From the NCBI GenBank assembly GCA_036785705.1, contig JAWUZG010000136.1, positions 2,655,792 through 2,719,791 of the forward strand: DNA of 64,000 nucleotides, in the 5' to 3' direction. Origin of the DNA: Acanthornis magna. Lineage: Eukaryota > Chordata > Aves > Passeriformes > Acanthizidae. The notes beneath the pieces were generated by a model. It made no database searches and was not told where the DNA came from. It saw nothing but the letters and a program-made list of their open reading frames with translations. Below are positions 1 to 64,000 of this stretch, in pieces. The translations under genes were made by a program, and so were the position numbers. How positions within the stretch are numbered: position 1 is the first letter of the stretch; each line of letters opens with the position of its first letter.

Positions 1-363
1 TTGTTCAAGTGGAATCACACCAGCAGTTCTTTAGGATGAAGATTTCTAGAATTTACTTTTGCCAACTTTTCAAACTCCTGTTAAGATTTATACCTCCCTG
101 TCATTAGGTGTCTTAGCTCCGCAGTGCTCTCAGGTAGCTGATTTGAGCAGATGAGTTAGGCACATATATCTTTGTTCCAAGACATCTTTATGCCCATTTT
201 TCCTCTTGTGGGATAAACACAGTGTGGATGGCACCACACGTGCTGTGATCAACCCATGTGATTTCAGCTGATGGGACCAACCTCCCTCACACCTTTCAAA
301 GAAGCCCCTGGGGAGCATCTCCAACAGGGCAGGGAAACAGATGTGACAGTGATGGGCTAATTG
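1..363. other. Single-copy DNA, no gene seen
   Basis: No repeat family, RNA gene or convincing coding sequence is visible. Short open frames here stay under about 75 codons, overlap each other on both strands and show no domain-like composition. Confidence 0.6.
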
Positions 364-411
364 TTGGATTGGATGATCTTAAAGGTTTTTTCCCACCTAA
401 ACTGCTCCATT
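364..411 (+). mobile_element. CR1 LINE 3' tail fragment
   Basis: This short stretch reads like a decayed CR1 3' end in plus orientation: TTGGATTGGATGATCTTAAA, then a pyrimidine-rich stretch and CCACCTAAACTG, against the usual form GATGATCTTTAAGG followed by TTCCAACCCAAACC. The 5' limit is unclear because the preceding 100 bases no longer align by eye. It is a non-coding 5'-truncated retroposon remnant. The match is short, so chance similarity cannot be excluded. Confidence 0.5.
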
Positions 412-1637
412 ATTTGCCTTGCTGTTGGCTTTTTTCCTGTGTTACATGCAGCCTTCATTACCAGTTACTTGTTTCATTCCATTAGCTCTGATTCTTCCCA
501 AATCCCACAACAGGCTGTGAATGTACTTCTATCATCTTTTCCCAGATCAAAAAATCCATTTATTACCTGTCTTAAAACTGTTTACAATACTCCCTTTCAT
601 TACCTGCTGTGCAGGAGTGATATCTATGGCTGGAACACATTGGGTACAAACCACAACCTCTTCAGCAAGCTGTGAAAATGGCATTTCCTCAAGCAGATCA
701 TTCATTCCTTGAGCACAATCACAGCCAACTTCCCCAGAGCTGAAGACATTACAGTCTTCATCCTTACATACCACATCCCTTACATACCTGTTGAGTTTCT
801 CAGGGACTATTGAGTAAAAACCTGAGCCTGTTTTTGTCTACCTCCTGCTACCAGCAAAAAAAAGTCAATTCACTGCCTCTGTTCTTCTATTCACAGTCTG
901 ACTTTGAGAACATTAGCATCCACTTTGTTCTTTACAGCCCATCTCGCTGAGAGGGGCTGCTCTGATGGGAAATGGGCACAAGGGTCTCTTTCAAACCCAT
1001 GCTCCGTTTGTTTGCAGTTAGAAAGGCACTCCAGCTCTGCCTCAAACATTTTGTCCAACGCCACTGCTGAGTGCATTCTTCTGATGCCATCAAGGACATC
1101 ACAGCGTGTCTCCAACGTGAGGATGTTTACCCTTTGTTCAAACACTATTATGGATGTCTCTTCGCAGCCTGTAACTTTCTCATGTATTTGCCTCACGTTT
1201 TCTATTGTGTTTCTAAGAGCTTATTGCCCACCTTGGAGCTCAAAATTCATCCCCCAGTACCTGTGGCCCTTCTTTTATGAATCATATCTTTGCTTCTGTC
1301 AGATCCCTGGCTTCTGTCCCAGAGTTCAATTAAAAATTAACAAACATCCTATTTGCTCTGAGTTTCTCTGCCACTCTGCTGCTCCTGCAGTGCTCTCCAT
1401 GGCTCCTGTAAAAAATTAAACATAAGTTGAAGCACTTTATCATCCCCATCTTCCTGATGTTCTGCCAGCCCACCTGCTCGCCACCTTCTCTGCTGGCTGG
1501 CAGCTGAACCCCAGGTTTCCCAGTCCTCTGGCTTTTCACACACCTTGCCCCAGGATGTCCCTGCACTTTGGCTTTTGATCTGCCCCAGAGCTGGGGTTCA
1601 CCGAGGAGCTGGGGTGGGGATTTGTCAGGTTCCACAT
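412..1637. other. Single-copy, pyrimidine-rich stretch, no gene
   Basis: A 171-codon stop-free plus frame runs from 904 to 1419, but it opens with TTG rather than ATG. It shows no recognisable motif, is overlapped by equally long minus frames, and lacks a supported splice structure. I treat it as chance. Nothing else stands out. Confidence 0.55.
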
Positions 1638-2265
1638 TGTTGGAAAATATACCCGTTTAAAAATTTTGTATAGCTTTAGTCAAAGGCTTTGTTTGTCTTT
1701 ATCCCGGGAAAAGGAATTTTAAGTTTCTTTTCAGGATATTGTTCTGGCAGGTGAGGTCTGATGAACTCAACATCTCTACAGACTGGAGCAGCCCAAAGAT
1801 ACCCAGAAAGATAAAGGCCATCCACAGAACATCAACAGAACATCAGTGGCCATCTACAAACATCCACCCCAGACCTGCCTCTGACAGAGTTCAAGACATC
1901 TCACCTGGAAAGGACTGATAAGAAAATTGAAAAATGAAGATCTAATTTACATCAGAGGCGAGGGGGATCCAGATCCAATAGAAAACTGAACACTGAGGGT
2001 TGCTCAACTCTGGACCAATGAACTTTGAAACAGTACATCTCTATGGGTTTTGGCTGTATAAAATTAAGGGGAAAATCCTGTAAAATGGGTGTTCATCATG
2101 GAATGATTCTCTCTGCACACCCAAGCTGTGTGTGGATGAGATGATTTCTGTGGTACACCCTGGCCAGAACAACATCCTGGCCAGATAATAAAGTAATGTC
2201 TTGACTCTCTTACATTAAAAATGTTGTTGGAGGATTTTTTGTTTTTCCCACAGTTTTGGTAACAG
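1638..2265 (+). mobile_element. Solo LTR, copy A of a two-copy family
   Basis: The 628-bp unit starts TGTTGGAAAATATACCCG and ends GTTTTGGTAACAG. It is about nine-tenths identical by eye to the unit at 5651-6273, and both copies have the same ends. LTR features in plus orientation are a TATA box TATAAAAT at 2057-2064 and a polyadenylation signal AATAAA at 2187-2192, with U5-like sequence after it. The terminal bases TGTT and AACA are inverted repeats, as expected of an LTR. No gag, pol or env sequence adjoins it, so it is a solo LTR left by recombination. The flanking trinucleotide CAT (1635-1637 and 2266-2268) matches on both sides. The retroviral class is uncertain. Confidence 0.8.
2057..2064 (+). 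promoter_or_regulatory. LTR TATA box (copy A)
   Basis: TATAAAAT lies 130 bases upstream of the AATAAA signal, the expected U3-R spacing inside an LTR. Copy B keeps the same octamer at 6069-6076. Activity is unknown. Confidence 0.55.
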
Positions 2266-3229
2266 CATCACCTGGCTGAGGCTGGTTCACAAGCTGAGAC
2301 ATCTGGGGCTCGCTGATTTTCCCTTCTTCCCGCAGAGCCAGGCAGCATGGGAAGTGGGCAGCAGACTCTTGGGGAGAAACCCAGAAGCCACATTGTTCTT
2401 CTGTCCAGTAGAACTCATCAGTTTTTCCTCCCCTGAAAACAAAATCCATTTCAGAGCAGAAACTCCCTTTCCCTCCTCACCCACTGAGACCCACACCCCA
2501 CCCAATGTTTCAGTGCTGCCTTCTGGTGTGATCTGCCAAAATAATTGTCATGGCAGGAACCTCTTAGCTTGGATTGGAATTCCTAAATCTTCTTGAAGCA
2601 GGATGGACAGATTCCCATGGTATCACTGAATTAAGGCCACAAAAGTGGCAATTTTGTGAGGGAAGGAGCCCAACAGCCATCTCTGTAAATGTGGACTCGA
2701 AGTCAGTGGGATTGCTCTGCCCAAGGCAGCCCATTTTCTGTGGGTGGATACAGGATGTTTGTCTCTAAAGTTACAAAGCTGAGGCTTTTCAACTGCACTA
2801 AATGAATTTTTTAAAAGTGCAGGTGAGCGATGAGAAGGTATTTGGTTCCCAAGGAATATATTACAGGAGAATGTGCTGTTCTGAATTCTGTCTCCTGGCA
2901 AGCTCCATGCAAATCAGAAACTACAAATTTTTCTACTCATTTTGTCTGTTTAAGGGAGTGTTTGCCACAAATATGAGGTGAATTGAACTGAACAAAGCTT
3001 TAAAGGACAGCCTTTTAAAATAGAATTTTTACATTCAACATGGAATAACAAAACTCTGCATCTGTTTTATGGAGGAAAGGATTCTGTGCTGAGCTTCATA
3101 ACAGCTTATTAAATGAGGCAGCCAGGTATCCAAGGAGATAGACTGAAAATAAAGATTTTTTTTTTGAGAAATTCTTCAAGCAGCACAAGAAGGTATCTGC
3201 TGTAAAACTTCAGCTTTCAAAGGACTCAG

Positions 3230-3530
3230 TGCACCATAGGCAGTTCATCGCCAGGAAATGTGATCATGCATCAGTGGATGCTTTAATAAGGTTAATGGGA
3301 TTCTTATTATTTTTTAAAGTAACTGTGATAACGTAATAATGATGAAGCATTTTTAAAGACACCTATTAAGCGTGGCTGCCAGTACCACGTGAGACACATC
3401 TCACCTGTGCTTGAAGGAAAACACAATTCATCTGTTATGAAAAGCTCTCCCAGTGGTGCATTAGCAAAGTCTCGATGCAAAAGACAAATTGTTCCATTAA
3501 TAGGTTTGATGTTCGTTTAGCCAGGATGTG
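3230..3530. other. Candidate conserved non-coding element
   Basis: This 300-bp block is free of repeats and rich in homeodomain-type AT cores (TAATAAGG, TTATTA, GTAATAAT). It also has a CACGTG-type core at the ACCACGTGAG site near 3386. Its composition, with mixed AT cores and few homopolymers, resembles vertebrate developmental enhancers. This is an impression only; no alignment was possible. Confidence 0.25.
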
Positions 3531-5289
3531 CCAGCACATGATGGTGCTCTCACAGAACAGCTTGGCATAAAAGGAATTTCTGTAAATTCAGTTAAAAAGG
3601 GATGTCGACACATGATTCCAGAGCTTCCTTTTGTATCCTTAATTCTCATCCCATCTCTCCATGATGTGGTTCTTTCCCCAGTGCTGAACAGGCACAGTTT
3701 GGGTGTGAAGAATTAAGGCTCCTCACTGCCTTCAGGCATCATCAGGAGGGATTACTAATTAGGTCATTTGTAGCTCTTCACAGATTGCATCTCTAAGGGA
3801 CAATTTCTTTCATCACAAGTATGTGATTTTTGCTATTTTAAACAACCCAGAGGTCATCTCTATAATGAACACCTCTGATTCAATGCAGCAGGTAATTTTT
3901 TTGCATAGATCTGAAATTTGTATTTCAATTAGATACATTAGAAAAACATCAATGGATGTGCATACTGGACTGTAAATATCTCTGCTTTCCAACTTTATCT
4001 TGGTTTTGACTTATTCATAGCTCACAGCTCTCTGTGTAGAGAGCTAAGAAGGAGACAATTCAGCCAAAGACACAGAAATACTCTAAGGAAATACCAAGAT
4101 CCACAGAAAAATTAATTCTGAGAGCATTAAGTGATTCAAACTGGCCATGGCTCTAAAAGAATCATTAAAATAGAGATTATTAAAAAGGTGGTTCTGCAAG
4201 TCCATGTCACCATGTGAATTCTGAATCTTTAAGAGGGTTGGAATCTCCCCTGAATTGTGGGGAAGGAAGCAGAGACCAGGTGCTGTGTCACCCAAATCCT
4301 AGGTTAAAACCAGAATAAACTTTGCCTATCCCAAAGCAAATAATAGCTCAAGGACTACTGAATTACTGAAGCAAGAGAGAAGCTCTAATTTTTGTGCTGC
4401 TTCAGGATAGTTCCTCAGACATCTCTAAAATCCTTTGGAAGAAGAAGTAGCATCAATCACAAGGATTTTTTGAAGTAGAGGGGTGTAAACAAATAACACA
4501 AGATGTAAGGGCTGTAATATTTAGAGATCTCCAGGTTAGATCTGTTCATACTCTGGATATTTTTATTTAGTTGATAATTACACCTCAAGTTCTTTAGTAA
4601 CAAATCTCCACCAAATCATGAGAATACAGCAAGTATTTATCAGGCAGTACTACTGGATTTTTATTTTCTCCTTTCTTTTTTAAATTAATTAATGAGTAAA
4701 AAAAATATAAAAAAGGAAAGTTAAGCAGGTGAACTATGGAGAACCCTTTAAATTGCTCAGAACCTTTGGTGAATAGGCAGTTGAGCAGCTACTGCACAAA
4801 TGAAAAAAAGACAATTATTGTAAAATTAATGATGATTCTCCAAGAATCCTGATTCCTATGCCCATAGCAAAAAAGCTGAGAATATTTGTCTGAAATGCCT
4901 GACACATTTCTGGTACAAGCAAGGGCACTGTCAATGCCATGACAAAGATCTTCGTGAGGGGTGAAAAGTGAGATGAAGCCCCAGGCAAAGCACTACAGTA
5001 TTTCATAGAGCATTATTATGCCCAGGAACTGCCAATTTTGCCTTAAAAACTATATAAACACCATTAGTTTATCATTCTACTTTCCACCACAGTCATGTTA
5101 AAATTTAAATTAAAAAAATTTAAATGGGGGAAAGTTTAACATTTGCCTTTGGGAAGTAGTTTTGAGAAATTATCTTAATAATTCTGCGTTACTTTGTGGG
5201 ATTGTGTTCTGTCCTGAGCTGCCCGTCAGGTACCCAGGGTGTGAAAGAAGCCACAAGCATAATTGTCTTCATAAACAAAAATAAATCCG

Positions 5290-5530
5290 CAGTAATTGTT
5301 CCACCCAGTTGTAATTTTCTACTGAGTGACATAAACGTTGCTGTCATTTCTCTCAGTGGGCCATAATTGCTCTGTATTTCATGTGAAATTAAAATGTTGG
5401 TTGCAATGTCAAGGGTGCTGCATTCATGAGCTAAATAATTGAAATGGTCTCGATTATGTCTCCAGATGGGAAGGGGACAAACTCCTGCTTCTCCAGGCCT
5501 GTCACTGACTGCATTCTCTGGACTATTTTG
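5290..5530. other. Candidate conserved non-coding element
   Basis: The block is free of repeats and holds spaced TAATTG and TAATT cores (for example around 5295, 5310, 5366 and 5437). Its low homopolymer content differs from the surrounding decayed AT-rich DNA. A minus frame of 115 codons crosses it but has no recognisable protein features. Conservation is a guess from texture. Confidence 0.25.
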
Positions 5531-5650
5531 CTTCATCCTTTGGCATTAAAAGGAGACATTTTCACAGACAAGGTTTAATTATTTTAAAAAATAAAAACAA
5601 TAACATACCTGTTGATCCCAGAGCGGTCTTGGACCAAATGGACACAAGTA

Positions 5651-6273
5651 TGTTGGAAAATATACCCGTTTAAAAATTTTGTATAACTTTAGTCAAAGGC
5701 TTTGTTTGTCTTTATCCCCGGAAAAGGAATTCTAAGTTTCTTTTCAGGACATTGTTCTGACGGGTGAGGTCTGATGAACTCAACACATCAACACACTGGG
5801 AGTAGCCCAAAGATACCCAGGAAGATAAAGACTATCCACAGAACATTAACAGAACATCGGTGGCCATCTCCAAACATCCACCCCAGAGCACCTCTGACAG
5901 AGCTGGAGACATCTCACCCGGAAAGGACTGATAAGAAAATTGAAAAATGAAGATCTAATTTACATCGGAGGCAAGGGGATTCGGATCCAATAGAAAACTG
6001 AACACTGAGGGTTGCTCAACTCTGAACCAATGAACTTTGAAGCAATGCATCTCTGTGGGTTTTGACTGTATAAAATTTGGGGAAAATCCTGTAAAAGCTG
6101 TGTGTCATGGAACGATTCTCTCTGCACACCCAGGCTGTGTATGCATGAGATGATTTCTGTGGTACACCCTGGCCAAAACAACATCCTGGCCAGATAACAA
6201 AGTAATGCCTTGACTCTCTTACATTAAAAATGTTGTTGGAGGGTTTTTGTTTTTTCCACAGTTTTGGCGACAG
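5651..6273 (+). mobile_element. Solo LTR, copy B of a two-copy family
   Basis: This 623-bp unit is in the same orientation and has the same ends as 1638-2265 (starts TGTTGGAAAATATACC, ends GTTTTGGCGACAG). The TATA box TATAAAAT at 6069-6076 is kept. The polyadenylation signal has decayed to AACAAA. The flanks share GTA (5648-5650 and 6274-6276). It differs from copy A by scattered substitutions and small indels. A CR1 fragment starts within about ten bases of its 3' end. No internal retroviral sequence is attached, so it is read as a solo LTR. Confidence 0.8.
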
Positions 6274-6281
6274 GTACAGGG

Positions 6282-6606
6282 TCAGGCTCTCACATGGTGA
6301 ACTCAGTCTCTGGTGACCAGGGGCAGGACCTGAGGGAATGGCCTGAAGTTGTCTGAGGAGAGGCTGAGGTTGGATATTTGGAAAAGATTCTTCCCCCAGA
6401 GGGTGGTTGGGCACTGAACAGACTCCCCAGGGCAGTGGGCACAGCACCAGCCTGGCAGAGCTCAGGGTGTGTTTGCAGAATGCTCTCGGGCCCGTGGTGG
6501 GATTGTTGAGGGTCCTGTGCAGACCCAGGAGCTGAACTCGATGATTCTTGATTCCTTGTTGATTCCTTCCAGCTCAGGATATTCCATGACCCTGTGCTAT
6601 GATTCC
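6282..6606 (+). mobile_element. CR1 LINE 3' fragment, plus orientation
   Basis: About 325 bp match the avian CR1 3' region. The order is a glycine-rich-looking GC segment (GGCAGGACCTGAGGGAATGG), then AGGCTGAGGTTGGATATTTGG, CAGAGGGTGGTTGGGCACTG, and the tail CAGGAGCTGAACTCGATGATTC ending CTATGATTCC. This variant ends with an ACTCAGGATATTC-type tail, a different CR1 subfamily from the CCAACCCAAACC type found elsewhere in the window. A short TGATTCCTTG duplication near 6548-6570 has altered the tail. It is 5' truncated and non-coding. Confidence 0.85.
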
Positions 6607-9020
6607 AAGCCTTTTTGCTCCTTCAAAAGCAAAGCCATCTTCTCTATAAATCAGGGGAGCAACTCCCTGTGATTTACTGGGATTTATGGAAACTGGAAGA
6701 GGCACAGAGCCCAGACAGGCAAGGTCAAACCATGCACTGAAATCACCATTTCTGCCCTCAGACCTTGGGCAAACAAGGGCTTGAGCATGTCCTGCTGCTT
6801 GAGGGAACAAGGCTGGCAGCCCCTCCAGAGTGTGCTGAAATCAATCCAGGTCTTTCCTCTCACCTGGAAAACCTCTTACCACTGAGCGCTGATTTATACG
6901 TTTATGGTTCATCATCTGGGCTTGACAGAAGTGACCACTGCTCTAATTCCCGTGATTTCCAACATGGAAAAGCAAGGTGAGGAGTCAGACAAACCAGAGT
7001 AAGGAAAGACCCACGATTCATACCATAGCAAAATGAGAAACAAGCTCAGAGTGCCGTGCTTGACTCGGTGTCAGAGTTGCACCCAGCTCCAGTTGTCTTG
7101 CTTTATTGAAAAAGACATATTTGCAGTGTTTGGCTTTTTTTCTCATGTAAAGCACTCAGCCAACTGCTTGTTTCTTTATTACTTGTGGAATTGTTTATGT
7201 ATTACCAAAAGTATAAACTAAAGACACAGTGAGAAGAAAATCACAGAGCTAGTAGATAAATTGCTGGAAAAAAAAACAAAAACCAAACATGAATAATTCA
7301 AGCAATGGGACTCAATTATTTCAAAAAACTTGTTTCTTTTTTTATAAAGGGGGAAGATGGGTTTCATATGAACAAAACCCATCTAGGAGCAGTAGTGGGC
7401 AATTATGAAGGTGAGAAAAGACAAATGTTGAGACTGACAGGTAACACTGGCAAAAAAGGCTCTGAATTCAAATACAGGGCTGAAGAAAGATGAATGGGAA
7501 AGTAATGAGAAAAACTGGATAGTCACTGTATAGCAAATACTCATCTTGGCTTAACCCAATGCACCCAATAAATACGGCAAAGAGTTCACAGATAAAATAA
7601 CTCTACAATAAGCTCTTGTTAGTTAGATCAGTGATTTAGAAAATATTTCCTGATCAGATGACCCTTACAAGGAAGACCCTCACATTTCAGTCTGCAGATG
7701 TAGAGTTCAATCCAGTAATTTTGGAGCCACAATAATTTATTTTCCAACCAGCAACTGATGGATTTGAGTTGAAAGATCTTATGGGGACACAGAGCATCAC
7801 CACATCAATGGCTCAGACTGGAAACTGATGAGAAAACTTTCTTTTATAGGAGTCTTTCTTAATGATTTTCCCTTGTGTTGTGGCAGTCATAACATTCAGT
7901 ATTTTACCTTATGATAATACATTTATTTTACCTAATAATAATGACAACTGCTGGTTCTGCACCAGCTCTGTGTTTCAGGGATCTAGTAAAAAAAATTCTG
8001 GAAAAAAGTCTACTTTAACAGAGCAGCAGTCATAATCCAATAGACATGAGAGCTTCTCATGCAGATCAGCACACCATTGTGCTAAATGTCATATGCCAGG
8101 AGTGGAAAGAGATCCCTACTCCCATAAATTTTATGGCTGTAACATTTGGCTGCAAAATAACAGGGAGAAAACTGAGTGACATTTCTTCCAGCTTCCCAGG
8201 CCCATTTCCTGCCCTTTTATTAATATCCAGTGTTCAGAGCTTTACATGCCTCTCTCTACCCTTCACTGATTACACAGTTCATGATCCCCACACACTAAGG
8301 TGCTAAGAATAAAAATAGGTTTAATCTGAAATTAATTGCATTTCAGAAAAAAAGCTTTTTCAATATGTTTTATTTCATTGAGAGGAGATTAAACCACGTA
8401 TTATAAAGGACTAGAATGTTTTGTAGGCTGCAAGAGACCTAATTCATTTTTTAAAATATTTTTTCATTCTCTCTTTCGTGAACAATTAATGAATTGAATT
8501 AAAGAGCTTACCGTGTTATTATTATTCAAATCTGCTTGAGAAAGATATTGAGATTAGAGATGATGGATGAGATAGAAATGTCTGTCTTTTTTAGTCACCC
8601 AAAGTTAATTAAAATAAACCTGACCTGTTATGTGCCACCCAAAGTGTCCTATGGAAACAAGACTCTAATGGTAACACAGACAAATTGGCTTGTCTTGCTA
8701 AAACTCCTTAGGGTTAATTAAAAAGCAGCTTATTCTTTGAAGAGAGCTCCATCAGAGATGGGCACTTTTCCCCTCATTCCTATTACACATTTTCTGAAGA
8801 TTTATGATAAGATTTTGTACAACTAAACAAGAAAGCTGAGATTTGTATCAAAGAGAGGACAGCTTTTGCTTAGCACAGGGAAAGAGCAGAACAGAGCTCA
8901 AGGTGCTCAGAGAAGGGAAGAGACAGAAAGCTCCAGCAGCTTAAGGCAAAAACTTATGGAAATGGGAACGTGCCAGATTCAAACCAGCTGGCTCTGGTGC
9001 TGGAGCACGCTGGATCTCAG
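6607..9020. other. Single-copy AT-rich DNA, no gene
   Basis: Open frames stay below 90 codons. An A-rich run lies near 7269-7288. No repeat family, RNA gene or exon-like unit is recognised. Confidence 0.6.
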
Positions 9021-9094
9021 CGGGACAGGTTCCATGGCAGGGGTTGGAGCTAGATGACCTTCCAATTCAGTCAATTCACCTATGATCCTGGGTG
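9021..9094 (+). mobile_element. CR1 LINE 3' tail fragment
   Basis: The stretch TTCCATGGCAGGGGTTGGAG, then CTAGATGACCTTCCAATTCA and CCTATGATCCTGG, corresponds to the last 70 bases of CR1 with part of the AAGGTCCC segment lost. It is strongly 5' truncated and decayed, in plus orientation. Confidence 0.7.
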
Positions 9095-12000
9095 TACTAA
9101 TTCTAGAGATGTTTTTCCACCCCTCTTTGATCTCCCTGGCAGGAGAGTAGTGCATATGGCACACAATAGGGAAAGGGAGGTGGGTGACAATGGCTCTCTT
9201 TGGGCAAAGTGCCGTGATTGCCACCTCATTTTGGAAATGTTTTCTAAACCACGCAGGCGATGGGGAAGTGGCCTCACTGCCCAATTAGACATCCTTGGCA
9301 GAGGCCAGGACTGCTCAGCCTGGAAAAGTTGTTTGCTCTGGAAGCATCTCCATGTGTCCATCTAAATCATCATCTGTTCTGGACAGGATAATGATATTTA
9401 AATTACCCCTGCCAGGTGTCTGTTTAAACTGATTAGAAAGGCCTCAGGGAAGACTGTGCAACACCACAAGATGCCTGGTTTTGTGCTGCACCACCTCTGC
9501 TGTTGGGAAGGGTGCCCGAATGTTCGGCAAACCTCAGATTTTTTTTTTGCAATCTAAATCAAGTATTTCTCTTCTTGCCTCATGCAGGATGCAGCAGAAC
9601 TTCATCTGCTTTGTATTTAGAGCTATGCCCATTGGAGGCTTGCTGTTCTAGCAGCTGAGGAAGGTAGAACCAAAGTCTTCCCCAACTTACAGTAAATGAG
9701 AAGCTCAAGAATCCCTTCTGTGTGATACCTGCTCAAGTTCTTGTTGCAGTTCTTAAGTGGCACAGAAAACAACCCGGACACAGTAGTCTGATTGCAGTCA
9801 CTCTGATGTTGTGTGAATTGGAGTTCATGTCCAAACTACCATCCAAGAGCACATTCCAGAATAAGATTTGCCTTTATCATACTCATACTGTTAACCAGAT
9901 GTATTACACGACCTTCCATAAATCAACTGTCTTTCCCTTAAACTATTGGCCAATCCAGACATGCAACTCACTGCTGCAGAAGAAATTAAGGACCCCTTCA
10001 CATGTAATATTTAAAAAGAATGCATGTTAATATGCACAATGAGAATATTAGTATTATTACATCTCAGGTTAACATTGACCTTGAAGAGAGTCAAAATTCA
10101 CATCAGGACTTATAATAATACTCAAATACTGAAGATGAATGTAGAGCTTCCTAATGAATACTATTTTTTCTCATTTGCTGAATGTGCACTGCATTATATG
10201 ACAAGACAGGAAAGTTTGTTCATCAAGGTTGCTTCCACAAATATTACTAAAACCTCCTGACACTAGTTTTTTTCTCCATAGTGGCCTTAGAAAAGAAATT
10301 GGCTTGTGTAGCCAGTCTGACTGAACAATATTCCTAGTGAGAAAATGCTCCAGATTTTAAGGACGGGTCACTTCATGTCTGGATTGCACGGAGGGCTCTT
10401 CATCTTACAGGTAGCACAATGAAATATGTAGATGTGTTTATTGATTCAAACGTTCAGTGTTGTGACTTTTAAAGCGTTTGCTCCTTGAGAGACTCAGGTT
10501 TCTCTCTTGAATTTGATCCTCAGACAAAGTGTCACTATGGCTGCCTTTTAGAAAGCCTCATTATCTTTCCAAACAAACATGTATAAGCTCTGTCTACATA
10601 TGATTGATGGTACTCAAGTGGAGCTGTATCCACCACCTCCAGAAAACTTCACAGATCAATCTTGCTGTAATTTTAGCATACTGCTTCCTCATTGAATTTT
10701 AGAAATCTGTTAGTCTGAATGAAGGAGACTTCATTATCACTGAGAAGAGTAAGTCAATGGTACACATGAACTTCATTCATAACAAAGCCAATTGCTGATG
10801 AAGAGGAACTGAACTAGAGATGATTAATTCTTTTTCAGTGGCTACTTTCGGCAAAGAGCTACCATTTTTTTGCCTTAATTAATTAATCTTAAGTCACGTA
10901 TGGGGAAAATTCAAAGTCCAGTGGAACCAGCTAGAGGACTCTGTTTATAATGGTCCTGCCTGCGGGCACAGCTATTCATCTTTCCACTTATGCAACTCGT
11001 GTCATTTTTCATACTTGGCATTGCAATTTATTTTCCTTTTGTTGTTTAATCAATTTTCAGTTAAACAGACCCTTTTTTTAATCTGGAAACAAAACTGCTT
11101 TGCGATGATGGTAAGAACTCTAGAAATACACAATAAGGTGTGATCAGCCTCCTGAGGTGGGCAGGATTTATATTTTAAATGGGGAAGTCTTTGTGAATCT
11201 CACTCCCTAAAGGAGGGTAAAGCCAGAATGACAACGTGAACAGCTTGAGTGGGGGGCAGGTATTTTGACCAAACACCTCTGTTCCTCTCTGGCTTGATGT
11301 TATCTGTCATATCAGAGCTATGGGTTCCAATTAAGCCAACACTCCCAGACACAAATCTATCAGTGTCCTGTGGGGTTTTTTATACATATTACTTCTAACC
11401 CTATGGCAACAGGTCAAATTGGACAGCAGATCTAAATCACCTCAGCCTAATCACCCCACGCTGATAGTGCTTTGAGTTGAAGTTTCAATTACAGGCAAAA
11501 TAAAGCAGTTTTTCCTTTCCCTGCTGGCCACTGCTGGTGCAATTCATTTATTCCTTTATGCACCCTTAGCCCCTGCTAACAGATTTCCCCCTTGGTTCTG
11601 CTTCTGTTGCCAGCAAGTGTTTGACAAAACAGAAGTCAGTCTCCTGATTGCATACAGATCTGGATTTATCTTTGACTCTGATAAAGATTCCTTCCAAAAG
11701 GTCAGATTGTACAAAATTCTCCATTTTTGAGAGTCACTGGATTTAATCTAAACTCTTCCGTGTGTTCTTTATATCTGATGTTAAAATAAAACAGTGTTAA
11801 AATTATGCTGAGCACAAAAAAAAGGAGCACAAAAGCCTCTTGGAACCATGCTTCTGATCCTCCATTGTCAATCTCCATTCAGTATTAAAAATTCCATTGG
11901 AAATCCAAAGAAATGTCTTCATATATATTAAATCATCACTTTTATGCTGAAAGTTGGCACAGAAATTGGAGAGAACAGGCAGACCCCAAGTTAACCTCTG

Positions 12001-12490
12001 AAATTGCTTTTTTTTTTTTTATTTTGAGGATTTTTTTAACACTTTTTAAATAGAAACGATAAAATATACTGTGAAGGACTGTAGGTGGAGGAAAAGTAAT
12101 AAATAATTCAGCACCAGGGAAAGAAAAGCAACTGTAGAAAGCCCTGAGGGCATTTAGTTATAAAGCAGTTGGCTATTGCAAGGGTGAACAACACACAAGG
12201 GGTGCAATTAGAAGGACTGGCAAGCAGCCCTACCTATTTGCAGGTTTTACACTCTCAACTAGTTGATGAATTCTACAGAAGGCTCCGGGTGAAGCTGAGT
12301 ATTTCCTTCATGGCCAGTGTCCCATAATCCCTATGCCAATTCTGACAGGACTGTGCTGTCCTCTCAGGTACTTCACATTTGATCATCTGAAAGGAAACTC
12401 TGTAGGATGACAACCCAGCATGGAGCCTAATCACATCCATTTTTTATGTAGGGAAAGAAATTCAAAGCTAAATCTCCTCCTCAGTGGCTT
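9095..12490. other. Single-copy DNA, no gene
   Basis: This stretch contains a TTAATTAATTAA run at 10875-10886, T tracts near 12009-12020 and otherwise mixed single-copy sequence. The longest frames are about 100 codons on either strand with no motif. The interval 10960-11100 has spaced AT cores that could be regulatory, but I see nothing specific. Confidence 0.55.
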
Positions 12491-12528
12491 CTTTTTTTTC
12501 TTTTTCTTTTTTTTTTTTTTTTTTTTTT
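12491..12528. repeat. Long T tract (A tail on the minus strand)
   Basis: An almost pure T run of 38 bases is interrupted by two C bases, with an unbroken terminal block of more than 20 T. Read on the minus strand it is an A tail. Fifteen bases before it on that strand lies ATTAAA (plus 12543-12548), a known polyadenylation variant. That arrangement suits the 3' end of a retroposed transcript, but the body (12529 to about 13000) was not recognised and no target duplication was found. Confidence 0.5.
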
Positions 12529-14150
12529 GGGTGTCAATTCTACTTTAATAAAATAAAGATGACCCAATACATTTAACGTAAAGTGCATTAGTTGCCTCTT
12601 GACTGTACTTCTTTGTGAGAGTAAGGATTTGCCACACCCTCTCCGTGTAGCTCATTAAGACAATTTAGGTTTAGAAACGGGAAAAAATTAAGGTTGGAAG
12701 TGAAAAACGGGAGTGTAAGAGAACATATCCTCACTTGATACGATCCACCAGAATAACCATGAAGTTCCATCCAGACAGCAAGAACCACTCACGGCATCTT
12801 GAGCTGAATAGGCAGAGACAGCACCTCTGCCATTTTCCGTGCCAGGAAACCTCCTTCTCTCTTTTTTGGGACTCTCTCAGTTCTCGCCTGTCCCAGCAAA
12901 TACCACAGGGACAGAACCTTTCCTTTCCCATTGTTAATGCTGATACTTTTGGCAATATCAGGCAGGAGGTCAGTGAGGTTGAAGCAGTGTCCAAGAACCA
13001 GGCCAGGGAAACATCATGTGCCAGGGAACCTGCACCTAAAATATTGCTTCTCTCTCTATTTTATCTTTGACTATATGTTCCAGCTGGAGTGGAAACAAAA
13101 TACGAAGGATAAAGAAGAAAAAAGGGTTAAATACAAATGAAAACTGGTTGGGTTTTTTTTGTTTGGTTGGTTTGTTGGGGTTTTTTGAAAAGGAGGGTGG
13201 GAGAAACCAGCTGTTGAAAATCTGAGAAATTGTTTCAACTAATTCTTTTTTCCATAAAGAATACGTATTGCAGTTTAACCAGCCCAACTCTATATTTTAA
13301 AAAGTCTTTACTAGCCTAAGATTCTTAGAAGAAGAAGAAAAAAGAAACTGAGCATATGAGAAAGACTGACTTGAGGACCAGATGGTTTCTGCAGGAGTGA
13401 ATAGATTGTAAAATGTGCTGGGAGTGAACAGCTCCATAGATTAGGCAAGAAGTTTGAGAGATCTTCTGAAAGAACACAACAGCCATGATTCAAAACACTT
13501 ACAGGGTTTTTATTACAACATATAATTGACTGAAACATATCATGATTTATTTCACCATGCCTTATAGTTAGTACATTTTGTGAAATTACAAGGGAATGGA
13601 AATAAAACAAACATTCTTTTAGATTCTTTTAGATTGAAACGTGGCATTTATTTCAAGAACCGATTAAAGTTTACATTTAAAATATTTTCAGCTTACAGTT
13701 GTACTTTCCTGAAGGAAAATTTCTCCTCTAGAATGTCATTATTTACTAATGGGGTTTCATATTTAAATAAAAAACAAAATAGCTTTTTAGCATTTTGTTT
13801 TTTCCCTCCAGCATCTACAGGTTTAATACGATTTCTTTTCATCTCCTTATTTTTCTTTTAAGAAGGAAGAGAAGACAGGGGTAAAAATGGAGAGGCAAAG
13901 CAGAAAATGGAAAATATGAAACTGAACTGGTTTACATTTCTGGGTAATTAAAATACTTCCACAAGGAAAAACTTCACAGAGGAGAGTAGAAAACTACTAA
14001 AGAACATTAAAAAAAAAAAAGCTATTACAGTGTTCTTTCCAAAGGTTTTAATTTTAATATTGTGGACCAATAGCTATGAAAACAGTTATAAAAGCCTGCA
14101 AAATATAAAAGGATGTGGGTAGTAAAAGCCCTGTGTTTTCACTGGGTTGG
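12529..14150. other. Unassigned; possible minus-strand retroposed transcript, then single-copy DNA
   Basis: If the neighbouring T tract is a retroposed tail, its transcript body would occupy 12529 to roughly 13000 on the minus strand. The frames there are short and unrecognised. A G/T-rich patch lies at 13146-13188. Frames near 13311-13861 are under 100 codons and look random. Confidence 0.35.
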
Positions 14151-14194
14151 CATATGGCTCTCCCCTTCTGTACAAGGAGAAGGAGAGCCATGTG
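14151..14194. repeat. Near-perfect inverted repeat (hairpin)
   Basis: The left arm CATATGGCTCT pairs with the right arm AGAGCCATGTG. After a two-base CC bulge, CCTTCT pairs with AGAAGG around the 8-base loop GTACAAGG. The stem has 17 pairs with one G-T wobble. At 44 bases it is shorter than a typical microRNA precursor, and the outer flanks do not extend the stem. Its role is unknown. Confidence 0.6.
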
Positions 14195-15566
14195 AAGAAC
14201 AGCAGCAATAAGGAAACCCTAGGGGACCTCCTCGAGTGCCTGTTTATGTACCCAGTTGGGAAGAAACATGTGATTTCTATCCATTTCTCTTTTTACTTTT
14301 TCTGTGTGAAGTTCAGCCTTTAAAGAGTTGTTTCTGCTTAATTACTGCTGCATCAACACTGTGGGTATTTGCTGGAATGGCCATTTCTGGAGTGCACTCT
14401 GCATTTCTACCTCTAATTCTTGAAGACAATTGTCAAAGCTGTTCTCATTTGAAGCCTAAGCACAAGGGCAGCGTGTCTTAAATAAAAAGAGAATTTTACC
14501 ATCAAAGAGAAACAAAGAGAATTTCATATCTGCCCTGCCTCTGAAGCTGAATCACATCTTTTATGAGACCAGGGAAAGTTTAACATCAGCTTTTGAGAGC
14601 TTCAAGGACAAAAAGACATTGATACGGCCCCTTATCCGTGGGTGAACTTTCTTCTTAGCTCAGCACTGTCTATAAAAATAAACAAAACTGAAAGATGAAA
14701 CAGAAAAGCAATGAGGAAGAAAATTGTTGCTTTTGAACAACAAATAAGTAAGCACACACTATTACACCTAATAAATTAACACCAGTGTCAATGAAAAATA
14801 AAAATAACATTTTCAAAGGACAGCTTGTCATGTTCTCATGACTCAGAGATTGTTGTTTGTTTTTCCCCTTTCTACTCCCCCCTTTAATTAATACATTTGC
14901 TTCCAAATAAGATCCGAGCATTAGGAAAATGTCACACCATATGTGTGTTTATTTTTGCTCAAGTAATTATAATGGTGTAAGATCTCTCTTTTCCTTTCTT
15001 CGCTTGCTGAGACAGAATGTTCCTTCGGAGGATAGAACAGCCTCAAAGCAGCTGCTCCAACATCTGAGGCAGAGAAAAAGTCAAATTTTCATCCTCTTAT
15101 CCTTGTGCATGCAACGACCTTTGTGGGGGACTGAGGGAGCCCTTCCTTCAGGGGTCTCTCCACAAGGTTTGGAGGGCTTGGCTCTGGCAGTGGGTGGAAA
15201 ATGGGATCCTGTGGGGTAGGGCAAAGCCCCAACGTGACAAAAAACATCTCTGTGAATGCTTTTCAACAAATGCCTGGCAGCTCAGGCATGTGAGCATGAC
15301 CAGCTTCTGCACTGGCTGCTCTTTTGGAAGAAAAGCTACGAGGATTTTGGCAATAATTGTGTCCAAGCAAGCTGGGGGACTGGGAGCCAAAACACTGCAC
15401 CAGCCCAAAACAACTGCCCTCTTGGACCAGGATGGTTCTTAATGTTTCCTTACTGTTCCTGGGGTGGAACTTTCTTCCTCACTGCTGAATATTTTTTCCA
15501 TCCCACCAGTGAGTTCTGATGTGTTCTGAGTGGTCAGATGTTTGCAGGTGTTGTTTCTATTAGCAG
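14195..15566. other. Single-copy DNA, no gene
   Basis: Overlapping frames on both strands between 15081 and 15519 (60-87 codons) lie in a slightly GC-richer patch. They carry no domain signature, and no splice pattern could be supported. Confidence 0.5.
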
Positions 15567-15606
15567 TATTAGTATTAGTATTAGTATTAGTATTAGTATT
15601 AGTATT
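15567..15606. repeat. (TATTAG)n hexanucleotide microsatellite
   Basis: Six perfect TATTAG units run from 15567 to 15602, followed by a partial unit. A degenerate seventh unit (TATTAG then CAG) precedes them. It is not the vertebrate telomere repeat TTAGGG. The repeat creates the short Ile-Ser or Leu-Val runs seen in conceptual translations of this region. Confidence 0.9.
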
Positions 15607-16712
15607 TCTGCCATTGCAATCTTACTTCAGTTACCAATGCAATATCACTCTCCAGCATCATTGTCCACAAAGCAGAAACCTCTCTCCCAGAAGACAGAGA
15701 TGGTGTGGAGGGCACCGAGGATTTTCTTACTGCTGTTGGTTTTTACATGATCATGTCAAGATGGTGCCAAACACGGAAAATACCTTGTGCCAAAGGATAT
15801 GATGTGACAATTTCATGATTCTAGACGTAAAGAGAAATACTCTTGGTATGAAGTTGGATATTTCACATGCTGGGTGATTTAAAAGGTCTTCAGGATATCT
15901 GCAATGCTTTCAAAATTTTCTCCTGCCACACCTACAATTCTTCCAATTCCATTTTCAACAAATTAACACTTGCAGAGTTGAAAAAGCAGCAAAAGACATC
16001 AGAAATAAAAGTCAAAAACTTCAATCAGGGCCACTTATTTTATGAATAAGAATGAATAGTACGGGGGGGGGGGGGGAAGACCAAAGAACATTCCTTTCTC
16101 TTTAAGGCATAAAGAGTTTTCATAACCAAAGCAAAACTGCACAGTGGTTGTAGTCCTCTGGTTATTGATTAAAATATGATCTTGTCCTTTCTGTATCTAG
16201 AACTAAACTTGCAGGATGTTGGGTTTTCATCTCCATTTGCATTTTCATTCCATTTTCCAAAAGCTACAGTTCATTTCAGTACAGCACATCATGATTCTGG
16301 GAAGCAGCATTTAGACTTAAGGTCATTTTCACCCTCATACCTATTTACCCACACTATGGCATAACAAATGTGAGCTTTCTATCTGAAAGAGATTTTATTG
16401 CTTCATTTCCAGGAGCAAAGGAATGAGAGGTTTAATATAGCTGGTTCAGGATTTTCTACTTAGTGGTTTTAAAGTGTTATATATGTAATAAAATTCCCCA
16501 TCCTTATGTATCCGTCTCAGTGTTCATTTCCTTGATATCAAGATTCAAAAGTCCTAATATTGCTGTAATCTACATTCCATTATTAAGGGTTCCTGAGAAA
16601 GATTTTTAAAAAACCAAACCAACAAAAAAACCAGGCACAAACAAGAAACTATCTTCAGTGGTAGGTTTTTGTTCTGCCGTTGGATTTTGGGGGAGGAAGG
16701 GGTCATTTGCCA
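15607..16712. other. Single-copy AT-rich DNA, no gene
   Basis: Apart from a 14-base G run listed separately, nothing is recognised. Frames are at most about 60 codons outside the microsatellite-driven ones. Confidence 0.55.
16063..16076. repeat. (G)14 homopolymer
   Basis: An uninterrupted run of 14 G bases sits in AT-rich surroundings. It can form a quadruplex and is prone to length error in sequencing. No functional context is seen. Confidence 0.9.
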
Positions 16713-16806
16713 ATCTTCAGTGTTCGAGGCCAGGTTGGCTGGGGCAGGGAGTTGGAACAAGATGATCTTTAAAAATCCTTCCAACCCAAATTATTCTGTG
16801 ATTCAC
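16713..16806 (+). mobile_element. CR1 LINE 3' fragment with internal deletion
   Basis: GTGTTCGAGGCCAGGTTGGC joins directly to GTTGGAACAAGATGATCTTT and ends TTCCAACCCAAATTATTCTG. In the other CR1 copies of this window these two blocks are separated by about 45 bases covering the GGAAGGTGTCCCTGCCCATG segment. This copy has lost that segment. It is in plus orientation and non-coding. Confidence 0.8.
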
Positions 16807-18430
16807 AGCTTTGCTTTCATTTTTATTCTTCCCTTAATCCTTCCATGACACCTGAGCTTAAATCAAACACAAAACCACAAGCAACGGCACATCACTTATG
16901 CCGCAACGTATGAACAAGAGCAGCGTTTCCCAGATAATTTCAAATCTCTCTGATGGATCAGTTGTTAGCAAAATCAAACTTTCAGCATATTTTGAACCAG
17001 AACAGATGCTTTTCATGTTTAATGAAAAAAGGAAACTCTTCCCAGATTGTTTCATTGACCTCTCTCAATCTGGGTCACTAATCGTCTTTAAGCATTCCAT
17101 GTATTTTGAATAAATCTGGATGTTCTGTAATAATCCAAGATCAATCAACATAAAGAATGTATTTTATCCCAGATGTGGCCTGGGAAGATATTTTCTTGAG
17201 GAATGTAGAACATTTGGGATTCAAACTGCAATGTTTTCCAAGGTTCTTTAACTTGAGAATTTAAAACAAGAATTACCTGCACCCTAGTGTTATTTGAAGT
17301 AATTAAAAAGTCTGTGAAAGGCAATATAAATAATCCCATATACTCTAACACAAGCACTCTATTTTTTTACAGTGGGCTTACTGGTTTGGCATAAAATGTA
17401 AGCAAAACAAAAATGAGGTGAAATTTGTTACTTCTTTTTCACTTCAACATAAACTCAAAGACTTCAATCTTGCTAGAATTTATGCATGCACTCATCTGTA
17501 AGCACATGAATAATCTTCTTTATTTCAGCAGCAATACTCATCTGCTTAAACTAAGCTTTAAAGACTTCCCACAGAAGCCATTTCCAAGCACATTTCGAAG
17601 TTTGTGTCGTGAGCAGTGCAACTTAGGTTTAATTATAAGGGAATTGTGTTGTTTCTCTCAGAGATGTAGCTGGTGCTCTGTACTCCAGGGGAAACAACCA
17701 ATGTACATATTGATTTATTTATTTTAGAACGCTCTGCTGGCCCCCACCAAATCACTGAAAATTTCAAAGTTGGCAGACGTGGCCTGAAATCCCCAAGGAA
17801 AAGGTGTGGGGGTATTCCCCAGCAATCATGGAATGCCAAATGGACTTCCTCTAGAGGTCTTTTGGACCAGGGAAAAATTAGACAGTGTATCAGCTGGAGC
17901 TAGTCTCAGATCAGGTCTCTCATCTATTTCTCCAGCCTGCTTTACAAACAAATGAAATCCATGCCCACACTAAGTAAAAATGAGGTTTGTCCCAGTTAAC
18001 AGCAGCAAACCAAGGAACAGAACCAGGCTCTGTGTGAATGTGACAATCCTTTCTCATCAATATACAGAAGTATTCTATATACTTCTTCAAAGTATTAAAC
18101 TGTGAGACAATTTATAACATCCTGCCAATTGAAGTGAGATGGGGATTTGACTCTTAAAACCATTCTAGCTTGCGTGCAGTAAAGTCACTCAGTACATCCA
18201 AAGCTCAGCACAGTCCCACAGTGCACCCTAAGTGTCTGCTCTATCTGTGGGGTGGGGCTGTAAACCTGAATTAATTACGCTGAGAGCACCTGGCTCTGCC
18301 TTTTGCATGTGCTTTTACCCACAGAGTCAGAACTTGGGTCAGCGCAGCAGTGGTGTCAGTGGTGCAGTGACACCAAGCCCTGCTCAAATGGCTTTGCAAA
18401 CACACACAGCCGCCGGAGGAGGCCCTCAGG
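16807..18430. other. Single-copy DNA, no gene
   Basis: Frames are below 100 codons. No RNA gene or repeat family is recognised before the nested CR1/LTR locus. Confidence 0.55.
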
Positions 18431-18510
18431 AGAATCACAGAGTCACACAATGGTTTGGTTTGGAAGGGACCTTAAAGATCAGCCAGTTCCAGCCCCCTGC
18501 CATGGGCAGG
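18431..18510 (-). mobile_element. CR1 LINE 3' end, split by an LTR (tail half)
   Basis: AGAATCACAGAGTCACACAA, then TGGTTTGGTTTGGAAGGGAC, CTTAAAGATCA and CCCCCTGCCATGGGCAGG is the reverse complement of the CR1 tail. The CR1 is interrupted after GGCAGG at 18505-18510 and continues at 19077. Confidence 0.9.
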
Positions 18511-19076
18511 TATCGCAGCTCACGTGGGCTTTGCTCTGAGCCTCATGCTGCGGTCTCTCGCCGTGGCCGCACGGCTAGTTCAGGCATCGCTCGGTGGCGA
18601 TAAACACCGAGCGCGCTTTCGTTCAGGGTCCGCAGAGCAGTGCTGCAAAGAAGCTCTGAGAGGCAGGACGAGCCGGGAACCGGAACGGTAAAGAAGGAGG
18701 CGGACTTTGAGGCTGAGTCTTCGAAGAGGAAGGTTAATTGAAGACGAGACGAGAACACGAGGACTGGGGCGAAGACCGAGTTTCCAAGCCACAGAACACC
18801 GGTCGGCAAGGGGCTAAGAGGAAGCAGGGAATGGGAGTGGCCAGCATCGGGAACCAATCAGGGAGAGGGGACAGGGCGGTACCAAGGGGATAAAACGAAT
18901 AGGGGTTTACAGGGGGAGTGACCGAAATCTGGGGCGTTACTAAACATTACAGTAAGGAGAACTTTCCTGAAACTTAACCAAATAAGGAGAAAAGCAGGTA
19001 GAGGCCGCAGGGGATCATGGTTTCTCCTTCCTGCGGTTGCCCCTCTGGGTCCACCCAGACCTTTGCCACTGCAACA
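18511..19076 (+). mobile_element. CpG-rich solo LTR inserted into CR1, 6-bp target duplication
   Basis: The 566-bp insert starts TATCGCAG and ends CTGCAACA. These are imperfect inverted termini, and the first two bases probably decayed from TG. It is flanked by a perfect duplication of GGCAGG (18505-18510 and 19077-19082). A 6-bp duplication is typical of class II (beta/alpha-like, ERVK) retroviruses. Plus-strand promoter features are CCAAT at 18854-18858 and the TATA-like GATAAAAC at 18889-18896. About 33 CpG sites remain, against very few in the surrounding CR1 sequence. I found no canonical AATAAA after the TATA box. No internal viral genes are attached. Orientation is inferred from the promoter elements alone. 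Confidence 0.85.
18854..18896 (+). promoter_or_regulatory. LTR promoter elements: CCAAT and TATA-like box
   Basis: CCAAT (18854-18858) lies about 35 bases before GATAAAAC (18889-18896), within the 3' half of the LTR where the U3-R junction is expected. They are recognisable as consensus elements only; use is unknown. Confidence 0.45.
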
Positions 19077-19155
19077 GGCAGGGACAGCCTCCACTGTCCC
19101 AGGTTTCTCAAATCCCTGTCCAACCTGGCCTTGGACACTTCCAGGGATGGGGTGT
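19077..19155 (-). mobile_element. CR1 LINE, continuation of the split element
   Basis: GGCAGGGACAGCCTCCACTG, then TCCCAGG and CCTGTCCAACCTGGCCTTGG and ACACTTCCAGGGATGGGG continues the CR1 interrupted at 18510, in the same minus orientation. Removing the LTR and one GGCAGG copy restores a continuous CR1 alignment. Confidence 0.85.
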
Positions 19156-21457
19156 GAAAGGGATGTGTTGGCACCCACAATATTGCAGATTCCCAGTCAG
19201 AACAACAGGCCAACAAAATTAAAAAGATCCTCGCACAAAATAAAAGTCTAGTGAACCAGCTAGAGAATTTTGCCCATTTCTCTTTCCTTACACCAAGAGA
19301 CCTCCAGGTGTTTGTCCCAAGAAGTGCTTCCAGCACAGACAGGTCTCACACTTGGCAACAAAGGAACTTTGTTGAAGGTGCCACATGTTCCTCACAAAGG
19401 TCATTTCAAGGTGGTGTTTCCCATCCCCACCTTCCACTGGGATGTGGCCATACGATAAAGGGAAGGTGTTTTGAGCAATGCTTTTTCACCTTTTTTTTTT
19501 TATTTTTATTTTTTCACCATTTTTAAACTGGTTTGCAGATCCATATATTCATTTTGCTAGATGTGCAGGTCAATATGTGGTAATTCCAAGATGCCTGGGA
19601 GGACACTGGCTTTTCTAACTACTTGCCAATGGTCTTGGAGCTGTCAGCTAAAAGGTTTGACCCTGGAGGAATAGATATTGACAATTTCACCTGTAAAGGT
19701 TTGTCCAATGTCTCCTCCACATCAGTCTTCAATACACAGGTCTAGAAAGTCACCCCTATTTCCAAAGTTTATTTTCCTACCTTATTAGGGCAAGAATCAT
19801 ATTTCAATTGCTTTTCTTTATTAAAAAATGAATAATTCCTAAATGCATATTAGTGTGACGATAGAAGCCATATGGACTTCCATGTGAAATATTTATAACT
19901 TCCTCTCTCTCTCTTATTCTTGTTTTTAACAGAATAGAGAGAAATGGAAAGCTGGAGGGAAAAAAAATCATATCCTCAAAAATTACATGTGCTTAACATC
20001 AAAACATTTTAATTGAACTTCACATTACAAAAATCCAGATGGTCCATGTTCTGTTCAAGCCTCAGGAGGGCTGCAACATGTTACCATGTGTGAGATGCAT
20101 CATCCCCTTCCTCTTCTTGACTGTACAGAGGACTTTCAGCCAAGACACCACAGGCTGGCGAAATCTGAATTTTAGAGTCTCTTAGGGATTCGGGGAGATT
20201 TCAGGGAATGCTTGAGGGATTTGGGATATCATCCCCCCTTTCTTGCAGACTGAATCCACACAATCTAAAAATCCCTTTCTGGGTTGGTGCAAAGGAGCTA
20301 GACTTGAATGGAAGCAGAACAGACCCATCTGACCTTCAGCTGCAGCAAATCAGTTCCATAAACACACCACACCTCGATCTGGCCCAATTTACACCCACTC
20401 AGGGTCTCACCAACAATGTGTAAGTACCTGTGCATTGACACTCCTTCTGGTTCAGACTTTTACATTTAAAACATTATTTTATTGTCCTGTGGCACCCTGC
20501 CCACAGTACACCACTTTGGTGCCATAAAAAGTAAATATTTCTCTATTCCCCAGTTGTGATAAAGCCCAACAGCAGTGCACCTGGTGCTGTGACACCGACA
20601 CATTTCCCGGTGAATGGCCTCTGTAGAACCTTCCATGACTTATATGGATTTAAGCCACTGCTCTTGAAGCTCATATGGCAAAACTGGTGGTAATTAGTTA
20701 CATTGGGTAATGGTTCCACTTACATAAACATTGCCATAATTGTTTTTGAGACCGAACCTCAAATTAAATCAAATCTCGATGTACTGATATTTCAAGCAGC
20801 CCTCACCACTCCTCAGGAGACCATCACCTCCTACAAATTTCTTTATCTTCTCCTTAAAAAACAAATTATTATGCCCTGAATCACAAGACAGGCCATAAAG
20901 TGCAAGTTCCTGACTCCTCCTGGGGAGCAGAAGGAAGGTGGGCATGAGGTTTGTGACCCAAAACTAATCAGCACAATAGTCAGTGTCTTCTTGTCTTTGC
21001 CTATGATCAGTTTAGGTCTACAAATAAGATAAATTGCAAATGCAAGGTTTGGTTCAGATGAACACTGGCATCAGACACACCAAGCTCTTGTAGCTGCCAG
21101 CTCACATAAGAAATGACAGAACATTTTAACAAGTGACTGAGTGTGCTGCAAAGGGATCAGGATTGGCAGGTTGATGTGTGGAGAGTGATGGCTGGGGAAG
21201 ATTTTGAATTGGAAATACGTTAAGCTCACTAGTGCAGGGGGAAGTTTTATGCTTTCAGGCACATCTGCAAAAAAAAAAATAAAAATTAAAGTGAACTGAA
21301 AGTAACCTGACTCCAACACCATTCATGTTTGACCATCATCAAGATGAAATTACTGCAAATAGCTACCAAGAAACAAGTGTTGATGATTCTTGTTTTCTAC
21401 TTCAATGATATGAAAAGGAAAATTCTAAACAAAGCGTCAAATGAAATTTAGTGATGT
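19156..21457. other. Single-copy DNA, no gene
   Basis: T-rich and A-rich runs occur at 19490-19513 and 21269-21283. Open frames stay below about 100 codons. No repeat family or RNA gene is recognised. Confidence 0.55.
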
Positions 21458-21801
21458 TGTCCTAGTTTGAGCAATACACAAGAAAAGCAGGTTATGAGGC
21501 TGTGCTTTTTCCTTGCAGGCTGCTCTTTCCATTAGGTCTTCAAGGACATTTTACCTTTTTCTCCTCAATATATATATTTTTTACACCACTTGCTGGAGAT
21601 GTTGACAATTGAGCAGAACTGTGAGCTGGTGCAGGGACCTTCTGGGGTGCTGGGTTAAGGAGATAAAGGATAAAACAAACTGAAGAAGGGGATGTTGCAA
21701 CAGAAGGAAGTGAGAAGAATGGCTTGAGGAGAAAGAAAGTAAATCTGTCTTTTTTTGGAAAGAATAGAAAAGGAAAGAGAGGATGGTGCCCGAAGAGGGA
21801 G
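21458..21801 (+). mobile_element. Possible degraded retroviral LTR with primer-binding-site-like sequence
   Basis: The stretch begins TGTCCTAGTTTGAGC, the kind of terminus seen in avian LTRs, and has a TATATATATT core near 21568. At 21784-21801 it contains TGGTGCCCGAAGAGGGAG, which matches 15 of 18 bases of the primer-binding site for lysine tRNA. There is no clear CA end just before that site, no AATAAA, and no target duplication I could find. The call is tentative; chance remains possible. Confidence 0.3.
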
Positions 21802-23048
21802 CCAAATCCTCCCTGGGACTCTGAAGACAATGTTTGTTGTCAAAAGGGACTGTTTGTGGTGCCAGCAATCCCATATGGGGAATGTATGGATAAAAGGAAA
21901 TTGATCCTTACCTTTTTTTAGTGCCAGAATGCAGACTAGATAACTGATCTTAAATTTTAAAATTAAATGTCAGATTTTATTAAATGCCATGTTCAATTTT
22001 AAAATAAAGCTGTGACCATGACAATAATTATAAGGTGACAGAACTATTGTGGCTTAACAAACTGGCACACTTCACCCAAATCGCCATCCTGGTCCTCGTG
22101 CACAGCCTCAGCCCAAGGCAAACGTACAGAAAATTGATTTAGCTCTGCTCACAGGGACAGAGGGTTAACAGAAGCTCCATTATTTCTCACGGCACGTGGA
22201 AAATTGCTGCAGCTCAGTGATGCACAGCAACCTGTGACAGCACATCCTCTCTGCTTGGAGGTGTGCTGGGCCATGAAATAATGGCCCAAGTCCTCAGCCC
22301 TGAGACACACAGAGCACAGAGCAGGGAAAAACACGAGGCAGAAATGGATGCAGGAAAAAGTGGAAAGAGAAGGGATAGATTAAGTGACACCACAAGTTTT
22401 TCCAGCACTCAGTCTTGAGAACCTGCAAGTTCAGTTGAGACCAAATTAATTCACAGAGTAAATCCGCAGAGGTCATTGCCTCTTCCAGCATTTGGTCTCA
22501 GCCGTTTGCTCTGAATTGCAGGGATTCCTCGGGGCCCCTGGGCAAGCTGGTGGTCAGCCACAAGGAGATAGATACCTGACCTGATATTTGCTTAACACTT
22601 AGCTCATCCTACTCTCTTCGCTGGTTTTCTACTGCACCTGATTCTCCCGTGTGATTCAGGAGTGATCAAAGGGTTGTCTATTTAATTACATTAGTGATAT
22701 CTTGGAGAAATTATTGCTATTTTTCTGATTGTATCAATAATTCGCTCACCTATTAAAGCATCAACACTATAAACACACACAAAATATAAATACCTACACT
22801 ATAAAACCCACCCCACCCCGAATATGCCTCCATGGATACCTGGAATTTGCACTGTAAATTAAGCCACCATGACAGAATTTGGGATAAAGTAAAGGTGGCA
22901 CTGCTGTCTGAGTGTTAACTGGGACCTAGGGGAGGTTAACAAAGCTGCAGGAGAGGGATGTGTCACTGACAGTGTGCACAAAGAATGCAGAATTTATGGG
23001 CCACAGGGAAAGCAACTGAGCTGAAATCAGTTTGGACCGTGTAAAAAA
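21802..23048. other. Single-copy DNA, no gene
   Basis: Frames are under 70 codons. The part after about 22885 could be U3 sequence of the following LTR-like element, but its 5' boundary is not clear. Confidence 0.5.
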
Positions 23049-23471
23049 TAATTCCAGCAGAGCAAGATTGTGACCACTGCTGCAAGATGAGAAACACTCT
23101 AACTGAAAGGAAAAGACTGAGAATGGGAGAAATTAGCATTGGAAGTGAGGGAATCATTTAACAAATAGAATAACAGAACTGTGTAGCCAATGACCGTCAA
23201 TTCCCTTATTTTCTAAAAGGTACAAATAGTGAAAAGTTTTGAACTACCTTGGGATCCCCCAAACCAAGGAGCCCAGGGTGAAAATGGACCAACAGGACAC
23301 CACTGGACCCACAGGTGGTGACTATTTCTGCTTAATCTGTCTCTCTCACTCTTTCCCCCCTCCCTCCCTTTTCTATTTCTTTCTGTCTCTCTATCACATA
23401 TTTGCTGTTAAATAAAATCCATCTTACTGACTCCCAGATACGACGTCGTTTGCACCTTAATTCCAGCAGAG
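23049..23471 (+). mobile_element. LTR-like segment bracketed by a 14-bp direct repeat
   Basis: Plus-strand LTR features are a TATA-like TCTAAAAGG at 23212-23220, then a pyrimidine-rich tract at 23331-23395, AATAAA at 23411-23416 and a short U5-like end. The sequence between TATA and AATAAA is of the length expected for R of avian retroviral LTRs. The segment is bracketed by identical copies of TAATTCCAGCAGAG at 23049-23062 and 23458-23471. True LTR boundaries are not certain: the U3 might start earlier, near 22885. No coding remnant is attached. Confidence 0.5.
23411..23416 (+). terminator. LTR polyadenylation signal AATAAA
   Basis: AATAAA follows the pyrimidine-rich tract and lies about 190 bases after the TATA-like box, as in an LTR R region. 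It is inferred by position. Confidence 0.4.
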
Positions 23472-23531
23472 GCATCTCTCAATAAATAACAATGCCCCTC
23501 TGAGTTCATCAAGAAAAAAAGACAATAAATA

Positions 23532-23835
23532 AACTGAATTGTTTGTTTTGGAAGGGACATTTCAAGGTCATCCAGTCCAACCCCCACACAAAGAGCAGGG
23601 ACATCTGCAAGGATGCTCAGAGGACAAGATGCTCAGAGTCCTGTTCAGCCTGGCCTTGAAAGTTTGCAGGGATAGGGAATATATCACCTCTCTGGGCAAC
23701 CTGTGCTAGTGTTCTACCACCCTTATTGCCAAAAACTTATTCCTTATATCTAATCCAAATCAATCCTCTGCCATTGCCCCTTGTCCTATTGCAACAGGCC
23801 CTGCTAAAAAAGCTGTGCCCCATAACTCCTCAATA
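23532..23835 (-). mobile_element. CR1 LINE 3' fragment, minus orientation
   Basis: About 300 bp match the reverse complement of CR1. In order: TTGTTTTGGAAGGGACATTT, GTCATCCAGTCCAACCCCCA, CAGCCTGGCCTTGAAAGTTT, CTCTGGGCAACCTGTGCTAG, CTTATTCCTTATATCTAATC, and GCCCCTTGTCCTATTGCAAC. Its tail variant (CATCCAGTCCAACCCC) marks a slightly different CR1 subfamily. It is 5' truncated and non-coding. Confidence 0.9.
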
Positions 23836-26570
23836 AGGCTAAGTGTATTATCCTGTTTGTTTTCCTTTCTCTATCCTGCTTTTCCCATCTGGTTTGGTCC
23901 CACTATTTATGTCATTTTAGCAGCCACCCTCCTCCCCCTCGGCGCTGCATAGATTTTCAGGCTGGAAATGAAAACAAACCCACTGCAAAGCACAGTGAGC
24001 ACTGCCACAGCACCGCAGGTCTCCCCAAGCCAAGGAGCACTCCATCAGAAGCCATATGCAGAATTTTTATCTCCTGGTGATGCAGTCTTTGCTGTGCCTC
24101 CAAAAGAGAGGGGCTTGGAAAATCTGAGCTGCTCTCATAACGAATTTCCTGCTCTGTACACACACAGAGGAATGCATTCAAGTGGAAATGTCATCTTTGG
24201 GTAAGGGTGGCAGCAGCAGGACTGCCGAGGAGCCCCAACAGGACAAGGCATTCTGCTCCCATAAGCAGAAAGAAAGGCTTGACTGGCAGCACGGGAAGGC
24301 GGGCTGCTGGTTTGGTACAAGCTGCCTGACGAGCAAAAGCCAAAAATATCCCAGTTATTAATAATAATGAATCACAGGGAGAGGAGTGAGAGGGCACAGG
24401 CTCCTCAACGATTTGCACAAGTCACACTCCCTATAGTAGGGAGAAATAAGCAGAAAGTCAGAGGAAATAAGGGAAAGCGGAAGGGAGAGGCAAACATGGC
24501 AAGTGGATTTTAAGGGTTTTAACTGAGGGGGTCAGGTTCTGTCCCCTCATACCCTCATTTATTGGCTTTGTGCCCCCTTGAAAGCCATTTTAATATAAAA
24601 AAACTCATCTTGTCCTGCTCCACAGGGCTGTCCTGGGGCTAAAATCCATCAGTGAGGTCAAGGCACTCAGGGCCAGACCCTGCAGTGCCTGGGAAACCAT
24701 GTCTGACTGGAAGTGGTGGGAATGAGGAGCCTCTCATGCTTATAAACTGTATAACCACACACACAGGCACTGGATCACTGAAAAAAATCAGCCTGAGTAG
24801 CAAACGATGGTGAATTTCCACTAACCAGACTTTCTCCTGCTGAATAATGTCAGAACCTCCTGCAGAGTGGTTGCTTTCCCCGAAAGTTCTCCTGGGAACT
24901 CTGGCCCTTTCCTAAACTCAACCCCTTCCTGAGATAATACCAAGGGATACTCAGCTCTTTGAAATCTGCCTTCACAGGCACGATCTTCATGGAAGCAATA
25001 AGAAATGCAATCCTGAATGCAACACGTGCACAGAGTGAGGGTTTCCAGGGCATTTGGAAAGTACTGTGCATAAAAACTGGAAGTGACTTGCCAGATCAAG
25101 CTATTCCACTGTGCCACAAAGCCATGATTTAGACGGAAATCATTGCCTGGAGTATGTGTGGTGACTTCTATGCAGCAGCAATAAAGTTTGCATCAGGGAT
25201 ATTGCCACTATTTACAAATTCAGTTTTTGTGTAGAATGGGGGCTGCAGATTTTAATGTACAGTTCTTAATGCTCTGCACTTTGACCTGCAGTGCTTAGGC
25301 TGAAGAAGACCAGTGACAGGCAATATCTGGGCAATTAGTGTTAAAAAGAATAAAAAGAGAGTCTTTGAGCAGGCAGGCTCCTCAACATTCGCCTTTTGAG
25401 AATGGCCCAGCACACACTTAAGAGCACAGGCTTGAAAGGACAAGCATATGATCACCATCAAAAGCGACTGTAACCTTTTCCCTCTTCACATTTCAATCAG
25501 TAAGGGAAAAAGAGAACACACACACCAAGTCTTGAGAGGTTTTTCCAGGCTTTGAGGTGAAAACTGGAGTGAAATCCATTTTGCTTCCTTGGTAGAGCAG
25601 GTGGTAACTCATCTCTAGATCCTGAGTTTCCTGGACAGCAATACACGACGTTCTTCTCTGCTTTAGCCATTTCCTAAGCAGAGTCTCCACCTTTGCAGGG
25701 ATCCCATACCTCTATCAAAGCCAGTTTGTGTCCCTATGTCACCCTGCATTTGTCAGTGCAATAAAAATAACTAATGGTCCAACTCATCCAACACTGAAGT
25801 CTGAGGGAGAACAAGGAAACAAATTAGATAAAAGACACGAGAAATTCATCTTCAGAGTGGTGTTTTATTAGCCTTTGCTCTCCTGGTGAGTCTAAATCTT
25901 CATGCATGAGGCCTATGATTACACCCAGTGGGGAAATTCAGATTTATGTTAGCATAGAAAAAGAACACCAAGTTATAATTTGTATCATGTGGCATAACTA
26001 TATGTAATAAATGCAAAGGACTGCAGGATCTGATCACTTGTTAAATAGAGTCTATACTCCTATCTTTTAAATCCAAGGAGAGATCCATTATTAATGAAGA
26101 AGGAAGACAAAAATCTGAGCAGCTGGTGCACACACAAGCTATCCTAAAATAGGTTCCTAACACAGGTGAGACGAATTATCTTCTGGAGTTGATCTTAGGG
26201 ACCTTTTTTAATCCCAAATACATTATGGGACAATGATGCAAGCACTCAGGCCACCCACATTCATTCCTGGAAGCTCGGTGCCTGGATTTTTGTGAGCACT
26301 CACAAATCAGACAGGAGTCTGAGTGAATGAGATTGAATGGGCACATCAAGTAGGCAGCGCTGCAAATCCACAGCTGCAGGCAGTCACGATGTAATTTGCG
26401 TTAGCATCCAATTAGTGCCCACAATCCAGCTAGAACATGAGCAGCAGCGTCGTTTCTCTGAGCCTCAGCTGCCTCTCTGCAACCTGTTGTGCCCAGCGAA
26501 GGCATAAAGCTCTCTCACCAAAAGAGAGAGCAATCTTAGTGGAGCAAAGAGGAGAAAATCTTATCTAGTG
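23836..26570. other. Single-copy DNA, no gene
   Basis: There are many short overlapping frames (at most 98 codons) on both strands, none with recognisable protein features. No RNA gene is seen. Confidence 0.55.
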
Positions 26571-26590
26571 CTCTCTCTCTCTCTCTCTCT
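26571..26590. repeat. (CT)10 microsatellite
   Basis: Ten perfect CT dinucleotides, preceded about 50 bases upstream by a shorter GAGAGAG run. Confidence 0.9.
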
Positions 26591-26686
26591 GTTGGAAATT
26601 AGCACAGATTTTGGAAGAATAATGTTTATCTCACCTGGGAATGTGTAATTACAGCATCATGGCTTGCTGACAGTCTGCTCTACTGA

Positions 26687-27105
26687 TGCCTAAAGCAGGC
26701 TACCTGAAACAGAGGCCAAGACAAATTAGAGTATAAAATGCAGACAAATTTATTCGAGGCCTTTGAGGTGCATTCGGGCAAGCAATGTCCCCCTCGTGGG
26801 ACTACACCCAAAATGGACGCTGGGTCACGAGCCCTTCACCTTTTATAATTTCTCTCCTATTAGGGTATTGGCCCCTAATTCTCCAATCGCCCTCAGGTGA
26901 TGATGTTCAACACCCCAGGCCTGCTCCCCACAACTCACAGTTGTTTACATATTTTTGGGTTCTAGGACAACGAATATGTCCTTGAATCTGTATTCAGAGA
27001 GTCTTGTTTCAGCTAAAGGTGCTGGGAACAGAGGATTTTAGGACTTTGTAAGAAGCACAGAACTACAGCAAATTACAGATACGTGAAGAGCAAAAAAACT
27101 AGCAG
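26687..27105 (-). mobile_element. LTR, minus orientation, TACTGA flanks
   Basis: Minus-strand LTR features are a TATA box (plus-strand CCTTTTATAA, near 26851) and AATAAA (plus-strand TTTATT, near 26749), in the right order for a promoter firing leftward. The plus-strand left end is TGCCTAAAGCAGG and the right end is AACTAGCAG. Both sides are flanked by TACTGA (26681-26686 and 27106-27111), a 6-bp duplication suiting a class II retrovirus. The right terminus has one extra G after the expected CA, so the exact end is uncertain by one base. No viral genes adjoin. Confidence 0.65.
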
Positions 27106-30100
27106 TACTGAAGGCATCACTACCACTAAAGATGTTGTCCTGGAGTCTTTTCAGGAGAGGCAGCTTCCAAAAGGAAGCTCATCCCAGCAGTCTGAAGCAC
27201 CTCTATCAGGATGGCTTCTGTTTTATCAGCCTAAAAGAGCAGCTGAGCTTCAAGAACAGAGTGGGGTGGGGTAAGATGCAACTTCAAAACAGAAGCTCTT
27301 GTTGAAGTAAAACTTGCAGGTTTGTCGTGCAAAAATGCTCCTGTTTAAGCATTGCCAAAAAATGACATTCACAAAATTTTGCAGGTGGGTCTTAACTCTG
27401 ATGGTTGGATCTCAAGGACACTCTACTCCAAGGTCCTGGAGATTATGTTTATGTATTCTATTGCAAGACCTCTATCAAGACATATTTTAGTGGAACTATC
27501 ATTCCCTAGGTATTCAGCCACCTAAGGATTCCCCTAATCCTGAATTAATGCAGTCTCCTGAAACCAACAGTATTATTCAGGAAAATAAAATTGCTGAAGT
27601 TTTAAAATATTAATAACCAGCTAAGTAAATATATATATAAATAACTGGGGTGTGCATATGTGTCTCAACACTCAAAGGCAGGTTTGATAAAGAAAGGTCA
27701 TGTCCATGTGAAAATTACATTACATGCTTGGAAGCACTGAGACTTTTCTGAATGTCTCTAGTGCAGGAACTAATGAAAACAGAATTCACAGTGTTGAACA
27801 AAAAAAAAATAAATAAATATTGTCCCCTAACAAGCATAGATAAATACTTCTTTTGCTTCAGAGTTCACCTATGACATCTCATAATTGTAACAGGAAGCCT
27901 TGCAATGGGAGCAAAAATTACAGCAAACTCTGTCATGCCTTGCTGGTCTGATATCTTTGGTCTCCTAAATAACACTTCCCTTAAAAGTGACCAAATGAGT
28001 TGTTCATGTGCCCTAACCAGCACAAATATTGCTTAATTGCTCTTCTAACTGTAATTTTGATAGACCAGTGATTGTCTCCAATGCTGAGATAATGCAGAGA
28101 AGCAATGCAGTCACCACTCTGGTGTTGGGCGATTGTTCTTCATCACAAACATGTTTAATTTGCCATACAGCATGTCTTTATGGATTTTTTTAATTGGTTA
28201 TTCAGATTGTTCCCTGAGACTTACTTAACAGCAAGCTTCACACGCCACTTCCAGTGCAAAGTGGTTAATGAAGAGTCAGTGACTGAGTGGATAAAGTAGA
28301 CAAAGGCTCCATTTGTCTCATGTGCCACAGGGAGATCAATTTCAGGAAGGACAGGAACATCTCCGGAAACCCTGCATCACTCAAGTTTCTTTAAATTCAC
28401 CTACAAGCATAGAGAGAGTCATCTGATTCTTGACTGAGGAATTTCTTGCTTTCCCTATCTTGTGACTAAACTCTTAAAGGACCTGCAAATCACACCTTGG
28501 GTGGATCAGAGTTAATAACTCCAATTTTGGATATTCTATCTGCACCAGCTGGACCTCCTGCAGCGGTGAGACGTCCAGCCACGTGGCTTTTGGAGACAAG
28601 TGATTGTGTAGCTCTTCCTGGTGCTGCATGGAGATGAATTCTCTATTTATTTTTGTGTGGGGTAGAGCTGTTTCTCCTGTTCATAAGTGACTTATTCCTC
28701 ATCCTAAACGCCTTGGACCTGCCACAGAAGGTGAGGATAACCCAAGTTCTTGCTAATAGATCCATCAGGGTGGGTTAGAGTGAAATGACACTGATCAGTC
28801 TGTGTGTGTAAATATACACATGGGTTTCTTGTAGAACAATTTGGTTGCACAGCAAAACAGATGTGTAGCCATTTCGTAGCCATTTCAGTCTCTCACAGGA
28901 GGTGTGGGATTCTTCTGTTTCTGGTTGATAAATAGGTATATAGGACACATTCCTGACCTGGCTTCACATTCTTCAAAGCCAGTCAGCAAATCTGCCTATG
29001 TCTCAGGGAGTGAGAAGGGCTTGCGGAGATTTCAAACCCCGTAAGGCAAACACCCTCCTGAAAGCCAGGCTGGGACTGCAAAATCCAACATGACTCACTG
29101 GAAAAAAATAGGCAAAAAATCCCATATCAGCTCCACTTCCTCAGACATGGTATAATGGAGTTTTGCTGAAATAAGAGCCGGGCTAAAACAATTCCAAACC
29201 ACCTGAGTAAAGTTATCTCTGCAGAGGAATATAGGAGCTTGTGGGGGAAAGAAGAAAGAATGAGAATAGACCAATTTAGTCGGGCACCCTACAGAATAAA
29301 AGACCTTCTACTACTTTATTTCTGACACAAGACTCAGGTAACATAATGGAGCCTATGTCATTCTGGTTTTAGAATTTTGCACCCTTTAAATGTAGATGAG
29401 AATTTACCTTTTCTGAAAGGTCAGCTGTGACTCAACCACTATTTTTATGTTGTTCTGCAAATTGTTACAGTGAATCACTGTGTACTTTCCCTCACATTCA
29501 TAGACATTTTATGTTTCTTCATCCCTTGTCCCCTAAAGTAAAAGCAGTCTAGACTGAGGAACAGAGTGGGTAATTTGTTCATTTTATGTGGGAGGAAAGC
29601 AAAAATACGTTAATTCTGTGAAGAGCATCTGTTTTCCTTAAGCCAAGGTTTCTTATGGAGCATAAAGGTCAAACCAATTTGATTAAAGGAAATTTCTACC
29701 ACCATTAATTTCATCCACCTTTTGGTGAAAACACTTGAGTGAGTCAGAAGAAAATCTGACTCAAATGAGCTCACCAGAAAGTCCGTGGGCTGCTTCTGAG
29801 GTGAATGTGAAACATCCCGAGCCCGGCTGAGCTTTAGGAAGGAAGTTTTTCACAAATATAAAGTATAACAACACATAACAATATTTGAGTAACACATTAT
29901 GAGTCAATGTGATGTTCATGTACTCTGAGATTACCATATTAAAATGATGCTTTCTAGTTAAACAGAACCAGTTTGTGGGCACCAACAGTCATTCCTGTTG
30001 ATTTCATGAGAAGAACAAAATTTTTTTTGACATTTTTTCCTTTCTTTGACATTGCCACTCAACAGATACATGTCAGATAAGAAGATGCAAGAAGGAATGG

Positions 30101-33100
30101 TAAAATGGATAAAATAGAACTGATTGTTGGGAAGCCAGTTCTACTTGGTTATAACACATATGTTTATTTTTATCTTGATTGCATTTGGTCCAGTTCTCCT
30201 TTTAAATTCTGTTTATGATTTTAAATTGGGTTTATCATCTTGAGAGGATTTCCTCTCAGGCTACTGCAAATATAAAATCATTAATATCTGAGTTTTAGGT
30301 GTGCCTAATGTTTTGGTTTGTATGTCTATCTAAAGAAAATATTTACTTTTCTTGAGTATTTTCACCAATAAAATTGGAACCCACAGTGATTTTGTGCAGT
30401 GTCTTTAGCACTAAGAGGCAGACAGTCAGCCACAAAAAAAGGGTAGACTGACTGCCATAATTGTTGTCATCCAAGACTCTGGAATAAAACACGTGACCCA
30501 AGAAAGGCTTTCCTTCCCCTGAAAATAAACATTTTTAAAATTATTTTTATCAAGCAGAAAACCCTCAAAGTTGAGGGATGTGTGAGGAGGTTACCTAAAT
30601 TTGATTTATCCTGCTCAGAGCAGCCCAGCTTGTAGATTTTGTACATCCTAGACAAGCACTCACTAATTTTTACTAAACTCACCGTGTGTTTACATAACCT
30701 GCATAGGAGCTCAAGAAAAGAAATCAATGATTTAGGTGACTGAATCAACTGCGTTAAGGAGAGTTAAAAATGTCACTCCATGTGCCTGCAGACAGGATGG
30801 GAAGAAGGGACCAGTGAGATAGTCCAAAAGGTGAAGCCTTTATCATCTCAAGAACATCACATGTTCTTCTTGTTTTCGAGACCAGAAATGCTGGATCTGC
30901 TTAAGGTGTGAGTGACCAAGCAAAGAAAGTCTCAATAGGCATCTCAGAGGCTTCTGGATGAGACCAATTTTGATGTTGTGTAAAGATTTGTGGTTCTGCA
31001 ATTTATGTTTCACATTATTCTGGCAACAATCTGAAGGATGAAACAAGTAAACCTCCCCCGGATTCCTTCACAGGTTGCAGCAAATTTAACACCTAGAGAA
31101 ATATTTGTAGTCAGAAGTCGTGTTTCTTACTAGAGCAACATGTTTTGACAGATTTTAATGCATAAAAACTGTCGTTGGGGTCTTTAACTGATTGTGGTAG
31201 TCACCCCTTAAACTTTTGCTATTACTTTTTGTAAGTGATTATCATCAGCATATGTTTGCCAGTGCTAACAACAGAGAATACCAGGGCCATACTAATTAGG
31301 AGAGAGGGGAAACTGTGAAAATTTTCTTGCTGTGTTCGCTTAAGCTATTAATATTATTTATTCTGTGCATCACAATAGCTGAGATGGAGGCACCCTTGAG
31401 CTAAGCACTAAGCAAACAACGAACATTAGAAAATCCTTGCCATACAGGACCACACCAGCTAATTAAACAAGACTGACAAGGAATTGGACAAGCAACTGAT
31501 GTGAAAACAAAGCTTCAGGTCACAGAACAATAGAGCTATGTGCAGCCTAAATTCCATCTTATTGTTATGAGCTGCAGCGTTTGCGTCAAAGGAGCTCCTC
31601 CAATGGGGGCACAGGAAGCAGGATAAATAATAAAGGGGTTTTGTGGTGTTGTGAGCATTTTTCATGAGGAACAAGATGGGCATCTGTGGTGCTGAAATGA
31701 TCTGTTGTAGAACATAAAGCACTGTAATGACAGAAGGACAAATTCATTGCTGGGCAAAAAATTAAATCATAAAAGTAAAATTGAGGGGATATTTATATCC
31801 GGAGGAGTGGGGCTTGAGCAAAAGTAATTAGGTTGAATTCTTCAGGTATTGTCACTAAACTGTTAGCAACAAGAGAAAGGAAACATGTTTTAAATGATGC
31901 TATAATTCATAACATTTGGTGGAGGTTGTTCTCTTTTAACCTAAGCCGTTCAGTTAAGAGAGGCTTACAATAAAATGAAACAGATTCATCCATCATCAAT
32001 CAGATCAATCCAAAAGAGAGTGCCATCATTTGGAGCATACTGTACAGCAATAAAGCACAGTGACATATCCGAATTGACAAATATTATTAATCATTTGAAA
32101 TGGAACATAAGGCGGTGGCAGCTGCATCCATGATCACTGCACTTAAAATCCAGCATTCCCCTTCCAAATGTAAAGCAAATTGTTTGTCTTTGAAAAGGAG
32201 ATCTCCTCAGATGCCAACAAAAGCCTTTCAGCTCCGTAGGTGACCGTGTATTAACTGGAGATCCATTTTCAGAGTTACGCTGCAGATTTTTGCTGGGTGC
32301 AGTGTGTGCCTACAGCATGAACTGGGCAGGGAAAGCTGAGGTGGGAAACCAGTAAGAACAAGTAAGAACCAGTAAGAGCAAATGCAATCTCACAAAAGTA
32401 AGGCTTCTGGTAAGTCAGGCTGAAAATATTAACTCCAGCTTTGAAACTAGGCACCCTCGTGTATGCTCACCTTCTGGACCCAAGCCTGTCTCTGGATGTC
32501 TTTTCTCTGGACTCTGATGTTCTGTGTGGCCACAGGACTCCTGTTTCAGTCTATCCAGGGGCTTGGATTGAAATTTCTTAGGTGTGAAAAACGCTAACTA
32601 AATGCGTCTCTTCCGTTCAGAAATGGAACACCTGCTAGGCTGAGGGGGAACCCTACGGCTAGGAAAATGCGGAGAATGTGAAGAGAGAAAAACTGCCCAC
32701 AGTTCCTCAAAGAACAGGAGTGAGGAGGCACACCACACTTTGGGGTGGCAGGTTTGAACCTCATGCTTTCCATACAGCTCATCCTTAAACTGCAGAACCT
32801 CCTCTGCTGCAGGGTGGAATTGGGGTGAAAATGGACAAAAGTGTTCTCCTGGAGGCCCACCAGGAGAAGTGAATGTGACAGTCCAATCTCCATACCAGAA
32901 AACCAAGATGCCATTAACTGTGGGAACTGAAAGAGAATGGGAAGAAAGATCTTTTATATTCTTTTCCTCTACCACCACAGCTGACAGCTTCAAGGACAGG
33001 ATATGGGGCTGAATATCTCAGTAAAATTGTTAATGTGTTTTGGTCTCATTTTAATCCCCAAGGAGCAGAGGTGTCTTTTCCTCACAAACAATTTTAAGGT

Positions 33101-33754
33101 AATGGAAATGGCAAGTCAGCACTCATGGCAATGACTTTTGGTTTAGAGCTCTTGCCTGAGTCTCAGAAACTCTTCAAATCATGCTGAAAATAATAGGAAA
33201 GATCCACATTTAACTTAGATGATGCAGTTTATGGCTCACTTCCCTTGGGAAGAAAATGTTCAGACAATAGGAGCTATGGTGGCGTACATTATTAAAATTG
33301 ATAATACTGCGCAGGAGTTGGAGTCCTTCCAGTTCATACAAGTACAAAAATTCAGAACATTGGGTCTCAGGTCACTGACTTGAACCAAAAGTAATGACAG
33401 CTGCAGTGAGGGTAGCAAATAATCACTGAGATTTAATAAAACAAGATGCAGTGTTATATTTTTCTTCTGTGATCTGCTCAGATTATCAAAAGGTAAATGG
33501 TGAAGGGACTTGCAGCTGAATCTGAGAATGCCAGTCAGCAAAGGGGTGTTTAATCCAGCGGATAAAGTCTTCAGAGGAACAGGTGGCGGAAGGTTATGCA
33601 CACCAACAGCCCTCAATTAGGTATGAGCTTGGAACAGTGAGGGTGCTTAATTCCTGAAGCAAATTTCCAGGGGAAGAGGCAAACTGTCCCTCAGCTGAAG
33701 GATGGAGCCATTTCTGGAAGATATTCTTCAGTGCTCAGCTGAGGAGTAACTGGG
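27106..33754. other. 6.6 kb of single-copy AT-rich DNA, no gene
   Basis: This is the longest quiet stretch of the window. Small features include a TATATATATA run near 27630 and an A-rich (AAAT)n patch near 27799-27820. Frames of 118 and 131 codons on the minus strand (33260-33616 and 32598-32993) have no motif or domain texture. One candidate conserved block at 32030-32290 is listed separately. Confidence 0.55.
32030..32290. other. Candidate conserved non-coding element
   Basis: A repeat-free block with many short transcription-factor-like cores: GACAAATATTATTAATCATT, TTGTTTGTCTTTG and GTGTATTAACTGG. Homopolymers are scarce compared with neighbouring DNA. This is an impression of conservation only; no alignment was available. 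Confidence 0.25.
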
Positions 33755-33842
33755 TGAATTTCATGGTCTGTGTGTAAGATACAGGAGGTCAGACTAGATG
33801 ATATAGTGGTTCCTTCCTGGCTCTAAAATCTATGAATCTATT
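33755..33842 (+). mobile_element. Old CR1-type LINE tail
   Basis: GATACAGGAGGTCAGACTAG, then ATGATATAGTGGTTCC, TCTAAAATC and TATGAATCTATT resembles the ancient archosaur/turtle CR1 tail (AGGTCAGACTAGATGATC with an AATGGTCCC continuation). It differs clearly from the younger CR1 tails elsewhere in the window and is strongly decayed. Confidence 0.65.
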
Positions 33843-34195
33843 AAAAATGCATTAGAAGCTGGAGGTGGTACCAGTATAATCCTGAGCCACTGCTGTGAGC
33901 AAGATCTAAATGCAGAATTCAAGCCTCCAAGCTTCCACATAAATGTGAACCAGCATTTACTGCAAGCACAGCAGTGAAATACTGAAGCAGCATCTTCTGA
34001 GAGAGTTGGCACTGCCTCTCGCTGTAAAAGTTTTCAGGTCTGGTCTTGGCTGAGACCTTCAGGCTTTACTGTAATATGTATGATCATAATGACAGGATTG
34101 AATTAGAGTGTTGTGCAGAAAGGCAGATCAGCTCCTTGGCTATTCCCCAAGGAATGGACACATCAGAGCTGATGGAAGCACAGTCCAGGCCCATG
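33843..34195. other. Single-copy flank of the minisatellite
   Basis: A non-repetitive sequence. The ATG at 34076 is the only in-frame ATG upstream of the array that enters one of its open frames. No promoter motif is evident. Confidence 0.5.
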
Positions 34196-37100
34196 GCAGC
34201 TGCGTGCCAGCCCTGCACAGGGTGTCACAGCTGTCCACCAGCCCTGCACAGGGTGTCACAGCTGCCCACCAGCCCTGCACAGGGTGTCACAGCTGCCCGC
34301 CAGCACTGCACAGGGTGTCACAGCTGTCTGCCAGCCCTGCACAGGGTGTCACAGCTGTCTGCCAGACCTGCACAGGGTGTCACAGCTGTCTGCCAGCACT
34401 GCACAGGGTGTCACAGCTGCACACCAGCCCTGCACAGGGTGTCACAGCTGCCCACCAGCCCTGCACAGGGTGTCACAGCTGCACACCAGCCCTGCACAGG
34501 GTGTCACAGCTGTCTGCCAGCCCTGCACAGGGTGTCACAGCTGCCCACCAGCCCTGCACAGGGTGTCACAGCTGTCTGCCAGCCCTGCACAGGGTGTCAC
34601 AGCTGCCTGCCAGCCCTGCACAGGGTGTCACAGCTGTCTGCCAGCACTGCACAGGGTGTCACAGCTGCCCGCCAGCCCTGCACAGGGTGTCACAGCTGCC
34701 CGCCAGCCCTGCACAGGGTGTCACAGCTGTCTGCCAGCACTGCACAGGGTGTCACAGCTGCACACCAGCCCTGCACAGGGTGTCACAGCTGCCTGCCAGC
34801 CCTGCACAGGGTGTCACAGCTGCCCGCCAGCCCTGCACAGGGTGTCACAGCTGTCTGCCAGCCCTGCACAGGGTGTCACAGCTGTCTGCCATCCCTGCAC
34901 AGGGTGTCACAGCTGCCCACCAGCCCTGCACAGGGTGTCACAGCTGTCTGCCAGCCCTGCACAGGGTGTCACAGCTGTCTGCCAGCCCTGCAGGGGTGTC
35001 ACAGCTGCCCACCAGCCCTGAACAGGGTGTCACAGCTGCCCACCAGCCCTGCACAGGGTGTCACAGCTGCACACCAGCCCTACACAGGGTGTCACAGCTG
35101 TCTGCCAGCCCTGCAGGGGTGTCACAGCTGCCCACCAGCCCTGCACAGGGTGTCACAGCTGCCTGCCAGCACTGCACAGGGTGTCACAGCTGCCCACCAG
35201 CCCTGCACAGGGTGTCACAGCTGTCTGCCATCCCTGCACAGGGTGTCACAGCTGCCCACCAGCCCTGCACAGGGTGTCACAGCTGTCTGCCAGCCCTGCA
35301 CAGGGTGTCACAGCTGTCTGCCAGCCCTGCACAGGGTGTCACAGCTGCCTGCCAGCCCTGCACGGGGTGTCACAGCTGTCTGCCAGCCCTGCACAGGGTG
35401 TCACAGCTGCCCACCAGCCCTGCACAGGGTGTCACAGCTGCCTGCCAGCACTGCACAGGGTGTCACAGCTGCCCACCAGCCCTGCACAGGGTGTCACAGC
35501 TGCACACCAGCCCTGCACAGGGTGTCACAGCTGTCTGCCAGCCCTGCACAGGGTGTCACAGCTGCCCGCCAGCCCTGCACAGGGTGTCACAGCTGTCTGC
35601 CAGCCCTGCAGGGGTGTCACAGCTGCCCACCAGCCCTGCACAGGGTGTCACAGCTGCCTGCCAGCCCTGCACAGGGTGTCACAGCTGCCCACCAGCCCTG
35701 CACAGGGTGTCACAGCTGTCTGCCAGCCCTGCACAGGGTGTCACAGCTGCCTGCCAGCCCTGCACAGGGTGTCACAGCTGCGCACCAGCCCTGCACAGGG
35801 TGTCACAGCTGTCTGCCATCCCTGCACAGGGTGTCACAGCTGTCTGCCAGCCCTGCACAGGGTGTCACAGCTGCCCACCAGCCCTGCACAGGGTGTCACA
35901 GCTGTCTGCCAGCACTGCACAGGGTGTCACAGCTGTCTGCCAGCACTGCACAGGGTGTCACAGCTGCACACCAGCACTGCACAGGGTGTCACAGCTGTCT
36001 GCCAGCCCTGCACAGGGTGTCACAGCTGCACACCAGCCCTGCACAGGGTGTCACAGCTGCCCACCAGCCCTGCACAGGGTGTCACAGCTGCGCACCAGCC
36101 CTGCACAGGGTGTCACAGCTGTCTGCCATCCCTGCATGGGGTGTCACAGCTGCCCACCAGCCCTGCACAGGGTGTCACAGCTGCCTGCCAGCCCTGCACA
36201 GGGTGTCACAGCTGCCCACCAGCCCTGCACAGGGTGTCACAGCTGCCCACCAGCACTGCACAGGGTGTCACAGCTGTCTGCCAGCCCTGCACAGGGTGTC
36301 ACAGCTGCACACCAGCACTGCACAGGGTGTCACAGCTGCCCACCAGCCCTGCACAGGGTGTCACAGCTGCGCACCAGCCCTGCACAGGGTGTCACAGCTG
36401 TCTGCCATCCCTGCACGGGGTGTCACAGCTGTCTGCCAGCACTGCACAGGGTGTCACAGCTGCACACCAGCCCTGCACAGGGTGTCACAGCTGTCTGCCA
36501 GCCCTGCACAGGGTGTCACAGCTGCACACCAGCCCTGCACAGGGTGTCACAGCTGTCTGCCAGCCCTGCACAGGGTGTCACAGCTGCACACCAGCACTGC
36601 ACAGGGTGTCACAGCTGCACACCAGCCCTGCACAGGGTGTCACAGCTGTCTGCCAGCCCTGCACAGGGTGTCACAGCTGTCTGCCAGCACTGCACAGGGT
36701 GTCACAGCTGTCTGCCAGCCCTGCACAGGGTGTCACAGCTGCCCACCAGCCCTGCAGGGGTGTCACAGCTGTCTGCCAGCCCTGCACAGGGTGTCACAGC
36801 TGCACACCAGCACTGCACAGGGTGTCACAGCTGTCTGCCAGCCCTGCACAGGGTGTCACAGCTGTCTGCCAGCACTGCACAGGGTGTCACAGCTGTCTGC
36901 CAGCCCTGCACAGGGTGTCACAGCTGCACACCAGCACTGCACAGGGTGTCACAGCTGTCTGCCAGCACTGCACAGGGTGTCACAGCTGTCTGCCAGCACT
37001 GCACAGGGTGTCACAGCTGCCCACCAGCCCTGCACAGGGTGTCACAGCTGTCTGCCAGCCCTGCAGGGGTGTCACAGCTGCACACCAGCCCTGCACAGGG

Positions 37101-37339
37101 TGTCACAGCTGTCTGCCAGCCCTGCACAGGGAGTCACAGCTGCACACCAGCCCTGCACAGGGTGTCACAGCTGTCTGCCAGCCCTGCACAGGGTGTCACA
37201 GCTGCACACCAGCCCTGCACAGGGTGTCACAGCTGCCCACCAGCCCTGCACAGGGTGTCACAGCTGTCTGCCAGCCCTGCACAGGGTGTCACAGCTGTCT
37301 GCCAGCACTGCACAGGGTGTCACAGCTGCCCACCAGCCC
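34196..37339. repeat. 31-bp minisatellite, about 102 tandem units
   Basis: This is a 3.1-kb head-to-tail array. Each unit is GGGTGTCACAGCTG, a variable six-base block, then AGCCCTGCACA, giving 31 bases. The variable block is mostly CCCACC, TCTGCC, CCTGCC, CACACC, CCCGCC or CGCACC. A second variable site gives AGCAC or ATCCC in place of AGCCC. Five units carry GCAGGGG and are 30 bp long (near 34990, 35113, 35608, 36753 and 37062). The first unit (CGTGCC) and last unit (ending in CCCATCTC) are degenerate, marking the array edges. Because 31 is not a multiple of three and the unit has no stop triplet, all three plus frames stay open for over 1,000 codons. Only one has an upstream ATG (34076, running to 37357); its conceptual product is a 31-residue Cys/His-rich repeat containing CTGCHSC. 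I read this as a non-coding variable-number tandem repeat, not a gene. Confidence 0.95.
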
Positions 37340-37880
37340 ATCTCAGGGGCAGCATGAGCAAATCCTGCCCAGCAGCAGCACCGAATGACTCTGCCTGCCC
37401 CCTCTGCACCCCTCCTCTGCCCCTGCTCAGGGCAGGCTTGGAGGCTTGGAGTAAAATGCCCAGGCAGAATTATAGAAATTATCCTTGCCTTGTGATTTCC
37501 AGAATAGCTAAATGACCTCTGTAAAACACAGCCTTCCACCCAAGCACCCCACCCTCGGTGGGCAGAAGAGAGGATGCTTTTAAGATAAACAGTTCGTCCT
37601 TCCTCTTCCTCTGGCTGGTGGAGGTCTCATGGTGCAAGTGATGGTCGTGATCCTTGTCGGGGGTGAAAGCAAAAGGGATTCCCCGGAGTGAGGGAGGTCC
37701 TGTTTCCCACAGAGGATAGGACAGAGATCCCCGAGCCCCACACTGAGCACAATGGTGTTACAAATGGGGACAGGAGCTTAGCTAAATCTCTGCCTGTGTC
37801 CAGGCCTTTGGCAGCAGCAGGAGCTCTCGTTGGGGTGGCAGCACCCCAAGACCTGCTCTTGTTCTCAAGTTCTTCAATAA
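37340..37880. other. Single-copy flank between minisatellite and LTR
   Basis: A moderately GC-rich sequence. The frames leaving the array terminate here (37357, 37388, 37515). No splice donor or other gene structure could be supported. Confidence 0.5.
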
Positions 37881-38443
37881 TGGCTGATTAGGTCTAATAT
37901 GACATAAATTATCATTTATTAGACACAGAAAATAACAGACATAAGACTTGGGACAAAACTATATACTATACAGAACAAATGCAAAACTAGGAATAGCTAA
38001 AAATGCAGCGTGCGAAAAGGTACCTATTGTTATTATTGTTATTGTTAACAAAGAAAAATACAATTTAGGAAATCAATGTGTCTTACCAAACTCCAATTTG
38101 GTGATGGAATACACATCAGAATCCTCACTCAGTCCTCAGGAAGTCACCACAGAGCTGCGTCCAGACTCTGGGGAGAGGCTTTTTCACGCTCCAGTGTCCA
38201 TATAGAAAAGTTTCTACCTCTGTGATATTTTGTGTCTTTTATAGTGTAAAAGTGTGTCTTTTGGTCATGTACTCATTCCTTTCATCTCTCTCCACGTCTT
38301 CTCTCCATACCAAGATGTGGATTCACGGTCGGAGATCTCAGACTTTCGGGCACCAAGAGATAACTTCTTGCTGGGCTTTTGACTCAGTCTGAGTTATCTA
38401 TGCACCAGCCGTGGGGTGGCAGGGGGAAGGGACATCCTGCCAC
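37881..38443 (-). mobile_element. Solo LTR, minus orientation
   Basis: On the minus strand the 563-bp element starts TGTGGCAGGATGTCCC and ends TAATCAGCCA, so it has TG and CA ends. It carries TATA (plus-strand CTTTTATAG, 38236-38244) and AATAAA (plus-strand TTTATT, 37915-37920), in correct order. The flanks AATAA (37876-37880) and AATAG (38444-38448) match in four of five bases, consistent with a 5-bp target duplication of an ERVL-like element with one later change. No viral coding sequence adjoins. A CR1 follows directly. Confidence 0.8.
38236..38244 (-). promoter_or_regulatory. LTR TATA box
   Basis: CTATAAAAG on the minus strand lies about 200 bases from the U3 terminus at 38443 and about 320 bases before the AATAAA signal. 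The placement fits an LTR promoter. Confidence 0.5.
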
Positions 38444-38448
38444 AAATA

Positions 38449-38687
38449 GGGAATTTCAAGAAACCAGGAAAGGATGCCCTGAAGTCCTTCAGTTTTCCTG
38501 AAGGAATGGGCCACAACCTGCCCAGAGAGGTGGTGGCTTCCCCATCCCTAGGAATGTTCAAGGCCAGCTTGGATGGGACTTTGAGCAGCCTGATGAGGTT
38601 GAAGATGGCCCTGCTCAGAACAGTGGAGTAGGACTAAATGGCCTTTAAAATTCCCTTCCAACCCAAACTGTTCTGTGATTCTGTGAT
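38449..38687 (+). mobile_element. CR1 LINE 3' fragment, plus orientation
   Basis: In order: GAGAGGTGGTGGCTTCCCCA, AATGTTCAAGGCCAGCTTGG, TTTGAGCAGCCTG, GTAGGACTAAATGGCCTTTA, and TTCCCTTCCAACCCAAACTG ending TTCTGTGATTCTGTGATG. It is a CR1 3' end with the usual short tail repeat. The 5' end abuts the LTR target site. Confidence 0.9.
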
Positions 38688-41600
38688 GGCCTGGGCACAT
38701 AATGAAGACAGTAAAGTAACAGTGGCAGATTTGTTAATATAATTCTTTGATGTGGCACTTAAAAATGAGATTGCGTGACTGAAAGCCACTTCTTAACAAT
38801 TTTAAAATGTAAAATGCCTTCTGACATTATAGCACAAACACAAAAGATTGGACCAAATCCTCAAATTTCTTTCCCTTTGAAAAGCAGGGAAAAACAAATT
38901 CCCTGACTGTATCTCTAGTGCTGAGAAAATTACATTTGTATATTTTTAAGACCTATTATCTGACCCTTTATTCTTTCATGTAAATGTCACAAAATGCCAG
39001 GGCGCAAACTGAAAAAAAATTATTTTGTCTCATTCTGCATCTTTTATCAATAAAGAACAATGGGGTTTTTTCCTCTCTCTTTAATTACACTCACAGCCAT
39101 CTGCCTAACACTGTGGATAAATATGAGATGAGCACTACTGGATGGCAAGCAATAATACTTCTTTACAAATTATGATGAATAAAGAGGAAGATGAATGTGT
39201 ACAGATAGCATATCAGTGTAATGGACTGCTTTCTAACAGACATTTTTCGTGTTCTTTGCTCTACTGCATGTAAAATTAAATCTCCGGTTCTGTGCCACAG
39301 ACACTTTTGCATGAGAATAAATTCATTCTTTTCACTGAGGAAGAGACTGGTTCAATTTAAGGACAAGCTGTCCCCTTGAGCCTGAGTATTTCTAAACCAT
39401 GAACCCTTCAGAGTTTTTATCAAGATGATCCAGTATGCTTATGGTGCTTTGTATAGTTTTGACAATGATTTAAATATTGCACTTCTGATTGCAAATCCCA
39501 TCTTTCCTCAGCCAAGCAGAACTACCAACGTGACAAGAAGAGAACTCCTGGGTCAGCGAGACCTTAAATAGCACATCTTATCATAAAATCCCCTTTATGG
39601 ATGTATCAGGTTCCAAGTTAGAAGTAATTAGATTTTTTTATCTCTTGTTCTATGGCTAATTTTTTTCTCTCTGATAGGAACCTTCTACTAATCCCTCCCA
39701 AGCTTTTACTTTTACAGTCAGAACACCAAGGAAAATACACACAAGTATTTAAAATGTATTCAAATACATGAGTGTATTTGAAGTCATGACAAAAGGTTCC
39801 TAAAATAACCATTGTCTTTAAAAAAAGGGGAGAAAGCTCATGTCTAATCTAAAATTCTGGATGGATGGGCCAAATATGAATGATTGAAATCCAGTCCTGC
39901 TTCTATCCTTAGAGCCTCAGATTTACCTGACTTCATTTCAGGCAGTTAAGTGAGAGCACTTAGGAGCAGCTGTCCCAAGTTCTTTCTAGGGTCAGCAGGG
40001 GAAAAAGCCAACAATAGGAGCAAAACAGGATTGCAGAGGGTGAGTCAGATTTTTTGGACAGAGGTGCAGCCCTGTAGAAAGACTCACTTTCCATATTCAT
40101 TGCAGAGGAAGCTCAGAGCTACCATTCTCCTCATGAAAGGGGTGCATTTCTAAATATTGGTGGATGAGACATTAATCCTAGGGTTTTGTGGTTCTAATCC
40201 TAGAATTTTAGAAAAAATTCTTGATTTTTTTCTTTTCTATATGAGCAGATTACCTGAGGTATTGCTTCTAAAATATTCCACAAACCTGAATACACCACAA
40301 CACCAGCCTGGGGTGGGCTCATTTTACCCGAATGGGATGTGGGCTCTCCTTCTCACCCTCAGAGGACACATCTGTGGGAATAGATTGACAGCATTCCTGC
40401 ATGCCTCCTATCAATTACTCCGTATCTAGCTCTTATTTTATAATTTTCTAGGTCATGAGCCCATTTCTCACTTTGTATAAGTCCCACTTTTTCCATTATG
40501 TGGAAATACACCAACTCATACCTGGCAAGTGCCTTACGCGGACAGATGAATTACGCATTCTGTCACTTGGGGATCCTTACCACTGCTGAGCTGAACTTTG
40601 TGTTGTGAGAAGGAAGGGAGCACTTAGAACCCAGTGCTTGAGGAAAAGGGACAGGGTCCCCCCTCCATGACAGTTCCAGAGGTTTTTCCCTCCCTTGGGA
40701 AGTGCCAGGTGTCCCAGCTGGGCTTGCTGGGCTCCATGGAGCCGTCAGAGGCGCAGGCTCAGGTGGGAAGCCAATGTCACTCCTTTATTTCCACCATGAG
40801 GAAATGCCTCTCCTGAACTCTCCTGCTGGACATCAACCTGTAGCAAACTCTGATTTGGTTGTATCAGCAGTGCTTTTCACACAACAGTCAACTTTGAGAA
40901 ATTTACTTTCATTTCAAACACTCGTAATTTAATTTAAAAGACCTTCTACCAATGTCCTAAGTACAGTTTATATTACTAAAGCACATTATTGGTTCACCAG
41001 AGCAATTTTACTCTCATTTCCCTTTTCCTGTGACCTCTCTTATCAATGGTCCCAAAATACCATGGCTGTGGGTATTGATTTCCCTTGGCTCTGTGCAATA
41101 AAGCCAAGACCATGCCTGAGCATTCAACAAACTCCTTCACTTGGAAAGGTCTTTCGCAAAAAATAAGTAGCCTCGAGTGTTGTTTCTGAATTAGCGTTGA
41201 CTTACTGCAGATTTGTTGTAATTTTTTGTTTGGGTTTAGGGTTTTTGTGTTTGTACTAGAGGAAAAGCAGGAAAAAAACAAACTTGATTTTTGGCCGTGT
41301 TTGAAGCTGCCTTGTTGGCTGTGTACATATGAAGTGGAAGCATCTTCAGAACCAATTTTTAAGCCTGTCTTTCGTGGTTTTTTTCTTGGACATGATAAGA
41401 AAAATGAAAAATTAAGATAGACCTCAAACTACAAAGAGGGATTTTAAATTACTCTGTGTTGTCTCTCTCATACATTTCAAGTAGCAGCATCTGAGGAGCC
41501 AAACACAAATAATAATAGCAATGCTGGTGGGTTTTTCAGTTTAAAGGCATTTTGCAAATATTAATCTAGAGAAAAGAGGAAAGAACACAAGCAAGTATTA

Positions 41601-41773
41601 TTAAAGGGAAGGAGGGAAATGACTGTAAAACATATGTATAGGAAAGTTAAATCGTTTTACAGAGACATTGGGACAGAAGTCTTAAGAAACATCACATATC
41701 AGGCAATACACTCTCTGGTTCCTCATTAAAATTTGCCTACATGAATTTATATAGGTCTGTCTCAAAAAAAAAT
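38688..41773. other. Single-copy AT-rich DNA, no gene
   Basis: Frames are at most 95 codons. A G/T-rich stretch lies at 41222-41258. No repeat family or RNA gene is seen. Confidence 0.55.
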
Positions 41774-41958
41774 AGACACTGAAACAGGTTGCTCAAAGAA
41801 ACTGTGGCTTCCCCATCCCTGGAAGAGTTCAAGGCCAGGCTGGATGGGTTTTGGAGAAACCTGGTCTAATGGAAGGTGTCCCTGCCCATGACAAGGGGTG
41901 GAATGAGATGATCTTTAAGGCTCCTTTCAACCCAAACCATTCTGCGATTCTGTGATTG
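41774..41958 (+). mobile_element. CR1 LINE 3' fragment, plus orientation
   Basis: In order: CTGTGGCTTCCCCATCCCTG, GAGTTCAAGGCCAGGCTGGA, TGGAAGGTGTCCCTGCCCAT, GAATGAGATGATCTTTAAGG, and TTTCAACCCAAACCATTCTG. The tail ends with TGCGATTCTGTGATTG. It is a well preserved, 5'-truncated copy. Confidence 0.92.
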
Positions 41959-42952
41959 TACATGGAAATAAAATCATTAAACGAGTGAGGGAAAGAGGAA
42001 CATTTGCTCATATAAAAATTGAGGATTGCACAGAAATGCAGAAGTACTTAATAATCTCAATATTTGGAAAATATCATTTTACTAGTATTGGGTATTTGGA
42101 TCATCTAATTAGTTGTTTCTCTATAATAAAGGGAGAAAACCAATAAAGTGCAAAATACCCCTGTTTTCTGTTGAGCTACCTAACTTTCAACAAAATCAAA
42201 ACTAGTAGAGACCTAGGGTTCCTTGGTTAGCAAAATGCTCAGATAGTTCTTGCATTTTCCTCACAATGGGCTGAAATATATACTGAATATTAAGACAACT
42301 CAAAAAACATCCAAACACTTCTCACTCTATTTAACAAAAAGTTAGGCTGCTACAAGGATAAGCTTTGGCTCTGGTCTTCAAGATACTAAAAAAAAAAAAA
42401 GTGTCACGTATTAAAGTAACTTTGGTTTGAACATATCCAGGGAGGATTGACATAAATGACCAAATCCAGATACAGTCAGTAGCCTGCTCTCAAATCTTCA
42501 CCGTGCTGGTCCTTTGCTCCATCAGGTCAGTTTAATCAGTGCTTTAGGTGGGTTTAATAAAGCACTTGAATAAAAAGCTGTACTAGCAAGTCCTTCTGCA
42601 AATGTTATTTGTTTCTGATGACTCTTGAATCAGAATTCTTCCATACAGAATATATTTAATCTGATAATACCAGAACAAGTCAAAGGAGAGAGAATCGAAG
42701 AAACATTAACTTTTGTAAATGTAATAAAACTCTGTCCTCTAAAGCCTTTCTTATTAGTAATGAGTTTTCAGTTTTCCATCCTCGGAGATTACTCTCACAA
42801 GGCCATCTAGAATTTGTGGACACAGTCAGAAAGGAAAACAACAACAGTTTTTGGTAACTTATTGGCTTTCTTTTTTCCTGGCATTTACTTCCCAGGTTTT
42901 GTTATGGGCTAAATTCTGCTCACAATTGTGAAACCAGCAAAAGTCCAGGGGC
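41959..42952. other. Single-copy DNA, no gene
   Basis: An A13 run lies near 42389-42401. Frames are about 60 codons or less. Nothing else is recognised. Confidence 0.55.
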
Positions 42953-43203
42953 CTTAAACCAAAGGAGGGCGGTTTAGGTTAGATATTAGGAATAAACTCT
43001 TTACTGTGAGGGTGGTGAGGCACTAGAATAGGTTACCCAGAGATGTTGCGGACTCACTGTCATTGGAAGTGTCCTAGGCCAGGTTGGATAGGACTTGGAG
43101 CAGCCTGGGACAGTGGAAGGTGTCCCTGTCCATGACAGGGGTTGGAACAAAGTGATCTTTAAGGTCCCTTTCAACCCAAACCCTTCTGAGATGCTGTAAG
43201 CTG
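42953..43203 (+). mobile_element. CR1 LINE 3' fragment, plus orientation
   Basis: In order: GGTTTAGGTTAGATATTAGG, TTACTGTGAGGGTGGTGAGG, GGTTACCCAGAGATGTTGCG, GCCAGGTTGGATAGGACTTG, TGGAAGGTGTCCCTGTCCAT and AGTGATCTTTAAGGTCCCTT. It extends further 5' than most copies here and has the complete 250-bp CR1 3' region. Confidence 0.93.
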
Positions 43204-45119
43204 ATGCAAAGCTCAGTTTGTCTGAACTCCAGCTGAGCAATTTGCCCTGAACCCATCACCCCCGTGATTTGCACCATGATCAGGACTGAACGCAAAGAAA
43301 TATGACAAGAGGAGCAAGCAAGGCAAAACCATGCAAAATTTCAGAAAGCTGCTTAGATTCTGACTGCCTGATGCTAATGCGCCAATCAAAAGCTCTCAGG
43401 TAGCCTGGAATAGCCTAGTCCACAGCTCCAATTTTCAGTAAAGCTTCATGGCTGGGACAGAGAAAAGCATTTTCACAGCTGTTAGTTCAGGAGTCATTAA
43501 TGTTGGGAAATGGTCACACTCATCCTTCCCCCCAGATAGAGCCCGGGAACATAACTGTGTTACCAGCTTGATGCATTCTCACTGCGTTTTTATCATGAAA
43601 ACAAACATAGCATCCAAAAAAATAATAGTTTTTTATTCACAACCTGTTGGCAACCAATTTCCTGCGCTATAGGGCTGAAAATGAAGACATAAAGTGGCAC
43701 TAGAGAGGCACAATTATGCAAGCCAGCCCCTGCAACCTGTGGCCATAAGCACAGGGGGCACTGGCTGGGATTCAGAGCACACCACGGGGAGGAATCATTG
43801 ATATAGGATGCAAGAGGATGCTCTGAGGACTTCCACAAAGCTCTCTGTGTGCAGGGGAAGGGTATTTCATCAGAATAATGGGGCTGTGAAGTTGAAAAAT
43901 CTCAACTTGAAAAGAAAAAAAAAAGTGTTTTGAAAGAGTATTGCGTGATATAGGTAGAAAAGCCGGAACATCCCAAAAATCCTTAGCTCAGGACCCAGGA
44001 AGTCTGGACTACTCCATTTCTGGCTGCATTAGTATATAGCTTAGGAGCTCTGAAAATCAACCCCTTTTTTTCACTGTTTTGAGTCTGACTCCCAAATCAA
44101 AAATTCGTATTCTTAGGAAGTCGTGTGAGTTAAAACAGGAAAGAAATTCAGTAAGAGGCAAACTCTGTATACAGCCAAGATATTTCTCCAATGTCAAATG
44201 ATTTCATTTATGATCTTCCTAAAGATAAAATCACTGAATAATACGGGAAAAAAAATTAAAAGCAGCCACTATGCTATTATAACCTCCGAAAAGTGACCAA
44301 GTATTCACATCTAAACTGGCAGTGGAGAAAGGTTAAACTCTTTTTGTTTTTTGACACACACACTCAAACAAGTTTTCTTACATGGATAGTTTAATTGTAT
44401 TGATAGCATAGAAATATCTGATTTCCTCTAAAGACAGGTGGAAAGTTGCCTGTAATGTATAGGAATGTCTGTAACATATAGAATGGTACACATTTAATAC
44501 TGTTTAATACATTTAATAGCATAAGTCTTTCATGTTAGGGATATCACTCTGATTTAACTACTGGAAGAATAGGTAATGAATGATTTCTTTGTCAAAGTGA
44601 TAGGTGCATTTCCTTCCTGCAAATCCTCATTCCTGAATTCCCCTCCAGTGCACTGCAAAAAAAAAAAGAAAGTGCTTTCAACAAACTATCCGCAATGAGA
44701 GCTAAAAGTAAGAACAGCAGAAGGAAAAAAAAATCAGGTTGCAAAGAGCAGAAAATAAAGCTCTGTGTGGGGAAAGAATCTTTCAGTATCAGTCTCTGGT
44801 AAAGACTGCGCTAGCATTTGATAAAGTATTGCCAGAATAAGCAGCAATTAGCAAAAAGCACAGGAGCTTGCAGTGCATTAATAGAGGAGTTACAGCGTGA
44901 TAATTAACAGGTGTGAGGGTGTGCAGTCACAAAGGTGTGAAGTCACCGAGGGGACACATTTGGGCAGAGCAAGAGGTGCTTGGCAGGAGGTGACCCCAAA
45001 CGAGCCCTGTGGTCTTGCTGGTAAGGAGCAGAGGGAGCAGGAGTTGTGTTGTTCCCTTACCTTTGAGTCTGGCTTCAGACAGATCCTTTTCCCCATTCCT
45101 GCCTTGTTTCCCTATCTCT
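43204..45119. other. Single-copy AT-rich DNA, no gene
   Basis: A-rich runs occur near 43911-43924 and 44655-44672. Frames are at most 81 codons except in the GC-richer edge at 44890-45120. No feature is recognised. Confidence 0.55.
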
Positions 45120-45440
45120 GACTGATTTACAGGAATTGATTTGCCCCAAGCAGGCCCAGAGACACAGTCAGAGCAGTTGGGATTTGCTTTATTCAGCGCA
45201 GGGTGTGGGGATTCACTCCTCCAAACACACACACCCCAGCACTTCCAACACCCAATATTATGGGTGACATTCATGAATATTCATCACATTTCCCAGGATA
45301 GGAGTGGTTATACAAATAATTTCTCGGAAATCATTAATATCATTAGCTGTGTGCCACACATGCACTGTGTGTCCTGGTGGTCTTTGGGGGTCTGCTCGTG
45401 ATGAAGATCTGTAGTCTTCATCACAGTGCACTTTTCACCT
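45120..45440 (-). mobile_element. LTR-like sequence, minus orientation, boundaries unclear
   Basis: AATAAAGC on the minus strand (plus-strand GCTTTATT, near 45186-45193) and a TATA-like TGTATAACC (plus-strand GGTTATACA, near 45307) stand in the right order and spacing for R of a leftward LTR. The plus-strand TTTATTCAGCGCAGGGTGTG resembles songbird LTR sequence from memory. I could not define ends or a target duplication, and the U3 may reach 45500 or beyond. Confidence 0.4.
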
Positions 45441-48089
45441 TTCTCTCTGGAGCATGGGCAGTCCTTGGTGGGTGATTCAGGGCTTCTGTGCTGGCCTCAA
45501 ACAGATTCTTGTCCCTCTTATCTTGACAAGATAAAGGGAATCCTGTTTTTCTACGTTTTAGAATTCATATATTCTGTCTCTCAATAGTTAATTTGAGTTA
45601 CCTGTTTACCACTCCTTTCTTAGAATAAACTCCTCACGACTGTTCCTCAGCCTGGCCTGACCCTCAGTTCAGCAGGAGCTCAGCACAGCTGAGGTTCCTC
45701 ATTAGAAACCAATTTTCCAAAGGCTGTTGAGAGTCGCTGAAGAGAGAGGTCACAAAATTCCTATCTGCTTGAGGGGATTTCAGTGATATCTCTGTCCCCT
45801 CTTTTCCAGGAGCTATAGGGCAGTGTAATCATGCCCCAAAAGTGGATCATTTCTGCTGACAAGGGGAGGTGCAGGTGTGCCAGGATGTTGTGTTGATGCT
45901 CAATCTGCCAAGACATAGCAAGATTCTAACGTGAACTTGCAATTTTTCCAAGATTTATAAAGTACACAAATCCTTTGTGCTTCCCCACCCTTTCCAGAAT
46001 GAACCTCTCATCCAAAACTGACACATTTTGCTGCTGCTCTGGATTTAATAACCATTACCACTAGCAATTAAAGGGTTTTTACTTTCCTAATGTTTTGTTA
46101 AAGCAGATAAAACAAGTATTTCTTACTAACTGCATTTGTGGAAAAAGCTTAGCCATTTTTGCTATGTCCAAATAAAAAAGCAGCTTAAATCAGACCATTT
46201 GGTCACAATGTCTCAAGTTTGGCAAAGTCTAAAAAGGCAAATTTTATGAACTTCAGAAGGGGAAGCATGAATTTTATACCATCACCTGAATTAAGCAACA
46301 AGGCCAGCTGCTGTGGAAAATCTACTCACTTTGCCTGCACTCCCTTTGCTCTCATGCACCCTTTAATTTTTAGCACTTATTAATTTTTCATTTCATGTTA
46401 GCATTCCTAAGCAATACAATCTGCTGCAGCCCAGATTTGTTGGAAATTGCTCTGCTGTCTTTTCTTTCCCTTTTGTATAGCCAGATGAATCAGATACTAT
46501 CAATTGATTAATCAACATGTTCACTTTCTCTCCTCCATAACTGTGAACATGAGAATGAATATTTATGAGAGCGTGTAATTAGGCACTTGATTTTGTAAAT
46601 CATCTGGTGATGCTGTCAGTGAGTTTTAGCTTGCAGATAGGCTTCAAGTCTTACATATTTTTATGAAATTATTAATTTCCACAACAAGGAATTGAATGAA
46701 AATATAGTTCTGTTATCACACATAATTTACAAAATTATAATTATGGTGTTGTTTGCTCCATACTTCACCAAAGATCTTATGGAAACAGGCTGATGAGCTA
46801 AAAGAGGGGAAAAATCAAGACATGGCAGCATCAAGATTTAATCTGAGCTCTCTAAATGAAAATGCTTCAGTTTTATAGTGTCCCCCTGAAATTAGCAGTT
46901 TCTTTTTAATAAATAAATACTTTTTTCCTTTTTTGTTTTTTTAGTTTGGTGTGGCTTTGGCCTAAATCTTAAAATGCTTGATGAGCTTTGAGCTATAGAA
47001 ATTGCTTTGACAGCACACAGATTTTTTAATTAAAACTTCAGATGCATTTTTGCTTTGTTTTTTTTTAACAGTGATGTGAAAAATTACACAGTTGTGATCA
47101 GAGTGGTGCAGGCCTTACAGAAATTCCTAATGACATAACTGGTGTTTGAGTTGTTCCCTTTTATGTTCTAGAGCAGTGTCAGGGCCATTTGTCATTGTTA
47201 ATTTAGCATTGTTCGATCTACAACTCATAATTTGGTGAAATTACAAATAAGCTCTTCTAGGTATTAACTTTGAAAGCCTCAGTAGCATGAAACCACTACT
47301 ATTATTAATAGTAAAAACAAAAAATAAAAATAAAAACAATTACTCAAGGTGCAGCAAATTTTAAAATGTCTTCAAACTTTTTCCAGTGTCCTCAAGTTCT
47401 GCTTTATATTTATAAATTGCAAAAATAATCAGAAGAACAAAGCCAATACGTTTTCTACTGAGAAACTTCCAAAGTTTTATATGGTTTTTTTTTTCTTTTG
47501 GATAAAATATTATGCACGTGTATTTAGAGTATTATTCAACTTTTTTAATTAAAATACACCACACGATTTCTTTTGGATATCACCAAGTTCTTAGCCCTCA
47601 CAGCTGTTGTTAGTTTTCTGTAGGCACAAATTTTTCTGATGTTTTCATGTACCTCTCAGGAGAGGACCCAGCACTGACGTGGATGAGACTCACATTAATG
47701 CAATGCAAAGAGCTGAAGCCAGGACTCAAGAATTCCATGCAAAGCCAGTGGGAGAGAATTCTCCCAGCTGGTCCAGCTGGCTTTGTGTCAGACCTGCAGA
47801 GAAGCAGAAAGGGAAGGAAACGCTGCCTGAGCATCACCTGCCCAAATAAAGATGAATCCTGTGCTTGACATTTCTGTGTCAATTTTAATTCATGCAGAGC
47901 AGAAGAAAGAGCTCTGTATTTGCACCTCTGGATTCATATGTCTTAGACCTAAAATTTTGCTTTTCTGAAAGCCCTCAGGAAAGGAATAAGACCCTCTGAG
48001 CAGGAATAGTTTTTTGTGGTTTCAGAGGTCCAAGTTGCTGTAGAAAGCTGTGAGATTTGGTCCATAGCCATGGACCATGGCTTTAAAAT
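45441..48089. other. Single-copy AT-rich DNA, no gene
   Basis: Frames are short, at most 90 codons. A candidate conserved block at 46370-46700 is listed separately. A small hairpin (TGGGAGA, loop GAAT, TCTCCCA) lies near 47749-47766. Confidence 0.55.
46370..46700. other. Candidate conserved non-coding element
   Basis: The block is repeat-free and rich in homeodomain cores, including the perfect 12-base palindrome TTGATTAATCAA at 46504-46515 and TAATTA at 46576-46581. A GATTTTGTAAATCATCTGG motif lies near 46590. It resembles a deeply conserved developmental enhancer, but conservation is a guess. Confidence 0.3.
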
Positions 48090-48333
48090 GAAAATGAAAG
48101 GGAGTAGGCTTAGACTGGATATTAGAAAGGAATTCTTTCCTGAAGGATGGTAAGACACTGGAACAGAGAAGCTGTGGCTGCCCCACCCCTGGAAGTGTTC
48201 AAGGCCAGGCTGGATGGAACTTGGAGCAACCTGGGCTGATGGAAGTTGTCCCTGCCCATGGCAGGGCCTGGAATGAGATGGTCTTTAAGGTCCCTTCCAA
48301 TCCAAACCATTCTACAATTCCGTGATTCTCTGA
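48090..48333 (+). mobile_element. CR1 LINE 3' fragment, plus orientation
   Basis: In order: TAGACTGGATATTAGAAAGG, GGATGGTAAGACACTGGAAC, AAGTGTTCAAGGCCAGGCTG, CTTGGAGCAACCTGGGCTGA, CCCTGCCCATGGCAGGGCCT and GTCTTTAAGGTCCCTTCCAA, ending CTACAATTCCGTGATTCTC. It is a good CR1 3' match of about 245 bp. Confidence 0.93.
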
Positions 48334-49138
48334 TCTTCCTTCTGGAGTCATCAGAGCAGCCAAAGCAGTTTCACCACCAAAGCTCAATGAAATGTTCCTT
48401 CCTGATATTTCTTTTTTTTTCCTACTGAAAGTGGTTTGTCACTGAAGTTTGGCTGTTTGAGTTGCAAGTCAACATTGCTGGAAGACGAGAATACAATTTG
48501 ACTATTGGTCATTTTAGCCACCAACAGGAGAATATCCTTGTGGAGCAAATCACTCTGCAGGAAGTTTGGGGAGAGGGAGGAAAGGGGGGAATTAATCTGG
48601 GAATGAATCAAAGCTAGTGTGAAAACATGTTTCTTCTTGCGTGAATAAAGTGTTGAGTTTAATCATTTAGATGGTCTCTCTTTGACCTACAGTTTAATTT
48701 TTTAAGTGGGACAATTTTTAAAATATAGCAAGTCAAATTATTTCAGTTTTAAGGAAAAACAGAGGGAAAATTTCACATAAGCAAAAAATCCTTTCCCAGC
48801 CAAATCTGTGGAAGGTTTACTCAGATTCCTGTCCTTTGAGTAGCATGGGGGGAAAAGCCTTGCATTATGCTAAAAGACAGAGATTAGTCTGTACTTCATT
48901 CTCTGAAGTCAATGATGTTCCATTTTCTTCTTCCAGAAACTCTTTAATAAAAAGAACTGAAATAATCCCAAATGAAGATGCTAATGCTCAAAAACTGACA
49001 GAGGAAGACAATGAGAATTTGGGGAACACGCTTTCAGATTTTCAAGGAAAACCTGAATACTTCTGTGAGGAAAGAAAAAAAAATTCAATCCAAACTAACC
49101 TTAATTTAAAGAGGGGTCTAATTTTAAATGTGTAAAAA

Positions 49139-49143
<5 letters not shown>

Positions 49144-49173
<30 letters not shown>
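49144..49173. repeat. (TA)15 microsatellite
   Basis: Fifteen perfect TA dinucleotides, a cruciform-prone sequence. It lies about 600 bases before a larger AT-rich low-complexity zone. Confidence 0.92.
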
Positions 49174-49176
<3 letters not shown>

Positions 49177-49784
49177 AGTCACTAATTTAATTGGGAGGTT
49201 TTATTGAACTTCTTATTCATGTTTAAGTGCTTTTGGAACTTTCCTGGACTATTATCCTTAATTTATCCAACAGCAGTGAACTTCACTGATGATGTCTTGT
49301 TTCCAAAAGCATTCTATTACACTTGTCAGCTTTTTCTGAAAGGAAATGAGTTGCATATCCATCACATCCTTGCTCCTTATTCTCCTCTGTAAGACTATAA
49401 TTAATCTTTTCACTACCTATCTTTTTGCTTTCACTCATCTGCTCCATCTCCATTTCCTTTTGCTCTTAATCCTCCTCCATTTTGGCTTCTTTCTGCTTTT
49501 TTCCTAGTCAGTTTTATACCATCTATTATGTTGCTTCCAAAATCCAAGAGTGACCCAGTAAATAACATTCCTGTATTTTTTTAAGCCATCTCTTCAAATC
49601 CCCTCACCTTCTGTTCTCTGCCTCACTGATGAAGCAGCATCTTTCTCCCTGAATTGATTTCTGTACTGTAAAGGACACTCATAAGGTTCATAGACTCTTT
49701 ATTAGGGCTGAAATAATCCACAAGGAACCTCAAAAAAGAGTGAAGTATGTAATTAATCAAATAAATTGAGGACAAATATTCTAA

Positions 49785-50032
49785 TTAACATCTGTATATA
49801 TGTAAATGTATATATAATATACATAAATATTTATTATATATAGATATAAATATAATGCAAAATATTATTTATATAAATATATACATATATAAATATATAA
49901 TGTATATTATAAATATATAATGTATATTTGTTTACATTAATGTTTCTATATCACATATAAATACTGATACATTAATATTTTAACATTTTAACTATATCTA
50001 TGCCCCCAAATATATATATATATTTTAGTGTA
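49785..50032. repeat. AT-rich low-complexity zone
   Basis: Imperfect tandem copies of ATAAATATATAATGTATATT alternate with (TATA)n runs over about 250 bases, with almost no G or C. An unstructured or slippage-derived tract is the simplest reading. Confidence 0.8.
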
Positions 50033-51345
50033 TCATAACTTCTCAGGGAAGCACTTATCCTATGCGATCTTTCTCTTATGTTCTTGAAACTGAATATACT
50101 CACTGTCAAATATATCCTTATTGTCTAATTTAATTTTTATTTGATGACATTTCAGAAATGAGTAAGCAGCAATAGTCAATCTGAATCAAGAACAATTACC
50201 CTTGAGATGGGATACATTCAGAAAACTCCTGAAAACTTTTCAACTGGAGAATAAATCAGATACATGCACGAATTTTACAGTGTTCACCTGTACTGACAAA
50301 GCAAAAAACAGAATCTAAATCCGCTGAAGTGTGTGAGCTCCCTAACGAGGAGCAGGACCAAAATTTCATTTCTAAAAGGACCCCTTCAAACCATGCACAT
50401 TTGAATGGAGTCTCAAAGCCATCAATTTGATTACTCCTTGACAACTGCTCCAAACCACAGCAGAGAACTGCGCTTCCATACGACCTTGCAGAAGGCTGAT
50501 GAGATCTGACAAGTGCCATATTTATGGAAATGCAAAAGCTTTACTGCACTGACATCCTTGTCACCCAAAACAGATCAAACATAGAAGACAATTGGCCTCC
50601 AGCACCTAAATTGAATATTTAATAACTATTAGAAGGAACTAAGCAAGCAGGACTTGCACTGCTGACAGTTGCAGGAGCCCCACCCATTTATTATGAACTT
50701 AACTGGTCTGGACAAGAAGCCAAAAGGCTCCTAAATTTCTTTTCTTCCACAACTGAATTGGGTAATGCACCTTTTCATTTCCAGAGGAGAATGAACAAAT
50801 TTGACAAATCCACTGACACACGTGACCCACAATAGTTATGGAAAATAGGTTGCAAAAAGTAATTGTGATGAGCTCAGTCATAATTCCATTGCATTCTGTT
50901 TAGCAAAATGTGGGGATTTTTTCATCAGACACTTACGTTTCCCTCTCCACGTGAGAGCAGAATAGAGGATAAGTCATTAATGCTGATGAGACCCACTGCT
51001 CACATTACAGCCCCAAGCAGTTGGGTTCTTTGGGTATTAGCTACCCAAAGTCTCAGTCTTTTAACAGCTTATTGCCCACTAAACCAATTCCCTCAGTGTG
51101 CACAACAGCACACACACAGGGCCATAAAGCATGTCTCGTTCTGGAGCTCGCTGCGCATTCTTGTAAATACAAAAGCATTCAGCAGAGCATCCAGCGGAAG
51201 GAATTATGTGGCTGGCATTCTGCTACAGGAGGCTGTAAATCGAGTGTTTGCACAGTGATCTCAGTGAGACAAGTTGATTTAGTGCTCTGCAGTTGCTGGT
51301 CTCATATCATAGGTCCCAGTCCTGGAAGTGCCTTTGACGTCGTTC

Positions 51346-51540
51346 ATCACAGAATTGTGGAATCACAGAATGGTTTGGGATGGAAGGGACCTTAAAGATC
51401 ATCTTTTTCTGAGCCCTGCCACGGGCAGGGACACCTTCCACTAGACCAGGTTGCTCCAAGCCCCATCCCACCTTGCCTTGAACAGTTGCAGGGATGAGGC
51501 ATCTGCAATTCCTTCCTAAAGAATATTCTTTTTTAAAGTG
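51346..51540 (-). mobile_element. CR1 LINE 3' fragment, minus orientation
   Basis: In order: AATCACAGAATGGTTTGGGA, TGGAAGGGACCTTAAAGATC, GGGCAGGGACACCTTCCACT, AGACCAGGTTGCTCCAAGCC, CTTGCCTTGAACAGTTGCAG and CTTCCTAAAGAATATTC. It is preceded by a duplicated tail unit CATCACAGAATTGTGG. Confidence 0.93.
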
Positions 51541-52115
51541 TTGGGCAGAGGGTTTGAACCATTTAAACCCAGCAATAATAACTAACCACAGGAGCTCATT
51601 TTTCTATCTTCTCATTTCTCCCTGTGCAACCATTAATCTCCCGCCTCAAAGAAGACACTGACTGCTCAAGGATGAACCAGGAACAAATTAATACACACAG
51701 TCCAACCAAGCTCTCAGGATGAGCCCAGCTGGACGTGCTCCAGCACAGGAGCAAAACACCTGCTTGATTTGGGAGGTATTGGCTGAGGTGCTGTGCTAAC
51801 ACATTTGTACTGCCGTGCTCTTTCATCTGTCTCGCCTTCCTGGGCTGAGTTACACTCCTGCCGTGCCCCAGCTCCGTGTGAGAGAGACAAACTGCTCGCT
51901 GAGGAGGTGGCTCAAGGCTGACCGAGGATCTGCCAGCTCTTGAGTGCGTCTGAGACAAATTCAAACGTGAGGGACGCTGTGTCTGTTATCATACAAAGGT
52001 GATGGCAGGGGAGGAGAGACAGAGCTGGGCTTTTCAAAATGTGGTGTTTTATTTCTCTGCTCATCTGCCTGTTCTCAAAATTTTAATGGTTTCTAAACAT
52101 TGCTCGTTGAAGAGA
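51541..52115. other. Single-copy DNA, no gene
   Basis: The minus frame at 51596-51964 (122 codons) is compositionally ordinary with no recognised motif. Nothing else is seen before the GGAGA array. Confidence 0.5.
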
Positions 52116-52354
52116 GGAGAGGAGAGGAGAGGAGAGGAGAGGAGAGGAGAGGAGAGGAGAGGAGAGGAGAGGAGAGGAGAGGAGAGGAGAGGAGAGGAGA
52201 GGAGAGGAGAGGAGAGGAGAGGAGAGGAGAGGAGAGGAGAGGAGAGGAGAGGAGAGGAGAGGAGAGGAGAGGAGAGGAGAGGAGAGGAGAGGAGAGGAGA
52301 GGAGAGGAGAGGAGAGGAGAGGAGAGGAGAGGAGAGGAGAGGAGAGGAGAGGAG
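52116..52354. repeat. (GGAGA)47 pentanucleotide array
   Basis: Forty-seven perfect GGAGA copies run from 52116 to 52350 with no interruption, followed by a partial GGAG. The plus strand is pure purine and the minus strand pure pyrimidine, so triplex (H-DNA) formation is possible. The array is stop-free in all frames on both strands, giving spurious Glu/Arg or Ser/Leu/Pro repeat frames of about 100-125 codons. The complete lack of interruptions argues for recent expansion. Confidence 0.96.
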
Positions 52355-52404
52355 GGAGCACTGGAGGAGGGCATGAAGGTGATACTGAACTCAGACAAAT
52401 GGGG

Positions 52405-52617
52405 AGGTTCAGGCTGAATATTGGGAAAATTTCTTCACTGAAAAAATGGTTAAACATTCAAACAGACTGGCAAAAGGGTGGAGTCATCATCCCTGGAAAT
52501 GTTCAAAAAATTAGTAGACATGGCCCTTTGTGATATGGTTTAGTGGGTAGGGTCATATTCAGTTGAAGGCTGGACTTGATGATCCTGGAGGTCTTTTTCA
52601 ACTTTAATAATTCTCTG
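52405..52617 (+). mobile_element. CR1 LINE 3' fragment, older subfamily, plus orientation
   Basis: In order: AGGTTCAGGCTGAATATTGG, ATCATCCCTGGAAATGTTCA, AGACATGGCCCTTTGTGATA, GGCTGGACTTGATGATCCTG and GAGGTCTTTTTCAACTTTAA. The GATCCTGGAGGTCTTTTTCAAC tail marks a different subfamily from the AAGGTCCCTTCCAACC copies. It begins about 50 bases after the GGAGA array. Confidence 0.85.
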
Positions 52618-55438
52618 CTTCTAAATATACTTGTCCTTTGGTAATAAAGGGAGGTCGTGCCTCATGGAGACCGTCTGAATGCAAGAGAGGAGTAGGAAAG
52701 CCATGTCACAGAGGGAATCAAAGCAGGGCTGGGCTCGTGCGATTCACCCTCCCGGGGTGACCCCACTCTCCCTCAGGCAATCACCCCTGCGATGTGCAGC
52801 TCAGCACAGCCACTGGACTGGAAACAAAAACTCCTGAAAATACACAGGCAGCTGCCTTGTTTCCAGCACCCTGCAGAGAGGACTGCAGAAAGCTGCAGGG
52901 AGGTCAGGCACCAGCTGTGCCAGTCCCCAAACCGTGCCCTGTGTCCGGCACGGGGCAGCGGCGAGTGACCGCAGCCTGCAAAGCTCATTTAGCCCTTTCT
53001 CCTCCCTTTTCCTCCACACAGGAGGGCAAAGAAGGTTAATGCTTGGAGGAAAGGCATTCTGAGGTGTTTCCAGGCGAACAGAGGAGTGGCAGACCCAAGG
53101 TGGGGCAGAGGAATGTCCACCAGCTGGGGGGATGTGGAGAGGAGGCAGAGATGGGAGAGCTGGGGAGAGACACTGGAATGTCACAGCTGCTGGCACACCA
53201 ACTGCTGAGATGCCAACGGGAAATATCTTCCCTTTTGCCCCTCAAAAGAGAAGGTGATAGTCCCTGTGTCTCCTTTACAGGCTGATAAGAAGGAACGTTC
53301 CAAATTTTGAAATGGATTCAGGCTTTGAACCTTATTCCTTCATTTAGGCACTGGGGTGTTCACTCAGCTGCCCTGGGGACTTCCAGGACATTTGGGAGGG
53401 CCTGGTCTCCATTTCAGCCTTCTAGAAAGTACACACATAATTAAAGTAAATTTTCCTGTGTGCCACATCTTTCCACTGGAGAAAACTTCAGTGACTCACT
53501 TGAACAAGAGCCTAGGTGAATCCCACTGTGTTTTCTGAAAGATTTTTTTTTGTATAGAGGCACTTTAGCCGTGGTTTCTTCCAGTTATATTCACTAAAAA
53601 CTGTATCTGCCTAGGAATCTTTTGAAAAAGCCTTTGGATACTGCATCTACCCAAATACTGATTTGATTATTTGGTTGGTTTTTTTTCTAAATTCTGAGAA
53701 AAGCATGCTGTGCATGTTAACCTAATTTCCATATGTGCCTTTGTAAAGGTTTCTAAACACAGGGCACCAAAATTCCCCCCCATGTCTCACCTGGTCATCA
53801 GACCAGGAGTCTCCCATTGGTTCTGTGCTGTATCTGCCATCCCTGACCCTGTCTCAGCCAGCACAGGGCATATCAAAACCTTCAAACTTAATGTATATAT
53901 TTGCTTCATGACCAGTTTAATCATTAGCTGAACGTATTATTAGTTGTAAGGCTTTATTCTTATTTTGTACTCTGACAAATAAGCTTTACAGAATGTTTGT
54001 CTGAAACTTTGGTAACACTAGCTAAATATTCAGAAAGAATAAGGGGATACAGTGTGCAGGGAAGAATTACCATCTTAATGAGGTTGGTCTCATTAAAGAG
54101 TTTCACTCAATTAGTTTCACAGATTTTGCTTCAAGAATAGGAACACAGAGCTCTAGATATCTGTAGCTAATCTTGGCTTATTTAAAACTAAGAGACCAAC
54201 TTGCCAAAAATTATTTAAGTGGAAGGACAGTAATGAATGAGGTCTTGGATCTTTCAAAAATGTATGGTTTTGAATCAGCAAATTAGATGAAAATGCACTG
54301 TCGATTTTACTTAAATAAGAAATGTGTTGGCAATTTCCCCAAGCGAAATGCGATCACTTCGGCATAAAACGCTATTTGTCATACAAAGACCTTTGGTGTT
54401 CAGACAGTTTAGATTTGCATTATTTCCCAAAAACTCTGCATGCACATTCTGCTCTCCGCCTTCTCTGACCTATGATAAAAGCTTGTCAAAGGTCTTAGGC
54501 TGCAGTGCTGTCATCTGCTGATAATGTGAAAGTGTCACCTGCACACAGTGACATTTTATCTGTCTGAACAGCGTTGCTTTTCCTCATCTGTCACTTCTTG
54601 TCGTGTGGGTTTTGTCAGATTTCCCCCTGAATTGCACTCTACTCTCTGCACCCCTTGGATCACACAACACCCACAGAGCTTAGCAAAGCCACATTGAGGA
54701 TCAACTGAGAAGAAAAAACATCTTCAACAACATCCTTCAGTGCCTGGTTAGGGAAAAACAAAACAAGGGAAGTGTAGAGAGCTGCTCTCCTCACACTCTC
54801 CCATCCCCTGGATATCTGAGGTTTAGGGATTTCAAGAGCTGAGTGTTAGAAGACCCAGGAGACTTTCCCCAGACGCAGTTAATTTTTTAACCCATGTCCA
54901 ATGTTTGCAGCTGAAGACTTCACCGAGTGCCTTCCTCCAGTGCAGAAAGAGGTGAGGCTGATGTGCTGTACACAGCAGCACAGCGAGGGAATGTGAGCCA
55001 CTGCAATATCGTGGGCAGAAATGCAAGAAACCAGCTTTATGCCTGATCTAGAAACTAACAACATCAACCGAAAGGCTTCCACTGACTGCACACCTAATCT
55101 GAAGTTGTTGTCTGTGTGGCTTCCTAAACTGTTGCCCACAACAGTTTTCAGTAATTTATACTCCAATGGAAAATTTCTCTCCTCCCCCACAAGACATCCT
55201 GAGACACTGAAATACCCCAGATTTTTGATTAATCTTAATTTTGAGGAGCATGGATTTGTGAGGCTTTGGGTATTTTTCAGTATCAATAGCTTTCAGAAAA
55301 ATGCTGTGCATTCAAATTGCCTGGGTTTGTTTTACTTTTCTTGAAAGCAATATTTGAAGGAGAGAAATAAATAATGTAAAAATTTTTTTCGCTTCCATTT
55401 GCTTAGTTTTAAAATGAGTCTTTCTGAAATACTTTTAG
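52618..55438. other. Single-copy DNA with a GC-rich patch, no gene
   Basis: 52640-53285 is GC-richer, with overlapping frames of 70-131 codons on both strands. None carries a motif, and mutual overlap on both strands is typical of random GC-rich sequence. 54879-55344 holds two opposed frames of 135 and 107 codons, also without features. Confidence 0.5.
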
Positions 55439-55735
55439 AATCAGAGAACCACAGAATGGTTTGGGTTGGAAGGGACCCTAAAAACCATTTAATTCCACCC
55501 CCTGCCACAGCCAGGGACACTTTCTACTATGCCAGGTTGCTCCAAGCCCCAAACAACCTGGCCTTGGACTCTTCCAGGGTTGGAGAATCCAGAACTTCTC
55601 TGGGCAATCTGTGCCAGTGCCTCACCACCCTCACAGTAAAGAATTTTTTTCTAATTTAAACCTGCCCTCTGTCAGTTTGAAGACATACCCCCTTGTCCTA
55701 GCACTTCATGGCTTTTATAGGAAAAGAAAACAGGT
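55439..55735 (-). mobile_element. CR1 LINE 3' fragment, minus orientation
   Basis: In order: CCACAGAATGGTTTGGGTTG, GAAGGGACCCTAAAAACC, CCTGCCACAGCCAGGGACAC, CCAGGTTGCTCCAAGCCCCA, CTGGCCTTGGACTCTTCCAG, CTCTGGGCAATCTGTGCCAG, CAGTAAAGAATTTTTTTC and CCTTGTCCTAGCACTTCATG. It is the longest minus copy, about 300 bp. Confidence 0.94.
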
Positions 55736-56798
55736 CTTTTCTAAAAAAAGAATGGAAAAAAAACCACTAAACAAAAAAAAAAGGTTGTTTGAAATACATT
55801 TTTTGCATTTTCATTATCCCAAACCCAAACATAAATTAACAAAATAATAGCTTTTTCAAAAAGATAGTGTGTTTTATATTCTTTAATGGAAGAACAGCTT
55901 GCTTGTCACATTGCAATTGTAACTACACCATGATTTTCAATAAAAAGCAGTGTTGATACAGAAAGTTCAACTATTTTTAGGGGAACAGCTCAAAGCCTCT
56001 CCCGTGCATCACAAAAAATGTTGTGTAGATTAGCTTTAGTCATATTTTAAAATACACATATTCAAAATTCCAGGGTGAAACCAAGGTGCTGTTTTTCATA
56101 TTTGATATATTCAAGCTAAACTATGAAAAACACACACAGCTTCTCAGTCAAACACAAAGATAATCCCCAAAGAGATTTTTTTGTATTTTTATTGAATGAA
56201 AAGGAGGAAGACACAGTGGGGAAAGCAAAGGAGAGATAAGCATTGCAATGAAAGCAGAAGATATCGGTAAATGAGGTGGGAAAAAATAGCCCATAATCCC
56301 CATTATTAAATACAGATTGTAATGACCAACAGATGACATCCATATTAAAAAAAAAACCTCTACAAACAGCAGGGAACTTGTGAATAAGCCAAATCATCAA
56401 ATTGCACTTGCAGGTCCGTGGGGTTGCGTGTGAGCAGGAGTCAGTTCATTAACCCAAACGACCCAGAGTGCTGCAAAATCAGATTATTGTTGGCTCTGCC
56501 ATTCATCAGCTCCTCTCTCCCTTGAACTCCTGCTCCTACATGGGAAATAATTGCAGAAGATTAACTGAGAATAAAGGATCTGGGGGCCCCTTGCTCCTCT
56601 TGATAAAATCAGCATGTCCCAGCTCCACTCAGCACAGGGGGAGTTCACCAAGAGCACCTATCAGGTTCTCCTCTGGCCTATTTGATTACTCAGAGCCCAC
56701 CCAGGCTCTGTCAAGGACCTGATTCCTCACAGAACATTTTTTTGGGAAGATCTTCCCTCCAGAAATATAAATCATAACTCAGGAATGGTGTGAAGGAT
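55736..56798. other. Single-copy AT-rich DNA, no gene
   Basis: Frames are at most 94 codons. A-rich runs occur near 55745-55783. The end of this stretch carries the left target copy AGGAT (56794-56798) of the following LTR. Confidence 0.55.
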
Positions 56799-57205
56799 TG
56801 TCTTGGTTTGAAAGACAGGTGTCTTGCTAAGGAAGGTGGGAGCCTCCCTTAGAATGGATAACGTGACCCTCTTCCCTCCAAATTATTATAACTTTGGAAT
56901 CAAGGGCTTTCAGACAAAAATATGGGTGAAGGAATAAAAGTTCTACACTAATATTTAGAGCAAGACAATAATATAGAAACAATGGTTTAGATAGACGAAG
57001 TCAGGATACAACCTGCACCCTGTTAGGGTGGGGCTGCAGTGCAGTTCAATGGTGCTGCAGTCCCGTTGGAGTGATGGATGTGCTCTTGCTGGAGTCGTGA
57101 TCCTGTGGAAAGGTCTCATTTGTCATTGGAGGTCCAGCAGTGGCTCTTGAGCTCTTCTCCTCTGGGAATCCAGTGGAAAAGGTAGCTTGGTGTTCCAGGG
57201 TCTCA

Positions 57206-57215
57206 GCTTATATGC
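57206..57215 (-). promoter_or_regulatory. LTR TATA box
   Basis: GCATATAAGC on the minus strand lies about 300 bases from the U3 terminus and downstream of the duplicated U3 segment, as in a retroviral promoter. Confidence 0.5.
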
Positions 57216-57298
57216 AGGTAGGAATGTTCAGTTCCTCCCCTCTGGGCAGGGCATCTCACAATGGCTGATGGAATCTGTGAGTCAATCCCGGAGCCCTC

Positions 57299-57410
57299 GA
57301 TGGCCATGAGCAGAGATAGCCCCGATGGTGTTAGCAGGGCTGGGTCACTCCTGGGGACATTGATGGCCATGAGCAGAGATAGTCCCGATGGTGTTAGCAG
57401 GGCTGGGTCA
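57299..57410. repeat. U3 direct repeat, 63-bp period, two copies
   Basis: The block GATGGCCATGAGCAGAGATA and the continuation CCCGATGGTGTTAGCAGGGC, TGGGTCA occurs at 57299-57347 and again at 57362-57410 with one substitution. The intervening bases also align loosely. Duplicated U3 blocks often act as retroviral enhancers; activity here is inference. Confidence 0.85.
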
Positions 57411-57514
57411 TGTTGAACACAAAGAACACTGCCCCACCTGTTTTAACAGCTTATGGAGATGGTAATAGAACACATACTTTTGGTTACACCTTCCGTGTAA
57501 CCTAGGACAAGGAT

Positions 57515-60500
57515 CTCACAGACACAATCCCAAAGACTGAACAAACAACAGAAAGGCCACACGTGGGCAATAGATGGTTTTGGGATGGAAATAACCAGCA
57601 GGTTCCTAAGCATGAGGGTTTGGGATCGATCCCAGAATCGTGCATATGGATTAAAGAGTCAAAAAGCAGGCCAATTTTGAGGTGAATCTTGCTAGGCTTT
57701 GATTGTGAGTGCTGCTGATACCTCAGGGTTTGACACTGTGATCATGAAAATCTTTTTGAATCTGATGCTTTATGTTTCTATTTTTTAGAAATATTTTTTA
57801 TTTTTTATGCTTTATGCTTCTATTTTTTTCTGCTTTAAAGCCTTTTCTCCTGCCACACCAAGGAGACAGAGTGGAGTGACATGAGGAAAATTATATCATA
57901 TATTACATTTGCGCTCTTCATCACCTCACAAAAATTTTCATCATTTCCCAGTGTGATTTTGAAACTTTAAGAAAGCAAATTAAAGAAAGCTCATTTTTGA
58001 CAGATTTTTTGTTTGGGGGTTCTTTTGTGGGTTTTTTCGTTTGTTTGTTTGTTTGTTTTGTTCTTTTTTTTTTTTCTCTTTACTTACTTGTTTCAGTCAA
58101 CTACAAAAAACACATGCACTGGCAGACCATAAAACACTGATCTGGTGGCTGATTAACAGGACTTATACTGTCATCTTACTGGGCAGGACAATGATGCAAT
58201 CTTTCTGTTTTATTAACAGTAAAATAGATATATTGCTCCTGAGAGCCTGGAACAATATGCAGAAGCTTGGAGAGAGCCCAGCAATACCAGCAACTCCTGT
58301 CACTCCAGGGTAACACATGATTTGAAGCCTTATTTAATATCAGGAACTCAGAAAATAAGACAGAAGGATGGCAATAATATTGAGCTGAGCTCTGTAGGTA
58401 TCAATTAATATTTGGCATATTTTTTTCCAAAATCCTCTGTTCATCCTCTGGGAATCCCAGGCTAAATGTTGAGTTTTGGGGTTTCCAGCCTCTCCAGGCC
58501 TGAACCCAGAGAGGGAACTTTATTCATCCCCCAAATTCACCTTGCTCTCCTGGATGGAGCAAAATTTCAACAAATGCAAGCCAGGTCCTTGAGGAGGTTC
58601 GTCTCTTGAATTAACAAATTCTCCAAATTCTAAATAAAAAGGTGTTGAAATATAGGCAGTGTATTTTGGGCAGCTATGCTGACCTTGCACTGTGAATCCT
58701 GAGGAGCACCCACGAGGTTCTTTTAATCAGTGTTAGGCACAACCTTCAGCTGAGGATAGTGGAATATCCACCCCAGGAAACAACCTCTTAAAACATGACA
58801 GACATTTCTGTGGTTGTTTGAGCACAGCCTTCCTCATGTTTTCTCAATACACCTGAAAACAGCATATTGTGGACAGAACACCAGGGCAGAATGTGTTGTT
58901 TTAACTTTTACCAGGCTTGATAATTTGCTTTTCAAATTGTTGTGGCGTGTATGTGGTTAAGCAGAGTTTCTCAAAAAAAACCCCAACAAAACTGGGAAGG
59001 TTTCTCATGTTCCATCATAAAAGGGGCACCAGGAATGCTGGTACATCATTCCCTATTCCAGAGCCTATTCTCTATTCAGTCCTGCTGAAAAACAAGTCTG
59101 TGTTTCTGGGCCAGAGCTGTTGTATCAGCCCAGCTGAACCACTGGTCTAGCAAGTTCTGTCTCTCAAAATCATTTATTTATGAACTTCACGGGTTATAAC
59201 TCTGGTGTTCATGTAACCATTGTCAGCTTCAAAATCTCCTGCATCTACTCTTGCTGGTCACATCTCTTGAAGCTGATAAGGTTTTTGTATCTGTGTCTCT
59301 GTAATCTTCTTTTCCCAGACAGTCAGTGCTCAGTCATACACCACTGTGCATTTTACCCTGCAATGTTTACTTCAATAGTTTGAATTACACCCCTTCTACA
59401 TCCCCAGAAACACATTTTCTGCTGGAAAATCACAGTACTGTAAGGAGAAGCCAAAATATGAGAATAGCATGAATTTTATTACAATTATTTAAAACACAAA
59501 AAGTGACCTTAGAAACCTTAACTCGGTTTTCCTTGTGAAGACAAAATAAACAGTTCAAAAAGACAATCCAGAGAAATTATCTGTGCATCCATTTGGAGCT
59601 GAGACACCAATTTGGTCCCAAGATTTAGAGTGCTGCTCCTGCAGAGAGGATGGGATAGGTTTGTGCAGCACCAGGTCTGCTCCTGGTACCAGCAGTGCAG
59701 GGAACACCAGTTCAGCTCTGAAACACAGCCACAGTGTAATCTGAGAGAGAAAGGAGAAAGATAAATTTGCCAGAGATAATCTCTCTGTACATTAATTTTC
59801 ATTTCTTCCTCTGGCCTTAGCCAGGAATCCAGATTGTTTTCTAGCTGTTTGTTTTAGCTGAACTCATCTGCGAAGGCCCATTTTCATTGTATTTCCATTG
59901 GACACAGATGCTATCACTCTATGCCAGTGCATATTACCAAGTAATTAATCTCCAGAGTTATTATTGCCTGTTTTGTTGAAAGCAAATATTCTGGAGTTCA
60001 GAAAACTATGTAAAGGCTTGGAGCAGCTCAGCTAAATTCCATGCTGAAGGCACAATCCTCTTTGGAAAGGAATTCTTTCTAAAACTACAAGCCTGTGCTC
60101 CTATGTTGTATAATTTCACCCCAAAATAAAGCACCACCTCCCACAGTTAGTGTCTTTGCAAGCTACCCTGACATTATCACTCAGATCTCTTACTCCTTTG
60201 TTACCCACTGTTAAACTAAAGAGGGGTTTTTTTGTGACACATACACGAGCCAGAGGTGACACAATTAAATGGATATGTTTGTCATAAAAAATTAAGATCA
60301 GTAAGAATTAAATGGCAAATAAATTAGGATTGGCAGCCTTTTCCCTAGGGAGCAATATACAAGCTTCCTAAATTCAGTAAAGAGTGTTCTCCCCTCAGCC
60401 TTTGATCTGCAATCTTCAATCAATATTTCCATCTTTAAAGACGGCCAGTCCACAGTTACACATGTATTTGTGAATATGTTTCTCACTCGATGGGGTGGCC

Positions 60501-63500
60501 AGAAGAGATCTGAAGGTGTGAGGCAAATCTATAATCAACTCTTTAAAGTGTTGTCAGAAACTGGATTTTCCAATAATGAAATCATCCTCCGGTGCTGTTA
60601 TTTCCCAGGGGTGTTTGAAGGAGCTCCAGCCTCTCGGCAGCTGTAGGAAGAGTTTCCTTCTGAGGTTTCCCACCCCAGGGCAGGACCCAAAGCAGGCCGG
60701 TACCACTCAAACATGGTTTATTTTCTCTCACTGGGGAAGGGCTCCAGCTTATCCAGCAGATTTCTAATACATTTTCCTTCCAAACTGGAGTTGCTTTTCC
60801 TGGGCTTCTGCAGCCAGGGAAGAGAGGCAGACCTTTAAATTCTTCCTCTAATGGCTTCACCCTCCAGCCAGGATGACACCAAAAGCATTTCTATCTAATG
60901 CCATCTACTTCAGCCATCTTCTCCCATATCTCTGTCCTTCCTCCATCCCTGCGGCACCCAAAGGTGGCAACTCAGCACCAAATAATGCATTTCCTCATTT
61001 CCTGGACCTGCTGTCCTGTCCCATGGCAAGTTGTTCCCACCTCAGCTCTTCACCTGCCCCTCCTGGATTGCAACAACACAATCATCTTAAAATATCCCTA
61101 TATAATTTCTGGACTTTATTCAGCTTCTCAATCTACTTCCTGCTTCTTTGTCCACTTTCCCCAAAGCCCATCAGATGTTCTCATCTCCCTTCCCACCAAC
61201 AGCACTGGACTCAAAAAGCAAATATCAGAGGGAATCTCGTTCTTAAAAAAAAATAAAAAAGAAAAAAAATAAAATTTAAAAAATCTAGTCTTGAGGTCTC
61301 TCAGGATTCCCCTCAAAGACAACACAATTTGAACAGCTTGACTTTGAACTCTGAACAACCTGGGCCTTTTATTATTTTTGGTACTACTCATGTAGTTCCT
61401 TGTCGTTGCTATTAATTATGCACACGGCAGGCACTCCGCGTGTCTCCTCGCACTGCGATGCTCAGGGTGAGCTGAACACGTCCCTTTGTGCTTGTACTGC
61501 GGCTCCTGAGGAGGGCTGGCTTTCATTTGTCAGTTCAAACACGTTAATGTTCACACACTGCCGTGGACATTATTTGTCTCTCTAGTTGATACCTGCTCCT
61601 GAACCAGCAGCAGAAAAGACAAGCTACAAAGAACATATCAAAAATGTCAGCCTTTTATTATGCCAGACCCTATGTCACCATTCTGTTATAGCAGGAATGT
61701 TTAATCAAAGGAACATGCTTTTTGTTCATCTTTAATTAAAACAGTATGGCCACAGGACACACTGTAACTGCACTATCACTAAACAGCAGACTGTATTTGG
61801 AAAATGTTTCTGAGGAAAATATTATCAAGGAGCTAAATAGAATAGGTCAAATAAAGCAAAGAGGCAAATAGGCTGAAATAAATCAGTGAAATGTGTTACT
61901 ATGAGTTCTGTGTTGTCCAACTGTTTCTTGAAGGTCCAGCCTAGATCAGACCCCTTTGCTCCAGGCTGTGGGTTTTTCCTTTTCCTGCAAGCCACCAATG
62001 TCCTGGCCTGATTTCTGCTGAGTGGCAGAACTCTTCCAAATAAAGTGGGAAGTACATTCCATAAGTCGTAGTTTTGGCAAAAACTGACAGAAAGGCCATT
62101 GAAGTGCTTTTTTAGTCCACTGGTGCCATGTCCAAGGAAGAAAACTTTATTTCTGGCACTGAAAGGGCAAGCAATGCTACAAGCAGTGATGCTGCTGAAG
62201 TGGCAAAGTGAAAAAACCATGGGGATGGAGAAAAGTGAGGCTTCAGTTTGTGCCTGGTGCCATTTTAGATACCTTGGAGTAACTCACCTGGCTTTGGATG
62301 CCTCTTCAGACCTTCCTGGATCCTGCCAGCATGAGGATATCTCAGGCAGCTTGGGGCACCTGGACAGGCCTCACATGTTTAAGGAACTCCAGCCCACTCC
62401 AAGCCTCCAGCTTCCCACACATCCTCTTTTAAAATGGTCCAAAGCTCATGGCTTTACAGCTCATGGTGTGTATTCAGTTAAAAATCCCATGCACCAATGG
62501 GCTGGGAGTCCACACAGCCCAAAGGCTCTGGATGTGCCCCTGTACCAATTATTCAAACTCAGCCTGAGCCAACGCTCGCTTATTACCCTTACATTTAAAA
62601 AAAAAAAAAGGGGGCTATATCTTCCTTTAGTGCAAATATGCCCTCAGAGCACACCACAGAACAACCAGAGCAGAGATCCCAAGGGAAAGACCTGACAAAG
62701 TGCCACCAGAAAAATTCACACTGGCAGCAGAAAATGGAGGCTTCCAGCGAAATATCCCTCTCCAGTGTTCAGGGCTTGACACAAATGAGAAAGTAAAGGA
62801 GAAGCAAGGACACATGGGAAGCACTGCAAGTGCATTATAGATGAAGGATATCTGCGCTAATGATAGCTAGAGACTTTGTAAAAAAAGCAGTTCTACACCA
62901 GAACATTAATGATACAAGAGTCTATCTAAAGAAATCTGCCCAAACAAGAAGCTGGGGGATTAGATTTGAAACGGGAACTCATTAAGAGAAACTTCCCTTA
63001 TAAAATAAAATAAAAATAGTTACAGGCTTTCTTTAGAACTTGGCACTCCTCTGTGTTATAGGCACTGAGGAGGTGATTTTTCAGACCAACTGTAGACTTT
63101 TGCAATGTAGATTTGTACACTTGGATGAGTCCCCATAGGTTCCCACAAACCCACCGGAGACAAATAGGCACTTCATCTCACTTTAAAGCACATTGCAAAA
63201 TATGGCAAATTAATTGTGCCCTAAAAATGTCTCTTTTTCTTCTCATCGACTGTGAAGAGATCCTTGGCTTGTTAGCTGAGACGTGAGATGATCAGCACAC
63301 ATCCACTCTGTGAATATCTAATGTTTAAGTAATATAAATGTTACATGAAGTGTTTGGTTCTATCAGCTGTATATGACACTGTTTCACACTCTACAGCTAA
63401 TGCTTTATGTTCCAGTACTGCATTATGGATTTTGAGATCCTCTGCAGAAGTGGGCAGGAATGACTTTCTTCACCTCACACATCATTTGAGATGTGAAAAC

Positions 63501-64000
63501 TTTTTTTCCTTTGTGTATTGAGACAAAATGAAGGCGTTTTCAACTTTTTCATAAGCCTCAGGGAAAATTAATGTGAAGTAGCCAGTGGCATGCCCTTTCA
63601 GGAACTTATCAAAATTTTGGCCATCTATATTTAAATTCATTTTCGCCCCTTTTGTCCTAAAGGAGATACTGCCTTCTGGTTTGGGGGTGGGCATCTTTGC
63701 CTTCAGGGAATTTGTAGTTCATTGGGATAGGGATGTTTTACATCGATTTCTCATATCTCAGAGGAATTGTCAGTCCTCCCTGCTACTCTGTGTCCCACTG
63801 ATACATGAGGGTAAGACATTTCAGCGCAGTTAAGTCATCATTTACATCAGAATAATCTCATTTAACTGGACATATAATGGTGCTGAGGTCTTTGTCTGTT
63901 GATCACGGAGGGAGCAAAACAACTCCTTAATTCACCTGATGTTTAAATTGTTAAAATGAAGCATCTCATCCTTGCGAATGAAATAACAACTAAATCCCAA
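57515..64000. other. 6.5 kb of mostly single-copy DNA, no gene
   Basis: A (GTTT)n run with adjacent T tract lies at 58039-58078, and a small direct duplication of ATGCTTTATG sequences at 57762-57830. The longest unique frame of the window lies here: a TTG-opened 198 codons at 62099-62695, or 173 codons from the ATG at 62174. It shows no motif, signal peptide or domain. No repeat family or RNA gene is recognised. Confidence 0.5.

Follow-up and report, generated by a model that had tools for sequence, protein, structure and literature searches.

A locus-specific, GC-rich 31-bp minisatellite with interspersed CpG-form unit variants in an avian genome

The array, its unit and its edges

The window, by which we mean the whole 64,000-nucleotide stretch of DNA analysed, contains a tandem array of a 31-bp unit. 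Tandem Repeats Finder (TRF) places this array on the + strand with a period of 31, 101.5 copies and a score of 4872, which is not a chance match. Interspersed elements flank the array on both sides, and it does not seem to be part of either. The array, its distinctive units and its neighbours are as follows:

33742..33845, + strand: CR1-like 3' end tail, an interspersed element neighbouring the array and outside it; elsewhere in the genome, 6 places match it in part (77-87%)
34197..37339, + strand: tandem array of the 31-bp unit, from TRF and unit decomposition; approximate consensus CAGCTGYCYRCCAGCMCTGCACAGGGTGTCA, with A and G also occurring at position 8; 101 full units and a 17-bp partial unit
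34197..34227, + strand: first unit, from the unit list; a unique type with CGTG at positions 7-10
34972..35001, + strand: first of five 30-bp units, the others starting at 35095, 35590, 36736 and 37045; each has GCAGGGGTG in place of the GCACAGGGTG of full units
37323..37339, + strand: last unit, partial; its 17 bp match the unit
37756..38444, + strand: interspersed repeat with an LTR-like start, beginning TGTTACAAATGGGG, neighbouring the array and outside it; many genome copies, about 83-93% identical

The element at 33742-33845 is called CR1-like from the resemblance of its motif to a CR1 3' end; by our reading, several motifs in the window resemble bird CR1 3' ends, with up to 3 mismatches allowed.

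The 101 full units comprise 96 of 31 bp and five of 30 bp, followed by 17 bp of a 102nd. The hexamer CAGCTG occurs 102 times in the array, always at a spacing of 30 or 31 bp. The 30-bp form is consistent with loss of a C from a unit reading ACGGGG. G+C content is 65.3% in the array and 41.1% in the rest of the window. The first-pass annotation had described a large 31-bp minisatellite with five 1-bp-short units, and both points are borne out by the TRF row and the unit list. It had also described sharp edges and a start at 34196. The left edge is indeed sharp, the best unit alignment in the 101 bp of left flank having p 0.40, and the true start is 34197. On the right, the flank at about 37364-37410 has a weak, in-phase likeness to the unit that is not significant under any of three choices of stretch (p 0.28, 0.14 and 0.06); these bases are perhaps decayed units.

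The array is the largest tandem repeat of the window by TRF, and of the 40 kb directly to its left. Outside it, the next in size that TRF lists for the window are a GAGAG run of 247 bp, with a score of 487, and a TA-rich run of 133 bp; the earlier statement that the array far exceeds other tandem repeats here, simple microsatellites apart, is upheld. The GAGAG microsatellite lies at 52112-52358 with 99% matches. The largest tandem repeat of those 40 kb is an AGATAT-type 6-bp simple repeat of about 350 bp (L024, 6852-7209), in the 10 kb that adjoin the window on the left. Within the window, the best match to the unit outside the array is at 45344, with mismatches at 8 of 31 positions.

The window is the right end of a 2.72-Mb contig (C136) in an assembly of 1.48 Gb and 1515 contigs, and its right edge at 64000, where the contig ends, is 26.7 kb past the array. 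The assembly size and the CR1-like motifs are in line with a bird genome. A 26-base core of the unit, searched with up to 3 mismatches, finds 99 places in the bird's own assembly, 96 of them in the array (the pattern does not match the five short units) and 3 elsewhere. It finds none on the reverse strand, and a reversed control pattern finds none in the same assembly. The 3 outside places, each with 3 mismatches, have no 31-bp tandem within 400 bp on either side; at a minimum score of 30, TRF gives no row, one 13-bp row and no row, respectively. A 205-bp query from the array matches at least 21 places in the genome, each within the array. At the sensitivity tested, at which more diverged arrays could be missed, the unit is therefore private to a single locus and is not a dispersed satellite. 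Membership in a dispersed or named avian satellite family, which the tandem and homogeneous structure might suggest, is extremely unlikely given that neither query finds a second array in this genome and that four unit strings have no match in the literature searched; nor is the unit named in the titles and opening abstract lines covered there. The unit core has no match in viral contigs or prokaryote genomes, and a piece of the array has none among phages, these being collections that are not of birds.

The flanks of the array were also compared with the rest of the genome. Within the left flank (33600-34196), only 33742-33845 matches elsewhere, weakly and at 6 places; all 7 candidates, the element's own locus among them, were scored. 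The right flank (37340-38000) has 39 other matches among the 40 scored of 237 candidates, all from 37741 or later; most start at 37756 and two at 37741. No second copy of the stretches adjoining the array was found among the matches scored.

Coding, RNA and regulatory readings

The + frames stay open through the array. Two ORFs, of 1103 and 1135 amino acids (aa), the latter the longest, span it and a third, of 776 aa, takes in the greater part, so the array might be taken for a coding repeat. The 31-bp unit is, however, stop-free in every + frame, and the alternation of 31- and 30-bp units brings all frames into use. A protein-coding VNTR, that is, an exon with a kept frame, is rejected because the frame shifts from unit to unit with these lengths. 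A 245-aa piece has no relative at E <= 0.001 among 7998 candidates scored. A Pfam search of 24 six-frame pieces covering 9001-64000, with stops read as X, gives no family at E <= 0.01, over the array or elsewhere; introns, or genes without a Pfam domain, are possible in the stretch. The unit sequence yields these open frames as a by-product, and we give a coding function almost no credence. Searches for RNA families at gathering score and for tRNA genes also return nothing.

CAGCTG, which we read as an E-box-like motif for bHLH factors, is found 102 times in the array and 41 times in the other 60,856 bases. The array might thus be a regulatory platform, with bHLH factors binding E-boxes set roughly three helical turns from one another, or else an insulator or decoy. 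A 10-bp stretch of the unit is invariant across the 96 full-length units, which has p 0.037 if all sites are treated as equal. The value becomes p 0.11 once CpG-type sites are held fixed, and we reject the constant E-box as a sign of selection on this ground. The lack of any Pfam domain in 9001-64000 also counts against the regulatory reading, which we consider very unlikely. An array driven by hairpins is likewise rejected: four single strands, each one to three units long, were folded, and in no case was the fold better than that of the shuffled sequences (z +0.85 to +2.32).

Variation between units and its order along the array

There are 23 unit types, the four commonest of which make up 63 of the 101 units, and the mean pairwise identity between units is 91.6%, in agreement with the earlier description of a homogeneous array. 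Variation affects 12 of the 31 positions across the 96 full-length units, and most of it lies in the block at positions 7-10 and at position 16. The earlier count of two variable sites was therefore too low; the sites it noted resolve largely, though not wholly, into CG/TG/CA sites. Positions 9-10 read TG in 53, CA in 43 and CG in 5 of the 101 units. TG and CA are each one transition away from CG, on opposite strands, and are present in nearly equal numbers (binomial p 0.36). TA, expected 22.6 times from the base counts, does not occur, and none of 20000 shuffles was without it. The main variable site thus looks like one decayed CpG. Positions 22-23 of the full-length units read CA (93), CG (2) and TG (1), and the observed/expected ratio of CpG is 0.034 in the array against 0.182 outside. 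Taken together, these base patterns point to the decay of methylated CpG as the probable source of the CG/TG/CA variants. Block 7-10 is only partly accounted for by these forms, since positions 7-8 read TC in 45 units, CC in 35, CA in 17 and CG in 4.

Outside block 7-10, 43 of 2727 cells differ from the consensus (5 of the 43 hinge on how the 30-bp units are aligned), and 5 variants are singletons, few enough to fit the ongoing homogenisation previously suggested. By comparison, CG is absent at positions 9-10 in 96 of 101 units, an excess of about 60-fold over other cells. CpG sites mutate at about ten times the rate of other sites. Because the observed ratio is so much larger, independent decay of CpG unit by unit is ruled out, and descent of the variants appears to be shared. 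Of the 45 units with T at position 7, 44 carry TG, and all 17 units with A at position 8 carry CA; block 7-10 therefore seems to travel as a few lineages. A at position 16 and the 30-bp form are each found on more than one block 7-10 background, which implies either exchange within units or repeated mutation. All four allele combinations are seen at several pairs of sites, for example 9/16 and 9/22, which could likewise indicate short exchange, recurrent mutation being another possible cause. Among substitutions outside block 7-10, 4 of 8 kinds are C>A or G>T (unit positions 14, 15, 16 and 20), numbers too small for a test; such a pattern can arise from oxidative damage.

The order of the unit types looks near random. 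The longest string of unit types that recurs is 3 (also the value in 1130 of 2000 shuffles), and no string of four recurs. Recurring 2-unit strings number 58, against 58.3 in shuffles, and 3-unit strings 8, against 6.3. Pairwise difference does not rise over distance (Mantel r -0.005, p 0.57). Neighbours are alike in TG/CA/CG class in 33 of 100 adjacent pairs, where 45.3 are expected (single-test p 0.005). For full unit types the shortage of alike neighbours at lag 1 has p 0.011 when tested singly and 0.18 family-wise across 50 lags; the thirds of the array, taken separately, give p 0.43, 0.05 and 0.07. Lag 9 shows an excess (z 3.2, family-wise p 0.085), a hint that some steps involved several units. 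The neighbour pattern may be a relic of a 62-bp dimer, which a test over lags 1-6 suggests but does not prove (p 0.08).

Mechanisms of unit turnover were simulated in one lineage, under an infinite-alleles model that lacks interallelic exchange, and only runs with diversity near the observed value were kept. A first set had 18 settings of 30 runs each, with no run kept in 4 settings. Under single-unit slippage and local conversion, adjacent units resembled each other far too closely. The median longest string under block duplication was 7, 13 and 18.5 in the three settings that kept at least 10 runs, and random-donor conversion gave 3 to 4. In a second set of 17 settings, a longest string of 3 or less was obtained in 58% of 60 kept runs with conversion tracts of one unit. 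For mean tracts of 1.5, 2, 3 and 5 units the figures were 35% of 69, 4% of 56, 2% of 59 and 0 of 53. Such short strings never arose from block duplication alone, whether blocks reached 5 units (0 of 26) or 20 (0 of 21). When conversion was mixed with small block events, at a share of up to a fifth, 40% of 42 runs gave them, and such a mixture is possible under these models. Short strings and the observed lag 1 occurred jointly at a frequency of zero in 16 of the 17 settings and 0.03 in the other; none of the models tried reproduces both the short strings and the shortage of alike neighbours. With modest confidence, the simulations suggest that short exchange dominates.

These results bear on the proposal, made in the first-pass annotation, that the array expanded recently. 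Expansion by block duplication or by slippage of neighbouring units would agree with the high identity, the small number of private mutations and the lag-9 excess. That no recurring string is longer than 3 units speaks against recent duplication of blocks and is consistent with short, non-reciprocal exchange. Pure slippage and block duplication simulated at matched diversity left strings of at least 5 in every kept run, and slippage and small blocks, though not larger blocks, gave neighbours more alike. We therefore reject multi-unit block duplication as the main process, its simulated recurring strings being too long, and regard recent expansion by either route as quite improbable.

A further alternative is that the length of the array or the order of its units is an artefact of assembly or polishing, in which mis-joined or short-read-polished repeats scramble the types over read-sized distances. 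Exact repeats of up to 135 bp are present within the array, so short reads map ambiguously, and polishing with such reads could by inference produce a scrambled order; the contig also ends not far beyond the array. Against this, no exact repeat within the array exceeds 135 bp, so accurate long reads could resolve it. The adjoining stretches, moreover, lack a second copy among the matches scored, and the block 7-10 haplotypes are intact and not freely mixed. We consider an artefact unlikely.

Proposed origin and comparison with known minisatellites

We favour, with a probability of roughly 0.7, the reading that the array is a GC-rich minisatellite specific to this locus, in DNA where no coding domain was detected, and that short exchange spread lineages of CpG decay within it. 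Local amplification of the unit would have come first. Decay of methylated CpGs to TG or CA in a small number of founder units would then have given rise to the haplotype lineages TCTG, CCCA and CACA. Short, non-reciprocal exchanges spanning about a unit at most, such as gene conversion and possibly between alleles, may have spread and interspersed these lineages, their mixing outpacing the build-up of new point mutations. The array would be a by-product of recombination and repair, with no host function inferred. A stronger version, in which the array records very short, distance-independent conversion with the CpG-decay lineages as tags, tracts of about one unit (31 bp) or less, and unlike neighbours favoured by a bias that our simple models fail to yield, is unlikely.

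As one locus, analysed as one assembled copy, the array leaves present understanding unchanged. Should its length vary between birds, it could serve directly as a single-locus marker, because the adjoining stretches have no second copy among the matches scored. The CpG-form variants tag unit lineages, and the order of units in several alleles would reveal the mode of exchange in an avian minisatellite. To our knowledge, birds lack PRDM9-directed hotspots.

The array is a single-locus minisatellite of classical type, an ordinary kind of tandem repeat. Its 31-bp unit, present in 101 full copies, falls within the 9-100 bp range of minisatellite units. Its G+C content places it in the GC-rich classical subclass, as do its interspersed variants (23 types, longest string 3, no spatial trend). 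Dispersed avian satellite DNAs are also arranged head to tail in tandem. Satellite families fill many loci, whereas the array is one 3.1-kb locus to which 96 of the 99 core matches belong, the other 3 being isolated, although more diverged arrays could be missed.

The nearest likeness in general features is to the classical GC-rich human autosomal minisatellites mapped by MVR, such as D7S21, which share the 9-100 bp unit, the GC-richness and the interspersed variants (PMC2599865 and PMC2363947). The structures of many autosomal minisatellites are called highly interspersed in PMC2599865. The same paper describes human MSY1 (DYF155S1), which resembles the array in unit size (25 bp) and number (48-118). 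MSY1 differs in being 75% A+T and in having its variants in blocks, and according to that paper units of other than 25 bp were never observed; the array, unlike MSY1, is GC-rich and interspersed and contains 30-bp units. Switches of single units from one type to another, without change in length, were seen directly in MSY1 in sperm (1 mutant) and in blood (PMC2599865), and are a direct precedent for the short exchange proposed here.
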